Origin: Corynespora cassiicola
Lineage: Eukaryota; Ascomycota; Dothideomycetes; Pleosporales; Corynesporascaceae
Direction: 5' to 3'
Assembly (NCBI GenBank): GCA_022059125.1
Contig: JAEUWY010000001.1
Span: 5,580,001-5,644,000, forward strand
DNA length: 64,000 nt
Shown here: piece after piece, positions 1 through 64,000 of the stretch
Layout of the letters: every line of letters begins with the position of its first letter
Numbering within the stretch: the first letter of the stretch is position 1
The notes under the pieces: generated by a model
What the model saw: only the letters and a program-made list of their open reading frames with translations
Databases searched by the model: none
What the model was told of the DNA's origin: nothing
Made by a program: the position numbers and the translations under genes

Positions 1-1548
1 GTCTACAAGACGTGGGTGACTCCTGTCAAAGATACACCTTATTACAATACCCGTTCTGGTTTGGGTGGATTCAACGATCGTGTGGGGGCTTTCGCTTTTG
101 CTCTGACCCCGCTCACGGTTGGCCTTTGCTCCCGCGACTCCATACTGAGCCTTCTGACAGGAATTCATTATCAAAACTTCAACTTCCTGCACCGATGGAC
201 AGGCCGCATCATTCTTGTTCAGTCCTTCATCCACACCATTGGTTGGACCATCATCGAAGCTAAGCTCTACCAGCCTCAACCCAAGGTGTACACCAAGTTC
301 ATCACCCAGGAATACATGATCTGGGGAATTGTCGCACAGAGCCTTCTTACCTTCCTCTGGGTGTTTAGCATGCGTCCCGTCATTCGGTGGACTGGCTACG
401 AGTTTTTCCGCAAATCGCACTTTATCGTTGCAGTCCTGTACCTTGTTGCCTGCTGGCACCACTGGGAAAAATTAAAGTGCTGGATGATCGCGTCATTCAT
501 TATACTCGGGCTGGACGTTGTGATGCGTTGGGTCCGCGTTTTTCTGATCCATTTCGGCTACAAGGACGGTCAAAAAGGACTCGGATTCCATACCATTCAA
601 GCTACGACAGAGATCTTCAAGGACCCATCAGGCACGATCCTTCGTATGACTTTCTCACACTATCGTGCGCCGTGGCAGATTGGCCAGCATTTCTACTTGA
701 CATTTCCTTCGATGAATGTCTGGCAATCTCACCCATTCACTGTCGGATCCTGCCCTTCTACCGACCAGACCTACATCATTCGTGCGCGCGATGGCGAAAC
801 TGGTAGACTAGCTGCTCTCGCAGACGCTACCCGCAACGAAGACAACTGCGCCCAAATCCCAGTCATCCTCACCGGTCCCTATGGTGGAAACATTGTTGAC
901 GACGAAGTCTCGAACATTTTTGCTATTGCAGGAGGCACTGGCGTGACTTTCCCTCTCCCCGTCGTCATGAACGCGCTTGAGCATGAGTCCTCATCGGCAA
1001 AGAATATTGAGCTAGTTTGGGTAATTCGCCACGTCGAGAACCTGCAGTGGATTGGACCCGAGCTTGCCAAGTTAAAGACGTACCTTGACAACTCAATGTC
1101 CGACAGTGAGGACAAGTGGGAGAAGACAGGGAAGGTAACCATCAAGCCGTCCAAACGCCTCCGCATCCGAATCTTTGTTACCCGGTCCTCCCCAAATCGC
1201 GTACAACCTCGTCCTCTTTTCAGTGCCAAATCAGACAAGGACTTCGGCGACTCTGACACTGCGTCAGTATCTTCAGCCACCTCGCTCGACCTGGAAGAGC
1301 TTCTTCGTCCTCATCCCAACTTCACCGTCACCTATCTCAATGGCGAGCGCCCTAACGTTTTCTACATGCTTGATTCATTCATCAATGATACGGTTTCAGG
1401 TGGCCGCACCCAAGTTATTGGGTCAGGACCGCCAGAGCTTGGAACCGAGATTCGATCAGCATGCGCAGCGAAGAACTCTGTCGGTGGCGTACTGAAGGGC
1501 GATGAGACTGGGGATATCGACTGCGTGTGGGATGACCGGATGGGTTGA
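1..1548 (+). CDS. Ferric reductase transmembrane component, 5' end outside window
   Basis: Partial FRE/NOX-type ferric reductase: reduces extracellular Fe(III) with cytosolic NADPH through FAD and two hemes in the plasma membrane. The frame is open from base 1, so the N-terminus is missing; 515 residues remain before the TGA. Visible are the ferric reductase-like membrane domain with heme-ligand histidines (an FLHRWTG segment with a second His 14 residues later in FIHTIGW, and FRKSHF followed by CWHHW), then an FAD-binding domain with HPFTVGS, a GPYGG loop, and an NADPH-binding region starting IAGGTGVTFPLP. An acidic/serine-rich insert (about residues 350-420) interrupts the NADPH domain, as in many fungal homologues. 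It ends as a single uninterrupted exon. A second, clearly different ferric reductase follows on the same strand 1.06 kb downstream. Family assignment is firm; metal preference (iron or copper) cannot be read from sequence. Confidence 0.93.
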   Translation, partial: VYKTWVTPVKDTPYYNTRSGLGGFNDRVGAFAFALTPLTVGLCSRDSILSLLTGIHYQNFNFLHRWTGRIILVQSFIHTIGWTIIEAKLYQPQPKVYTKFITQEYMIWGIVAQSLLTFLWVFSMRPVIRWTGYEFFRKSHFIVAVLYLVACWHHWEKLKCWMIASFIILGLDVVMRWVRVFLIHFGYKDGQKGLGFHTIQATTEIFKDPSGTILRMTFSHYRAPWQIGQHFYLTFPSMNVWQSHPFTVGSCPSTDQTYIIRARDGETGRLAALADATRNEDNCAQIPVILTGPYGGNIVDDEVSNIFAIAGGTGVTFPLPVVMNALEHESSSAKNIELVWVIRHVENLQWIGPELAKLKTYLDNSMSDSEDKWEKTGKVTIKPSKRLRIRIFVTRSSPNRVQPRPLFSAKSDKDFGDSDTASVSSATSLDLEELLRPHPNFTVTYLNGERPNVFYMLDSFINDTVSGGRTQVIGSGPPELGTEIRSACAAKNSVGGVLKGDETGDIDCVWDDRMG

Positions 1549-2604
1549 TTCTGTCTTTTTGCCTTCTTTTGTATATATTTGCATCGTGTAACTTTGCACG
1601 GGGCAACCAAACTCTTCGATTCTTGTTCACACTTTACGTCGATGCGGCTAGACGCTCGCGATTTAGGAATGCAAAGTCGTTCCATGATGATGACTAGCTC
1701 ACGCAAAAGTCCTTCCAGTATCCTCACGAATGAAGTCATTTTTTGTCTTTTTGGGGAACGTGCGCATTATTGGCCTCTACGCGATAAAGCAGGCCTACCT
1801 CGTGTTTCCAGTTTTCGGTGACTGGTCGCACTCACGTCAATGCTTCCATCCTTCCAGCTACAACTGGTTAGGAGCCGTTGACCCTTTTTCTTAAGGTACG
1901 AGTCTTATCACCATGAAAATAGGATCATCAGCCGACATTTATACTGTATGCTTTCCACTCTTTCTTGGGTGGGTTCTCCAATGCGCTTCGCATGCCCGGT
2001 CTCAGCGGTCTGAGTTTTCTATTAAGGCTCCATAGCCTTTTTGGTGGATTGAAGATATTAATTTTGGCCTATATCATTTTATATCCATCGAATTTCAGTT
2101 TCGACTCATTCATCTTTCTAATCATTTCATATTAGTCGTTTGGACGTCGGTTATGGGGGCGCATTTATCATACTGACTACGCTTTTGCCATCACTGACCG
2201 TCACCCACCATCCTCAGCTCCTCTCGGCCCACTTTATAGCCGCATATAGGTGAGCATTAAAGAGCACATTCGAAGCCCAAATCAGGGCCTGCATATAACT
2301 GACTATCTATTTATTCTCCGAGCCAGTAGGAGTGGTGCCATCTTCCCACATTGCCTGCAGCACAAGACAATGAGCAAGTTGTCATTGGCCTATGTCGCTT
2401 TGCCAATGCGGACCAAGACCAGAATCAGCATCGCTGTTCTTGGCCATATACCAAATGTATCAGAGAGAAGAATTCTATGATCTGAATAGAAAGTGAGTAA
2501 TTATAAAGACGCTGACGACTGATCGCCATGTCCGACTACACCCCAGGACCTAGGCACTACAGCGTCGTCCCAAGGCCACGGCCACGGTATCGCAAAATTC
2601 GACC
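1549..2604. other. Intergenic, promoter of second ferric reductase
   Basis: No convincing gene. Moderately AT-rich. Three GATAA cores occur (near 1782 on +, and TTATC near 1906 and 2166). GATA factors control iron uptake in ascomycetes, but the full iron-regulator consensus was not seen, so this is weak. Short open frames here match nothing recognisable. Confidence 0.5.
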
Positions 2605-4858
2605 ATGAATCCCCGATGCAGCCCTCTTCTCAGCATTATTGCTGCTTTTACAATCTTCCTCCTCCCGCAGCCATCCCATGCGGACGGAACTGGAATTCTT
2701 GGTGCTGGGAAATGGCTTTACAAACCGATATGCGCACATGCCTGCCGCCGGCTAATCGCCTCGAATCCACTCCTCTGCGAAGCAAGCGCTGATTCTTCTT
2801 CCCATTCCCACCATACTAAGAGGCACAACCATGGGGGGCCAACACCGCCTGAGTGCTTCCTCAGCGATGCCGCATATCTCCGCACCCAGGCTTTGTGCAT
2901 GGATGAAAGATGTCCACGAGACAATGTGCCTCTGTCAGTTATGGAAGAATATTGGGAGGGCCATCTTGCCACTGGTACAGTTGGAGATTGGAGCTTGAAA
3001 CCAATCATGGGTTATTCTGAAGCTTTGATGCTCGCAGGAGAAGATGTCGATGCAGTGGGGAGAGAGAATCTGCCTGTTGTAGTGTCAGGAGAGCCACTCA
3101 ATGCAACGAGCTGGATTGATGAAGAGGATTGGATCGAGAGCTACAATGGGCAATTATCATTTCAAGAAGGCGAATTTGGCCATGGAAGGAACAGGTGCGA
3201 TTGGTTTTATCATCCCTCTCCAAAAGTTCCATCGCTAATAGGATGACAGTCTCGCCATTAGTATAACCAGTGTAACAATTCCCATCCTGATATCCCTCCT
3301 CCGATTTCTCCCAGGCGCAGATTCAACCCTGGTATCTCGCATCACCGCATTCCTCGACCAACCCTTCATCGGCCACCGCCACCGCGTCCCCGTCGCCAAA
3401 AACCTAGGCCTAATGCCCACACGCGGCCAAGCCCTCTTCATCGCTTACCTCATCCTGACAAACACTTTCCTAACCTTCCTCCCCATCTCGCTCCTCCAGC
3501 CCAACTACATCGCACCAGACAGCACCTACCAGCGCTGCCAAATCTGGGGCGACCGCGCCGGCGTCCTCGCCGAAGCAAACTTCGTCGCGCTCTTCCTCTT
3601 CGCCTCGCGCAACAACATCCTGCTGCGGCTGACCAATTGGAGCCACGGGACGTACCTGCTTCTGCACCGGTGGGTCGCGTACATTGCCGTCGTGCAGTCG
3701 GTGCTGCATTCGCTGCTCATGCTGTACATTTACGCGGCGTACGCGGATCATGATGCCGAGGCTAAATTGCCGTACTGGTACTGGGGTATCATTGCTACGC
3801 TGGCGATTTTGCTCATGTGGCCCGCTGCTCTGCTGCCGGTGCGGAGGCGCGCGTACGAGGTTTTCTTGGTCGTGCACCAGGCGCTCGGTGCGCTGACGCT
3901 TGTCGCGGTGTTTCTGCATATCTGGTATCTGTTCGAGTACAAGTGGGGGTACGAGATTTGGGTGTACATTGGTGGAGGCATCTGGGGGCTTGATCGTATA
4001 CTGAGGGTCCTGCGCATTGCGAGGCACGGGTTCCCGGAGGCTGTGGTCACCGTGGTGGACGACAAAGGCGATTATCTAAGGATTGACATCGAAGGCGTGG
4101 TCGCGGAGGGGCATGTGTATGTGTATTTCCCGACGATGGGGTGGCGGTTTTGGGAGAGTCATCCGTTCTCGGTTCTTTCGTCTTTTGATGGAGGTTCAGT
4201 GGTTGATTCCACGGGATCGCGGAATGGAGGTTCCTCGCCTTCGAATGAGATGGAAAAAGAGGTATCAAGAGCTAGCGCGGCGCATGAAGTGCAGTCTGCG
4301 TCGGACTACTCGGACGAGGTGCTTCAAGGACCAGCGGGGCCACGAACGTCGCTGTTGCTCCGGGCGCAATCGGGAACCACTCGTGAGCTTGCAAAGAGAG
4401 TGGCGGCCAACGGCGGAGTTCTGAACATTCGTTGTTGGATCGAAGCCTCCTATCACTCAAATCCTTGCATCAAGGACTTACGCGAATGCTCCACCTTGGT
4501 TGGAATCGCAGGCGGCGTTGGCATCACCGCTGTACTCCCTGTCTTGCGAAGCTTCTCCGGGATGAAATCGCGTTTGTACTGGGGTGCTAGAAGTGAAGGT
4601 ATCATTGATAAGGTGAAGCCGGAATTGAAAGAGCTGGGCTCTCGCGTTGAAGTAGACATCAAGATTGGCGAGCGATTGCCAATACGAGAGTTGCTGACGC
4701 AGGAATTGTGTCATGGGAATGATAAAGGGGCTATCGGAGTATTGGTATGCGGTCCATCGGGTATGGCGGATGAAGTCAGACAGGTGGTCGGCGAATTGGC
4801 AGGAAGTGGACGATCGAAACGCCGTATCGTGTTCATTGATGAAGCATTTAGCTGGTAG
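2605..4858 (+). CDS. Ferric reductase transmembrane component, complete
   Basis: Full-length FRE-type ferric reductase, predicted 732 aa from exons 2605-3194 and 3250-4858. The 55-nt intron (GTGCGA...GACAG) keeps the frame and restores a first transmembrane helix (LAISITSVTIPILISLLRF). The N-terminus has a signal peptide (residues 1-26, cleavage near SHA) and a Cys-containing extracellular domain with a His-rich patch (SSHSHHTKRHNH) that could bind metal. The membrane core carries the bis-heme histidines (LLLHRW...VLHSLL and FLVVHQ...FLHIWY). FAD motif HPFSVLSSF and NADPH motif CGPSGM follow. A Ser/Gly-rich acidic insert sits between the FAD and NADPH lobes. Substrate is Fe(III), possibly Cu(II), at the cell surface. 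It is diverged from its upstream neighbour, so this is not a recent tandem duplication. Confidence 0.93.
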
Positions 4859-6363
4859 AAACACAGAGCATAACCGGAGATAGAATTTCATTCAAAGCAG
4901 ATGAAATATCCTAAGGCTATATTCACTTACACATAAATATCAGATTAGAAACTAACTCCAAAGAGTGCCTGTCAATATTCCTTCTGTTGTAGAATTAACG
5001 AGCACACTATCAATCGTATTTGGTAAGTATCCTTCGAACTAAACTATCAATTCAATGAAGTTTAAGAAAGCGTTATCTAAAAGTGATCAACCTACGATTA
5101 ACAGTAAATTACGGAATCAAGGTGTACAACATGCGATCCCTAGTATTATCTCTTCACGTATCCTAAGAGTCGACAAAATCATAGAGCTGCTTCGCATACG
5201 TTATAAGCTTCGGCAAATAAACGACAGGAATAACTATCTGCTCTTATTTAATGTTAGAAATTGAATATAACTTTTTTATTCCAAAATCAGAAGCTTAGCA
5301 AAATGTCGAAGTTGACGGTCGGCTTCCAGCGGCGCATGCCAAAGTCGCCTTCGGATGGCGTTGTTCACATTCAAAAGTCGCAATTGACTGGAATAGGAAG
5401 CTGGAACGCCATACGAGACCCCAAGCTTCCTGGGAACTGGCTAATGCGCATTCCATTCCTAGTGATTAACTTTGGTGTCATAGTGTGATCAATATTTACA
5501 TCCTTCCAATCGTATCCAAAGGGAGACGAACTTCTGGCTTTGAGAAAATTTGCCACTTCTTTAATCACGATGGCAAATCCGGAATCATGCAGAGGGAAGC
5601 GAGATGCACAGAATCTAGGCCCCTGGATGGGCGTGATGATCTCCCGTTTGAATGCAGCGGTCGTTCCACATGTAAGGTTCTAGTGGCCCATGGAACAGTT
5701 CCCCATTGCCATGTGGAATCGGAGCAGCCGGGAACCAGGAGCGCTGTTAATTGCTCTTACGGATCCTTGTAAGACTAGTTAGACCACAGCTTCCTGTTTG
5801 CGTGAGAAAGGAGTAATGCACCGGAGCAGCGTGGGGGTGAGCATTCCATCACTGAGTCAGACTGTTAGTGAGCGACAATTCTGGTCTCGACGAGCGTAGA
5901 ATTAGGCTTTGGCAACAAGCTCCGGAGCTTCTTAGGGTTCATCGGCGGTTTGGAGGTGACAATGCAGTTCATCTACCATACTGTTGAGAGGAAAATCCAA
6001 GTCACGTGTAATCGCGTCAACGCAGAAACTGACGCCAATGGCAAAATCTAGCTCCATCCAGCTAGCTCGGTCAAAGCGCCCCATGCGAATTTTACCAGGA
6101 CAATCACATCATCGGGGCCATTGCAAAACCTGAAAGATGAGTTTCCCCTCCGAGCAAACTGTTGGGTAATGTATACTCCTGCACACCACTCGCCTTGCGC
6201 ATAGCACCGCCTCTGGTCGGCTTGGTCTCGGTCCCGTCCGAAGTTTTTGTGAGCATGGCGCAACCTGAGCCCCCCGTCTCCTGGGCACATGGGTAATGGC
6301 ATCAACGTTTTCCACATGTTCGTACCAGCTGCTGAGTATAAAAGAAACAGTGGTCCGAACACC
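4859..6363. other. Intergenic, AT-rich, possible gene relic on minus strand
   Basis: AT-rich from about 4900 to 5300. Between 5370 and 5790 the minus strand has short open stretches in different frames that read like decayed coding sequence (for example 65 codons at 5371-5568, and frames around 5600-5720), but none matches a family I know, and stops interrupt them. From 5800 to 6330 nothing is recognised beyond the promoter of the permease. Confidence 0.35.
6337..6344 (+). promoter_or_regulatory. TATA box (TATAAAAG) of permease gene
   Basis: TATAAAAG lies only 20 nt before the first in-frame ATG (6364) and 62 nt before the next in-frame ATG (6406). If this TATA is used, the mRNA has a very short leader or translation starts at 6406. 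Confidence 0.5.
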
Positions 6364-8133
6364 ATGGCGAACGAGTCCACTCCGCTCGTTGCGTCTTCTT
6401 CCACCATGTCCAAGCTCTTCTCCAGATACGGAGCCACGACTGAGGTGCCAGCCGATGAATCCAAGAATGGCAGCGCTCCAACCTCCGACATTGACGATGG
6501 CTCGCTCTACCAGGTCCGCCAGGCCAAGCGCCAGATTGGAGTCACTTCAGCCGTCTTTTTGATTTTCAACCGCATCATCGGCACTGGAATCTTCGCGACG
6601 CCAAGCGGCATCTTTGCCCTGAGCGGTAGCGTGGGTCTTTCGCTCTTCATTTGGGTCGCTGGTATGTTGATTACGGCTGCCGGCATGGCAGTGTATCTCG
6701 AGTTTGGAACCGCCATCCCCCGAAACGGCGGAGAAAAGAACTATCTCGAGCATGTGTACCGCAAGCCCAAGTACCTAGTCACGGGATTCTATACCGGTTA
6801 CGTCGTCCTTCTCGGCTGGGCAGGATCGAACTCGGTCATGTTTGGCGAGTACATCTTACATGCCGCAAACGTCGAAGTCAACCGTTGGAACCAGCGTGGT
6901 ATTGGACTTGCCTGCATTACGACTGCCTTTCTCATCCACGGCCTCGCTCTGAAGTGGGGGTTGCGACTTCAAAATTTGCTCGGAGTCATCAAGCTACTCA
7001 TCATCATGTTGATCATTGTGTCTGGATGGGTAAGCGTCATTTCACGCCGTTGTTCTAGTGGTTTACTGACTTTGGTTAGGCCGCACTGGGTGGAGCTCTC
7101 AAGATTGACAAGCCCAACAACTTTGACCATGCTTTTGAGGGAACTACCGGTAGTGCCTATGGTGTGGTCACTGCGCTGTACAATGTGATTTGGAGCTACA
7201 TCGGATACAGCAACGCAAACTACGCCCTGAGTGAGACCAAGAACCCAGTGCGCACGCTCAAAATCGCCGCGCCGCTGGCCTTGGGCAGTGTAGCAGTTAT
7301 GTACATGCTTGTCAACGTAAGTTTCAGGCTGTTCTCAACGTTTGGCATCATCAACTCACCCGCTCTAGGTCGCCTATTTCGCTGCAGTGCCCGCGGACGA
7401 GATTATCGCGTCCAAGCGCCTGGTCGCCGCGTCACTCTTCCGCAACGTCTTCGGCGAAAAAGCAGAGCGCGCCCTGTCCGTCTTTGTGGCACTCTCGGCA
7501 TTTGGAAATGTGCTCAGCGTGATCTTCTCCCAAGGCCGGATCGTCCAGGAACTCGGTCGTGAGGGCATTCTCCCGTGGTCGAGGCTTTGGGCCAGCAATA
7601 GGCCCTTCAACGCCCCACTTGCCGGCCTCTTTGAGCACTGGCTCGTATCCGTCATCATCATGCTTGCGCCTCCTCCTGGGGACGCCTACAACTTCATTCT
7701 GAAGTGAGTTTTTTTATTGCGCCGAGTTCTTGAGCACATGTTAACGTTCACTAGCGTCATTAGCTACCCCCTCGCCATTGTCAATGTCTTCGTGGCGGGT
7801 GCGCTAATCCACCTCCACCTCCACCGCGAAAAGTGGAACTGGAACCCGCCGATCAGGGCCACTCTCCCAGTAGCAGTCTTCTTCCTCTTGAGCAACATTT
7901 ACCTTGTCATTACTCCTTTTGTGCCGCCTGAGGACGGCCAAAGCAACTACGAAACTCTGCCATACTACCTGCACTGCGTCGTCGGATTCGGAATCATCCT
8001 AGCTGGAGGCGTGTACTGGCTTTTCTGGGCAATCATTCTTCCCAAGCTCGGTAATTATAGGCTCGAGAGGGAGGTGGTTGTTGATGACATAGACGGCTGG
8101 GAGAGGCACGTTTTTAAGCGAGTACCCAACTGA
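6364..8133 (+). CDS. MUP1-like high-affinity methionine / amino-acid permease
   Basis: APC-superfamily LAT-type permease, predicted 538 aa from exons 6364-7029, 7080-7316, 7369-7703 and 7755-8133. Introns are 50, 52 and 51 nt; all four exons join in frame. Twelve hydrophobic segments are expected; the first begins with the family signature FNRIIGTGIFATPSGIF, and the middle has YIGYSNANYALSETKNP, both typical of fungal MUP1-class methionine permeases. The cytosolic N-terminus (about 55 aa) and the short C-terminus are hydrophilic. It would import methionine or related neutral amino acids at the plasma membrane. An alternative start is M15 (6406). Substrate is inferred from the closest remembered family only; other L-type amino acids remain possible. 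A methionine synthase gene is 20 kb away, not linked. Confidence 0.88.
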
Positions 8134-9016
8134 GCTCGGCGGTCGTCGGAGATTTTATGATTGCTTTATACCCATTAGGCCCTATAGACTTTATTGATAT
8201 CGTTATGGTACCGGATGGCCCGGAAACATTCCAGAAGTACTCCTGAATTCTGTTGTGCCAATCAGCATCATCCGGGATTGCACCCTGATTGATTTCTTCG
8301 GAGTACAGTCCGTAGCGCAGTCAGTAGCTTTGGGGACCGACTATCGAGGGACACTGCAGCGGTTCTCGCATGAGACAAGGGGAAATGGGCCTGTGAGATT
8401 TACCGCATGCTCGCCTATGTTGCCGGATGTGTACAAGGTTTGCTAGGGCATTGTCGGAGACGGATCCCGCGCATCATGGTCGAGGCACCGAGCCCCACCC
8501 TCCCAATTCTGGTACCTGTTTCCCGCACTGTCCGGGGTACATGATGTGCCCGTTACTTTGTCGGCCGTACTTAATTAATACTCTCAGCATCACAGCAATC
8601 ACAACAACAATAGATACATCAGCTCAGTAAGATGCTATGATCTAAATGGCCATCTTTATCGTCCGGAGAAGTGGGAGGTGAAGTGGCTCTCAGCAGCCAA
8701 AGGCGGAAGATGGGATATATCAAGTAGAGATGTTATTATCCTCAGCACAATGAAAAAGCACGGGCGCAATTTTCCAATGCTGAGTAGTCGGAAGCTAACC
8801 AGAGCTTGCAAATGGGCATTTTACCATCCCGCTGCTCCTTAACATCCGGCATTCTCCATCGACGGGCTGTGCGACCCAGCCGCTGTCAAGCTATGCCTTA
8901 GTGCACACTACCCCAGTAGTAATTTTTCCGAGCCAAGTATATAGAGCCACTGCGCCTAAGGCTGTAGGCTCGTCGCCGTTCGCATCTTCCAACTATCCAG
9001 TCATTCTTTAGTCAAC
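8134..9016. other. Intergenic, promoter of FAD oxidoreductase
   Basis: No gene seen. A TATA-like TATATAG at 8938-8944 lies 73 nt before the ATG of the downstream gene and is a plausible core promoter element. The rest has only short chance frames. Confidence 0.5.
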
Positions 9017-10447
9017 ATGCGCTTTCACGCCCTTCCGCTCGTCTCTTCGATTTCCTTCTTGATCCAAAGCGCTCATACTTCACCGGTAGCTGAGCCAGCC
9101 AAAAATGGCAAGCCCGAGGTCATCTACCGCGACGTTGCCATCATTGGTGGTGGGTCGGCTGGCACCTACTCGGCCATTGCCTTGAAAGACAAGGGCTTTT
9201 CGACCATTGTCATCGAAAAGAAGGACCGCATTGGTGGACACACTGAAACCTACACTGACCCGGCGACCGGAGTTCCCATCGACATGGGCGTAATTATCTT
9301 CCACGACATTCCCACTGTGAAGAACTACTTTTCTCGATTTAATCTTTCCTTGACCCCGATCCCAACTTTGAGCTCCGGCGCTCCTGGAGTCTACGACCTT
9401 CGTTATGGAACAGCGCTCAACGTTACACGGCCCAGCCAGGAGGAATTGGGAGCAGCATTCCAAAAGTTTGCTGCGATTCTATCACAATGGCCTCAGCTGG
9501 CGGTCGGCCAGTTTTTGCCCGATCCCATCCCCGAGGACCTTTTGCTTCCCTTTGGCGAGTTCTGCAAGAAGCACGGCATCGAGGCCATCCTGCCCACGGT
9601 CAGCAGCTATAACCCCGGACTCGGAGACCCCCTGACTGTCCCCACGCTCGAGCAAATCAAAGTCTTTGGCCTGGGTGTCATCCAGTCCTTCAACTCGTTC
9701 CTCACCAGCGCCAATTTCAACAACAGCCTCCTCTACGCGGCCGCCCAAGCCGAGCTGCTCGCATCAAACTCCCTGCTGCTCAACTCGCAAGTAACCAAGT
9801 CGGAGCGTACAAACTCGAGCGTGAAGCTCTACGTCGACACACCCACGTGCAAGAAAATCATCATCGCGAAGAAGCTCCTCATCACCATCCCGGCCAAGAC
9901 CGACTACCTCAAGCCCTTCGACCTGAGCGCTCGCGAGAAGTCCGTCTTCAAGAAATTCATCAACGGAGGTTACTACACCAGCGTGGTCAAGAACACGGGC
10001 CTCCCTGCAAACCTGAGCATCACGAACAACGCTGCCGGCACACCCTACAACTTCATCGACCTACCGGGCACGTACCAGATCTCGGCCACGGGCGCACCGA
10101 ACCTGCACACGGTGTACTACGGCGCGCCGCGCACCAAGAACACGGTGCCCATCCCCGAGGAGCAGGTCAAGGCCAGCATCATTGCTGACCTCAAGCGCCT
10201 CCAGGCCGCGAACCCGGGCACGTTTACCAAGACGGAGCCCGAGTTTGCCATTTTCAGCTCGCACGCGCCGTTTTATCTGCAGGTGACGGCCGAGGACATT
10301 AAGAATGGGTTTTACGCGCAGCTGTATGCGCTTCAGGGGGAGCGCAACACGTACTGGAACGGAGCCAGCTTTGCGGCGCATGACTCGAGCACCATCTGGC
10401 AGTTTACCGATAATGTGGTTCTGCCACAGTTGTTGGCTGGGTTGTGA
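9017..10447 (+). CDS. Secreted FAD-dependent oxidoreductase (amine oxidase-like fold)
   Basis: Single-exon gene, 476 aa. Residues 1-22 form a signal peptide. A Rossmann FAD-binding motif follows (DVAIIGGGSAGTYSA, residues 39-53) with the usual downstream acidic residue (VIEKKDRIGGHTETY). The rest fits the NAD(P)-binding/amine-oxidase-like flavoprotein family that includes beta-cyclopiazonate dehydrogenase and many uncharacterised secreted fungal flavoproteins. Several N-glycosylation sequons (for example NLS, NVT, NNS) agree with secretion. The substrate cannot be inferred; no biosynthetic partners (NRPS, PKS, DMAT) are in the window, so a role in a secondary-metabolite cluster is not supported here. 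Confidence 0.85.
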   Translation: MRFHALPLVSSISFLIQSAHTSPVAEPAKNGKPEVIYRDVAIIGGGSAGTYSAIALKDKGFSTIVIEKKDRIGGHTETYTDPATGVPIDMGVIIFHDIPTVKNYFSRFNLSLTPIPTLSSGAPGVYDLRYGTALNVTRPSQEELGAAFQKFAAILSQWPQLAVGQFLPDPIPEDLLLPFGEFCKKHGIEAILPTVSSYNPGLGDPLTVPTLEQIKVFGLGVIQSFNSFLTSANFNNSLLYAAAQAELLASNSLLLNSQVTKSERTNSSVKLYVDTPTCKKIIIAKKLLITIPAKTDYLKPFDLSAREKSVFKKFINGGYYTSVVKNTGLPANLSITNNAAGTPYNFIDLPGTYQISATGAPNLHTVYYGAPRTKNTVPIPEEQVKASIIADLKRLQAANPGTFTKTEPEFAIFSSHAPFYLQVTAEDIKNGFYAQLYALQGERNTYWNGASFAAHDSSTIWQFTDNVVLPQLLAGL

Positions 10448-10581
10448 GGGGCTAAAGGGGAGCTAGGTGGCTGTGGGTGTAATGTCTAGTTAGTCGGGAG
10501 ATGGGGAAGGTGTGTAGATTAATGCAAGATGTAAGTGTGTATGACTGTGTACAAGAGTCACCCGCTCATATCATGTATAAT

Positions 10582-10795
10582 GCATCGTCGACATCATAAT
10601 TGGGCATCATATGCATCATTTTGATAATGCGTTGTGGGCTTCATTACATGCTTTCTATTCACGGATTTTACCATGGGCACCCATAGTATGGTTTCATACT
10701 TCGCGACGTGATAAGGCATTGTAGGCTCCATAACATGCTTTCTATTCGCAGATTTTACAAGGCGTTGTGGACATCATGACTGCTTTTCCATTCTC
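10582..10795. repeat. Degenerate tandem repeat downstream of FAD oxidoreductase
   Basis: Two good copies of a ~44-nt unit at 10629-10672 and 10716-10760 share GCxTTGTxGGCTxCAT, ACATGCTTTCTATTC and GxATTTTAC blocks. A third, shorter copy is at 10762-10795 and a weak one around 10582-10600. Units are not directly abutted. Origin unknown; not coding. Confidence 0.6.
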
Positions 10796-10820
10796 AAACA
10801 AAAACTATGTACGCCGGTCG

Positions 10821-11184
10821 CTACCAGCGCCGCTGGCCGGAGAATGTGGGGCGGGAGCCGAGAGAGACGGAGACGGTGGTGGCGGCGGCAGGGGTGGCGG
10901 CGGGTTTCTTCGATGTTTTTTATTTAGTCATTGAGTAGTTTGGATATAACAATATGTTAGTATCATGATTAATGAAGGAGAATCAATTACCTGACCATGC
11001 AGATGGTGAAGGCCCACGGCCTTTTCCTCCTCCTCCTTCCTCTTCTCTTCCTCTCCTCCCGGCGTCTGTCCACCTCCACAAAAGCCACCACAGCACCGCA
11101 CACAGCGACAAAAAACGGCGCTAAAATATAATACCAAGTTTGGATGACGAGGTGCTCGATCAGCTGGGCCATTTTGAAGGCCAA
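10821..11184 (-). CDS. Possible small single-TM protein, two exons
   Basis: Starting at 11184 (or the second Met at 11172) the minus strand encodes a short N-terminus, a hydrophobic segment (WYYILAPFFVAVCGAVVAF) and a strongly basic tail. Read straight through, it stops at 10987 (65 aa). A GTAATT donor at 10990 and an AG acceptor at 10908 would instead add a 28-codon terminal exon (10821-10907) ending SRPTFSGQRRW, which looks coding. Exon 1 is in phase with that exon only in the neighbouring frame, or with a weaker GTCAGG donor, so the junction is unresolved. No family recognised. The stretch 11185-11512 beyond it holds no recognisable gene. Confidence 0.35.
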
Positions 11185-11512
11185 ACGGGATTGTATTTCG
11201 AAGAAACGAAGAAAGGTCGCGGGGCAACTCCGCGTCTTTGCTTTTCAGGGCCAGAATCAAGAAGAAAAAAGGAGAAGAAAAAGGAGATTCCGTGTTGTGC
11301 GAAGAAATACTCTCAATTTTCGGCTATCACCATGGGACAGCACGATGTAGCGCCCGCTCCCACCTCGAAAATCCCTTATGAAGACGAAATGACACTTTGT
11401 AAAAGCTGAAGATTCTATTCACAATGGCATGTAGCCATAATAAAATGCTATATTCCTTTCCAACCTGGTGATTCCGTACAAGCCATATTGTGATGACCTC
11501 ATCAAAGTTTGC

Positions 11513-12325
11513 TCACTTTTGTCTCCATGTGCCAAGTTCGGGTAAATGCCTTACAAATATGTGTTCAGTCTCTATCTTTCTTCGCTGAATATGTAATTTG
11601 CAACGCCTTTTTCTTGCAGGAAAGATTCTTTCCCATTTAGTAAAAGAGGAAAGCTTGCAAAGTCGACGGCATTCTGAGCACAGTAGATAACCCGGGTTGT
11701 CATTGGGGTCAAATCCCGGTTCCGCGTCCGCAGCCTGTTCGAATTCCATGTCGAATACACACTGGCGCAAGTACGGTGATTTAAGCCTTTCCTGGGGGTA
11801 GAACAGATTAACAGGTCCCTCCCCCCTGCAATAGCCACAGTGTAACCGCTTTACACCGCACCCAACATAGTAGCGTGGTTCCGTGATGGCACTAGCCACG
11901 AATTCATCCCAGCTGAGATCGTCGAGATATCCGAGAATAGCAGCATAAGGGGCGTCCTTAGGCGAGCATAACCAAAGGAACCGTGAACCTGCCGCTCGGA
12001 GGCAAAGTGCATTGTCCCACCGTAGATACTCGGCTATCCGCATTATGATTTCATTTGGCAACTTGTAGAACCCGCGCTGGTAATTTTCACTTCGCCGCCT
12101 GGCAGCGACCTCCCTTTTGTGTTTGCGTGTCGATACCTCTTGTGTATATAGCCTTTGACACATATATTTTTTGATTTTCTTGCATTTCGAGTATTGGGGT
12201 TTGGCGTTGGAAGGTTTGGCGCTGGAAGATTTCGCAAGGGATGGTATTGAGTGAGAGGACATGGAGCCAGCCACAGTTGTTGTCAAGGCTGCCAGGGTTA
12301 TCATTATGTCCGAGATTGTGTCCAC
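11513..12325 (-). CDS. F-box domain protein with Cys-rich C-terminal half
   Basis: Uninterrupted 270-aa frame. An F-box-like motif lies near residues 92-130 (YKLPNEIIMRIAEYL followed by a conserved Leu-rich/Cys segment and SRFLWLC), which would bind Skp1 in an SCF ubiquitin ligase. The C-terminal half has clustered cysteines (CGVKRLHCGYC and CSECRRLC) that could bind zinc. The N-terminal 60 residues are low-complexity, with a short SSSAKPSNAKP repeat and basic tracts; translation may start at Met-22 instead. Substrate unknown. No linked partner gene. Confidence 0.65.
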   Translation of the reverse strand: MDTISDIMITLAALTTTVAGSMSSHSIPSLAKSSSAKPSNAKPQYSKCKKIKKYMCQRLYTQEVSTRKHKREVAARRRSENYQRGFYKLPNEIIMRIAEYLRWDNALCLRAAGSRFLWLCSPKDAPYAAILGYLDDLSWDEFVASAITEPRYYVGCGVKRLHCGYCRGEGPVNLFYPQERLKSPYLRQCVFDMEFEQAADAEPGFDPNDNPGYLLCSECRRLCKLSSFTKWERIFPARKRRCKLHIQRRKIETEHIFVRHLPELGTWRQK

Positions 12326-14268
12326 TACAGTTCAGTATGGAGACTTCGTGGCGATGTTTTTGAGGGAATGATGATAGTCGAAGACGCCCTTCGTATATAA
12401 TAAAATGAGAGATATTGTTGAGTTTTTTCAAACTTTGAGTGCCCACCAACACGTTTTGGCGCTCTTCGCTGAGAGATTGGGGCTATGAACCATGGTACTC
12501 AATTTTGCTGCCCTCTTGGCGAACAATTGTAGGTTCCTCACACACAAAATCCTCCACATCAAGCCGGCCTATATCTCTTGAAATAGTCATGGTGTGATTT
12601 AGACAAGCTTTTACCAATATCATATTACAGCTTTCATCGAGAAGTCAGCTTGATATGTCTTGAATATATATATGTGTATCCTTCTTGTCTCATTTCAATC
12701 CCAAGATTCTTCTTCAACCAGGGTATTCTGCCTCACCTTATCCATGTTATCTTCACCTAAAGCCCCACTTTCACAGTGAGCCTTGGACTCGCGAATATCT
12801 GGCCCACTCTTGAGATTTTTACTGAGTACTTCCCAACTATTTGGGAAGATTCAAGCCATGTGTTTTTATTTAGTACTCAGGACTACTGATCCCGAGGTGC
12901 CATCCAATCACTCTTTAATATTGATATGCAAATACATGAACCGTATACCGTCTTCAACTTGAAAATTCGTATACGCTCTTTTGACAATCAGTCGGAGAGA
13001 TATGGAGCCGACAGATTTGACAAGTCCATCTGAAACGCCGAGTCTGGCCGAGGACTTGCGAGCACCTGTTTCAACAAGGAGTGACACAAACCATCTTAGG
13101 TTGGACCTCATGCGCCAAAATCACATGTATTTCTATACTGCGCTCTATACCTTTCGAACAAGGGACTTCACGAGGATGGAGAGGTTAAACAATACGAGAA
13201 TGAAGAAGCGATATGCTCTCCCACCACGAGCATCACCAGATACTGCACCTGTGCTTGACTACATTTGGTAGCGCCCGTATTCTACCATAAATAGTATTTT
13301 TAGACCTTGATTTCTCTCCAAATTATTGCGCCATAAAACAGAAACATCAAATTGGGCAGCGCCTTGAAGCGCTTGACATTGAGTGCCGATGACATCGGCT
13401 TTATCGAAGCCCATCCGGAAGCCGACGTAAAACGTCCAGAAACGAAACCAAGCATCAGGAGGCATTCCGTTCTTTGAAAGGGCCTGCTGCCAACTGTCGT
13501 GCCTGTCTCGGAGTCTCGCGGCTTAATGCTGGGCTGGTGTTTCGCGTCAACTAGAGATGGCAGCGGCACTCCTAAGCATTGGACAAGATGGCTAAGAGAT
13601 ATTTTAGCTACAGCATGAACGCTCCCCAGATCATACAGGCCAATCACAGCTCATGTGTTTGGCTTGTCAAGCTGGGCCAAGCCAATGCAGATCTATGCCA
13701 TCGTTTCACCACTCATCTGGAACATCCCCGCCAAGGCACACGTGGTGCGTGCGCACGATTTGCTTGTGTCCGGCAGTCTACCCCACCGGGGTAAATACAT
13801 TGCAAAGTGGTTCTTGTCCATGCCTTGAACAACCGCCTAGACGAGAAAGGCTACCAAATGGTTCGTGTCTGCCCCGAGTCACCCACGCCAAGGCCATGCC
13901 CGACCGAGGCTCCCGTCTATCTGGTCACCTCGCCGCCAAGGGCACAGACACACGCCCAAAGGCTGCTGTTTATGCTTCTAGATTGGGGTTCAAGAGGCTG
14001 AGGATACCGTGGGGACTCGGCCTCTTTGCCCTGGAGCTGAGTATCACGGCGAGAATTAGGATCTGATATAAAGGCGAGCATCTTCGCCTCTGTCACAACT
14101 CATCTCATCAGCATCTCATTCCATCTCTTCTTCCATTTCCTGCGTCGCTTCCTTCTTTCTGTCCCCGGTTGGATACTTTGAAAATTGTCTGGGTACATTT
14201 GCTCCATCTTTTCTCTTTTACTCTTTTCGCCTCAACTTCCCACTCCTTGTCAACAGCTCGTCTTCAAG
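12326..14268. other. Intergenic, 1.9 kb, promoter of repeat precursor
   Basis: No gene recognised. Frames of up to 137 codons on either strand are overlapping, lack motifs and look like chance. A TATA box (TATAAAG) is at 14067-14073, 196 nt before the ATG at 14269, and the intervening leader (14100-14260) is strongly pyrimidine-rich, as in highly expressed fungal genes. Confidence 0.5.
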
Positions 14269-16103
14269 ATGCGTGCCTCTACTGTGGCGGCCATCCTGGC
14301 CTTCACTTCGGGAATGACCGTCAATGCCGCTCCCGTGAACGTCGGAGAGGCTCTTTCCGGAGCCTTTGAAGATCTGTATGTCTCGAATTTTCGTGTAATC
14401 TAATGAGATATCAAATACTGACACCAAACGATAGCGGCAAACAAGCAGGAGATGTCTTCAAGAAGGGCGCCGAGTCCACCAAGGACGCCGTTGTCGACGC
14501 CGTCACTGTCGAAACTCCTGCCGAGGAGGTTGCGAAGAGGGCTCCTCAGGTCGATGATGCGCAATGCACCAGCCTTGGGATGATCCAGAGCCGCCCTTCG
14601 CGGAATGGGAAGCGCGATCCCCAAGAACTACCTGGTGTAGACCCCCTTGGTCAGCCTCAAGTGGTTGACGACGGCACCACGCCCGAGCAAGCATCGTGCA
14701 TTTTCAGAGGATTCCGCTTTCCGAGTCAGATTAACTCGAAGCGGGAGGCTCAGAGCATCATCCCCGATGACGCAGAGTGCGCCAGCCTTGGAATGATCCA
14801 AACCCGTACTTCAAAGCGTGATCCCCAAGAACCAATAGACTCTTTTGGTCAGCCTCAAATCATACCAAGCAACCTCACTCCTCAGGAGAGTTTATGCATT
14901 CGCAGAGGATTCCGCCGCCCTGAACAGATTACGACCAAGCGAGATGCCCAAGGCACAGATCCCCTGGGCATGCCCCTCGTCACGGGCGAAGTTGACCCCA
15001 ATGAAGTGAGGCGCATCTTTGGCGACAACGACGAGTCCCGCTCGCAGAATGCAAAGAGGGAGCCCCAGCGCGACTTCGACGTCCGAGAGGGAGGCCGGGC
15101 GCTGGGAATCTGCCAGGCCGGCATCGACTCGCCCTGCAACAATGTGCAACCTCCGTCTGAGCAGTTTGATCTTTCCCAAATCACCCCTCTTACGGATGAA
15201 GAAGTGCAAGCCGCAGGTCTGCCCCAGAAGCGCGACCCTCAATCTCCATCTGAGCAGGCTGACATTTCCGAATTCTCCCCTATTACGGATGAAGAATGGA
15301 AAGCTGCGGGTCTGCCCCGAAAGCGCGATCCTCAAGCCGGCATCTGCATGGTGGGCGTTGACTCTCCCTGCAATGGTCCGTTGTCTGACGCCGACCCCAC
15401 CAACGACCACCTCGCCGGAACTCCACGCCAGAGGAATAGACGTGTCAGGATATCCCAGCGTGCCCTCGAGACCAGAGACAATGCTGCTGAGTTCCAGAAG
15501 CACGAGGCTCAGAGTGGATCTCCACCTCCCACCCCTGATGACGACGAGATCACCATACAGCCAGTATTAATGGACACCTTCACAGAGAAGACCAAGCGGG
15601 ACGCTCAGCCTCAGCCTCAGCGTCTCAGTCGCCCTCTCCCTAGCACTCCCTCTAGCAATGAGGAGACTGTTGGCGGTGTCTGTGACATCGGATCTGGGGG
15701 ACCCTGCAATGGGGAACCGTTTAACAATGGCCTTCTGCAAGCCCGAGTAAATGAAAAGCGGGAGCCTCAGCCTCAGCCTCAGTCTCAGCGTCTCACTCGC
15801 CCTCTTCCTAGCACTCCCTCTAGCAATAGGCAGAGAGTCGGCGGTGTCTGTGCGGTGGGATTCGGAGGACCCTGCAATGGGAATGAACCGGACACTGGCC
15901 TCCTGCAAGCCCGAGCGAACGAAAAGCGGGAGCCTCAGCCTCAACGTGAGCGTCAGCGTCTCCCTCTCACTCCCCCTAGCGACGAGGAGTCTGGGGCCGG
16001 TGTCTGTGCGGTCGGATTTGGGGGACCCTGCAATGGGAATGAACCGTTTAACAATGGCCTCCTGCAAGCCCGAAGCGGGGTGCTCCGGGCATTTGTTGCA
16101 TAG
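14269..16103 (+). CDS. Secreted Kex2-processed repeat precursor (KEP-type), 591 aa
   Basis: Two exons, 14269-14375 and 14435-16103; the 59-nt intron has GTATGT, CTGAC and ATAG signals. Signal peptide at residues 1-20 (cleavage after VNA), then a pro-region to about residue 71. The rest is a string of units separated by Lys-Arg. All eleven such sites are followed by a tripeptide of the form [A/D/E]-[P/A]-Q (APQ, DPQ, EAQ, DAQ, EPQ), the pattern expected for Kex2 cleavage then trimming by an X-Pro/X-Ala dipeptidyl peptidase. Unit types: CxSLGMIQ (two), CI.RGFR.P (two), and G[IV]C-x7-C peptides with SPCN or GGPCN ends (five), plus Cys-free spacers. Established: this architecture defines alpha-type pheromone precursors and KEP/dikaritin RiPP precursors. 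It matches neither by core sequence as far as I know. No UstY-like DUF3328 protein or tyrosinase is nearby. Confidence 0.85.
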
Positions 16104-16340
16104 AGGCGGTTGATTCTCCCTGCAAAATCCCTCTGGCTGATGGTGGTCATGCCAGCAGCGTCGAAACTGGAACTATAACAAAAGACAAGCCATTGAATGG
16201 CCACGATGGTCTTATGGGCGGTTCTTTTATTTCTTCAACTTTTTTTCAAACCTTTTCACACCTTTTTCACTTCTTCAACCCTCTTCTTCCACCATTTTTT
16301 TTCCAGCCATTTCTTCACTTCTTCAACTCCTCTTCTTAGA
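16073..16340 (+). pseudogene. Out-of-frame extra repeat unit of the precursor
   Basis: Overlapping the end of the precursor in the +2 frame, AAG CGG (Lys-Arg) at 16073 starts GAPGICCIEAVDSPCK, which has the same IC...VDSPC core as in-frame units. The real frame stops at 16101-16103 inside it. Compared with the preceding unit, the DNA before this site lacks about 10 nt (the stretch that codes ANE in the neighbour), which explains the shift. The +2 frame stays open to about 16340, into low-complexity pyrimidine-rich sequence, so the original C-terminus is uncertain. Confidence 0.6.
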
Positions 16341-16579
16341 GGTCTTTCGTCACTTGATGACCTTCACGCCTTCAACATTCTCACCTTCTTCTCCATCTCC
16401 AACTCTTCTCTTCTTCAAAACCCCCCCTTTTTTTTCTTCCAAAACCTTTTTCATCTTCATTCATCCTCTCTACCCTACACCATGACATTTACCATCCCTC
16501 CACCTCCTCTCATTTTCTCTACTCTCAGCATTCCAGGCGTCTAGCATGACCATCACGACTTGTGGGATTTCTTCATTGA

Positions 16580-16671
16580 GCGTTTCATTCAGCACTGTGT
16601 GCTGCTTTTCTCTCTTCCTTTTCCTGAGGTTCTGCATTGTCCGGCATTGAAGCGTTTCATTCAGCACTGTG
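16580..16671. repeat. 20-bp perfect direct repeat, 72 bp apart
   Basis: GCGTTTCATTCAGCACTGTG occurs at 16580-16599 and 16652-16671, with weaker similarity continuing on the right into pyrimidine-rich sequence. A local duplication in the 3' flank of the repeat precursor. Confidence 0.75.
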
Positions 16672-16798
16672 CTCTTTTGTCTTTCCTCCTTTTTTGGCTT
16701 GTCCAGCGATTCAGCGAGGCGTTGGGGTGAGCATAGGTCTAGAACGACAAAGATAGAAAAAAAAATCAGAAAATCATGCCCAAAAGCTTTTTTGGCCA

Positions 16799-16820
16799 TT
16801 TTTTTTTTTAAAAAAAAAAA
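16799..16820. repeat. T11A11 palindrome
   Basis: Eleven T followed directly by eleven A, a perfect 22-bp palindrome between two convergent genes. Could be a bidirectional 3'-end or nucleosome-excluding element. Homopolymer lengths may be assembly-sensitive. Confidence 0.7.
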
Positions 16821-17606
16821 GACAAACATCATATGGAAGTGATGCATTTTGTGACAAACCGTGTGCTACTTGACTTTTCAAGGCAGAGTATTATGGTTAT
16901 GGTTTGTGACGGGCGATCGAAAATGTTGAGGAGCTTGAATTAAAGGGCATTGGAGTGTGCATTTCCGATATTATGTTAGGGTTTTTTCGACAGATTATCA
17001 ACGCCACGAGGTTTTTCAATGGTTTTTTTTTCTTGTGGGAAATGTGTTGCTCTGTTGTGCATCTGTACACATTCGTACAGTATAGCCGTTTCACACTCTT
17101 TTTCTCGGAGAACAATGTCCGCCACCCCATCATTACACCACAACCGTCCCTCCCTCAGTAATTTCCATCAAGCAAAAGCCTAGTCAGTCATATGGCCAAT
17201 TTAAACACCAGGGAATGATCCAAGAATACTACCAGTTGTAGATGACAAGTCTGGCATCGTTTGCTTCTCTCAAGGCGACAGTACCACATCTCACCATCTG
17301 AAAATGCTGCATGCTAAAACATATACATCACTCCCTCACCCACACCAAATCTCCCCACACGAATGCAATCAAACCACACCAACCCCGCCTAAATTTTTCC
17401 GAAGAAAATAAAAAAAGAAGTACCAGCTATATAGACGAACAGAGGGACTTCGAAACCCCAAAACGCCCACCCGAAAAGAAGAACGGGTTCGGTGGATTAA
17501 TGCGCAAAGAAGAAATAAAAAAACGCCAATCGTCATGCCATCGTCACCAACGGAAAAACAAAAGACTCCGTCTATCAACACATACACAAGACATGCAACC
17601 CCTCCC

Positions 17607-20183
17607 TCACTCCACCTTCTCCCCCCCCTCAATCACAAGATCGACCTGCTTGACCGGATGCAAAAGCACGCCCGGAAGACACATCCTTCCCTCCCCCTCC
17701 ACCTCCTCCCTCTCGCCGCCATCATTATCCACCTTGTACCCGAGCCACCTCTTCCACAGATTCGGCGCGAACCCGGCATGATAATACCACGTGGTGCCCA
17801 AGAAATTGTGCTGGCGTTCATCGCTGAAGACGCTCAATCGGGCGCCGCCACTCGCGCCGTTGCGGCCATTGTTGAAGATGGCGGCGAGGTACTGCACGGG
17901 CCACTTGCGGTCTATGAAGACGGGGTGGGGGGCGAAGACGGCCTTGAGGCCGTGGTGCAGGGCCGCGCTCGCGGGCCACATTTCCGAGAACATGGTGTGG
18001 CGGTGCAGGGCCTGTTCTCTGTGCATGGTCTCTAGGAGGCGGCGGGAGAGGCGGCCTGACGTGTTGATTGCGGTGCGGCGGGGCGGAAGGCCCTGGGTGG
18101 TGTTGTAGCCGGTAACATCATTGTTCAGGATCCAGTTTGTGTGGTCGGGATCGAACAGGGGGTTGAAGACGATCAAATCCGCCGGCTCGCCGACGCCCCA
18201 AGCGTAGTTGTCCTCTGCGAGCGTGGTGGGCGGCTTGACGGCGTCGTCGATTTCAATGTCTGGGTAGTCTTGCGGGAGCAGGGGGCCCCAGATGGGCTTC
18301 TCTGGCTTCTGCGTCTCGGGCTCGGGCATGTGCGGGTTAGGCGGGAGGTGTGACGACCACGTGTTTGCCTTTGAGTTTGTGCCGTGCTCCGTCTGGACGC
18401 GCACCATTTGGCGGAAATCCTCCCAGGAGCCGTGGACGGCGGGGACGTAGAAGCGGGCGTTGCGCTCCCAGAGGCCCTTTCGGGGCTGCTGCTCGGCCCA
18501 CTTGGACACTTGGTTGAAGAGGTGGTAGTAGTGACCCGTGTACCGCACGTCCATCTCCCAGTGCCAGTAGTAGTCGAACTCGGGGTGCTGGTGCGCAAAG
18601 TACGTCACGGGCATGAAGGTCGAGCGGTACGCGCCGTGGACGGGGAGGCCGCGGTACATGGTCTCCTCGACGCCGCCGTAGATGAGGCCCATCTGGCGCT
18701 CCGACCAGAGGGTCCCCATGCCCTCGAACTCGGCGGGGAGCGAGTTCTTGAGCACCTCTTGGTAGACGCCCTCGTCGGCCCAGATTTGCTTGTTGTCGTC
18801 CTTGACGTGGATGAGAAAGTGGACCTGGTACTCGCCGCCCGACGCGATGCTGAGCTCCGAGATGAGAGCGCGGAGGGCCAGAATGTCTTCGTCGTCGTAC
18901 TGGTAGTCCCACCACGTCCGGATGAGGACCACGGTGCGGGGGAGGAGCTTGCTGTGCTTGGCCTTGGGTTGTTCCTTTACGGATGCTGCGGGCTTGTCCT
19001 CGGCCGTGGCGGTTTTGGCCTCGACCTCGACATCCCTCTTAGTCTTGCCATCCAGCTCGACAGATTCGGGCTTCTTCGTCTCTGTAGACTTTTCACCCTC
19101 AACCTTGCCCTCCGCCTTCTCCGCATCAGGCCCCTTGATCGCCATAGTCTGAAAAAAGTGATTCCGCCCCGCCTCCCCCATGGGCCTGAACCTCGCCTTA
19201 TTCTTCTCCAAGCACCTCTCGAGCACCTCGCCCCACCTGACGTTTCGAAAGTCGACCTCGGTGACATCCTTCCACACGCTCTCAGCGCCCTCGCGATCAC
19301 CCTCCATGCCCGCACCGGTGCCGCCCAGCTTCCTGCTGTACCCCATGCCGTACGGACCCAAGCGACCGAATCGCTCAAAGCACACGTCGTTGCGCAGGCC
19401 CAGCAGCTCGTAGCTGCCCAGCACGTTGTCCGGCATGCCCTTTGTGACACCGGGGTATGCTCTGAGGCCCGGGACGCGGACTTTCTGGGCGTCATCGAGG
19501 AAGCATTCTTCCACGGGGCCATACTCGTCCACGTACTCGAGGCTCTTGTACTTGGGATAAGGATCGAAGGGCACTGACTCGGGGATGCCTTTCTTCTCGT
19601 CTTTTCCTGTATCTCTCTTTTCCTTCAGACCCCCTTCTTTCTCGATGACAACCACATCCTCGACCCCATCCGGATCGATGTCCGCTTTCGTCGGATACTC
19701 AGCCACATTCTCCCTGCGCGCCACCAGCGTGCGAATCCCACCATGATACCGCTTCAAGAACGGAAAACTCTCCCACACAGGCTTGGGCGCGGGTCCACGG
19801 TGCAGCCCCAGCTCCGCACTGCGGATGCTGCTCCAACTCGCATGCGTGAGGAAGAAGACGAAGAGGAGTAGCGTGGAGCCGATGGCGAGGCCAAAATAGC
19901 GCGTAAAGGCTCGCGGGTTGCGGTACGAGTATGCGGACACGGCGGTGGTGGGGCGGTGGTGGTGGGAGCGCGAGCGCGAGCGTCGCCGCGGGGGATGCGT
20001 GTGGTGGATGTGTGTGTGTGCCGACGAGGCGCGGGAGCTGGCGGGTGAGGAGTCGGGGTACTCGGAGTCGTCGTCTGAGGAGGAGGAGGAGTAGGATTGT
20101 TTCTCTGGGTCGAGGGATGCGTCGTCGGCGGGGACTTTGGCGTATTTGCGCTTTGCGACTTGGAGGGGGCGGAAGCCGAGCAT
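17607..20183 (-). CDS. DUF3405 family type II membrane glycosyltransferase-like protein
   Basis: Single-exon 858-aa protein. A Ser/acidic and Arg/His-rich cytosolic tail (1-90) is followed by one transmembrane helix (about 96-113) and a large lumenal domain, the layout of a Golgi type II enzyme. The lumenal part matches the fungal DUF3405 family: WDYQYDDEDILALRALI, HFLIHVKDD, the WSERQMGLIYGG region, HPEFDYYWHWEMDVRYTGHYYHL (with an E-x-D that may be the metal/nucleotide-sugar site) and a C-terminal GTTWYYHAGFAPNLWKRWLG block. A Lys/Glu-rich low-complexity insert (about 360-410) lies inside. Function in this family is not established; a GT-A-like transferase acting in cell-wall or protein glycosylation is an inference. 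Confidence 0.85.
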   Translation of the reverse strand: MLGFRPLQVAKRKYAKVPADDASLDPEKQSYSSSSSDDDSEYPDSSPASSRASSAHTHIHHTHPPRRRSRSRSHHHRPTTAVSAYSYRNPRAFTRYFGLAIGSTLLLFVFFLTHASWSSIRSAELGLHRGPAPKPVWESFPFLKRYHGGIRTLVARRENVAEYPTKADIDPDGVEDVVVIEKEGGLKEKRDTGKDEKKGIPESVPFDPYPKYKSLEYVDEYGPVEECFLDDAQKVRVPGLRAYPGVTKGMPDNVLGSYELLGLRNDVCFERFGRLGPYGMGYSRKLGGTGAGMEGDREGAESVWKDVTEVDFRNVRWGEVLERCLEKNKARFRPMGEAGRNHFFQTMAIKGPDAEKAEGKVEGEKSTETKKPESVELDGKTKRDVEVEAKTATAEDKPAASVKEQPKAKHSKLLPRTVVLIRTWWDYQYDDEDILALRALISELSIASGGEYQVHFLIHVKDDNKQIWADEGVYQEVLKNSLPAEFEGMGTLWSERQMGLIYGGVEETMYRGLPVHGAYRSTFMPVTYFAHQHPEFDYYWHWEMDVRYTGHYYHLFNQVSKWAEQQPRKGLWERNARFYVPAVHGSWEDFRQMVRVQTEHGTNSKANTWSSHLPPNPHMPEPETQKPEKPIWGPLLPQDYPDIEIDDAVKPPTTLAEDNYAWGVGEPADLIVFNPLFDPDHTNWILNNDVTGYNTTQGLPPRRTAINTSGRLSRRLLETMHREQALHRHTMFSEMWPASAALHHGLKAVFAPHPVFIDRKWPVQYLAAIFNNGRNGASGGARLSVFSDERQHNFLGTTWYYHAGFAPNLWKRWLGYKVDNDGGEREEVEGEGRMCLPGVLLHPVKQVDLVIEGGEKVE

Positions 20184-21027
20184 GGCTGCTGGCTCGGCGA
20201 GATGGGTGCGCAGCTGCGGGGAGGGATTATCGCATGTGCGGTCAGTTTGAATCCTTGCAGGGTGTCACGTCGCGTCGTGTCGTGGTGTATCGTGTCGTCG
20301 TCGTCGTCGTCGTCGTCGTAGGGGGCGTTGGTGTCGTCGGAAATTCGTCGGTCGGTCGTGATGATATCTGGCCCGTGGCGGGACGTCGTGGCATGCAACG
20401 CAGTGGGACAGGAAAAAGGGGGTATCTCGCGGGACAGGCGCAAAGCACACACACACGACGCTCCCGCTGGCGATGGAGCTGGCGACGAGCAGAAAAAAAA
20501 AGATGCAATGGCAGACAGCGGAGCGGAGCTGAGCTCAAGTCGCCATTCGCCATCCAAGACGGACCGCCGAGCCCCAAACACGCGGCGCCGTTGTCCCAGC
20601 AGCGGTCCGCCAAGCCCACGTATAGGCGCCTCCTCACCGCCATCGCCACCATCACCACCATCACCATTGCAGAGACATGTGACGTTACCAGTGCTTGCAT
20701 TCTAGCGTCCTGCGTATGGACGCCTTCGTCCGCGCCATCTTCTGTCCACGGACGCACTCACCCACCTCCGAGCGAGACGTGATCAAGGTATACATTTACC
20801 CTACCTAGATCCAATCAAATCCAGATCCAAGTCCAATCCAAACCCCAGCTCTCCAGCCAACCCAACGCCATGCGCTAAAACGATTGATATAAAGCGACCG
20901 TGTCTCGTGAAGCATGGCTGCGAAACGCCTACACGAGGGGAAAAAACACACACACGGCGTCCGTTCTGGACTGCCGAGAAAAACCAAAACAGCAGAAACC
21001 GAAAAAAAAGAATCAAGAAGTCTTCTC
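20184..21027. other. Intergenic, promoter of DUF3405 gene
   Basis: Contains a (GTC)n microsatellite at 20294-20319 within the 5' flank of the minus-strand DUF3405 gene. The overlapping frames on both strands (up to 283 codons on +, antisense to the gene start) look like composition artefacts. No gene called. Confidence 0.5.
20294..20319. repeat. (GTC)n trinucleotide microsatellite
   Basis: About 8.7 uninterrupted GTC units, in the 5' flank of the DUF3405 gene about 110 bp upstream of its start codon. Confidence 0.85.
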
Positions 21028-24000
21028 CTAACTGACAGCCCTATGCTTGCCTTTGCCAGACAGTATCCGCGGGCTCTGTATCGCCACCGACGACGAACTA
21101 TTCTTTTTCCTCACCTTGAGCGACGCAATGGAAGGCGACGGCGACGGCCGGGGCGACGTCCGCAGGCTGCCCTGCAGACTGACCTGCCGCGGCGTCCCGA
21201 GCTGCTCAAAGCGGCCTGCAAGGTCCTTGACGCGTGGGCTGGGACTGCTGCTGGGCTCGCCAGCCACCCCGTCATCCGAGTTTTGCCGTGGCAGGGAGAG
21301 GACGCTGCTGCGCTCAACATCTGCGTTGACCACGCGCAGCTTGGACTTGGGCACCGTGAACATGACTTGCACCACCCGCCGCTCCACCGCCGCTTCCACG
21401 TCCCAGTCCTCCTCGTCGGCGGGCGTAGCCGGTCGGTCGTCGGCACGCAAGAGTCCCAGCTCGCGCGGCTGGATGGCCGGCTTCTGCGTCCCCGTGTGCT
21501 CGGCACTGTCGTCGAGGTCCACGAGCATGCTGTTGCGCTGGCGCCATTCCCGCCGTCGCCGCTCCTTTTCCATGTATAAGGCGTCTTCCGGCGCGCCCCA
21601 GTCGTCCCCACTGTTGCGCCGCCACCGTGCTTTGGGATCGTTGGGATCCATTTCATCGTCCAGCCAGTCTTGCATTCCGCGCTTGGACTGCCAGAAGCTG
21701 GCATCAGAGGCGGCGCGCCGTGGCGGTGATGATGATGGGAATGACTTGCGGTGGTCCGTGGGGGACGTCGTCGTGCATCCGGGCGGCACGTCAGTGTACG
21801 TCTCAAGCGTAGGGACCGACTTGGTCAGGGACCGCGTGCGGTCCGCCGTCGTCGACGACCGCATCAGCGCCCGCTTCACACTCCCCAGCCAGCTTCTCCT
21901 CCGCACTTTGGAGCCAGTCGCCAAAGGGCCGTCAGCTACCGACGTCGCCGCAGTGACCGTGTCGGCGCGGCTCATGGTGCCTTCAGTGTTGGGTAATGTA
22001 TGGCTGTTCGAGCCCTTGGACGAAGACGAAGTCCCAGGCCTTGCTCGATCTGGATTTCCGCCGAGCAGTGTCTCTCCCTCAGCCTGAAGCTGCATAAATG
22101 ACGTGCGCGCGGTGGTGAAGGAATCGCCGTCTGCGCGGCCATTGCTGCGGATGCTCGTAAAAGACTGGGTGCGCGGCTCCGTCGGTGACTGCCAGCCACC
22201 ACCGCTGTGTCTCTTGGCCTTGTCTGCTGTTGGACTGGCGTCGGGTGTCTTGAAGGGGCTCGACGGCGCGTTCGCGGCAGTATTGAGAATGGCAGCTGCG
22301 CGTATCGACGCGCTGCGCGACACGGTACCCGCACCCGAGCTGGATGAAAAGGTTGACCTTGTACTCCGGTCGCTCAAGTCGGATCCCGTGCGATCCGAGG
22401 ATGCCTTGGACGGAGCTGCTCGGGCGGCCGCCTCAACACTTGTGCGAGGTAGAAGTGATCCTACGCCAATCTGCCAATCACTCGGTGTATGCGTCATAGA
22501 ATGATGTCTCTCCTCGGCCTTCTCTCGCGCAGGCGAAGAAGATTCAGACTCGAAAAGTTGCTTCTCCCCGCTTGAGCGTTCAGAATCCACAAAGGGGTCA
22601 AAGTGAGGAGCATTGTCGAATATTGATGCCCCTGGCCTGTGCGGCCTCTCACTCATCTCCGGCTGCTGGCTGTTGAGCGGCGTCTGGTCGTTGACCCTAT
22701 CTTCCTGCTCTTCTTCGAGTTCGTCAATGGGGTGGATGTGGTGGCCTGGCCCCATGGCTCTTCGCTCCTCGAACGAAGTCATGTGATGGCTGTTGCGCAC
22801 GCTCAAATTGCGACGTAGTCCCCTGGTCGGGCTAGGAATCTCGACCAGTAAGCCAGTTCGCTCTGCCTCGTGGCCTTGGGTCTGGCGCCAGCCATTGCGC
22901 TGTCCGTAAACGTGTTGGTCGGTTTGTGCATCAAAGTAGTCGAGGGCGTCGCCGTGGCTGCCCCGTCCGTCTAGACCAGGCGACAGGGGATCAATGTTCC
23001 GGTGGGTGCTCATGGCCAGCTCATGGAGCTGTCTCTCGCGCTCCTCGCGCTGTTTCCTCAGACGGCGAGTGTAGCAAAAATAGAAGACAAGCAGGCTAAT
23101 GACTGCAGCCACGCCCACCCCCAGGCCGATGCCCAGACCGGCCTTTTGCATTGTGCTGGATAGCGGTCCATCGTCGGAGGAATTCGAAGAGACCTGAGCC
23201 GGGGGCGAGTATTCGGTGATCCAGGAGTTTGAGGTGATGTTGAAGAGGAGCGTCTGAGAGTTGGCAGCTTGCGGCTGCTGTCTCCTTGGGCGAGAGCTTG
23301 GTTTCGGTATCGAATATCCGCCCATGATCATCATTACGCCTCCCGGCAGCATGGTTGCTCCATGTCCATAGATGCCCAAACTCTCAGGCAGGCCGGGACC
23401 TGACGCGTCAGGCACCGTCCACCGCCACTCACCCTCGCCACCGTAGCTATCGCCAATGTTGAGGATGGCAAGTTGAGGTTCTGCAGGCGTATCGACATCG
23501 CCAACCCACCCGCCGAAGACGACGATGCTCTGGCCATCCGGGGCGAGCACGGCACTGTGTCCGGATCGAGGGTCCACCGTGTCCACGTCGTTGCGGACGG
23601 CCAGGTCGGTCCTCGAGGTGTCGGGCTGGGAGACGGGCACAAACGACCAAGTCTGCTGCGGAAGGGAGAAGAGAGCGACCTGCGACATGTTGATGAAGGC
23701 AGAGCTGGTGTGACCCCCGACCAGGACGAAGTTCTGCTGCTGGGTCTGGGTGCCATCGTCGCGGGTGGAATAACTGGCGGACAGGGGCGTGAGGGTGAAG
23801 CCAGCCTCGGGTATGGGGGGTCCACGGCTGGTCGACACGCCAATGTCGTAATTGAGCGATGCAGTTCCGTCTTGGGCAGGCTCCAGGGTGACCATGAGGT
23901 TGGAATAGTTTGCCGACGACTGCCACTCGGGGGCACTGCTGTCGTCGTTGGTGTTTGTCTGGAACGGGCACATGCCCCCGAAGAAGTAGGCGCTCATGTC

Positions 24001-24450
24001 CATGGCGTCGCCGTCGACCACGGGAGAAAAGGCCATTCCGGCGTTGAGGTAGTTCGGTCCTATGGCAGCTTGGTGGCCCGCGGCGTCTGGTGGATGGGAG
24101 AGTTGCTGCTGGCGCCAGGTCCCATTCCCGCTTTTCTCTGACAGATGGGGTGTGAAGGTCCAGACCTCGGCTCCAGCTGCCCCAGATTCGCAATCGCCCG
24201 TGTAGACTGTTATGTTGCCTCCATTGCCCAGCACGGGGGTGAAGGGCCGCTGATCAGCCGGGGCGACAAAGGGCAGGCCAGCGTACAGGGTGGTGAAGGG
24301 CAGATGGGCGGAAGCTACCGTGGATGAGACGTCGACAGTGCCAAACTCGAAGTGCGATGACATGGAGCCACCGGCGGGGCGAAAGACGTACAGCAGCGAG
24401 GATGAGGCATTCTGGAGTAGGTGCGTGGGGCTATATGGCAGACGGGCCAT
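21028..24450 (-). CDS. Kelch-repeat protein with one TM helix and long cytoplasmic tail
   Basis: Uninterrupted 1140-aa frame. Residues 1-430 form a kelch/galactose-oxidase-like beta-propeller (recurrent FGG, VLVGGHT, IVVFGGW, GHGATMLPGGVMMIMGGY) with many N-glycosylation sequons. A transmembrane helix follows at about 437-460 (KAGLGIGLGVGVAAVISLLVFYFCY) with a basic stop-transfer sequence (TRRLRKQREERERQ). The remaining ~680 residues are Ser/Arg/Pro-rich and disordered, with many potential phosphorylation sites and a conserved-looking WDVEAAVERRVVQVMFTVPKSKLRVVN stretch near the C-terminus. Topology requires a signal peptide, yet none starts at 24450. A good signal-like sequence starts at 24551 in another frame (see findings). 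Fungal homologues are uncharacterised surface proteins. Confidence 0.8.
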   Translation of the reverse strand: MARLPYSPTHLLQNASSSLLYVFRPAGGSMSSHFEFGTVDVSSTVASAHLPFTTLYAGLPFVAPADQRPFTPVLGNGGNITVYTGDCESGAAGAEVWTFTPHLSEKSGNGTWRQQQLSHPPDAAGHQAAIGPNYLNAGMAFSPVVDGDAMDMSAYFFGGMCPFQTNTNDDSSAPEWQSSANYSNLMVTLEPAQDGTASLNYDIGVSTSRGPPIPEAGFTLTPLSASYSTRDDGTQTQQQNFVLVGGHTSSAFINMSQVALFSLPQQTWSFVPVSQPDTSRTDLAVRNDVDTVDPRSGHSAVLAPDGQSIVVFGGWVGDVDTPAEPQLAILNIGDSYGGEGEWRWTVPDASGPGLPESLGIYGHGATMLPGGVMMIMGGYSIPKPSSRPRRQQPQAANSQTLLFNITSNSWITEYSPPAQVSSNSSDDGPLSSTMQKAGLGIGLGVGVAAVISLLVFYFCYTRRLRKQREERERQLHELAMSTHRNIDPLSPGLDGRGSHGDALDYFDAQTDQHVYGQRNGWRQTQGHEAERTGLLVEIPSPTRGLRRNLSVRNSHHMTSFEERRAMGPGHHIHPIDELEEEQEDRVNDQTPLNSQQPEMSERPHRPGASIFDNAPHFDPFVDSERSSGEKQLFESESSSPAREKAEERHHSMTHTPSDWQIGVGSLLPRTSVEAAARAAPSKASSDRTGSDLSDRSTRSTFSSSSGAGTVSRSASIRAAAILNTAANAPSSPFKTPDASPTADKAKRHSGGGWQSPTEPRTQSFTSIRSNGRADGDSFTTARTSFMQLQAEGETLLGGNPDRARPGTSSSSKGSNSHTLPNTEGTMSRADTVTAATSVADGPLATGSKVRRRSWLGSVKRALMRSSTTADRTRSLTKSVPTLETYTDVPPGCTTTSPTDHRKSFPSSSPPRRAASDASFWQSKRGMQDWLDDEMDPNDPKARWRRNSGDDWGAPEDALYMEKERRRREWRQRNSMLVDLDDSAEHTGTQKPAIQPRELGLLRADDRPATPADEEDWDVEAAVERRVVQVMFTVPKSKLRVVNADVERSSVLSLPRQNSDDGVAGEPSSSPSPRVKDLAGRFEQLGTPRQVSLQGSLRTSPRPSPSPSIASLKVRKKNSSSSVAIQSPRILSGKGKHRAVS

Positions 24451-25795
24451 GGTGGAGGGGACGGGGCGGAGGCGAAGGCCGAGGGGGGGGAGGGGGACAG
24501 GAGGGTCAGGAGCAGGGGGAGGGGTCCATGCAGCAGCAGCACCAGCAGCACCGGCAGCGCAGACAGAGTGCAGGTAGAAGGGCGACGGCGTCTTGGGCGG
24601 ACTGATGTTGGGAGGCGACTCGGCCCGTGGTGTTGACGATGCTCAAGCCCGGAGCGGCATTGGGCGTCTCATTGGCGAAGGGATGTGCAGGGCAAGTCTG
24701 GTATGCGAGCCAGCGTGGCACAGAATAGGGTCGAGAAAAGCTTTGAGACGACAACGATGGGCAAGAGAGAGGACAGTGGGATGGTCCGGATCTTCAATTG
24801 ACGCACGGCGGCGCGACGAGGCGGGGCATGGGCGTGGTCCGTAAACAGGCCCAGCCACCAGATTGCGCAACCCGGCCCACCCCCAGCGGCGCGTTCCAAG
24901 GCGTTGCGTCTGCTTCCAAGGTGTGCCAGCTCGTGTCCGCTCTGGCCAGCCGCAACCAGCAGCGAGAGCGCGCCGGCCAGGCCCAATTGGTGCGCCGGGC
25001 CCCGAGTGGCTCGAGGAATGCCGGGCGAGGGCTGCAACGCGGCCTAGTCGACGCCATGGCCGGTGTCAACACTGGGTAGCAGGCGTTGCTGGGGGCAACG
25101 GCGCCTCCCACTGGCTGGCGGCGCCCGTCTGACACGCGGGACGGGGGAGGGCGGGCGAACTGGCCATCTGGGCGGCCTGGTGCATCATGTGCGGATCGCA
25201 TTCTGGAAGGGAGGCCATCTTGACGTTATCGCGGGCGTTGACAGGTGAGGGGCGAGAGGGGAGAGGGGAGAGGGGAGAGGTGGTTGGAGAAGAGGCCGTG
25301 GGCCGCGCACGTCCCGGGCTGGCGCGCGTCGCGGCGCTAGGCCTCGCATCAGTGGAGTCAACCGCCCATCCACCCCCATCCACCCGCCTTTTCTTTTTCC
25401 CTCGTCCAAGGCTTCGCCCACCCCCTGACGGCATGCTATATCTTGTAGCCATCGGACCGCATCGCATGCCACGGGCGGGAGCGGTGGCGACCCCCTTTCA
25501 TCCCTGGAGCCATGGCTGCATGCCGCGCCGCTGGAGCAACCACGTCTCTCCCCCGCCATGTCACGTGCAAAGGTACTTTTTGACTCAGTCTGCCCCCCTC
25601 CCCCCTCAGCCCTCCCCCTCGGCGCTCCCTCGCTGCAGTAGTGGCGCCATGTACCAGAGCAGGTCGGATGCGCACTGAGGGGAACCGGTCACACCATGGT
25701 AGATAATGCGCGCGCCAACTTGGAACCTTTTGCGATTCTGGACGAGCTACCCTCTACTGCTACCACCTTACCTCCACCCCCGCACGCCTGGGTAC
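24451..25795. other. Intergenic, GC-rich, probably includes 5' end of kelch gene
   Basis: The minus strand just upstream of 24450 is open in frame to beyond 24600 without a Met, and a hydrophobic leader in another frame starts at 24551. G-homopolymers (G8 at 24483-24490, then G5) separate the two. From 24760 to 25700 many overlapping GC-rich frames occur but none shows a family signature. Confidence 0.4.
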
Positions 25796-26760
25796 CTAGA
25801 AACCAAACACCATGCCTCCGTTCGCGCACACGACCGAGCCCGTAGTCCACCCCGCTTCAGGCGTGCACAGCATGCCCACCACCCCCGCAATCTCCTCACC
25901 GTACGCAGGCCGGCCGCCCACTTTGGTCGACGTCTCGTAGATCTCGGGCGGGTCGATGCCCTCGCGCGGCCGGGCCAGCGGCGTGTTCTCGAGGAAGGGC
26001 TTGTTCTGGGCGACAAAGGCGTCGTCGGTCTTGTTGTACATGTCCGTGTACACGGGGCCTGGGTTGACCGAGTTGACCGTGGCCCGCTCGGCCAGCTCCC
26101 GCGACCAGGTGCGCGTCATGGCCTCGAGGGCCGCCTTGGTGCCGCCGTACACGGTCTGGCTGACATAGCCCAGCGACGAGCTGACCGACGAGAGGTTCAC
26201 GATGCGCCCGGACCGGTCCGTGGGGAGGTAGGGCAGCGCCGCCTGCACCAGCAGCAGCGGGCCGCGCACGTTGATGTTGTACTGCCGCGCAAAGTCGTCG
26301 ACATCGATCTTGTCGAGCGTGTTGTTGCCCGCCACGCCCGCGTTGTTGATGATGACGTCCACCTGGAACTTGCCCGTCTTGGGGTGCTGGAAGTGGTTCT
26401 TGGCCACCTCGACAATGTGCCTGGGCCCGTTCTCCGACCCTGTGCTGGCCTGCACGATGGCCGTCTGGATGCCGTACGCCTCGTGGAGCTCGGCGGCGAG
26501 GTCCTCGGTGACCTTGGTGGACGAGTCGGATGTGTAGTTGAGCACCAGGTTGCAGCCCTTGCTGGCCAGGTTGCGAGCGATGGCGGCGCCAATGCCTGGC
26601 GTGGTGAGTATCCGACATGTCATAAAGGCGATCTGATATCAGTCTGCATACCTCGCGAGGCGCCCGTGATGATGCCCACCTTGCCCTCGAGCACGCGTTG
26701 CTGGTGGGCGCCGCTGCTGAGGTTGGTGGAGGCCATCCGAGTGGGTTCGGGGCGGGACAT
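25796..26760 (-). CDS. Short-chain dehydrogenase/reductase (SDR), 3-oxoacyl-ACP reductase-like
   Basis: Predicted 302 aa from two exons (minus strand: 26760-26652 and 26595-25796) with a 56-nt GTATGC...CCAG intron that falls inside the cofactor motif and restores it. Classical SDR features: GASRGIG (residues 33-39) for NAD(P)H, NNAG (120-123), catalytic Ser near 173, Tyr-186 and Lys-190 in YGGTK, and PGPVYTDM downstream. Best described as a soluble FabG-like oxidoreductase; substrate unknown. A TATATAAA on the minus strand lies only a few bases upstream of 26760, so the second Met (26736) could be the true start. Confidence 0.88.
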
Positions 26761-27976
26761 GATGGGTTTATATACCAAATATCTAGTATTCAGAAAGGAC
26801 GCAAGGATGGACAAAAAGAGTCTTCAAGCAGTCTGCAGAGCTCGATGGTATGGCTAGAAAACGGATGGCCTCAACGGTCGCGGTCGGGCGTGCTCACAGA
26901 GAGTTGTTTGCTCCATGGCGGGGTAGAGCCTTTTCAAGTGGGAGGGACGAGGGGAGCTGTGGAGCGCCGGGCCAGGTGTCGCCGGATGCAATTCTCCCGT
27001 CTGCCCCCGACACGAGACTCGCCCGAGCCTACTAGGAGAGCGGCACACACGACGGTCGTCTAGAACGTCGACGCCCTCTCAGCAGGCCGTGGGTCACCAT
27101 GTGTCGACTTGTCTTCGACGGCGAGGCCGCGGAGGAAGAGGTCGATCAGACCCTTCAGACCCTGATGGCCCTGGCCACCCCGGCGACCCCTCGGGTTGAT
27201 ATGGACAGCCCTCGACCCGCTGACTAAGGCGTCTCCGAGAGCTCGGGGAATTGTGCATGCTGGCGTCGCCAAACCTGCCGAGGAGAAGAGGCTGCAGACC
27301 GACCGAGCTGCTCGGAGCCATAGGCTGCTCCCCTAGCACGGGACGCGATGCCCGCCCGCGTTATCGCAATCTCGCATAAGGACCGACCAGACATGGCTAG
27401 GAGCTAGGAGAAAAGAAGAGGGAAAAAAAAACGGGCAGCAGCCAGAGAATGTCCGACAAAAGGGACCGTAGCTCGTACACTCCGACGTCGGCGGGGAGGG
27501 GAGGTTGATTCTGCCAGCTCCCATGCCCGTCTCGAAACGAGGGGCCAGCCAGCAACGAGGGGCCAGCCAGCTCGCGGCGTCGACGAGGTGGTGCTGCCAC
27601 GGCCGCTCACCGACGATGGGCACGGCGCGACGGCGGCCGAGGACTGCATCGCATCTGGAGCGATATGCAGGCGGACGTGTTGTCGAGGGCGGGCAGGCGG
27701 GCATACCCAGTCGTGGGTCGGGGAGTGCAAGGCGGTGTGCCGCATCCGGCCTAGGCCAGACCCCGCGCGCCGCAGCCAACAAAAAACACTGAAAAGCACA
27801 CCACCGCCGCCAGAGCTAATATTGTGCCCCTCGTCTCACCTCCCTCCTCCCTCCTCTCTTCTTCTTCCTCATCCTCTCTCTCTGAGATTCCCCTTCCAAT
27901 TTCTCAGAAACCCCCCCAATTGACCCCCCCTGATACCCTCCTCTCCCATCCCTTTCCTTGCCACACATACCCCGCC
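26761..27976. other. Intergenic, promoter of methionine synthase
   Basis: Divergent region between the SDR and methionine synthase genes. The last 200 bp (about 27780-27976) is strongly C/T-rich, typical of leaders of highly expressed fungal housekeeping genes. No gene recognised. Confidence 0.5.
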
Positions 27977-30387
27977 ATGGTCCAGTCATCGGTGCTCGGT
28001 TTCCCCCGCATGGGCGGCAACCGTGAGCTGAAGAAGGCCAACGAGGCGTACTGGGCCGACAAGCTGTCCCGCGATGACCTCCTCGCCGAGGCCAAGCGCC
28101 TGCGTCTCGAGCACTGGAAGATCCAGAAGGACGCCGGCGTCGATGTCATCCCCAGCAACGACTTTGCCTTCTACGACCACCTCCTCGACCACATCCAGCT
28201 CTTCAACGTGGGTTCCATCGCCATCAGCATTCATCCCCGACCCCCCTTCTGACTTTTCCAGGCCATCCCCGAGCGCTACTCCAAGCACTCGCTCCACAAG
28301 CTCGACGAGTACTTTGCCATGGGCCGTGGCCACCAGAAGGATGGCGTCGACGTGCCCAGCTTGGTGAGTGACGTGCCCTCGCATGGCGGGGTAGAATATG
28401 CACCTAACGCGCTGCCCAGGAAATGGTCAAGTGGTTTGACTCCAACTACCACTACGTCAAGCCCACCTTCCAGGACGGCCAGACCTTCAAGCTTGCCGAG
28501 AACCCCAAGCCCGTCGTCGAGTTCCTCGAGGCCAAGGAGGCTGGCATCGTCACCCGCCCCGTCCTCGTCGGCCCCGTCTCCTTCCTTGCCCTCGGAAAGG
28601 CCGACCGTGGCCAGTCCGTTGACCCCATCACCCTCCTCGACCAGCTCCTGCCCGTCTACGTCGAGCTCCTCGAGAAGCTCAAGGCTGCCGGCGCCGAGTC
28701 CGTCCAGATCGACGAGCCTGTCCTCGTCTACGACCTGCCCCAGAAGGTCAAGGATGCTTTCAAGCCCGCCTACGAGAAGCTTGCCGGCGGAAGCCTGCCC
28801 AAGCTCGTCCTCGCCACCTACTTTGGTGACGTCGTCCACAACTTTGACGTCTTCCCTGCCCTGAAGAACGTCTACGGTATCCACGTTGACCTTGTCCGCA
28901 ACCCCGAGCAGCTCGAGCCCGTCATCGGCCAGCTCGCCGCCGGCCAGGTCCTCTCTGCCGGTGTCGTCGACGGCCGCAACATCTGGAAGACCAACTTCAA
29001 GCGCGCCATCGAGACCGTCGAGACCGCCATCCAGAAGCTCGGCAAGGACCGCGTCATTGTCGCCACCTCCAGCTCTCTTCTCCACACCCCTCACTCTCTC
29101 GACAGCGAGAAGAAGCTGCCTGCCGAGGTCAAGGACTGGTTCTCCTTCGCCGTCCAGAAGACCGCCGAGGTTGTCGTCATCGCCAAGGCTGTCACCGACG
29201 GCCCTGCTGCCGTCCGTGAGGCTCTCGAGGCCAACGCCAAGTCCATCCAGGCCCGTGCTACTTCGGAGCGCACCAACAACAAGGCCGTCAAGGACCGCCA
29301 GTCCAGCGTCACTGCTGCCATGCACGAGCGCCAGAGCCAGTTCCCTGAGCGTTATGCCCAGCAGAAGACTCACCTGAGCCTCCCCACCTTCCCCACCACC
29401 ACCATCGGCTCCTTCCCCCAGACCAAGGAGATCCGTATCCAGCGTAACAAGTTCACCAAGGGTGAGATCACCGCTGCCGAGTACGAGAAGTTCATCGAGA
29501 AGGAGATTGAGGATGTTGTCAAGATCCAGGACGAGCTTGGCCTCGACGTCTACGTCCACGGTGAGCCCGAGCGTAACGACATGGTCCAGTACTTTGGTGA
29601 GAGGCTCGACGGCTACGTCTTCACCACCAACGGCTGGGTCCAGTCCTATGGCTCCCGCTGCGTGCGTCCCCCGATCATCGTCGGTGACATCTCGCGCCCT
29701 GCCCCCATGACCGTCAAGGAGTCCAAGTACGCTGCCTCCATCTCCAAGAAGCCCATGAAGGGCATGCTTACTGGCCCCATCACCTGCCTGAGGTGGTCTT
29801 TCCCCCGTGACGACGTCCACCAGTCCGTCCAGGCCCAGCAGCTTGCTCTGGCCCTCCGTGACGAGGTCGTCGACCTCGAGGCTGCCGGCATCTTCGTCAT
29901 TCAGGTCGATGAGCCCGCTCTCCGTGAGGGTCTTCCTCTCCGCTCCGGCACCGAGCGCGAGAAGTACCTCTCTTGGGCCGTCGACTCCTTCAAGCTTGCC
30001 TGCGCTGGCGTCAAGGACTCGACTCAGATCCACTCCCACTTCTGCTACTCCGAGTTCCAGGACTTCTTCCACGCCATTGCCGCCCTCGATGCCGACGTCT
30101 TGTCCATTGAGAACAGCAAGAGCGACGCCAAGCTCCTCAAGGTCTTCGAGGACAAGGCCTACCCCCGCCACATCGGCCCTGGTGTCTACGACATCCACTC
30201 GCCGCGTGTTCCCTCCGAGCAGGAGATCAAGGACCGCATCGCCGAGATGTTGGCCTACCTCAAGCCCGAGCAGCTCTGGGTCAACCCCGACTGCGGCTTG
30301 AAGACCCGCCAGTGGAAGGAGACCAAGGCTGCCTTGACCAACTTGGTCAACGCCGCCAAGTTCTACCGCGAGAAGTACGCTTCGTAA
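27977..30387 (+). CDS. MET6: Cobalamin-independent methionine synthase
   Basis: 5-methyltetrahydropteroyltriglutamate-homocysteine methyltransferase, the last step of methionine synthesis in the cytosol. Predicted 766 aa from exons 27977-28207, 28262-28363 and 28420-30387; introns of 54 and 56 nt. The length equals that of fungal MetE/Met6 enzymes. N-terminal VLGFPRMGGNRELKKA and the second-half repeat start TIGSFPQTKEIR are diagnostic. Zinc ligands are visible as H651 and C653 (HSHFCY) and C736 (DCGLKTR); IQVDEPALREGLPLR binds homocysteine. Strong C-ending codon bias predicts high expression. The C/T-rich leader fits this. Confidence 0.97.
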
Positions 30388-30832
30388 GCGAAGCCGCCAT
30401 TTGGCACCTCCCGACGTGTTTCATCCACGCGTTGGGTTAAGCAGCACATCAACAGCTGCAATGTAATGTTTGTAATGTCTTCATGATACCAAAAAGTTCA
30501 ACCTGCATTTACTGGCATTGGGGCGGTCTGGGGGTTTATGAGCGACTTCAACATCGGCGTTCATAGCAGAGAGTAAGTCGATAAACTCGTCAGATCTATT
30601 GGCGCATCTGAATGGTTTTGATATGGGAACGGCGTATAACAAAGTGCATCCGGGCGAGGACTTCAACAAGTTTACGTACATTTAGAATAGGTCCCCCGCA
30701 ATCCTGGGACACGGGCTCTCAAATGAGCTATAGGCCTCGAGAACTGAGGTCTCGTTGAAGAAGTCTTCGCGATGAACTACAAGAATAACACGAAGTTCAA
30801 CATCTTCATTATTATCATCATCATCATCATCA
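30388..30832. other. Intergenic between convergent genes
   Basis: 3' flanks of methionine synthase and of the minus-strand hypothetical gene. Only short chance frames. The right end is an ATC microsatellite. Confidence 0.5.
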
Positions 30833-30835
30833 TCA
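30814..30835. repeat. (ATC)7 microsatellite
   Basis: ATCATC... tract on +; its last units contain the TGA stop codon (minus strand, 30833-30835) of the neighbouring hypothetical gene. Confidence 0.85.
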
Positions 30836-31753
30836 CCACGTGCATTTCTCCCTGACGTACTCACCCCGCTCCGTTTTCGAATACTTTGCCTCGATTGACC
30901 ATACGAGGCCTCCGACCAAGCCGCTTAGGACGAATCCCATCACGACAACAATGGTTATCCACCGTTTCAGCCATCTTTCTTTTTCCATCTCCAGCTGCTT
31001 TTCGCCGTCTTGGTGAGTTGTTGATTGCTTCTTACTTGTTTGTATCCAGTCATCGTCCTCTTCGTTGCATGCAGCCTGCAACGTTTCGTTCTCCCATTCA
31101 CTTTCCTTGCATTCATCTGCTGCCTCGTACATGAAAAGCAGATGATCCTGGACTGCGCCATCGTGGCAAAATGCAACGACACGCTGCCCGGGTCTTACTC
31201 GAGCCTCCCAGTCTCCTGATCCAACGATTCGGCCCTGTCCATCCGCCTCGTCTTCCACGTACAGGGACATCTGGACGCCATCATTTCCCAGCAACGTTTG
31301 CAGCCTTGCGACATTAACCCATCGCTTATATGAGCCAAAATCGAGCATTTTGACATATGATCTGTCTGCAAAATGGAAGCTCATGACGATTGGATCAGGA
31401 CTGATGTTGGATCCGTGGAGGGGCAGAGACGACTGGCTTCTCCGCCATGGAATCAGCGACATGAATCTATCGTACTTGGAACTCGTGAGGCTCGAGAATC
31501 GGTCAACCACAGAGACCCTGGAGCGCGTTGAAGAAGTTGCCCGAGTACTTTGCCAGCTCTCCGCTTTGTCCACTTCTTCTTGCAGTGTATAACCTGCCGC
31601 TTCTTCCCCATAACCCATCCCGCACTCAGACATGGTGTACAACTGGCCTTCTCTGAAAGGATCCATCGTGATCTGAATTCGTAAGTGCACTGACTGTTCA
31701 AGTGGGCGCAAGCTAATGGTACAGACATTCGGGCCACGAGTATTACTATTCAT
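30833..31753 (-). CDS. Hypothetical protein with C-terminal TM helix
   Basis: 306-aa uninterrupted frame; no firm family. The N-terminal ~110 residues are Ser/Arg-rich and probably disordered. A middle block (about 120-195: PIVMSFHFADRSYVKMLDFG ... GSGDWEARVRPGQRVVAFC) has the spacing of the ubiquitin-like folds found in many fungal proteins of unknown function, but this is a pattern impression only. An acidic linker is followed by a transmembrane helix (about 266-287, WITIVVVMGFVLSGLVGGLVW) and a short tail, suggesting a tail-anchored or single-pass protein. The start is uncertain (Met-1, Met-30 or a later one). Confidence 0.55.
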   Translation of the reverse strand: MNSNTRGPNVCTISLRPLEQSVHLRIQITMDPFREGQLYTMSECGMGYGEEAAGYTLQEEVDKAESWQSTRATSSTRSRVSVVDRFSSLTSSKYDRFMSLIPWRRSQSSLPLHGSNISPDPIVMSFHFADRSYVKMLDFGSYKRWVNVARLQTLLGNDGVQMSLYVEDEADGQGRIVGSGDWEARVRPGQRVVAFCHDGAVQDHLLFMYEAADECKESEWENETLQAACNEEDDDWIQTSKKQSTTHQDGEKQLEMEKERWLKRWITIVVVMGFVLSGLVGGLVWSIEAKYSKTERGEYVREKCTW

Positions 31754-33395
31754 CCTCTTGGCCGATCAAGCTTTGTAGGCCAAAGTCCTCGCCTTGGAGA
31801 TGGCTCGTTGAATATCCAGAAGATTTTGGCCCACAATCCGGGTATCTACCACCAAGAAAGCCATTGCGACTCGGCCAGCACTTATGTTGGGCTCTGGATC
31901 GTCCACAGTAGCGCCAACGGACAATCATGGAAGAATTGACTCACGTACCAGTGCCAGATCACAGTGATCTAATGATCTTCTCTTGTCTGATCCCGATTAT
32001 GAATGTCCTGGTACTACATCTCCCATGGTCGCACCACACCGAACAGCCTTTCTTTGACAGGATTCCATCAAGTCATTGGTCTTATCCTCACCGATCCCAT
32101 CCTTACCCCTGCCATGTGTTATATCTGGCCCAGCATCACCCAAAACGTCTTGTTCGAGCACATTATACTTGTATAGGCTCAAAGTGTCTCGATTGCAGCC
32201 CCACCTCGCAGTCACCCATCTCGGGTATCCGCGCCATCTCCAGCAAACACGGGCCTCTCACAAGACCCAACAAGTCAGTGCACCGTCACATGTGACAAAC
32301 GTTCGACCCTGAAAAGCGGCTACACAGGCTATGGGTGCCGGGCCTCGCCGGATGGATTTCGAGACCACGTTTTTACAAGAGCCATTGTAGGCTTTCCACG
32401 TCGCGGATTCGGACAGGTGGAGGAAATGGAGGTTGTTGAGAGGGTACGCGGGTGTGAGGGTGGTATGCGAGGGTTACAGGGCGAATATCAAATTGATGCG
32501 TGTAGGCGCGGCAGCCGTCTTGTGAAAGGGTTGGGGAGGGGGGAATGTAGAAAAGGGATGATTTTTGGGGTGAATGAGACTGCAATCGTGTGTATACTGG
32601 TGCTGTACTCATATGAAATCTGATATAATTACCCTTTGATTTGTACCTAGGTGAGTTGGGATAATCAAAGCACAAAACTGTTTTGGTTGAATAATTGACA
32701 TGACTGAATTCTGAGCTCCTGATAATGGGCTGTTGTTACAAATATTATATTTAGACTGCCTTGTCAGATTCACATTTGTTCAAGACACCTACCTTGGTAC
32801 CTGCCTCTTAATGCAGCAGCCGTAATCTTCCAAGGATTGCTTTTAAGACGTTTCTTGATCTTAAAACTATGGTCAGGTGACGTACTGGAGTGGAAGGTAG
32901 GGACGCAAAACAATTCATAGCGACATGTTGACGGAAAAAGTGCTCAGCAAAGGGTATATGCTAATACGTACCCAGGTAGGCATCCAGATGTCCAGAGGTG
33001 GTGAAGTATCACGTGAGATGCTATAACTTTGGGTGGGAGCTCAATGGTCGATTCTTACAAGGCACCATCATGGCTCTGACGTATCAACTCAACCACAATC
33101 ATGTTTACTACTACAACTCAAGTCGAGACTTCACATCGAATCTCCTGACTCCGCTATTCAAACGTGTCGCATGGGACAGGATAGGAAGGTTGACCGAGGG
33201 GACGTGCGCACACTATGGAGCCCTTGTCGTCCCCCTCCGGACATCGGTACCTCTGGACCATTGCATTTCAGCTAAACTCTCCCTATCTACATCTCTAGCC
33301 CTACAAATTCGCTAGTCTAATTTCTAGTCGGCTGGTTCGGCTCAGCTTTTTCCGAGTTTTGCGTGCGAAAACATTGGGCTTTGATATCCACCATA
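31754..33395. other. Intergenic, 1.6 kb, nothing recognised
   Basis: Only short open frames (up to 122 codons) with no recognisable motif. No tRNA-like or repeat structure noticed. Confidence 0.5.
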
Positions 33396-34885
33396 ATGAG
33401 CGTTCCCCTAAGTCAATCCCTCGCATCCACATACGCCTAGTACAAGAGCGATACCTGTGAGTTGATGCACTATGCCAATTGAGCATTGCTGACCGCCATC
33501 ACTAGCGCTGATTGCAGGATGGCTGCTAGATACAGCGAGGAAGGCTGGATTCCAGCCCAGTGCCCCACAGCAGCCAGCTTCGGGCCAAGGTCGCCTCAAG
33601 GGCAAGACCAGAAAGGCCGCAAGTGTACAGGCTAGCTCGGGTGGCAGTTACAAAATACGAGTGGCCGAGTTCGTGCCAATGGCTACCGCCATTGCAAGTT
33701 GCACTCCAAAGATCAGCGTTGAAGCTAGTCTTCTGAAGCTGTTTGGTCGTGTCATTGCTGCTCGGCGCCAGGTCTCGGAAAACTTCTCCCACCAAACAGC
33801 AGCCGAATCGAAAGAGAGCACTGAGCGCCACAACTACTTTCTCAACGTTCTGGAGAAGACTCGTTCATTGCTGTTGCCATTGCAATCTGAGACAAAGAGA
33901 AAAAAGAGGAAAGACTCGATATCTGCCAAACCGGAAGAAGACGTCAAGTCTGAGAATCGCTTCAATAAGCTTACTGTTGAGGTTAGTCTCGAAGAAAATG
34001 ACAGCCCAGTGGCGGCGGAGGAAGAGGAGGAGCCGCTTCCAGCCATCGAGCCGGTCGAGATCTATCAGGGCGACTCGGAGGAGGAGGACGAGTTCTTCCT
34101 GGCCATCGCCCTCTACATCCAGGACATTCAGACATTGCGAGACTACATTATCAACATGTGGCTGGATTTCAAGAATGACCAAAAAGACGATCGGGACCGA
34201 ACGGGCATCATCAAGATGACACTGCTTACAAACACTGCAATTGACCTCGTGCGCCACTTGGAGGGTAAATCCGACATGACATTGAAACGGCCTAAGAATT
34301 ATCCTGCGAGCAAGTTCCCAGTATGGACCCTGCCGGCACTTCTCTTCTATACATACCACCCATGGATGCAAGAGCATAGCGGATTGGCAAACAGAACCCC
34401 ATTACCGCGACTTTTAGCGCGCCGCCGACCCGTGCAAGACGTGCGAGTTTTGCGTGCAGCGGTCCATGCTCAGTGTCAGGTATCCAGAACATGCACAGAA
34501 ACAACCGAGCATCAAGGACAGCTCTGACGTGCAACCCTTGAATCGACTGGATCTAGGAAGCAGGGTCCGTACTCTCTATGAGGATGCCATTTCGGACTGC
34601 ATGCAAGATGTTTGGGCGCAATGTGCGAGATTCGCCGATGAGGACGACTGGCCCGTGGGGTTCGAGTCGCTAGACAAGACGTTCCTTGATGGGCACGATC
34701 AGGACGGAAACCCGATAACGATTGGTCCCGAGATCCTCAAGAGGTTGGATCCGGACATGGTCAAGGAGATGCTTCACTCGTTGAACGAGGTCGAAGGTGG
34801 CATGGAGCTTTCCAAAGATTTCGGAGCTTCCGTCATTGGCGACGTGAGCTACAGTTATTTTTCCGACTTTGGATGGATGGAATAG
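33396..34885 (+). pseudogene. DUF6604-domain protein, broken copy
   Basis: Fungal DUF6604 family by the N-terminal layout (YKSDTSLIAGWLLDTARKAGF, then YKIRVAEFVPMA, HNYFLNVLEKTRSLL, NRFNKLTVEV, and WTLPALLFYTYHPW). The ancestral model is exon 33396-33456, a 49-nt intron (33457-33505), and an exon from 33506. Three lesions are visible: TAG at 33438-33440 where relatives usually have Gln; a frameshift at about 34365-34382 (frame 1 to frame 2); and TAG at 34415-34417 just before DPCKTCEFC. No GT-AG intron removes the second and third. A truncated product from Met near 33679 to 34527 is still open. Function of DUF6604 is unknown; such proteins are common in expanded fungal families. Confidence 0.65.
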
Positions 34886-35392
34886 GGTGGGGTTGTGACG
34901 GTTAGGGCCCATTTTTGGATGGGAAATCTCGGACGGGAGATGTTGGGACGTGGACAGTGAAAATCTTTGCAACAGAATCTAAGGCTTGCTTGTGGGCTAT
35001 CCTTTAATTTTTCGGTTGTTCTAAAAACAAACTCAGCGTAGGTAAGGCTTCAACAGCCATGAAAAAAAAAGCGATTTAGAGTGGCCGGTTATGCTCTCGA
35101 TTCGGGGGACAGCTTGTACTTGGAAGTCTGCGAGCCAGTACGAAGTTACTGTGAAAGACAGACACACATATCATTCGGCTACTGTCAAACTAACAATATG
35201 CATACATGCAAAGCTCATATCCGTTGCAAGTTGAGTAACCTCCCCTTAAGAGAGGAGGGAAATTAAAAAGCTAACATGAGCCATTATCCACGTACATTAT
35301 CTACTCACCCTACTACAGCTCGACCTCTCCACTCCCCCCCTCCCTCCCTCTCATGCGGCTCTCGGCCCATGGATGATGGCCCACCCACCCGC
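34886..35392. other. Intergenic between convergent genes
   Basis: 3' flanks of the DUF6604 pseudogene and pectin lyase gene. No gene seen. Confidence 0.5.
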
Positions 35393-37057
35393 TCAGACGC
35401 ACTGGTGGTACCACTCGTTCCACGCCTTGCACGTACCCTGCGCGCATGCCGTGGGGCCCGTCCACCCATTGCCGCCGCAGCGCTGGTACAGTTGCGCCAG
35501 CTGCTGCTGCTCTCCAGGCGAAGACGAAGTGCAAGTCGACGTCGGGGCTGCGGCGGTGGTGGGAGCTGCGGGTGTGGGGGTGCTGTCAGGGGCAGAGGTG
35601 GTGGCGGGCTGGGACGAGGATCCCGTAGCGGCCGGAGTCGAGGAGACGGCTACTTCTTCCTTGGAAGGGCTGGGGGCTTCGGATGAAGGGTCTGGAGTTG
35701 GGATGCTGGACGCCGTGTACCGGGTAGGCGTAGGGGTAGCAGTAGGCGTGCTCTCGACGACGACGGCAGAGCTCGACGCCGTGGGCTCAGCCTCCCCCCC
35801 TGCTGAGAGCCTTCCCGCACCCGCATTCGCCCTGACCGAAGCAATGATATCCTTTGCCGGCTTCGCGACCACGAGCATCTCGCCCGCCTCCTCGGCCACT
35901 CGCTCCAGGGCCTCAACATCCCTCACCTCGCCCAACTTGCCCGAGTCACTATCCAGCGAGTTCGCCTCGCACGCGCGGCCAATGTACTTTTCGCAGTCGG
36001 CCTCGGAGCCCGCGGGCACGTCGAAGATGGAATTCGCGCGCTCGAGCGAGTACCCCGTCATGGGCTGCGACACGTTGATGAAGGCGTTGCCCTCGATCAG
36101 ACTCCACGTGCTGGGCTCCGCATCAAACGCATGCCCACTCATGTCCTCGAACAGATTGTTCACGGCGTGGAACACATTCGTCGCCCCGTCCTTGTCCGTC
36201 CCGTAGTGCGGCGCCCGCCCCGAAATGTCGTGCAGCCAGTTGCCCTGGAACGTGTACCGGTCCTCGGCCCCGATCAGCAGGATGGCCCAGTAGTGCTCGC
36301 CGTTGCAGGTCCGCGACCACGGACTCCGCCCGTCGAACTCGTTGCCCGAGATGGTGACGCGCCCCGCCGCGTTCCAGCCCGCGACCAGCATCTGCCGGCC
36401 GATGAGCGAGAAGGTGCAGCGGTCGATCCAGACGCGGTCGGTGCCGTCGAGCGTGACGGCGTCGCCGCCCCACACGCTCTGCGGGTTGAGGTTGGTGATG
36501 TGCACGTTTTGCACAATCACGTTGGTGGAGCCGGACAGGTCGAGGCCTTTTCCTGCGATGGTGGGCGAAGAACCGCGGCCGACGAGCGTCTTGTTGGAGG
36601 CAATCTTCAGGGGGGTGTCGGTTGCGGCGTCGTATTCGAGGTTGGGGATCAGCACGTCGTCGGCGTTTGATGCGTCGGGGCAGTTGAGCGTCCCGAGGAG
36701 GTTCTGGCCGCCGGCGGAGACGGGGCAGGCGCGCGGTTCGCAGCCCGACGTGGTCGTCTTGCCCTCGGTGCCGACGAAGTCCCATTCTCTGTCGATGACG
36801 ATGACGCGGGGGACGTCGTCGGAGAGGAGGGCTTTGAGTCTGGGACAGGGTCAGCCTGGCTCGAAGGGACGTTGGACGATGCGGCAGTGTGCAATGCTTG
36901 GGCGACTTGCTTACTCTTCGTAGTCGGCCGGGATCTGGGGCGTTGCGTCTCCTCCGCCAGTCGTGCCCGTGGCCATGCCAAAGGCCTTTCCGACCACCTG
37001 GCCGTGGGCTAGGGGCAAGGCGGCGGCGGCGACCGCCAGCAAGGTACGGGCGAGCAT
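35393..37057 (-). CDS. Secreted pectin lyase (PL1) with C-terminal CBM1
   Basis: Predicted 529 aa from exons 37057-36915 and 36839-35393 (75-nt intron GTAAGC...CCCAG). Signal peptide [20 protein letters not shown] right-handed beta-helix pectin/pectate lyase domain spans about residues 25-390, with [21 protein letters not shown], a [24 protein letters not shown] block and [15 protein letters not shown], characteristic of fungal pectin lyases that split methylated pectin by beta-elimination. A Ser/Thr/Pro/Ala-rich linker (about 390-490) leads to a fungal cellulose-binding CBM1 (last 35 residues, [14 protein letters not shown]...WYHQC with four Cys and the aromatic binding face). Acts outside the cell on plant wall. 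Confidence 0.93.
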
Positions 37058-38629
37058 CTTGCCGGTTGACAAGAAAAGTCTGGCCTGCAGTGCGTGTATG
37101 TGTGTAGGGCTAATCCGCGCGTGTACAGTGAATTCTTTCACCGAATAGAAAGAAACCAAGAAAAAAAAAAGGAGTGGACGCGCAGGGCGCAAATACTGAC
37201 AATGAACAGAAGCTGTACTCGAAATCGAGTATATCTACAAAGGAACGAACGTGGTGTACTAGGAACTACAAGTCCAGGGCTTGGCTTTATAACATACTAC
37301 AGTCCCACCGGCCATGGCCCTATCCGAATCCGACTCGCAAGCTCCTTTTCCGGCGGCAAGACATCGGCCGAATGCTGCCTCTTCTGACCTTTTCGTGTTG
37401 GCTCACCACCTGCAAGAGCTAGATTCGACCTGATTTGCGGCTAGCTGTGGCGCACGTTGCCGCGATCCCGTGGCCGCGGGATCAGAGATTACTCGGGTGG
37501 TTGGCGGTGCAGAAGCGCGGTGCCTCCCAGGTGCTTGGCCGCGGGGTACGGTTTAGCCATGGGATTCTCAGCGTCGTCCTTGTATTTTAAAGGGCGTCCC
37601 TTGCCTTGGCTCTACAGTGGTAGGCTAAAAGTAGGTCCAACTTGGCTTTGTAGAAAGAGTCTGACAGGGGGGTGGGGGGGGCCCGAGTACTTGGCCGAGC
37701 AGTGGATGCAGTCTACTGACAGTACTAGGCTGGATCGGGCACGCGGCCGGGCCTCGATCTGGGGCCGTTTCATCCTTAAGCCAACGTCGACCGTTTTAAA
37801 TTGGCTCCCCGCGGATGTCTGCGTCCGACTCGTCAAAAGTCCATGTAGACTCATGGGCTTCTGCGTGCCCACAAAGCGGGGGCCTTTTTGGAGTATCTTG
37901 CTCCTCGGTGGCATCGGGTTTGGAGAAGCGCCGCGCCGCCGAGGTTTGCCGGGGTTGGAGACTGCGTTCCCTAGACTTGGAGATGCTGGTAATTTCCGAG
38001 TATGAGATTCTTGTGCCATCTCCAGCTCACTTTTCTCCTTCACCCAAGGGGATCTGGAGATTTACACGTGAACTTTCATCATGAGCGTTGGAGGGTCGGA
38101 AGGGCATTGGCGCTGTCCAGTGAGGCGTTAGCTCAAGACGACATTCCATCTGCCTTAATGTGTGGCGCTTACGAACCGCTGACGTGCCGGATAACTCATA
38201 AAAGGATACTCGTGTAGGAGTGAAACTTCAATGTGTTCAATAGAAGCTTTCGGTTTTCTTCACACAAGTGTTCTGCAGAACATCACACTGCAAAACTACT
38301 TGATGAATTCCTACATGACACTGAGGGAGATTTCTCGCCACCTGATGCCGGTTTCTTAGCACGTCAACGACATCAAACAGTCAGTCAATCTCTTTAAAGT
38401 AAAAGATGTTTCCTTTTTTATCTGCGCACATGGAGCTATTCGATTTGCCCAGACGCAAATGCGCGCGAGCTTTCAGGCAAAACCCCTGACAACGGTTATG
38501 TCCTTTGGTAATTCATTACACAACTTACTATTCCCACTATTTCAAAAACCTATGTCTATCATAACCCCAGCCATTCCCTCCTTGGAGACGCACGCTTCAT
38601 ACGCTCCATACTCAGCCCCTGTAATGACC
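37058..38629. other. Intergenic, 1.6 kb, promoter of pectin lyase
   Basis: No gene recognised. A 182-codon plus-strand frame at 37457-38005 has no family signature and is overlapped by an equally long frame on the other strand. Several GGGG-containing sites resemble carbon-catabolite repressor sites, which is common by chance in this composition. Confidence 0.45.
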
Positions 38630-39889
38630 CTAAGATTCAATGCCCGGTACCATCCTTGCCAATGCATCCGCAACATCATTGGCGAAAGACTCGTCGTTGA
38701 TTGCTCGCTGGTCTTCGACAATCTTCACATTGATTCCTTGCAATCCCTCTTTGATGGCTGCGAACATGGCCTCGTCCGCTTCCTTGTCCTCAAAAGGTCC
38801 ACCAGGCACGGCAATCATGCTGATGCCTCCCATCGGTAACCACACCTGCACCAAGCTCGCATCCCGAGCTGCTTTTAGCTTCGTCGAAATAAACCCGCCG
38901 ACTTTCCTGGCTTCCTCTACATTTGTCCGCATCAGCGTGACCACTGGGTTGTGCTCGAACAACTTCCTCTGCTTGTACTTGTCTGGTACTGTGCCGACGG
39001 GGCCAAAATTGGTCATGTCGGTAGCGCCAACTGAGACGAGCGTCGGGATTCCAGCCTTGACGGCAGCTTCGAGTCGACTTGGGCCCGCGCTCATAACGCC
39101 ACCGGTCAGGTGATCGCATATCTCGGTGGTGGTCAGATCGAGCACCGCATCGAGCTGACCCTCGTTTACCAGCCGCTCCATGGCTTTTCCTCCGTGGCCT
39201 GTCGCATGGAAAATGTAGGCTTCGCAGCCGTACTTGGTCTCCAGGCGTTTTCGGATCGTGTCGACTGCGGGAGTCGTCACTCCAAACATGGTGATGCCAA
39301 CCCTAGGCTTCTTTGGCTGCGAGGTCGTCTCTGGGCTGGCGACACGAGATGCATAGCCGCCTGCCATGCCTGCCATGGCAAGCGCTGCATTGGACAGAAT
39401 GTTTCGGAGCACTTGATTGAGGCCCGCAACGTCCACGACAGAGTACATGAGCGTAATGTCTGTTTCCTCAATAATCGGCCCGGTATCGCCACTGGCCACG
39501 GTCGACACGATTAACTTTGGAAACCCAATGGGAAGCGCATCCCGCATCACAGCAGAGCCCAGAGACGTTCCGCAGGACCCTCCAGCTGCGACGATGCCGT
39601 GTATCTTGCCATTGCTGAACAGCTCTTTCACGGCCTTTGTCGCGCACGACGACATTGCCTTGATGACCTCGTTCCTGCTCAAGTCTGCAACCTTTTGGCC
39701 ATTTCCGTACTTTTGCAAAAGCTGGCCGCTGGTGATGCTGATGGCGCTGTGTTTCGTTTCGGACCGCCCCACGTCGATGAGAATGGTCTCGGTACCGGGG
39801 ACCCGTCCCATCTCATGTCGGAGGTAGAGGAGCTCGTCCAATTTTGTGTCGCACGTCCCCAGAATGGCAACTGTCCGCGTGTGTTCCAT
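38630..39889 (-). CDS. UPF0261 / Tm-1-like ATP-binding domain protein
   Basis: 419-aa single-exon protein of the UPF0261 family. Signatures: N-terminal VAILGTCDTKLDEL, GIVAAGGSCGTSLGSAVMRDALPIG, FPKLIVSTVASGDTGPII, ITMFGVTTPAVDTIRKRLE, and FHATGHGGKAMERLV. In plants the same domain is the N-terminal half of Tm-1-type proteins, where structural work showed nucleotide binding. It is transcribed divergently from a TIM-barrel gene that matches the C-terminal half of those plant proteins, with only 261 bp between the start codons, so the two products probably act together. Biochemical role in fungi unknown. Cytosolic; no signal peptide. Confidence 0.92.
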   Translation of the reverse strand: MEHTRTVAILGTCDTKLDELLYLRHEMGRVPGTETILIDVGRSETKHSAISITSGQLLQKYGNGQKVADLSRNEVIKAMSSCATKAVKELFSNGKIHGIVAAGGSCGTSLGSAVMRDALPIGFPKLIVSTVASGDTGPIIEETDITLMYSVVDVAGLNQVLRNILSNAALAMAGMAGGYASRVASPETTSQPKKPRVGITMFGVTTPAVDTIRKRLETKYGCEAYIFHATGHGGKAMERLVNEGQLDAVLDLTTTEICDHLTGGVMSAGPSRLEAAVKAGIPTLVSVGATDMTNFGPVGTVPDKYKQRKLFEHNPVVTLMRTNVEEARKVGGFISTKLKAARDASLVQVWLPMGGISMIAVPGGPFEDKEADEAMFAAIKEGLQGINVKIVEDQRAINDESFANDVADALARMVPGIES

Positions 39890-40150
39890 CCTGAATCTTC
39901 TCCGGCAGGACGTCTGTTAGTAACTGATATCAGCTTTGGCACACAAATGTTAGTCGGGAGGTGACAGCATTACGAAGCCCCACCCGACTACGCGACAGCT
40001 GATGTCATCATGCGCCGAGGGCTACATGTGCATGTCCTTACTTTTTTTTTTCCCCAATCCCTTCATTCCCACCAGCAGGACAGCACGCAAAAGACATCCA
40101 AATAATCCCCAAAAGAAAGAAAGAAAGAAACGAACCGAAAAGCCCCCACA
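39890..40150. promoter_or_regulatory. Bidirectional promoter with inverted repeat TAGTCGGG-N24-CCCGACTA
   Basis: Shared 261-bp promoter of the UPF0261 and TIM-barrel genes. Perfect 8-bp inverted repeat arms lie at 39951-39958 and 39983-39990. The CGG half sites facing each other resemble a binding site for a dimeric Zn2Cys6 regulator. A poly-T/C tract precedes the TIM-barrel gene. Confidence 0.55.
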
Positions 40151-40984
40151 ATGCCCCCCACCAACCGCCAGGAAATCCTCTCCCGCCTCCGCACCCAAAT
40201 CTCCAACAACCAACCCATCATCGGCGCAGGCGCCGGCATCGGCCTGTCCGCCAAATTCATCGAGGCCGGCGGCGGCGACCTCATCATCATCTACAACAGC
40301 GGCCGCTTCCGCATGGCCGGCCGCGGCTCCCTGGCCGGCCTGATGCCCTACGGCAACGCCAACGACGTCGTCCTCGACATGGCCCGCGAGGTGCTCCCCA
40401 TCGTGCGGCACACCCCCGTGCTGGCGGGCGTGTGCGCCTCGGACCCGTTCCGCGACATGGATGGCTTCCTGCGGCAGCTGCGGGACCTGGGATTCGCGGG
40501 CGTGCAGAACTTCCCGACCGTGGGCCTCATTGACGGGCAGTTTCGCGCCAATCTCGAGGAGACGGGCATGGGGTATGCGGCCGAGGTCGAGGTCGTGAGG
40601 AAGGCGCGCGAGCTGGACATGCTGACGACGCCGTATGCGTTCAACGTCGAGGAGGCGAGGCTGATGGCGGAGGCGGGGGCGGATATCATCGTGGCGCACA
40701 TGGGGTTGACGACTTCGGGGTCGATTGGGGCGGCGAGCGGGAAGACGTTGGATGAGAGCGTCGAGTTGGTGCAGGCGATTCGGGATGCGGCGGCAGAGGT
40801 GAAGGAGGATGTCATTGTGCTCTGCCACGGTGGGCCGATTGCCGAGCCAAAGGATGCAGAGTATGTGCTGTCGAGAACGAAGGGGGTGCATGGTTTTTAT
40901 GGCGCGAGCTCCATGGAGCGGTTGCCGGTCGAGGAGGCCATCACGAACATCACAAAATCCTTCAAGAGCCTAAAGACGGGTTGA
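40151..40984 (+). CDS. TIM-barrel protein, PEP-hydrolase-like family (PF09370 type)
   Basis: 277-aa single-exon protein. [68 protein letters not shown], and [14 protein letters not shown] are diagnostic of the phosphoenolpyruvate-hydrolase-like/IGPS-superfamily TIM barrel that forms the C-terminal half of plant Tm-1-type proteins. Active site and substrate are unproven for this family. The divergent arrangement with the UPF0261 gene supports a functional pair. Strong GC-ending codon bias in the first half. Confidence 0.92.
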
Positions 40985-41197
40985 AGAAGATGACTAATGA
41001 AATGAGATGAATATCTTGAGCAACTGGCCGAACATCTAAAGAACCGCAGGTGTCCCCTTCCTTCAACTTCTTTGGGCCATTGATGCCAAAATTGATGCTA
41101 TTTCTTATCATCCGCATTCTACTTAGGCATTATGTCCTGCAACCTTGACTTTTTTTTGGTACTCAACTCGCCCATTCCGCTGTCATGACTGGCTAAC

Positions 41198-43362
41198 CTA
41201 TTCAGCTAGAATACCAGACATGAGCTCTTCCACCTTATTTCCGTCCTCCAATTCGCCAATATACATGATATGCCTATCTGGCCTGAGTAGGATGATACAC
41301 CCAGACAGACGGTCGATTCCATACCCCTCGTATGCGTCACTGCGCATGAAATCATTCGATTCAGGGTTATCGATGAACACTTGATCAACCCTCAGGCCTT
41401 TGGATACTATCTGAACCAAGAATTGAGGCAGGTCAAACACTTCGATGCTGTCTCTCGAAGACGTATGTATGGTGAGAATATCGAAGAAATCCTCCCGTTG
41501 GAATCCATTGCGTGCGGTTCTTTGGAGGAAGGATGTGGGCTGCTCGAGCACCTGGCTCAATTTCCGAACCCGCCCCAGTGAGTTGGCATCTGTGACGTCT
41601 CCAGCGAAGACGAGAAGCTTATATCGCCCGTCACTAGGCAGACGTTTCTCCAGATCGACCGGCATCCCGCTGATGTGGCCCCGAACCCATTTTGTCAGTA
41701 GCCGTCGTCCCACGAGGGCTTTGGGCGCTAGGTGCTGCTTGGAGATGGACTTTGCCACCAGGGTTCCATCTTCATACTCGATGCCGGTGCAGCTGACAAA
41801 TGGGAGGTTCTTGACAAAGGCGTCGTATGAGGTCTTGAGAGCTCCATTGCTGACCATTGTGGGAGAAAAGTTTCGATCAAACTCTACAAGTTGGCGGCAT
41901 ATCAGACCGCGCTCTTCCGCATATGATTGGAGGATCTTGCGTTTGGCGAGGCCTTTCACAACATGAGCAATCTTCCAGCCCAGATCGTACGCTACAACAG
42001 TCAGTGTGCTTCTGGTTGAGAATTCATCCTTGGCTCACTTACTGTCTTGCAAGCTAAAATTCATTCCAATCCCGGCCTTTGGTGAATGCGTGTGCAGAGC
42101 ATCGCCTGCCAGGAAGATTCTCTCTTTTTCAGAAAGCTTCGTGGCCATTCTCTGGAAAGATTCGAAGACCCCAAACCAGTCCACCTTCTTAAGCTTGACT
42201 TCGTACGGATAAAGCCCCTTTTGAATGGTTGCCAACATTTCTTCGAGTTTGAGCGAATCCCGATCCTTGAGTTCGTCGACTGTGAAGCCGATGCGTATAA
42301 GTCCCTTTTCACGAGGCAAGACCATGAAGAATCGCCCGTCTCTCATAACGATGCTCCGAGTGAGGATGTCCGCTCATCCAAGTGTCAGCAGAAAAAGGGA
42401 CAGTGATATCAATGTCAAGATAGGATCAAGCTTACGGAAATTCGTTTCGGCAACAAAATCAAGAGCCACCCCGCCTGGTTCTCTGGGCGCGGTAGCACTA
42501 TTGGCACCGATGGACTTGCGCACAATACTGCGGGGGCCATCCGTACCGATCAGGTACTTTGCTCGGATGATTTCGGTGGTGCCTTCTTTCCCACTCGGAC
42601 GACGGATCCTATACGGCTCATCTCTGGGGTCCCAGTTGAAGTCTCCAGGCTTAGGTATGCTCCCTTTGCGATCGTCGGTTGCTTCTGTCATCTCCGCTTC
42701 TGTCAGGTGTTTGACGGTCACAGTGATGGGATAGGCCTCAGGATCATCGGCGCTGGAGTCGTCCAGCTTGATCTCGGTGGCTTGGACACCGCGCTCGACC
42801 TCGAGATTGTTGAAGCGCTTCATTCCGTCCATCAGAGTACGTTCGAGATCACCTATGTGTAAGTCTTCAGTATTTTTCTTCTTCAAAGGGTAAAGGGCTG
42901 CACGGGTTCAAGACACACCTTGGACGACATTCGTCTGGTAGAATCGTCCAAGCTCCGGATACCACTCTGGAGCGCGCATCATGCGCTTGATTCCGCCTTT
43001 GCCATCGTCGCCCTGCATCAACGTCAGTATAAACCTGCAACTGGTGGATCTTGGCGACAGACCCAGTAATTCGTCTCAAACATGGGGGCACCAGTCTCCA
43101 GGATGGGGTCGACAATGCCAAACGACGCGAGGATTTCCATGGAGCGGATTTGCAAGCTATCGGCTTTGCCTCTGAACCACTTTGTAGGTTGTGCGTCAAT
43201 GACACGTGCATTTACACCCAGTCGTGCCATCCACAGAGCGGCCGTGAGCCTGTGCCCGAAAGGTCAGCAAAGATGTGGTACTCGAGATGGGTCGTATACA
43301 TGCCCTGATGGCCCAGCTCCAATGATCAATACATCTGTGGTTGACTCTGTCGCCGAAGCCAT
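41198..43362 (-). CDS. Phenol 2-monooxygenase-like FAD-dependent hydroxylase
   Basis: Group A aromatic flavoprotein monooxygenase, predicted 626 aa from six exons (minus strand: 43362-43304, 43249-43063, 43012-42919, 42852-42436, 42372-42043, 41991-41198). Introns are 54, 50, 66, 63 and 51 nt; all phases agree. The first intron needs a GC donor (GCATGT), since only that junction gives GAGPSGLTAALWMARLGV (residues 15 on). Later motifs: YLIGTDGPRSIVRKSIG, GDALHTHSPKAGIGMN (from residue 342) for FAD ribityl binding, and DTYDLGWKIA. The C-terminal ~200 residues form the thioredoxin-like dimerisation domain of phenol hydroxylases (DRLSGCIILLRPDRHIMYIGEL). NADPH-dependent ortho-hydroxylation of a phenol is the family activity; the actual substrate is unknown. 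Confidence 0.9.
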
Positions 43363-44048
43363 GAGTTTGGTTTGTTATCTCAAAATTTCGAGGAGGATTG
43401 GTTTGATGAGCCACGTCTTTGTTCAGTTAATTTCTTAAGATATTCTCATTCTATTACACTGGCTCGGGCAGAGTATTTATATCTAGTGCCATGTAGCAGC
43501 AAGAGACAAACAAGTTTGTCAGCTACTCATTGACTTGGAATCATCACCGCAATTCCATGCTGGTCAAGACAGCAGCTGTTGAGCTGAATAATTGTTGGAT
43601 ATGCCTATGATGTCTACAGAGTCAAAAAAAGCACTGGAGCATCTTGGCCAGCGCAATTCGTTCGATACTGTTAGTAACGCTGCCAACCTCTCCCAACTGG
43701 CTGCGGAACGACCCGCTATGGGGCTACTCTTGGGTCGGATCTCGGATAGGACCGAGAAAGTATGTCATGATGAGGGCGAGTGTCCGCCTGGAAAAATTAG
43801 TAATCTAGCGGCAGCCGCTTTATCCGTGCCGAAAAGTATCCTACCTTCGGATGTTCAGCATCCGAGAGTGGGCCAGGCCCTGCATACTAGAGAAGAATTG
43901 AAAAGGATTTAAAATGCTTCACGTCCATCGAATTTTGCAACATCCAACACCGTAATATGAAGGAACTTCAAACGAATTCAGTTTGCTTTTGTATTTATTA
44001 TGTTATGGGTTACACTACGTCCAAACCCTTCAACACACTTTTATTCAA
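43363..44048. other. Intergenic, promoter of aromatic monooxygenase
   Basis: A 106-codon plus-strand frame (43592-43912) has no recognisable domain and is not called. Nothing else seen. Confidence 0.45.
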
Positions 44049-45474
44049 TTACGCGCTTCCAACCCAGGCATTGTAGTTATTCGGGCTCGACCCGGGGCTG
44101 GACATGATCTGCCTTCCAGTGCCCTGAACAACGGTCTGCCCATTCCTAACAATCCTCACCGTAACCGCACCCGTCTGTCCATTGAAGTTCTGCGAGAAGT
44201 GGTTCAGGCCCGTCTTGGTAGCCTGGAAAGTCGTGGCGCTGTTGCTGCCAATCTGCACGGTGACCTGCGCAGGCAGCGACTTGATGAGCGCCGTGAAGAA
44301 GACCTTGTCCTGGACGCAGGTCGCAGGCGGGTAGGCGGTCTGCCAGGGCGCGTTGCAGACGACGCCGTTGGGGTTCGGGGCGGCGGGGTAGACGCGGTAC
44401 CAGTACGACAGCTTCTCGGTGGTGACGGCGGGCTCGACGCCACCGTTCTTGTACGTGGCGATGTAGTGCGGCAGTAGGGCGCGCCAGCCGTCGTGCGGCA
44501 TGTTGTCGACGTACCACTTTGCGTTGGCGGTGGGCTCTTGGGGGATGCCTGCGTCGAAGATGGGGCCTACGTAGTGCGACTCGCCAAAGTCGTTCCAGGT
44601 CACAATCTGCACAAACTGCGGCTTGATGTCGTAGACGTGCTCCCAGCGCTGGTGCCAGAGGTCGTCGCCACGCCAGAGGCGGCGCTTGTTGTACTTGGGC
44701 AGGTCGGTGAAGAACCAGGGCGACACGCCCATCATGTACTGGCCGGTCACGCTCTTCCAGGCGACGTCAGGGTCCGTGGCAGGGTCCGTGGGCATGTTGT
44801 TGGGGCCCTCAGGCCACATGTTCCAGGAGAAGACTCCATCGATGATGTTGAGGTAGTTGCGGTGCCAGTTGGGGTCCTTGCTTGTGTACTCTGGCATGAA
44901 GTAGATGCCGCGCGAGGAGAACTGGGACTTGATCGAGGCCCAGTCGCCCACATTGTCTGATCCTTCGAAGGTGGAGACGATGGCTTTTCCAGTGTTCTGG
45001 CCCCGCGTGTATGGGTGCTTGGCGTACGAGTAGTTCTCAATGTACTATTTTCGTCAGCACCCCTGTTCGCCGAAGCCACGAGGAAGACCCACAGCCGAAA
45101 GTGCCGTCCTGACGTCCCCAGCAGGCCAGGCCCCGTTCGTGCCACCCTCGTAGTCGAAGGCAAAGAATAGCTTGAATTCGTTTGCGACCTCATTGGAGGC
45201 CTGGAAGGCGAGGCTGACCTGGGTCTCGATGGTGCCGGCCCATGGGGTTCCCATGTTCAGCACGAAACCATCGATGCCAGCCGCCTGGGCGAGGCGGATG
45301 TCGCTAATCCACCTGGCCTTGTCGTACGCGCCATTGTTACCAACCTGCACGCGTGAGTAAGAAGATGTGCGCAGCTTGATGTGCCCTTACAATGACATGC
45401 GCAAAGACGCGCTGGGCAGCAGCGAAACGCAGCAGGTTCGCGACCGCGAAGAATAGGGTGCAAAGAAGCAACAT
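44049..45474 (-). CDS. Secreted GH71 alpha-1,3-glucanase (mutanase)
   Basis: Predicted 443 aa from exons 45474-45391, 45344-45093 and 45044-44049; introns 46 and 48 nt. Signal peptide of about 20 residues (ends near FAAAQR). Family signatures: VFAHVIVGNNGAYD, the IRLAQAAGIDGFVLNMG strand, KLFFAFDYEGG, STFEGSDNVGDW, YFMPEYTSKDPNWHRN, DGVFSWNMWP, VTWNDFGESHYVGP and HDGWRALLPHYIA. The C-terminal ~130 residues are the beta-sandwich region usual for the family (VTVQIGSN, FNGQTGAVTVRIVRNGQTV). Hydrolyses alpha-1,3-glucan of fungal walls, in self wall remodelling or attack on other fungi. No carbohydrate-binding module. Confidence 0.93.
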
Positions 45475-46111
45475 GTTGCTTGGACACACTCGGGATTTGA
45501 CTGGTCGCAATGATGCAAAACAGAGGCGAGAGCCTTTTGATTTATAGTTGCATGGCTGCTCGCAACGTCCGTAAAGGCTTGATTGCTGTACAAGCGTAGG
45601 GGCGGAGACATAGCTTACTGATCCTGCAGGTTCTATTGAAGGGTCAGCCGGCGTAGCACCGACGGCGTTGATTCCGGTTCCTGTTGTTCTCTCATCCTGC
45701 ACGGGCGATGCCCTCGATTAGGAAGGCAACTATTACGCTCTCGATTGACGCATGATCAGTCATTCACTCGCACTGCGAGAACACGAACGGCCCGTCCCAC
45801 ACAATGTGAAGCCTTTCTCCACATTGGGATCCTTGGGTCAGATGTTTCTTGGTCTTAGAATATGTGCGCGCGCCATCAACAGTGGGCCAAGTAAGCCGCC
45901 AGAGCCGTATACCGTGATAGTGTAACGTCCAATTTCGAAAACAGTCTGGATTCGCCAAAGCGGTAGAGAAATTTCGACTAGACTAATCCTTCGATGAACT
46001 AAAAATAGGCTCCGTGGCTGAGCTTGATACTAAAAGGTGTTACCGTTACTACAAAGTTGAGAGAAATTCGCCCAGCCCAATCAAATGCCTTTCCGAGGTG
46101 GGAGCTCAAGC
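45475..46111. other. Intergenic, promoter of GH71 gene
   Basis: No gene recognised. Only short chance frames. Confidence 0.5.
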
Positions 46112-47117
46112 TCACGATCTATCCTCTGGCACGTTCTCCGGGAATTGCAACGCATAAAGCTCTCTCGGGTGTCCGGAAGAGTCGCAGCTTGCAAATTTCC
46201 ACCATCCCCAGTGGTATGCGCCTGCAATGTTCACGAGACCCCACCGCACCGGAGCGGGCATTGGGGGCCAATTCGCCCACATGCCATCCTCATATGTAAC
46301 GTCCAGGTTCAGCAGGAAGAATGGAACCACATCAGTCGTCCCTGCCTTTGTGACCGTCTTCTTGCCCCAAGCCTTGAATATCGCAGCTGCTTTGTCCGCC
46401 TCGGGGGATGATTGCTTGGGTGCGGTTGGAACCGAGGAAAAGGAAGCAATCGTGTCAATTTCCGAGTGGAAATGATGGTTGAATGCTTCTTGGAATGAAG
46501 ACATGACGCGTTGCAGTTCGCGGCCATCAAAGTCGAACGGTTCAGCGAGGCTCGAGAGGTATTCATTGTATTGGACGAGACCACTGAGGAAGGACTCTGG
46601 TGGTTCGAGGTCAGTAAAGCGACCGGAAGGATGAATAGTGTGCTCACCATGCTCCTTGTGCGTATCATCCCATATGCCCTTGGTGCCCACAACCTCTTCT
46701 ACCTTGGGAAACAGCTCCATTTCCTCGTCGTCATGATGACTCTTGACGAAGCGGAACCAAGCCTGAGCATACCCGATGAACTCGGGCTTGTCTTCATTGG
46801 TGACATGGGGCGCCTGCACGTATATGGAGTTATAGCCTCGGAGGATGGCGTTGTGGATGTGCGCCATGTGGGTTGCGCCGAGCGTGAAGATGTCGGTCTG
46901 ATGGATTGATTAGCTCCCCCCTTTTTCTGGTATACAATGCCAAAGCTACCTTCTTTGTCGCATACTGCGGCGTCTTTATGAGAGGGCATGGGCCGTCAGC
47001 CCAAGGTTTGCCTGACGAAGGTGCTGTTGTCGACATCATGAAGGGAGCTCGCGAAATAAACACTGCAGCCAGAACAGCTTGAACCGCGAGGAAGAGGAGT
47101 GATTTCAGCCCGGGCAT
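46112..47117 (-). CDS. Hemerythrin-domain protein with N-terminal signal/anchor
   Basis: Predicted 300 aa from exons 47117-46950, 46897-46648 and 46596-46112. The second intron (46597-46647, 51 nt, GTGAGC...TACTGAC...CCAG) is a multiple of three without stops, so a retained form would insert 17 residues; removing it restores the HKEHESFLSGL helix typical of the family. An N-terminal hydrophobic stretch (LKSLLFLAVQAVLAAVFI) is a signal peptide or membrane anchor. Hemerythrin-like (HHE cation-binding) helices: HMAHIHNAILRGYNS, FVKSHHDDEEMELFPKVEE, HKEHE, and FNHHFHSEIDTI supply His/Glu ligands for a di-iron site. The C-terminal ~100 residues are an extension found in fungal homologues. Role (oxygen or iron handling) is not established. 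Confidence 0.88.
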
Positions 47118-47889
47118 AGTGGTGAAGACGAAGATGTCGCGCGATAACGTGACGCCATGGTGCTGAAGAATCGAGGGTGCGGCATTGGTGGGCTGATAGT
47201 GTCGTGGTGGAGTGATGCAGCGGACCGCAACGGCATCGTGTGATTATGCAGGTCCGTCCCGAGTCCTATTGGATGGAAGGTTCCTTATCGATAGCCAACC
47301 CACCTTTTGCCCTGCGGCAGTATAACTTGACATGTCGACCCATTTTCTTTCCGAGTGAAGATGTTTGGCTATGCAGGTAAACCCCTTCGTCCATGGATTG
47401 ATGTGTGCGTGTTCAGGTGTGTTGCATTCCGCTCTGATTCATTCCCGCTCTTACGGTCGTTAGAGAATCAGTCGCGCACCAAGTCAGGCACTTTGGCATC
47501 GTTGACGAGAGACATCTACCCGGATAATATGCCATTGTATGCTTTCAATACTAGATGTAATGTGCCAACGGTCGCCTTTCGACTCGGCATTTGTCGAGGA
47601 TGTACAAGTAACCTCATCCATCCAAGGACCAGCACTCTACATCGGGAAAACCTGATAAGACCCAGGCATCAATAATGGGCCGCATGGAAAGATTGATTAG
47701 GACGTCCCTATCTGCACAGTCGCCAATCAATTGAACGTAAAGCAACTCCCATCTCGTTGACTCCAAGCCAGGCTGCAGCCTCGGCCGCGACAGGACAGGC
47801 TAGCGCAGGAACCAATCTATACGAGCTGTTGATTTAGCATTCTCGCAGCGCTCCTCGCTCCTTTCCCCCTAAATCCTCTGTCAGAAAAG
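47118..47889. other. Divergent intergenic region
   Basis: Promoters of the hemerythrin gene (minus) and the GPI protein gene (plus). No gene recognised. Confidence 0.5.
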
Positions 47890-48708
47890 ATGAAGAGCAT
47901 CGCGAGCTTCAGCATCATCGTCGCGCTGTCCCGCGCCGTCTGCGCGGCCCCCGATCCCGCCATCACGCCACGCGCAGAGCTCCCAGTCGCGCGCCGGCAG
48001 GACACCCTGTCCGACCCCGCGCGACTGGGATGGGTCAGCGAGAGTGGCGCGTCCGAGTGTACGTAAGAACGATCTGTTTTCCCCACCGGTTCCCTGAAGC
48101 GCTGATCGCTGATCGCAAACGCCTCGTTCGGCGTCGTGTAGTCTCGGACATGCGTTCTTGCGATTCCCCTCAGACGCTTTCGCGCAGCGGGTCGCTGGCC
48201 CAATGCTGCGGCCCTACCGGTGCTTGTGAGTTTTGGTCGACGTGCTCAGACGGGAACCTCATTGCTGGGTCGTCTTCCGTCTTTTGCGACCAGGGGTATT
48301 GCAATACGGCTGTCCTCGTGGCGACGCCAGGTGCCTCAGACGGCGCCTCCTTTCTGGGTTGCTGGGCCACGAGCCTGGGCGAAGACCCCTTCACTATTGT
48401 GCAGAACGTTGCAAGTGGTAATGATGTTCACATTCCTCCTGAAGCCATCGTGCTGACCTACGATAGCTGCCCTCGCCATTCCCACCACATCTCCCGGCTC
48501 TGGCAGTGATGAAGGCAGCAGCAGCGGTAGCTCCAGGGTAACTAGCGCCAGGTCGAGTGCCGGGTCGAGCGCCGAGGAATCATCGAGTGAAGGGAGTGCC
48601 ACTGGCTCTGCCCCGGCTGCTACCGAATCCACTGGTGCGGCTGCATTCGCTGCCGAGCCATTGACTGGAGTGTTTGGAGCTGTTGCTATGCTCTATGCTC
48701 TGCTGTAG
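47890..48708 (+). CDS. Secreted Cys-rich, Ser-rich GPI-anchored cell-surface protein
   Basis: Predicted 228 aa from exons 47890-48058, 48142-48417 and 48467-48708 (introns 83 and 49 nt). The first donor must be GTACGT at 48059; the overlapping GTAAGA donor at 48063 would leave the Cys-rich exon out of frame. Signal peptide of about 19 residues (ends VCAAPDP). The middle carries a Cys-rich block (CCGPTGACEFWSTCSDGNLIAG, SSVFCDQGYCNTAVLV, GASFLGCWATSLGEDPFTIVQ) seen in a family of fungal surface proteins. A Ser/Gly/Ala-rich stalk ends in a hydrophobic tail (LTGVFGAVAMLYALL) typical of a GPI anchor signal. Likely wall or plasma-membrane protein, function unknown. Confidence 0.85.
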
Positions 48709-49039
48709 GTCATGATGAAGAAATAATGTACACGTGCGAATGAATTGATGAGAGCCATAATGGATGCCGAAGAAAGAAGATTTAGCGTAGAGGGTTCGGT
48801 CGTCATGCTAGTCGCCGAGTATATATATTTCAGTAAATTATTCGACCCAACGCTGTCCAATGGCTATGGTGACCAATGGTTTTTCTAATACAATAACGAT
48901 ACAAATAAACGAGAACTAACAGAATGGAAAATTATTGACAATGGAAATTTCGACGGCTTCGACACCATCCAATCGAAAGAGTAAAGAGGTGTAGCGGCGG
49001 CATTGATCAACACGCTAGCTATCCGTTTCTCGAGGGTAT
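48709..49039. other. Intergenic between convergent genes
   Basis: AT-rich 3' flanks of the GPI protein and the esterase. Nothing recognised. Confidence 0.55.
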
Positions 49040-50800
49040 TCAAGCAGAGCATTCATAAGACTCTCGCTTCGTGGGATCGGCGTTCTCAGACACAAGCTTG
49101 ACCTTCGATGGGTAGGGGCACAAAATCCTCTCGTACTCGGTGCCAGCTGGATCGTTGAATTTGATGGGTAGCGTCTCTGGGGCAACTCCATTCTCAACCC
49201 AATCGACAAGTGCCTGGAACGTGGCCGTTGGCTGTCCTCCAACACCACCTGCGCAATGGGCCAATCCAGGGACTTCAAAGTAACGGAAGAACTCCTGAGG
49301 ATTGGCGTCCAGTTCCATGACACGACGGTAGTAGTCGCTGGTGCCCTTGCTCGGGATAGTTTGATCGGCCTGTATAAAGAACTTGAGTTAGCCTGGAAAA
49401 GATGCAATGTCTCAGGCTCCGGAGACAGTGGAGCCCAAGTTAATCTGACGTAGGAACTTACCAAACCATGGTATGTTACGAGTTTACCACCAAATTCGCG
49501 GAATTGAGAGAGGTCCGCATCGCTGGTTCCGATGATGGAGTGGAACTGCTGCACCGAAGCGCGGAACAGGCGTGCATATTCCTCCACTGACTCAATCATC
49601 GTGTAATCCCATTCAGGGTCTTTCTTAACGAAGAGCTGTAGCCATCTTTCTCCGAGACCGATGGGGGCTCCGACACAAGTTCCGTTGGCATTGCACGTCG
49701 TTGCAGCCAGGCCCGCTTCAGAAACCAAGCCTACTGGCCCATCCTCACCGCTAAGTTGGGACTGGTAATCCACGCCATACCAAAGAAAATTGCCATCCTC
49801 ATCTCGTGGGCCGGCCCAGGTGATGTTTGCGATAGTCGCAGCTGCGCTACTGATGACCGTGGTTTGGTTAGTAGAAGCGCAATCGACGACGGCGTCGACC
49901 ATGGAGAACGGATCAAATGTGCAGGCGGTGGGATCGCTCAACAGACCGTCTGTTACGCCGTCTAGATGATCGCAGGTAGATATAGCGGCATTGGTTAGAG
50001 CATCAAGCTCGCATTTTGTGGGGAATTGCCCGGTGTGAGCCATGATGAACTGTGCCCACGCAGTCGAAGGGAGCATTTCACCCCAGTTGAACGCTGGTGC
50101 AGAGGCGGCAATACCATCATAGGCTTCAGGGTAACGCTGCGCAAGCATAAAACCCTGGCGTCCTCCCTGAGAGCATCCGCTCCAGTACGAGTACTCGGCC
50201 GGTCGTCCGTAAAAAGATTTGATGACATCCTTGGCAATGATGGACTAGATTGCAAACCTTGTTAGCAAAAATCATGAAAAATGAAGAATATTTTAGTGAC
50301 ATTGCTTTTCGTGAGCATACCTGATCATTGAGCGAAACAGATGCAAGGTTCTGGAGCGCATAAAGATCTACGTTCCCAGGGCTGTTGAGCGCCCAAGGGT
50401 CAGGCACATAGCTCCCTCCCAAGCCTGCATCCGTTGTAGATGATACATATCCCTCTCCCAGTGCTCCGGCCATCGCGGTGTATGATAGTGGGAATCTTCC
50501 CGCAATGAATCCACCGCCGCCTACAGCCTGCAGGCGACCATTCCATGTCTCCAGTGGAAGCCATGTCTCGACACTGATCGAGTCATTCTGGCCCTCATGT
50601 GTGTATGTAACAGTGACATTGCAGTAGTCAATACCTCGTAGGGATATAGACGGGTGGTTATAGAAGAGCTGGTCGTTCACTTCACGAGTGAAGTTCTGCA
50701 CAGGCGTGGCTGTGAGAGCGAGGATCTTGGCACCGAAGACGACTGGATCGGGAATGTTACTGGCGTTACAGTGCGATAGTGGAATCGATAAGTTCTGCAT
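49040..50800 (-). CDS. Tannase / feruloyl esterase family hydrolase
   Basis: Predicted 530 aa from exons 50800-50321, 50244-49462 and 49369-49040; introns 76 and 92 nt. Belongs to the tannase/feruloyl esterase family: WNGRLQAVGGGGFIAG, SSTTDAGLGG, YWSGCSQGGRQGFMLAQRYPEAYDGI, and PGLAHCAGGVGG. The family's CS-D-HC catalytic motif is complete: Cys184-Ser185, Asp423 and His459-Cys460, where the two Cys form a disulfide beside the triad. Hydrolyses ester bonds of phenolic acids (ferulate, gallate) or similar substrates. No signal peptide is evident at this start, which is unusual for plant-wall esterases; either an upstream exon is missed or the enzyme is intracellular and acts in aromatic or secondary metabolism. 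Confidence 0.92.
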
Positions 50801-51847
50801 CTTGATTTAACAAGAGTACAAGGGAGTCGGATGAACAAAAATATGGAAAAAGTAGGCGAGCGGGTGTATCAAGATCAAATAGATATGAAGGACAAAAAGA
50901 ACGAGTGACTGCTCGGTGAAAAGTTTGGATACCATGTTGTAATTTATATATCTCAGGGAAAACTGGGTACAATTTCCAGAGAGCATTAAGATAATTGATA
51001 ATGTGGAGATGAACTAGTTTTGTGTGAGGCTGTGTGGCGTATTCAGGATACGCCCCTTGTACAGAGACCAAAATTTACTCGTATTACGCTTGCTCTGATG
51101 TTGCCACCATTACTAAGGCAATTTTTGAAGATCAGCCTGCTAGTATTTTTTGGGAGTATCGGCAACTATGTTACGATTCCCACAGTAGGTGCGGAACAAG
51201 TCCCTTCAAGGGATCATCAAGAAAGACTTTCGTGTGCAGGAACATATCGCCATCCTAGTTCATCACGGGTCCTTCCGTAAGTACTACGTCATCAGAAAGC
51301 TTTGCTTTATTTGATGCTGATCTTATTACAACCAATAAATGGCACCATAGATGGTAGTGCAAAGAAACTCGTAACAAGTATGCGGCAACCATGTGCCTTC
51401 ATGTGACTTCAGATTTTGACTGATGGAATGGCCCCTGGAGAAGTCCGTGAGCTAGAGGAATGAAACACGAGAAAAAAGAGAGCTTACAGCCCTCTGGGGC
51501 TAAGAGAACTTCTTAAGCGATTGTGAATTGAAATCCCCAGAATTCCAAAAGCGAAGATATCAAGAGCTATACGGGGCTTGGCAAGGTATACGAATACGCT
51601 GACTAAGAAAACTCCCTTGATGCCTACCCGAGGTAGGGGGGCCTGTCCTTACTGAAAGGGGAAAGCCAAGAACAGAAACTGTGTTTCGAAAAATGCTTGC
51701 ATACTCCCAGTAAGTTACTGCTAGAACGTTATGCTCCAAAAATATTTAGCTTCTTTATAATTTGGTGTGCATCTGTGTACACGAGCGTAAAAAAGTGCTA
51801 TAAGCTATGCGAGATGCAGGCTAGAAAATTGAATGTAGGCTGTTCTT
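50801..51847. other. Intergenic, AT-rich, promoter of esterase
   Basis: No gene recognised. A search for an upstream signal-peptide exon for the esterase gave no convincing candidate. Confidence 0.5.
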
Positions 51848-52968
51848 TCACAATTTACTCCTTCCCTCACGCTGAACGATGCCGCGTATTTCATCTCCAA
51901 GAGAGGGTCGCAAAGGTTGCCACCCGAGATTAGCCTGTGCCCTGGAAGATCTTGAGACAGCATTTGTGCCCCACAGAACGGAAGCATGCCCGGAGAGCTC
52001 ATCTGCCTCTTTTGCGTTGATGATTGTGTCCACTGAACCGTCTGGGATTAAGCCTTGGCTTTTTGCTTCCACTGCGATCTGGGCATTCAGTTCACCAAAT
52101 TTCTATTCAACATTGTCAGAATTGCCACATCCGGATGAGTACATACCAACGGTTTGGCTTACCATGTTCCCATTTTCAGGCAGGTAGATTCCTTCCTGGT
52201 TCCAAATTCCAGTGGCCTGGCGCTCCACAGCTGCATCGACCAACTTGGCGACCAGGTCGCTAAGATCATGTACATGAAGATAACTCCACCTGTTGTTTCC
52301 CTCGCCTAGACGGAAGCCTTTTTGGAGTTTTAGGGCGACCCGGGCGATCTCCGGAGCCTGGATGCTGCGCGTATTGACCGGACCCCTTCCAATGCCGTAA
52401 AAATGGGGCCCGACGATTAGGGCGGTCTTGATCTTCGATGCATCTTGCGATATAACAAGGTTGTCGACGGCTCGGTTCGGGAATTTCTTTATGATCGAGA
52501 TGATCTCGTCAATGCCGTCGACATCATCATACACCTTGTCGCTCTGGAAGCCAAGCCTTCCGTCGGCAATTTCTTGCTGAGCGAGAAGTGTCGCCCCCGA
52601 TATCTGAATCCAATGACCGGTGGATTTTCGACTCGAATCAGTCAATCCTCTTTGAATTGCTCTAGCACTTTCTAGGTGGGAGGTGGTGGCTAGATGCAGG
52701 ACGACATCGGCATTTCGTGCTTCGCTTTCGATAAGTAGGCTGTCATCGATATTCCCTTGGACGATTCTGATATGTGGGTAGAATTTAGATATTCTTTCCG
52801 CCTTTCCAGCGCTTCGAACCAAGGCGGAAATGCTATGCTTTCCAGCTTCGGCAGAGGCTATACGATACAATACGTCGCCACCAAGGTAACCGCTTGCGCC
52901 GGTGCTAAAGCTAGTCAACAGGGCAATGCAAATTCAACTCCATACACATACAGAAATATTTTAGCCAT
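51848..52968 (-). CDS. NAD(P)-dependent epimerase/dehydratase-like protein
   Basis: Extended SDR (NmrA/epimerase-like), predicted 337 aa from exons 52968-52952, 52904-52163 and 52102-51848. The first exon is a 17-nt micro-exon (MAKIF plus two bases); joining it across a 47-nt intron (GTATGT...TTTAG) gives MAKIFLTGASGYLGGDVLY, the typical start with the Rossmann TGASGYLGG motif. Later features: IVQGNIDD, ADVVLHLATTSH, WIQISGAT, and HVHDLSDLVAKLV. The usual YxxxK is not obvious, as in atypical members. The third exon adds FGELNAQIAVEAKSQGL and an LGWQP-type C-terminus. Divergently transcribed from a Zn2Cys6 regulator, which may control it. Confidence 0.88.
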
Positions 52969-53425
52969 CACCCACAATATTCTCGGAAAAAAGGGAATTC
53001 GAGATGATACCGTGATGGAGAGGATGTTGCACGTGTGATCCAAATGCGGGCTAGTACAGATCACGTGCACATGGGCGGTTCAGCCAGGGCCTGATGGTTT
53101 CCCAAGGTTTTTCGGTTCAGCTCGATCGCATTCCATCATATCGATGTCTCCTTCTTATTTCTCGTACGATGAACAAACCTTTGGGCCGCACTTCTTGCGA
53201 ATTTGTCATCAGATGGATGGTTGCCAACACACCGCGATAGAGGAATGTGATTCCGGCCAAGCTCGGAGTCACCTGCCTGTCCCAGGCACTTAGCGCATGG
53301 TGTACCACTCGAAGCTCACTTCGCCATCCGACCTTTTGGAACTGCAAATGAAAAAAGGGAAGGCCAACCCCCTCGTAATTTCATTCCTTTCCGCATAGTT
53401 TTACACACTATTCGATTCCCTCTCG
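52969..53425. promoter_or_regulatory. Divergent promoter with paired CACGTG boxes
   Basis: Between the epimerase (minus) and the Zn2Cys6 regulator (plus). TGCACGTGTGATC at 53028-53040 and GATCACGTGCA at 53059-53069 form an imperfect inverted repeat (one extra T in the left arm), each holding a perfect CACGTG box, the bHLH/Cbf1-type core. Confidence 0.55.
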
Positions 53426-55963
53426 ATGCCAGGAACAGCCATCCAATCGTTAAAGGAAAAGCGTTCCGGCAGACGCAGACATGCCTTCGGAGGATGCCGC
53501 ACGTGTCGGGGTCGACACGTAAAATGCGACCAGATTCGGCCTACCTGTCTGACCTGCCGTGCCGCTGATTTGGTCTGCGAAGGCTATACATCAAACGTTA
53601 GATGGATGCCTTTATCAACGTTATCGTCACCGCACGGAGGACAAGCGGTCTTGGATGATGCCAGTAAAAATGCCACACGCCGTCATCTGTATTCAGGCAT
53701 GTCATGATTACACCTTGGTCGTTTCTTATCTGACGCGTCGTATCAGAGGCGGCAAGGCAGTCCATGAGTTCGTCTTTGGTGACGGGTTTGGGTTCGAAAA
53801 CCATTGATGCTTCTCTCGCCGACATTGATGCGAGAACGAAGGACCCTGAAGAACTCGAAGACGTAGAATTCGCTGTCGGGCCTTTTGGAGTTTTCTGTAG
53901 CGGCAATGCACGTGAGCCTATGCTGGAGCAAGAGGCTGTTCACCATGTCCAGCCATATCTGGAATCTGACCAGCCTGCTATTGAAGATTCTGGTTCTTCT
54001 ATGAACATTATGCCGGATGAAGATTTACTGCCAATTCCATCTCAGCTGGCTGATTTACCTCATCAAGTACCTTCCCTTGTCGACTGGTTCGATCCGATCC
54101 TTGGGTTTGACAACACCCTTCACTGGGCAGACTTGTTTGACCTCGATTTTGGCGATGGCAACAATCTGCTTCAACCGAATCCTGTTAATTCTCTAGACTT
54201 TTACTCTTTTGAAACGGCCGAGCAGGCGACAGGCCCCCTTTCATGTCATCAGAATCTGAACTCTATGCTCGGACCGTTGAATGAGTCCCCGGCACATACC
54301 GCTGATGTACTAGCTGAGCATGAGGCATCTGATTCGAGGATTCCTCAAGCTGCTTTGGATCATATCTCTGATTTGAAGTCTGTTGATGAGGCGCAATTTC
54401 TTCTCAAGCACTTCCACAATTTTGTCATCCCCCAAATGGCATTTATGATCCAGTCTTCCAAGTCTCCATGGAGGATACTGCAACTGCCCGACGCTATAAG
54501 AACACTCTCAGAACTGACGTACTTACAGACTGGGTCTCTCAAACATGCGAATGCTGCAAACTTTTATGCTTTAATGGCATGCTCCGCATACCTCATCTCC
54601 GCTAGACCCTCGTTAGACCCTATCGCACAGCCAAAAGAATACTGGCAAAATCTATTCAATCGATTGCGAGAGGCATCAAAGACACACATACAAATTTCGC
54701 TCCGTGAAGAACTCAAGGGACCTCGCAAAGCAAAGTACAAAGACCAACTAATGGCCGTATTGAGCATGTTAGCAGCATCGGTACGCCCGATCCCTCACTA
54801 CTTTATTTTTCGCTAATGAGTGAAGAGTCTCTCTGGTAATCAGAGAGATGCGCGATGCCTTATGATAGATGCTGAGAGACTTTTACGGGTCAAAGGACTT
54901 GCCAAGCGCGACATATCGCGAAAGTGTCGGCTCTTACATCGTAAGCTGAGAAAAAAAGATCAAGCTGTACAGTTTCTAATCGATATCAGATGTTTATACA
55001 TACATTCGAATCGTCGGAGAAAGTACATATGTGATACACGACTATCAGACCTATGGGCCAGTCATAGACAATATGAGCCTGGCTTATCAAGCTGGCAGAA
55101 TACACGGCAGCCCCGATAGCCGAAGAGAAACCCAACGGTCAGGCCACAACGCTCGATTAGACGACTTCCTTCGCCTTGAAGCGCATTCCTCAGACAGCGA
55201 TCTCGAAATCGAAGATCAAAAAGAACAGGATGTTGGTCTTTACGACATCCACCTTGAAGACTCTCGACAGTATCGTGGGACCATGTATCAGGTTTATGGC
55301 ATCTCCGAGACGTGGCTCAGTCTCGTGTCTCAGACTACTCGTCTAGCAAACATCCTCGCTGCGACAAAACACGGCAAAGAAACTGATGTGAAGTTCCTCG
55401 AGTTTCTCCAAAAGAGAGCGGGCCGATTGGAAAATATTGTCTGCTCCTTTGCGCTCAAAGATCCCGCAGACGACGAGGATGCGGCATCGGAGAGTACAAT
55501 GGCGCAAGATCCGAACTACCATATGCTCAGAGCGATGAACTCTGCACTGGTCATACTCTTCTATCGCCGCATCAGGAACGTAAATCCTTTGATATTGCAA
55601 GGTCATGTCGATTCGGTTGTCCAGTCCTTGAAAGAATACGACTCCGCGATACTGTCTCAAACCCTTCAAGGGCCTGGCTCGGCTTGGCCTGCATTTATCG
55701 CAGGTTGTGAAGCGCTTTCACGTCGAAACAGGTCGTTTTTCAAAGCATGGCTCGACAAAGGGTTTCAGCAATGTGGTCTGGAATGTTTCGAGACTTCACG
55801 AAAGCTCATGGCGGAGGTATGGGAGAGGCAAGATGAACCGGGGATATTGAATGATCCGGGATCTGGCGGCTCAAGCCAGTCGCGCTCACAGCGGTCATCT
55901 TCGTATCACCGCACATGGGTCGACGTTTCTCGAGAGAAAGGCTCTTGGATTATTCTTTTCTAA
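53426..55963 (+). CDS. Zn2Cys6 transcription factor with Fungal_trans_2-type domain
   Basis: Predicted 797 aa from exons 53426-53696, 53747-54780, 54826-54940 and 54990-55963; introns 50, 45 and 49 nt. The first intron is GC-AG (GCATGT donor, CTGAC branch, ATCAG acceptor); no GT donor keeps the frame. The DNA-binding domain has the perfect C-x2-C-x6-C-x6-C-x2-C-x6-C spacing (Cys 24, 27, 34, 41, 44, 51) flanked by basic residues. A long acidic region follows, then the helical regulatory domain: FLLKHFHNFVIPQMAFM, MLAASSLSGNQRDARCLMIDAERLLRVKGL, SRKCRLLHHVYTYIRIVGESTYV, and ending WVDVSREKGSWIILF, like ARG81/acriflavine-type fungal regulators. Nuclear. Probable targets are adjacent genes, by position only. 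Confidence 0.9.
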
Positions 55964-56029
55964 GATGATGACCGGTGCGCCAATGCATACTACAAGTTCC
56001 AGTTATGCGAATACCTTTACAATCTAGCC

Positions 56030-56035
56030 AATAAA
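56030..56035 (+). terminator. AATAAA poly(A) signal-like element of the regulator gene
   Basis: AATAAA lies 67 nt after the regulator stop codon, in the short region between it and the convergent oxidase gene. Confidence 0.4.
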
Positions 56036-56138
56036 CCCGACACTTCCAACCTTTTGACATGGTCACGATTGATGTCAGAAATCGTGCGGCATCTGTTAAT
56101 CGTTAGCCAAGCAATATACCAGGAAAGCAGAAATCTCC

Positions 56139-57385
56139 CTACCCTGCAAGCGCCATAGTCACATGGAATTCGTGCACTAGGATCTTCAGTGCCAACTCTA
56201 CGCCTGCTTGTCCTTTGTACTACACCCAGTCAGTTATGTTCAAACTTTGATCAACCCTGATCTTACTGCAAGACCCCATATAGCAATGCGCCCAAGGAAG
56301 CAGTAATTCGCACCAAGCGCCAATGCTTTGAAGATGTCCGACCCGCGCCGGATACCTCCATCCACAGCGATCGGTATCCTACCGCGAGCTACCTGGGCGC
56401 ATTCTTCAAGGACGTCCAGGGTGGCAGGCACTCCGTCCAGCTGCCGTCCACCATGGTTCGAAACGACTATTCCATCCACTCCCTGCATTATTGCCAGTTC
56501 CACATCTCGTGGGCTCACAACTGCCAAACTGTTAATGTCTGAATTTCCTGGGACAGTCCAAGTTCGACTTACTTCCTTTCAGCCAGATCTCCATCCCAGT
56601 GTTCTGCCGAAGCCATGGGATCACCTCATCCCACTCGATACTGTCATCTAATCTTCTCAGCGAGGTTGTCTTGGGGTGATGCCATTGAATTACCGAATGC
56701 TTTGGGGCCATTTGCTTTCTCCTCTTCCGAAGCGTTGAATTCCTGGCCGCCCTCGGAAAGAATATTCGGAAAAGTCATGTTTGCGGGAAGTGCAAATTCA
56801 TTCCTCATTTCATTCAGCCGTCGCCCTAGGGCAGGTACATCTACGGAAAGGAACAATGCGCGATATCCGGCAGCTGTCAAGATCAGTTATATTCGTCTCT
56901 TCGCACACATTCAACTTACCTTCGGCCCTCTTTAAGAGCTGGAGCGTGATGTTTCGATCTTTTACAACACACATTTGCATCATGTAGGGGTTTCCGCTTG
57001 AGTGTTGAATCACTTCTTCGAGCGAAGAGGTGGCATATGAAGAAAGACACATCGGAATACCGAATTTTGCAGCAGCGCGAGAGGTACCTACTTCACCGTC
57101 TGGATGTGCGAGTTTGTGCATTGCAGAGGGACTAAATCCAATGGGAAGTGATATTTTCTTCCCACATATCATTGTCGACGTATCGGGCCTTGAGACGTTT
57201 CGCAATACTCGAGGAATGATTCTCCAGCGGTCATAGGCGGCCTCATTATCGCGCAATGTGATCATATCCATCGCTCCATGATTGTAATACTCTTCGTAGG
57301 CTTTGGGAAGCTTCTTGCTCGCTTGTTCCTTCAGATCGCTGATCGAAAATACGGTGGGATCAAGGGTCGGTGCACGATTTGCCAT
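56139..57385 (-). CDS. FMN-dependent 2-hydroxyacid oxidase/dehydrogenase
   Basis: Glycolate oxidase / L-lactate dehydrogenase (cytochrome b2 flavodomain) family, predicted 351 aa from five exons (57385-56920, 56873-56694, 56647-56573, 56520-56267, 56219-56139). Introns of 46, 46, 52 and 47 nt all restore family sequence. Diagnostic: DLKEQASKKLPKAYEEYYNHGA, LPIGFSPSAMHKLAHPDGE, LSVDVPALGRR, IPWLRQNTGMEIWLKG, DGIVVSNHGGRQLD (substrate His and Arg), and IAVDGGIRRGSDIFKALALGA with the FMN-phosphate site. Oxidises (S)-2-hydroxy acids to 2-oxo acids. It lacks a cytochrome b5 domain, so it is the short oxidase type; no clear peroxisomal SKL end (it ends ALAG). Confidence 0.92.
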
Positions 57386-58049
57386 ATTGAGGGGAAGAAA
57401 GCTCTCAAAAAGATAATTATGTCGCTATTGATCAATAAGTATCACAGATTTTGTAGATAGGGCTATGATCGCTGCTATTCCACTTCAAATATACTTTGAG
57501 TTGCGAACAACACGCGAGAGAGCGGGGCAGTTGTGGGCTTGAACGGCAGGGGAGTCCATTTCGTCCCCCACGGGCAGTTTAGCAACGTAGCTTTAGCACC
57601 ACCTAGCTAATGTTTTAACTTCCTGAATTTCTTCATTCTATCATGTCAAATGTGGCGAACTCGGAATGAGTTGCGATCCACTGATATCGGAATGGCCTGC
57701 ATGTATTGCGATGATCGCTAGTCCAACCAACATTACCTTCCCATCTCTGTTACCGCACTGGGAATCACTTTCATAGACGAACAAAGTAGTTCAATCCAAA
57801 GTTTGATTTCCAGCAATGGCAAAACCTTCCCATTTCGTAAGCCTAGTGTAATGAAGGACTGCCTTTCCTGTGAAGCTTTCTCCTCTAAGCATGGGCTTAG
57901 TCGTTATGAAGGTGCATGGCTGCTGTTTGCGAACTATAATTTAAGCTGAAGACAAACAAAATCGCATATATTTTATTACAACTCCATCGAGGTTTCGTTC
58001 ACTGTCAAAGAGGTGACATCTGTCTATTGTCATTCACACCACTTCCACA
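57386..58049. other. Divergent promoter, oxidase and aldolase genes
   Basis: 664 bp between the start codons of the 2-hydroxyacid oxidase and the DapA-family gene; a shared control region is likely. A TATATTTTA element is near 57966. No gene seen. Confidence 0.5.
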
Positions 58050-58961
58050 ATGGGCAGCGCAACCACCGCCAATGAACTCTCGGGCATCCTCGTCGCTCTT
58101 ATTACCCCATTCAACGATGACGGTTCAGATATTGACGCCCAACGACTGAAATCGCACATTGACCGCCTTATCAAAGCCGGAGTGCACGGCCTTGTACCCG
58201 GCGGGACGACCGGCGAGTTCACGGCCCTCACACCTGCCGAGCGGAAACAACTTCTCGAGTTGGTTATCGAGTACGCAGCAGGGCGTGTCCCCGTGGTTGC
58301 TGGTATTGGCGCCCTGAGCACCGCAGAGGGCATCGACTACGCAACGCATGCAGCAAAGTCCGGTGCCTCGGCGCTCATGGTCGTGCCGCCGTTTTATGAC
58401 CCACCGAACCTCCAGCAGCTAAAGGAGTATCTTTATACACTTGGAAAAGCCGCCAATGGGTTGCCCATCATGTACTACAACATCCCAAGCGCTAGCGGGG
58501 TGAGCCTTTCTCCCAAGGAAATCGCCAGCCTTTCAGAGGTCGGCGTCAAGTATTTGAAGGACACGTCTGGCAATGCGCCAGCCCTCACTGAGCTTCTTTT
58601 CGGTCTCGATGACCAGATTACGGCTTTCAATGGCTGGGATACATTGACGTTCTATGGAATCGCAGCAGGTGCGAAGGGTAGTGTTTGGGGTGCTGCCAAC
58701 GTTATCCCAGAGCTGTGCGTAGAGCTTTGGAATGCTGTTGCTGTTGAGAAAGACATTGAAAAAGGGAGAGCACTATGGAGGAAGATTTGGCCGGTCTGTG
58801 CGTTCCTGGAAGAGGAAAATTATCCAAGTGCAGTGAAGACGGGGTTGGAGCTACAAGGTATCAAGACGGGTGGCTTGAGGAAACCTTTCGCTTTGCTGGA
58901 GGGCAAAGAAGAGGCTAGATTTTCCACTATTTTGAAGCAATCAGGGTCAAAAGTTGTCTAG
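58050..58961 (+). CDS. DapA/4-hydroxy-2-oxoglutarate aldolase family lyase
   Basis: 303-aa single-exon TIM-barrel aldolase of the DHDPS/NAL superfamily. GGTTGEF (51-57) binds the pyruvate carboxylate; Tyr in MYYNIPS (near 142) and Schiff-base Lys-170 in KYLKDTSGN are the catalytic residues. Fungi make lysine by the alpha-aminoadipate route, so a biosynthetic dihydrodipicolinate synthase role is unlikely. Such fungal paralogues act as catabolic 2-keto acid aldolases (for example 4-hydroxy-2-oxoglutarate or 2-keto-3-deoxy sugar-acid cleavage). Divergent from the 2-hydroxyacid oxidase gene, which would handle related 2-hydroxy/2-oxo acids. Confidence 0.92.
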   Translation: MGSATTANELSGILVALITPFNDDGSDIDAQRLKSHIDRLIKAGVHGLVPGGTTGEFTALTPAERKQLLELVIEYAAGRVPVVAGIGALSTAEGIDYATHAAKSGASALMVVPPFYDPPNLQQLKEYLYTLGKAANGLPIMYYNIPSASGVSLSPKEIASLSEVGVKYLKDTSGNAPALTELLFGLDDQITAFNGWDTLTFYGIAAGAKGSVWGAANVIPELCVELWNAVAVEKDIEKGRALWRKIWPVCAFLEEENYPSAVKTGLELQGIKTGGLRKPFALLEGKEEARFSTILKQSGSKVV

Positions 58962-59831
58962 TTACCTGAAATGGATGTTTGATTGAATGAAAATTGAATC
59001 TCATCCTTCTGCGTAATTTCGGCATGGATATCAACAAGCAGGATTTACCAACCCAGTGTTTCGCTATAATTCGTGTTAACACACCTATTTATACACCATA
59101 GATTTGTATCCAGAGATATTAGAGTAAATCACGAAGCGACTGTAGGTCATGAACGGCTTTCTATCGAGGCTATGCTAGGAAAGCATTGTCTGAATGTATC
59201 TGATGTTTCAACAGCTATCCGCGTTTTTAACAGCCTACGATATAATCGAGGTCAACAAACGCAGAAGTGCATGTTTAGTTCCTGTTGGAAAACCATTTGA
59301 TGGTAGAACAATCTGTGAGAATGTAACATGACACAACGTACCATGTGCTACTGTCTCTTGAGATTTGCCATCGGAAAACCTCCGGATAGCAAGGATGTCC
59401 GGCTTCATGCTAAAGGTCCAGGCCATGACCAACTGCAAAATCGAGAAAGAGCAAGTCATTCCGACCAATCATTTGGCCCGAGCTCCGATATGCTAACCTA
59501 GTCTGCCAACCCCGCAAACCGCCACCCCAGGTCGGAGTTACTCGTCCCTACTGTCGCGCCTTCGGGCCGCTCCACTATCAACCTCCCTGTTGCACGGTGT
59601 TATCCGGGTATAGGTCCCAGCCACGATGGCGCCTGAGGCCGTAACCTCTTACCCCGGATTGTGCACGCACCTAGCGCCTTTCGTAGTGCTTCAGCAGGCC
59701 GAGAAGATGAATTAAATATCATAAATCGCCGGTGCTTTCAATAAACAAAAACTTGACAGTTGTGCTCATCACCTGTCTGCCGATCGGCATCTCAACTGTA
59801 TTCAATTCTATTGCACTGCCAAGCATTATCT
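58962..59831. other. Intergenic, promoter of amino-acid permease
   Basis: No gene recognised. TTATC and CTATC (reverse GATA cores) occur within 270 bp of the permease start, weak hints of nitrogen control. An AATAAA lies near 59740. Confidence 0.45.
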
Positions 59832-61593
59832 ATGAAGGGTTCTTCGTCGATTTCGGACATGTCTTTTGAATCTCAAGAAAAGAAAAACACACAGGAAAAC
59901 ATGAAGGAAGCTTCGTCTGGGTTCTCCGCTGACCTGGAGCAATCACGCTCAAACATGGTAGGCCAGGTAATGGCACCTGGAGAATCTAGTACCAAGCGCG
60001 GTCTAAAATCACGCCATGCTCAAATGATTGCACTGGGAGGGACTATTGGAACAGGTATGTCGACCTCGATCTGGTTTCTCACGGGATCTCAGCTCCAGGA
60101 CAACAATCTGACTTCTTTTAGGTCTTTTTGTCGGCTCCGGACAGGCGCTTCGCATGGGTGGCCCTATCATTCTCTTGGTGGTTTACCTCTTCATCACAGT
60201 ACTCGTGTTCGGTATTGTCACGGCGACCACCGAAATGAGTTCTTACATACCTGTCCCTGGTTCATCGATGGCATATTACGGAAAGCGGTTTTCCTCGCCC
60301 TCGCTTGGATTCGCACTCGGCTGGATGTATTGGTACATCTTTGCCATTACAGTGCCTGCGGAGATCACCGTTTCGAACCTGATCATCGGATACTGGACCC
60401 CAACCTTTGCTGGGCATGATGCCATTTTCATCACACTGCTTATGGTAGTCATCGTTGGTCTCAACTGCTTTCCCGTGAGCGTATACGGCGAAACCGAGTT
60501 TTGGTTTGCCTCGCTGAAGGTTTTCGGCATCCTTGGCTTGCTCTTTATGGCTGTTGTTCTCATCCTCGGCGGTGGTCCTACACACGACCGTCTAGGCTTC
60601 CGATACTGGATAGAGCCTGGCCCAGTGAATGAGTATCTGGTTTCGGGATCTGCAGGCCAGTTTTACGCATTTCTTGGTGTCTTGTGTTTCTCCGTCTATG
60701 CTTTCGCCTTTGCACCAGAGCTGCTAGTCGTCACTGGCGGTGAGATGGAGTCCCCTCGTCGAAATCTTCCCACTGCCGGAAAGCGCTATTTTTACCGACT
60801 CGTAATATTTTACTGCCTGGGAGCTCTTGCGATTGGACTCATCGTTCCCTCGAATGCTGCAGACTTATTCGGTGGCGGAAGTGGGGCACAGGCGTCACCT
60901 TGGGCCATCGCAGCCAAACTTGCAGGCATCAAAGCAATGGATTCAGTCATCAATGGAGTCATCCTCGCGTCGGCCTGGAGTGCCGGGAACTCGTACCTAT
61001 ATCTTGCCAGCCGATCTTTGTACTCCATGTCCTTGGCTGGCGACGCACCCACGATCTTCTCAAAATGCACGAAAAGCGGGATTCCATACGTCGCATTGGC
61101 AGCAAGCGCATCTATCTCGCTGCTGTCATATATGAATCTTTCATCAACTGGCCAGATAGTGTTCAATTGGTTTGTCAATCTGATCAACACGGGTGCTTTC
61201 CAGTCATGGGTTGCCGTCTGCATCGTTTATGTGCGCTTCCGCAAAGCAACTTTTGCACAGGGAATCACGGACCTTCCCTATCGATCACGTTTTCAACCCT
61301 ATGTCAGCTACATTTCAGGCATAATTTTCTTCATCCTTATGCTTGTCCAGGGGTTCAAGGTTTTTGTCGGTGAGAACTGGGACATCTCGACCTTTATGAC
61401 CAGTTACATCGGCATCCCCATATTTCTGGCTTTTTACTTGGGACACAAATTCACGAGGGGTAGAAGGGATCCATGGGTCATCCCGAGTACCGAGGTGGAC
61501 ATGTTGAGCGGGCTTGATGAAGTCATTGCGAGTGAGACACCACCAAAGCCTAGAGAAAAGTGGTACCAAAAGTGGCGGGTTTTGTTTGAATAA
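59832..61593 (+). CDS. Fungal YAT-type amino-acid permease
   Basis: Predicted 564 aa from exons 59832-60054 and 60122-61593 (67-nt intron, GTATGT...TTTTAG). APC superfamily, fungal amino-acid transporter (YAT) type: LKSRHAQMIALGGTIGTGLFVGSGQAL at the first helix, YIPVPGSSMAYYGKRF, ALGWMYWY, FGETEFWFASLKVFGILG-like segment, and GGEMESPRRNLPTA. About twelve hydrophobic segments; a cytosolic N-terminus of roughly 65 residues and a hydrophilic C-terminus. Imports amino acids at the plasma membrane; specificity is not readable. Met-10 (59859) is an alternative start. Its position beside the oxidase/aldolase pair suggests uptake of a degraded amino acid. Confidence 0.92.
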
Positions 61594-62157
61594 AGGGAAG
61601 CATGATTGGCATTCGGTGTGATGTTTTTGACAGCTTATTTTTAGGGCTGACATCGCCCCTGAGGTGTTTCAGATTCCATAGGGTAAACGAAAATCCCGGT
61701 TTCACGTGACCTCACTAACCTGTTTGGTTCAATCATCAGACTGAGGCTCCAAACGAATGCGACGTTCGTGTGCCTTGAGTGGGGCCGCTATCGGGTGCTT
61801 TGCATAGGAAAATCAGATGGAGCTGAGCCTCGTCATGGCTTTGGGTGGTGCCAAGCTGGACTTGAGCATAATGCGCATCATACTAAGAAATATTGAGAGG
61901 CAATCAGCTGGTCTTACATGTTGGAAGGGGTAAACGAGGTCGATTACTGCGCCATGTTTCTCTTGCTCACCTCGTATGTACGAATCCTCAAGTAAAATCT
62001 TCGCAACTTGGCGTCTAGATACTACGATTTCAGACATATGTCTAGACATGGAAGAAAACGACTACAGCTATAAAGATGGTGCCTAGTCATAACGTCTCAT
62101 CTATCCACAATCGCACTCTTTCCAACTCATTCCTTCCATCTCGAATATTGGTTTTAC
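61594..62157. promoter_or_regulatory. Sulfatase promoter with AGACAT/ATGTCT array and TATA box
   Basis: 62032-62049 reads AGACAT-ATGTCT-AGACAT, three abutting half sites giving two overlapping 12-bp palindromes. A TATAAAG box follows at 62069-62075, 83 nt before the ATG. The array is 20 bp upstream of the TATA, a good place for an operator. No other feature in the interval. Confidence 0.5.
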
Positions 62158-64000
62158 ATGATGTTGGTTTTTCCAACCATAATAATTCTATTCCTTCAAC
62201 TATGGCACCTACAAGCCGAGACCACAACGCGACCAAATGTTGTATTCATCTTTACTGATGATCAAGATGCCAAACTAAACAGCTTGGACTATATGCCTGT
62301 GGTACAGAAGCAAATGATAGAGCAGGGAACCCTGTTTGAGAATCATTACTGTACAGTATCGCTATGTTGCCCTTCGCGCGTCAGTCTGTGGACTGGCTTA
62401 ACTGCGCACAATACCAACGTGACGAATGTTATGCCGCCTTATGGTATGTTTCATTCATTTCAAATGAAAGGGGAAAAAAGTTGCGCTGACATAAAAAAGG
62501 TGGTTATCCAAAATTTCATGAAGAACGCTTGAACGAAAGCTGGGTTCCCTTGTGGCTTCAGCAGCAAGGATACCAAACTTACTATGTCGGAAAACTCATG
62601 AACCACCAAAACATTCTCAACTATGACAAGCCATTTATTTCTGGGTTTAACGGGTCAGACTTTTTGGTGGAGCCGAATGCTTACAACTTCATGTTTCCGT
62701 ACTTTCAACGCAACCAGGACCCTCCAGTCAAACACGAAAACGAATACTCGACGGACTTGGTCCATCAAAAGTCTATTGGATTCCTTAACGAAGCCATGGA
62801 AAATCCCGATTCACCTTTTTTTCTCACAATTGCGCCGATTGCCCCACACTTTGAACTGACGATCGACATTAATGTAGGCGGCGATCCACCAATTGGTGCC
62901 CGGGTGACGCCTCCTGTCCCTGCAGAACGCCATACACATTTATTTTCGAACGTCACTGTTCCAAGAACACCTAATTTCAATCCCGATATTCCTTCCGGGG
63001 TTGACTGGATTGCCGAACAGCCAATGCTCAGCGCAGAGAACATAACTTACAACGATGAATGGTATAGGAGGCGACTACAATCATTGCAGGCTGTTGATGA
63101 GATGGTAGAGGATGTAATAGCAAAATTAGAGGAGCATGGCCTCCTCGACAATACGTACATTTTCTATTCCAGCGACAACGGCTATCACATTGGTCACCAC
63201 CGCCTCCCACCAGGAAAAGGCTGCGGATTTGAAGAGGACATCAACGTCCCACTGGTCGTGCGCGGACCGAATGTCCCCAAGAATCGCACCGTTAGCAATA
63301 TCCCAACCTCGCACACAGACCTCGCACCCACCTGGTGGAAGCTTCTTGGAATCCCTCTTCGCGAGGAATTTGACGGCTCAGCCATTCCTCTCACGAAACA
63401 AGAGATCGACAAAGTGGAATTTGAGGGAACAAAGGAGCATTTGCAGGTGGAATTCTGGAGCACGCAGCATCCCGGGGAGTATGCCAACGAGAGGGAAGTC
63501 AACAATACATACAAGGGATTGCGAATCCTAGGCGCAGACTACGGATTCTACTATTCTGTCTGGTGCAGCGGCAGCCATGAGCTCTACGACATGAAGGTAT
63601 GTGCAGTTTTCCTCGACGACGCAGTGCGGCCACTAACGCGTACAGGCGGATCCCTATCAAATGCAAAATCTGTTTCCCGTCGGACTTAACCAAACTGTTT
63701 CTTTGAATCAGAATATGTCCCTAGGAAACTGCAGTTATCCGCTTTCTCAGCTAGCAACCCGACTGGATGCCCTTCTTCTCGTCTTAAAGACTTGCAAGGG
63801 TGCCATGTGCTATGACCCATGGAGCACTTTGCTTCCTAATACTGGGGTCAGCACACTTGTAGCGGCCATGGATCAGCAGTTTGATGAGTTCTTTGCCGGC
63901 ATACCCAGAGTTGAATATGACCATTGCGAAGCTGGCTATCTACTTGAGGCCGAGGGGCCTGTATGGGAAGATGGCCTCTCTACGGAGTTTGTCGATGTAC
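62158..64000 (+). CDS. Secreted arylsulfatase, 3' end outside window
   Basis: Sulfatase-family hydrolase, truncated by the window edge. Exons 62158-62443, 62500-63596 and 63646 onward; introns 56 and 49 nt; still open at base 64000 (578 full codons seen). Signal peptide of about 20 residues. Metal site TDDQ (residues 33-36) and the formylglycine motif C70-C-P-S-R74 followed by SLWTG are both intact, so the enzyme should be active after Cys oxidation. Other landmarks: YYVGKLMN, FLTIAPIAPHFE, FYSSDNGYHIGHHRL and GKGCGFEEDINVPLVVRGP. Releases sulfate from aryl or carbohydrate sulfate esters, usually induced by sulfur starvation in fungi. Many N-glycosylation sequons support secretion. Confidence 0.94.

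Follow-up and report, generated by a model that had tools for sequence, protein, structure and literature searches.

A candidate gene for a secreted, multi-unit precursor lies on the plus strand at positions 14269-16103 of the window (the whole 64,000-nucleotide stretch of Corynespora cassiicola DNA that was analysed), and its predicted model gives a spliced product of 591 residues. It is called the C1 gene here, after its contig. Exon 1 (14269..14375, plus strand) encodes at residues ~1-20 what looks by eye to be a typical signal sequence, MRASTVAAILAFTSGMTVNA, followed by the start of the pro-region, and four paralogues have similar N-termini. A predicted phase 2 intron of 59 bp (14376..14434, plus strand; donor GTATGT, branch CTGAC, acceptor TAG) precedes exon 2 (14435..16103, plus strand), which carries pro-region and then eleven units bounded by Lys-Arg (KR), stop codon included. 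The open reading frame works only when this intron, which is absent from the preliminary description, is spliced out. A bacterial promoter scan gave zero sites at the gene, this being a bacterial model and uninformative for a fungus.

Peptide units and their wear

The preliminary description held that KR is followed by [A/D/E]-[P/A]-Gln at all eleven sites. This is borne out at 11/11 KR sites of the product, and when residues 21-591 were shuffled 20,000 times, 19,894 shuffles contained no such site, 106 contained one and none contained more than one. Five distinct Arg codons are used across the 11 KR arginines.

The units, each given here with its KR and all on the plus strand, carry several kinds of peptide. 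Unit 1 (14535..14609) begins APQ and holds the peptide CTSLGMIQ with one Cys, and unit 2 (14610..14738) begins DPQ and holds CIFRGFRFP, likewise with one Cys. Unit 3 (14739..14813; EAQ, CASLGMIQ, one Cys) duplicates unit 1 (repeat D9), and unit 4 (14814..14936; DPQ, CIRRGFRRP, one Cys) duplicates unit 2 (D8, D12), such that a two-unit block appears to have been duplicated (units 1-2 and 3-4). The unit 4 core may itself be cleaved, because it contains two internal Arg-Arg pairs. Unit 5 (14937..15053; DAQ) has no Cys, nor does unit 7 (15228..15320; DPQ), which is a further copy of the latter half of unit 6 (D4). A C-x7-C peptide is found in unit 6 (15054..15227; EPQ, GICQAGIDSPCN), unit 8 (15321..15593; DPQ, GICMVGVDSPCN), unit 9 (15594..15755; DAQ, GVCDIGSGGPCN), unit 10 (15756..15923; EPQ, GVCAVGFGGPCN) and unit 11 (15924..16100; EPQ, again GVCAVGFGGPCN), the last being C-terminal and having no closing KR. 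These five peptides follow the pattern G[IV]C-x7-CN, two of them ending DSPCN and three GGPCN. The cargo described earlier, namely five C-x7-C, two CxSLGMIQ (units 1 and 3) and two CI.RGFR.P peptides (units 2 and 4), was thus recovered in full. Repeat family D1 has three copies in the gene, which are 78-100% identical to the reference. The string [PS][LF]G[QM]P occurs in units 2, 4 and 5 (14640-14657, 14838-14855 and 14958-14975); it loosely resembles PYG[LM]P and may be a chance occurrence.

Two further features, both towards the 3' end, indicate wear. Unit 8 contains a decayed extra site, KH-EA-Q (15498-15512), that was missed in the preliminary description, and the remnant of a Cys unit (16071..16140, plus strand; D3, D11) runs beyond the stop codon in a frame that differs from that of the gene, with 73% identity to unit 8 over 44 nt (D11). 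The out-of-frame remnant suggests that the unit array was once longer. Such wear counts against the reading preferred below, in which the gene encodes a Kex2-processed precursor of secreted peptides, and so does the mild constraint on two of the peptide classes, with pN/pS values of 0.44 for the C-x7-C cores and 0.61 for CI.RGFR.P. Synonymous divergence nevertheless exceeded replacement divergence in 6/6 ungapped comparisons of blocks, which represent five of the 16 repeat families and were chosen by nucleotide sequence; the values are uncorrected proportions and do not amount to a formal test. The CxSLGMIQ blocks gave 0.64 (synonymous) against 0.11 (replacement), and units 10 and 11 gave 0.31 against 0.26. 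Values of pN/pS for KR (0.05), KRxxQ (0.15) and CxSLGMIQ (0.12) were discarded as evidence, since the residues themselves had picked the sites and the values are biased.

That the gene is decaying, or is an artefact of gene finding, is nonetheless very unlikely. The KH site and the 3' remnant would fit such a reading, as would the lack of any match in a protein collection that holds proteins of C. cassiicola Philippines, but the stop-to-stop frame is 577 codons long, 11/11 sites are intact, synonymous divergence is above replacement divergence and a similar intron is predicted in one of the paralogues.

A family with a shared signal exon and differing cargo

No homologue of the C1 product was found in the protein collection among the 7993 candidates with most words in common with it, at E up to 0.1, nor did residues 64-355 have one among 901 candidates at E up to 10. 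The neighbouring DUF3405 protein matched a C. cassiicola Philippines protein with 99% identity over 97% of the query, the next best match being at 73%. Because the collection includes C. cassiicola proteins, yet no relative matched, the C1 product is, judging from these searches, absent from it or without annotation there within the lengths searched. Pfam gave no match for the C1 gene, NCBIfam and PDB sequences gave none with exon 2 as the query, and a Pfam search with part of the C4 paralogue and with the C20 paralogue (see below) returned only hits under the curated cut-offs. Literature searches with the peptide strings returned chance strings only, none of them on such a gene, and a search on Corynespora pheromone found no matching paper.

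Within the genome, a DNA search with the C1 gene gave one further match, to the signal sequence only, and a protein search with exon 2 had itself as the sole match; the paralogues therefore came to light via the signal sequence and via patterns, which covered KR sites with X-Ala or X-Pro dipeptides (XA/XP) and the N-terminus. One of these searches had 130 matches (backward control 96), of which 100, extending to contig C15, were covered, the C20 paralogue not being among the matches listed; another gave 53 matches (control 12). The N-terminal pattern MRASTxA, which covers TCN serine codons only, had nine genome matches (backward control 2), and 5/9 are KR-(XA/XP)n-Q genes. The other four were rejected: C2:1618410 because its frame differs from that of a long ORF, and C4:3780137, C10:393413 and C20:574773 because the codons read there, 260 or fewer, contain no KR-(XA/XP)-Q units. 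Given the limits set by the matches listed and by the TCN-serine pattern, five family genes is a lower bound.

At least five genes of this genome, the C1 gene included, thus combine an MRASTxAAIL start with KR-(XA/XP)n-Gln units. The other four, also named after their contigs, are at C2:1625195, C4:15756 and C19:332697, all on the minus strand, and at C20:1775039 on the plus strand (188 aa). Across the five genes, Gln follows zero to three XA/XP dipeptides in 55 of 56 KR units, the sole exception being in C4; 52 units have at least one XA/XP, three proceed directly to Gln and one does neither.

The C20 gene shares, by these comparisons, most of its build with the C1 gene. Its exon 1 is 56% identical to that of C1 over 41 aa (E 8e-9, five-sequence database), and its predicted intron is of phase 2 like that of C1, with the alignment running through the donor. 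Three units of the form KR-[DE]A-Q...ACVVGG[NS]CGT follow, each with a C-x5-C pair. C20 also aligns with C19 (31% over 162 positions, E 1e-7). The C2, C4 and C19 genes are mutually close (best BLAST E per pair and direction 4e-39 to 9e-112, in a database of the family proteins alone) and have 12 to 14 Gly/Ala-rich peptide units each, their sole Cys residues being one C-terminal pair with spacings of x6, x7 and x6, respectively. The C4 gene (C4:14260-15756, minus strand; 12 Gly/Ala-rich units) is ~14 kb from the contig end and is perhaps subtelomeric.

What C2, C4 and C19 have in common with the C1 gene is chiefly the cutting grammar, together with the signal sequence (E 6e-7 to 2e-4). Residues 235-404 of C4 align with C1 residues 413-564 at 26% identity and E 2e-5 one way, and the reverse comparison aligned the C-terminal units with E 0.015 at best. 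A Cys pair is present in 5/5 family genes, with spacings of x5, x6, x6, x7 and x7. When the Cys cores were compared with those of C1 (uncorrected p), C20 gave 0.014-0.026 and the C4 tail 0.012-0.049, whereas the Cys tails of C2 (0.30-0.65) and C19 (0.48-0.85) had no likeness to the C1 cores. In view of the exon 1 alignments on the one hand and the weak core fits on the other, a shared origin of the signal exons is well supported, and with it goes the cutting grammar, whereas for the Cys peptides such an origin is no more than suggested. The earlier expectation that homologues would keep the KR sites and the cysteines accordingly held for KR in all four paralogues and for Cys in part, since C20 retains a C-x5-C pair per unit and C2, C4 and C19 retain one C-terminal pair.

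The long Gly/Ala-rich arrays of three paralogues, with a hydrophobic moment of 0.37-0.44 for the best 18-residue stretch of those units (a raw value, without shuffled control), bring to mind a surface function. The peptides would then be surface-active or cell-wall components like the Ustilago maydis Rep1 repellents, and the Cys peptides would be by-products or anchors. This is unlikely for the C1 gene, which has no Gly/Ala-rich units, and Rep1 is reported to have no Ste13 signature (Le Marquer 2019; PMC6339444), that is, no XA/XP behind the Kex2 site, which the C1 gene has at 11/11 sites.

Relation to known Kex2-processed precursors

Kex2-processed repeat proteins (KEPs) are defined, among other features, by at least three similar units bounded by KR, RR or KK, and the C1 gene has 11 KR sites and five C-x7-C peptides. 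KEPs share with it a pro-region, KR-bounded units, the Ste13 signature and the lack of DUF3328/UstYa genes nearby (Le Marquer 2019, PMC6339444; Umemura 2020, PMC7329392), and their signal peptide has a likely counterpart, judged by eye, in the C1 N-terminus. They are abundant, with 7878 recorded in 1345 of 1461 strains, 2560 of them without relatives (PMC7329392). The C1 precursor differs from the KEPs surveyed in the range of its cargo, which is of three classes or more; in one survey that counted motifs repeated at least three times, only 2 of 1193 KEPs had three repeated motif types (PMC6339444). Because two of the C1 classes occur only twice, the C-x7-C class alone counts as repeated under that three-repeat rule, and the gene is placed within the known KEPs. 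KEPs being already known, what is new here, as far as the gene models go, is the unusual mixture of cargo, and a family whose members have a chassis in common but not their cargo. The new family announced in the preliminary description stands to the extent that there are at least four paralogues in the genome, but its architecture is of a known kind, and the taxon assumed there, Hypocreales, was wrong, the source being C. cassiicola of the Pleosporales. The searches suggest that deposited protein sets may lack genes of the KEP kind.

The dikaritins (ustiloxin, phomopsin and asperipin) likewise derive from Kex2 repeat precursors, and that of asperipin has more than one repeated sequence, as does the C1 gene (PMC7329392). 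The genome has 26 UstYa (PF11807) matches, some of which are pieces of one gene. However, dikaritins are cyclised by DUF3328/UstYa proteins (PMC7329392), and no such gene is found near the C1 gene: the closest UstYa match on contig C1 is more than 4.2 Mb away, and UstYa occurs in 0 of the 19 neighbour ORFs scanned (of 89 listed). It is therefore scarcely conceivable that the C1 gene encodes the precursor of a dikaritin-type cyclic RiPP, despite the common KEP architecture, and the dikaritin comparison made earlier finds no support. Elsewhere on the contig, a KEP with HHKGKGKGGAGGAGGLA-type repeats (C1:1379964, plus strand) has UstYa matches (C1:1377520-1377955) ~2 kb away, for which reason that locus is likely a dikaritin-type cluster.

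Ascomycete alpha-pheromone precursors have the same Kex2/Kex1/Ste13 build as the C1 gene. One consensus of the alpha-pheromone class is WCxxxGxPCW. In Pleosporales it is given as PYG[LM]P[IV]G, and some mature ascomycete alpha-pheromones contain a Cys pair, as five of the C1 units do (Le Marquer 2019; PMC6339444). The genome has a match to the STE2 receptor and its pattern searches yielded no convincing pheromone gene elsewhere, which, with the [PS][LF]G[QM]P strings of units 2, 4 and 5, would favour the C1 gene as the sexual alpha-pheromone precursor of the species. This nevertheless seems improbable. Neither PYG[LM]P[IV]G nor WCxxxGxPCW is found within the C1 units, where the Cys spacing is x7 and no Trp stands beside Cys. 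Alpha-pheromones are peptides of 9-24 aa, and among the C1 units only 1 and 3 (21 aa when trimmed) are in that class; the gene would moreover give several unlike products. In the genome as a whole, the exact patterns WCxxxGxPCW and PYGxP[IV]G had no match, and looser alpha-pheromone patterns had 15 matches (backward control 35), none in a KR-repeat frame. A two-unit KEP at C2:728701, with CWTPSGQ...LGMPC, is an equally good candidate or a better one. This short gene (minus strand) reads KR-EA(N/E)PQ-IPVPPDTPCWTPSGQV(N/K)ARQLGMPCPQD and is a possible alpha-pheromone precursor.

Predicted maturation and role of the peptides

Taken together, the C1 gene is probably a KEP of linear, alpha-factor-like build, which would release secreted peptides that act as signals or in biotic contact and not as the sexual alpha-pheromone. 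That 9/11 units exceed the 9-24 aa pheromone class counts against this reading, as do the failure to find homologues outside this genome in the protein collection searched, the weak resemblance of the paralogues' Cys cores to those of C1 and the silent knockouts of Coprinopsis KEPs described below. The earlier proposal of a secreted, multi-product precursor processed by Kex2 and by X-Pro/X-Ala trimming draws support from the cutting grammar, the four paralogues and KEP peptidomics (PMC9769878). For the processing enzymes, the genome gave one match to P_proprotein (Kex2-type) and four to DPPIV_N. In the proposed sequence of events, the precursor would enter the ER, where a disulfide would join each Cys pair into a loop; Kex2 would then cleave behind KR in the Golgi and Kex1 would take off the basic tail; and a Ste13-type dipeptidyl peptidase would strip the single X-Pro or X-Ala and halt at Gln. 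The exposed Gln would then cyclise to pyroglutamate, which can block further trimming, and some eleven peptides, 21 to 87 residues long, would be secreted.

These predictions are modelled on findings in mushroom KEPs. Mass spectrometry of a Coprinopsis KEP made in Pichia revealed that XA/XP had been removed and that the ends were pyroglutamated, and pyroglutamate was likewise found on many of the peptides that were confirmed in Coprinopsis itself (Vogt 2022; PMC9769878). Those KEPs are of a basidiomycete, and the main text of that paper uses neither "cysteine" nor "disulfide" (PMC9769878). Since the cutting signals are fixed and the peptides differ, the exact mature ends can be predicted, that is, a pyroglutamate start and an end just before KR, and this opens the function of the peptides to test in a fungus of broad host range.

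With regard to function, KEPs with a Ste13 signature have been put forward as good hormone candidates (Le Marquer 2019; PMC6339444), which argues against secreted effectors or antimicrobials aimed at the host plant or at competing microbes instead of fungal cell-cell signals, as does the lack of a Pfam match for the C1 gene. In favour of effectors, C. cassiicola lives in plants both as a pathogen and as an endophyte (PMC5840194), no relatives in other species were found in the protein collection searched, and cargo is unlike between the paralogues. Six Coprinopsis KEP knockouts had no apparent phenotype, and the authors, the knockouts having been silent in axenic culture, suggested biotic roles (Vogt 2022; PMC9769878). 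On balance, an effector or antimicrobial role is rather unlikely, though it would come next after signalling or biotic contact, which is the likeliest role for the peptides.

More speculatively, the KEP reading could be extended to a cargo-swapping prohormone family, in which the signal exon and the KR-(XA/XP)-Gln chassis are fixed and peptides are exchanged between genes. The C1 product would then be a fungal polyhormone resembling pro-opiomelanocortin and yielding C-x7-C loops together with two-chain peptides. Units 1 and 2, and likewise units 3 and 4, are neighbours with one conserved Cys each, so that an insulin-like heterodimer is possible if the disulfide forms before the Kex2 cut. We hold this extension to be doubtful.

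A further KEP-like protein is encoded at C2:1194031 (plus strand), where a number of units close with ISW-G-KR or ISW-A-KR. In the former, Gly stands directly ahead of KR, an arrangement reminiscent of amidation sites in animals.
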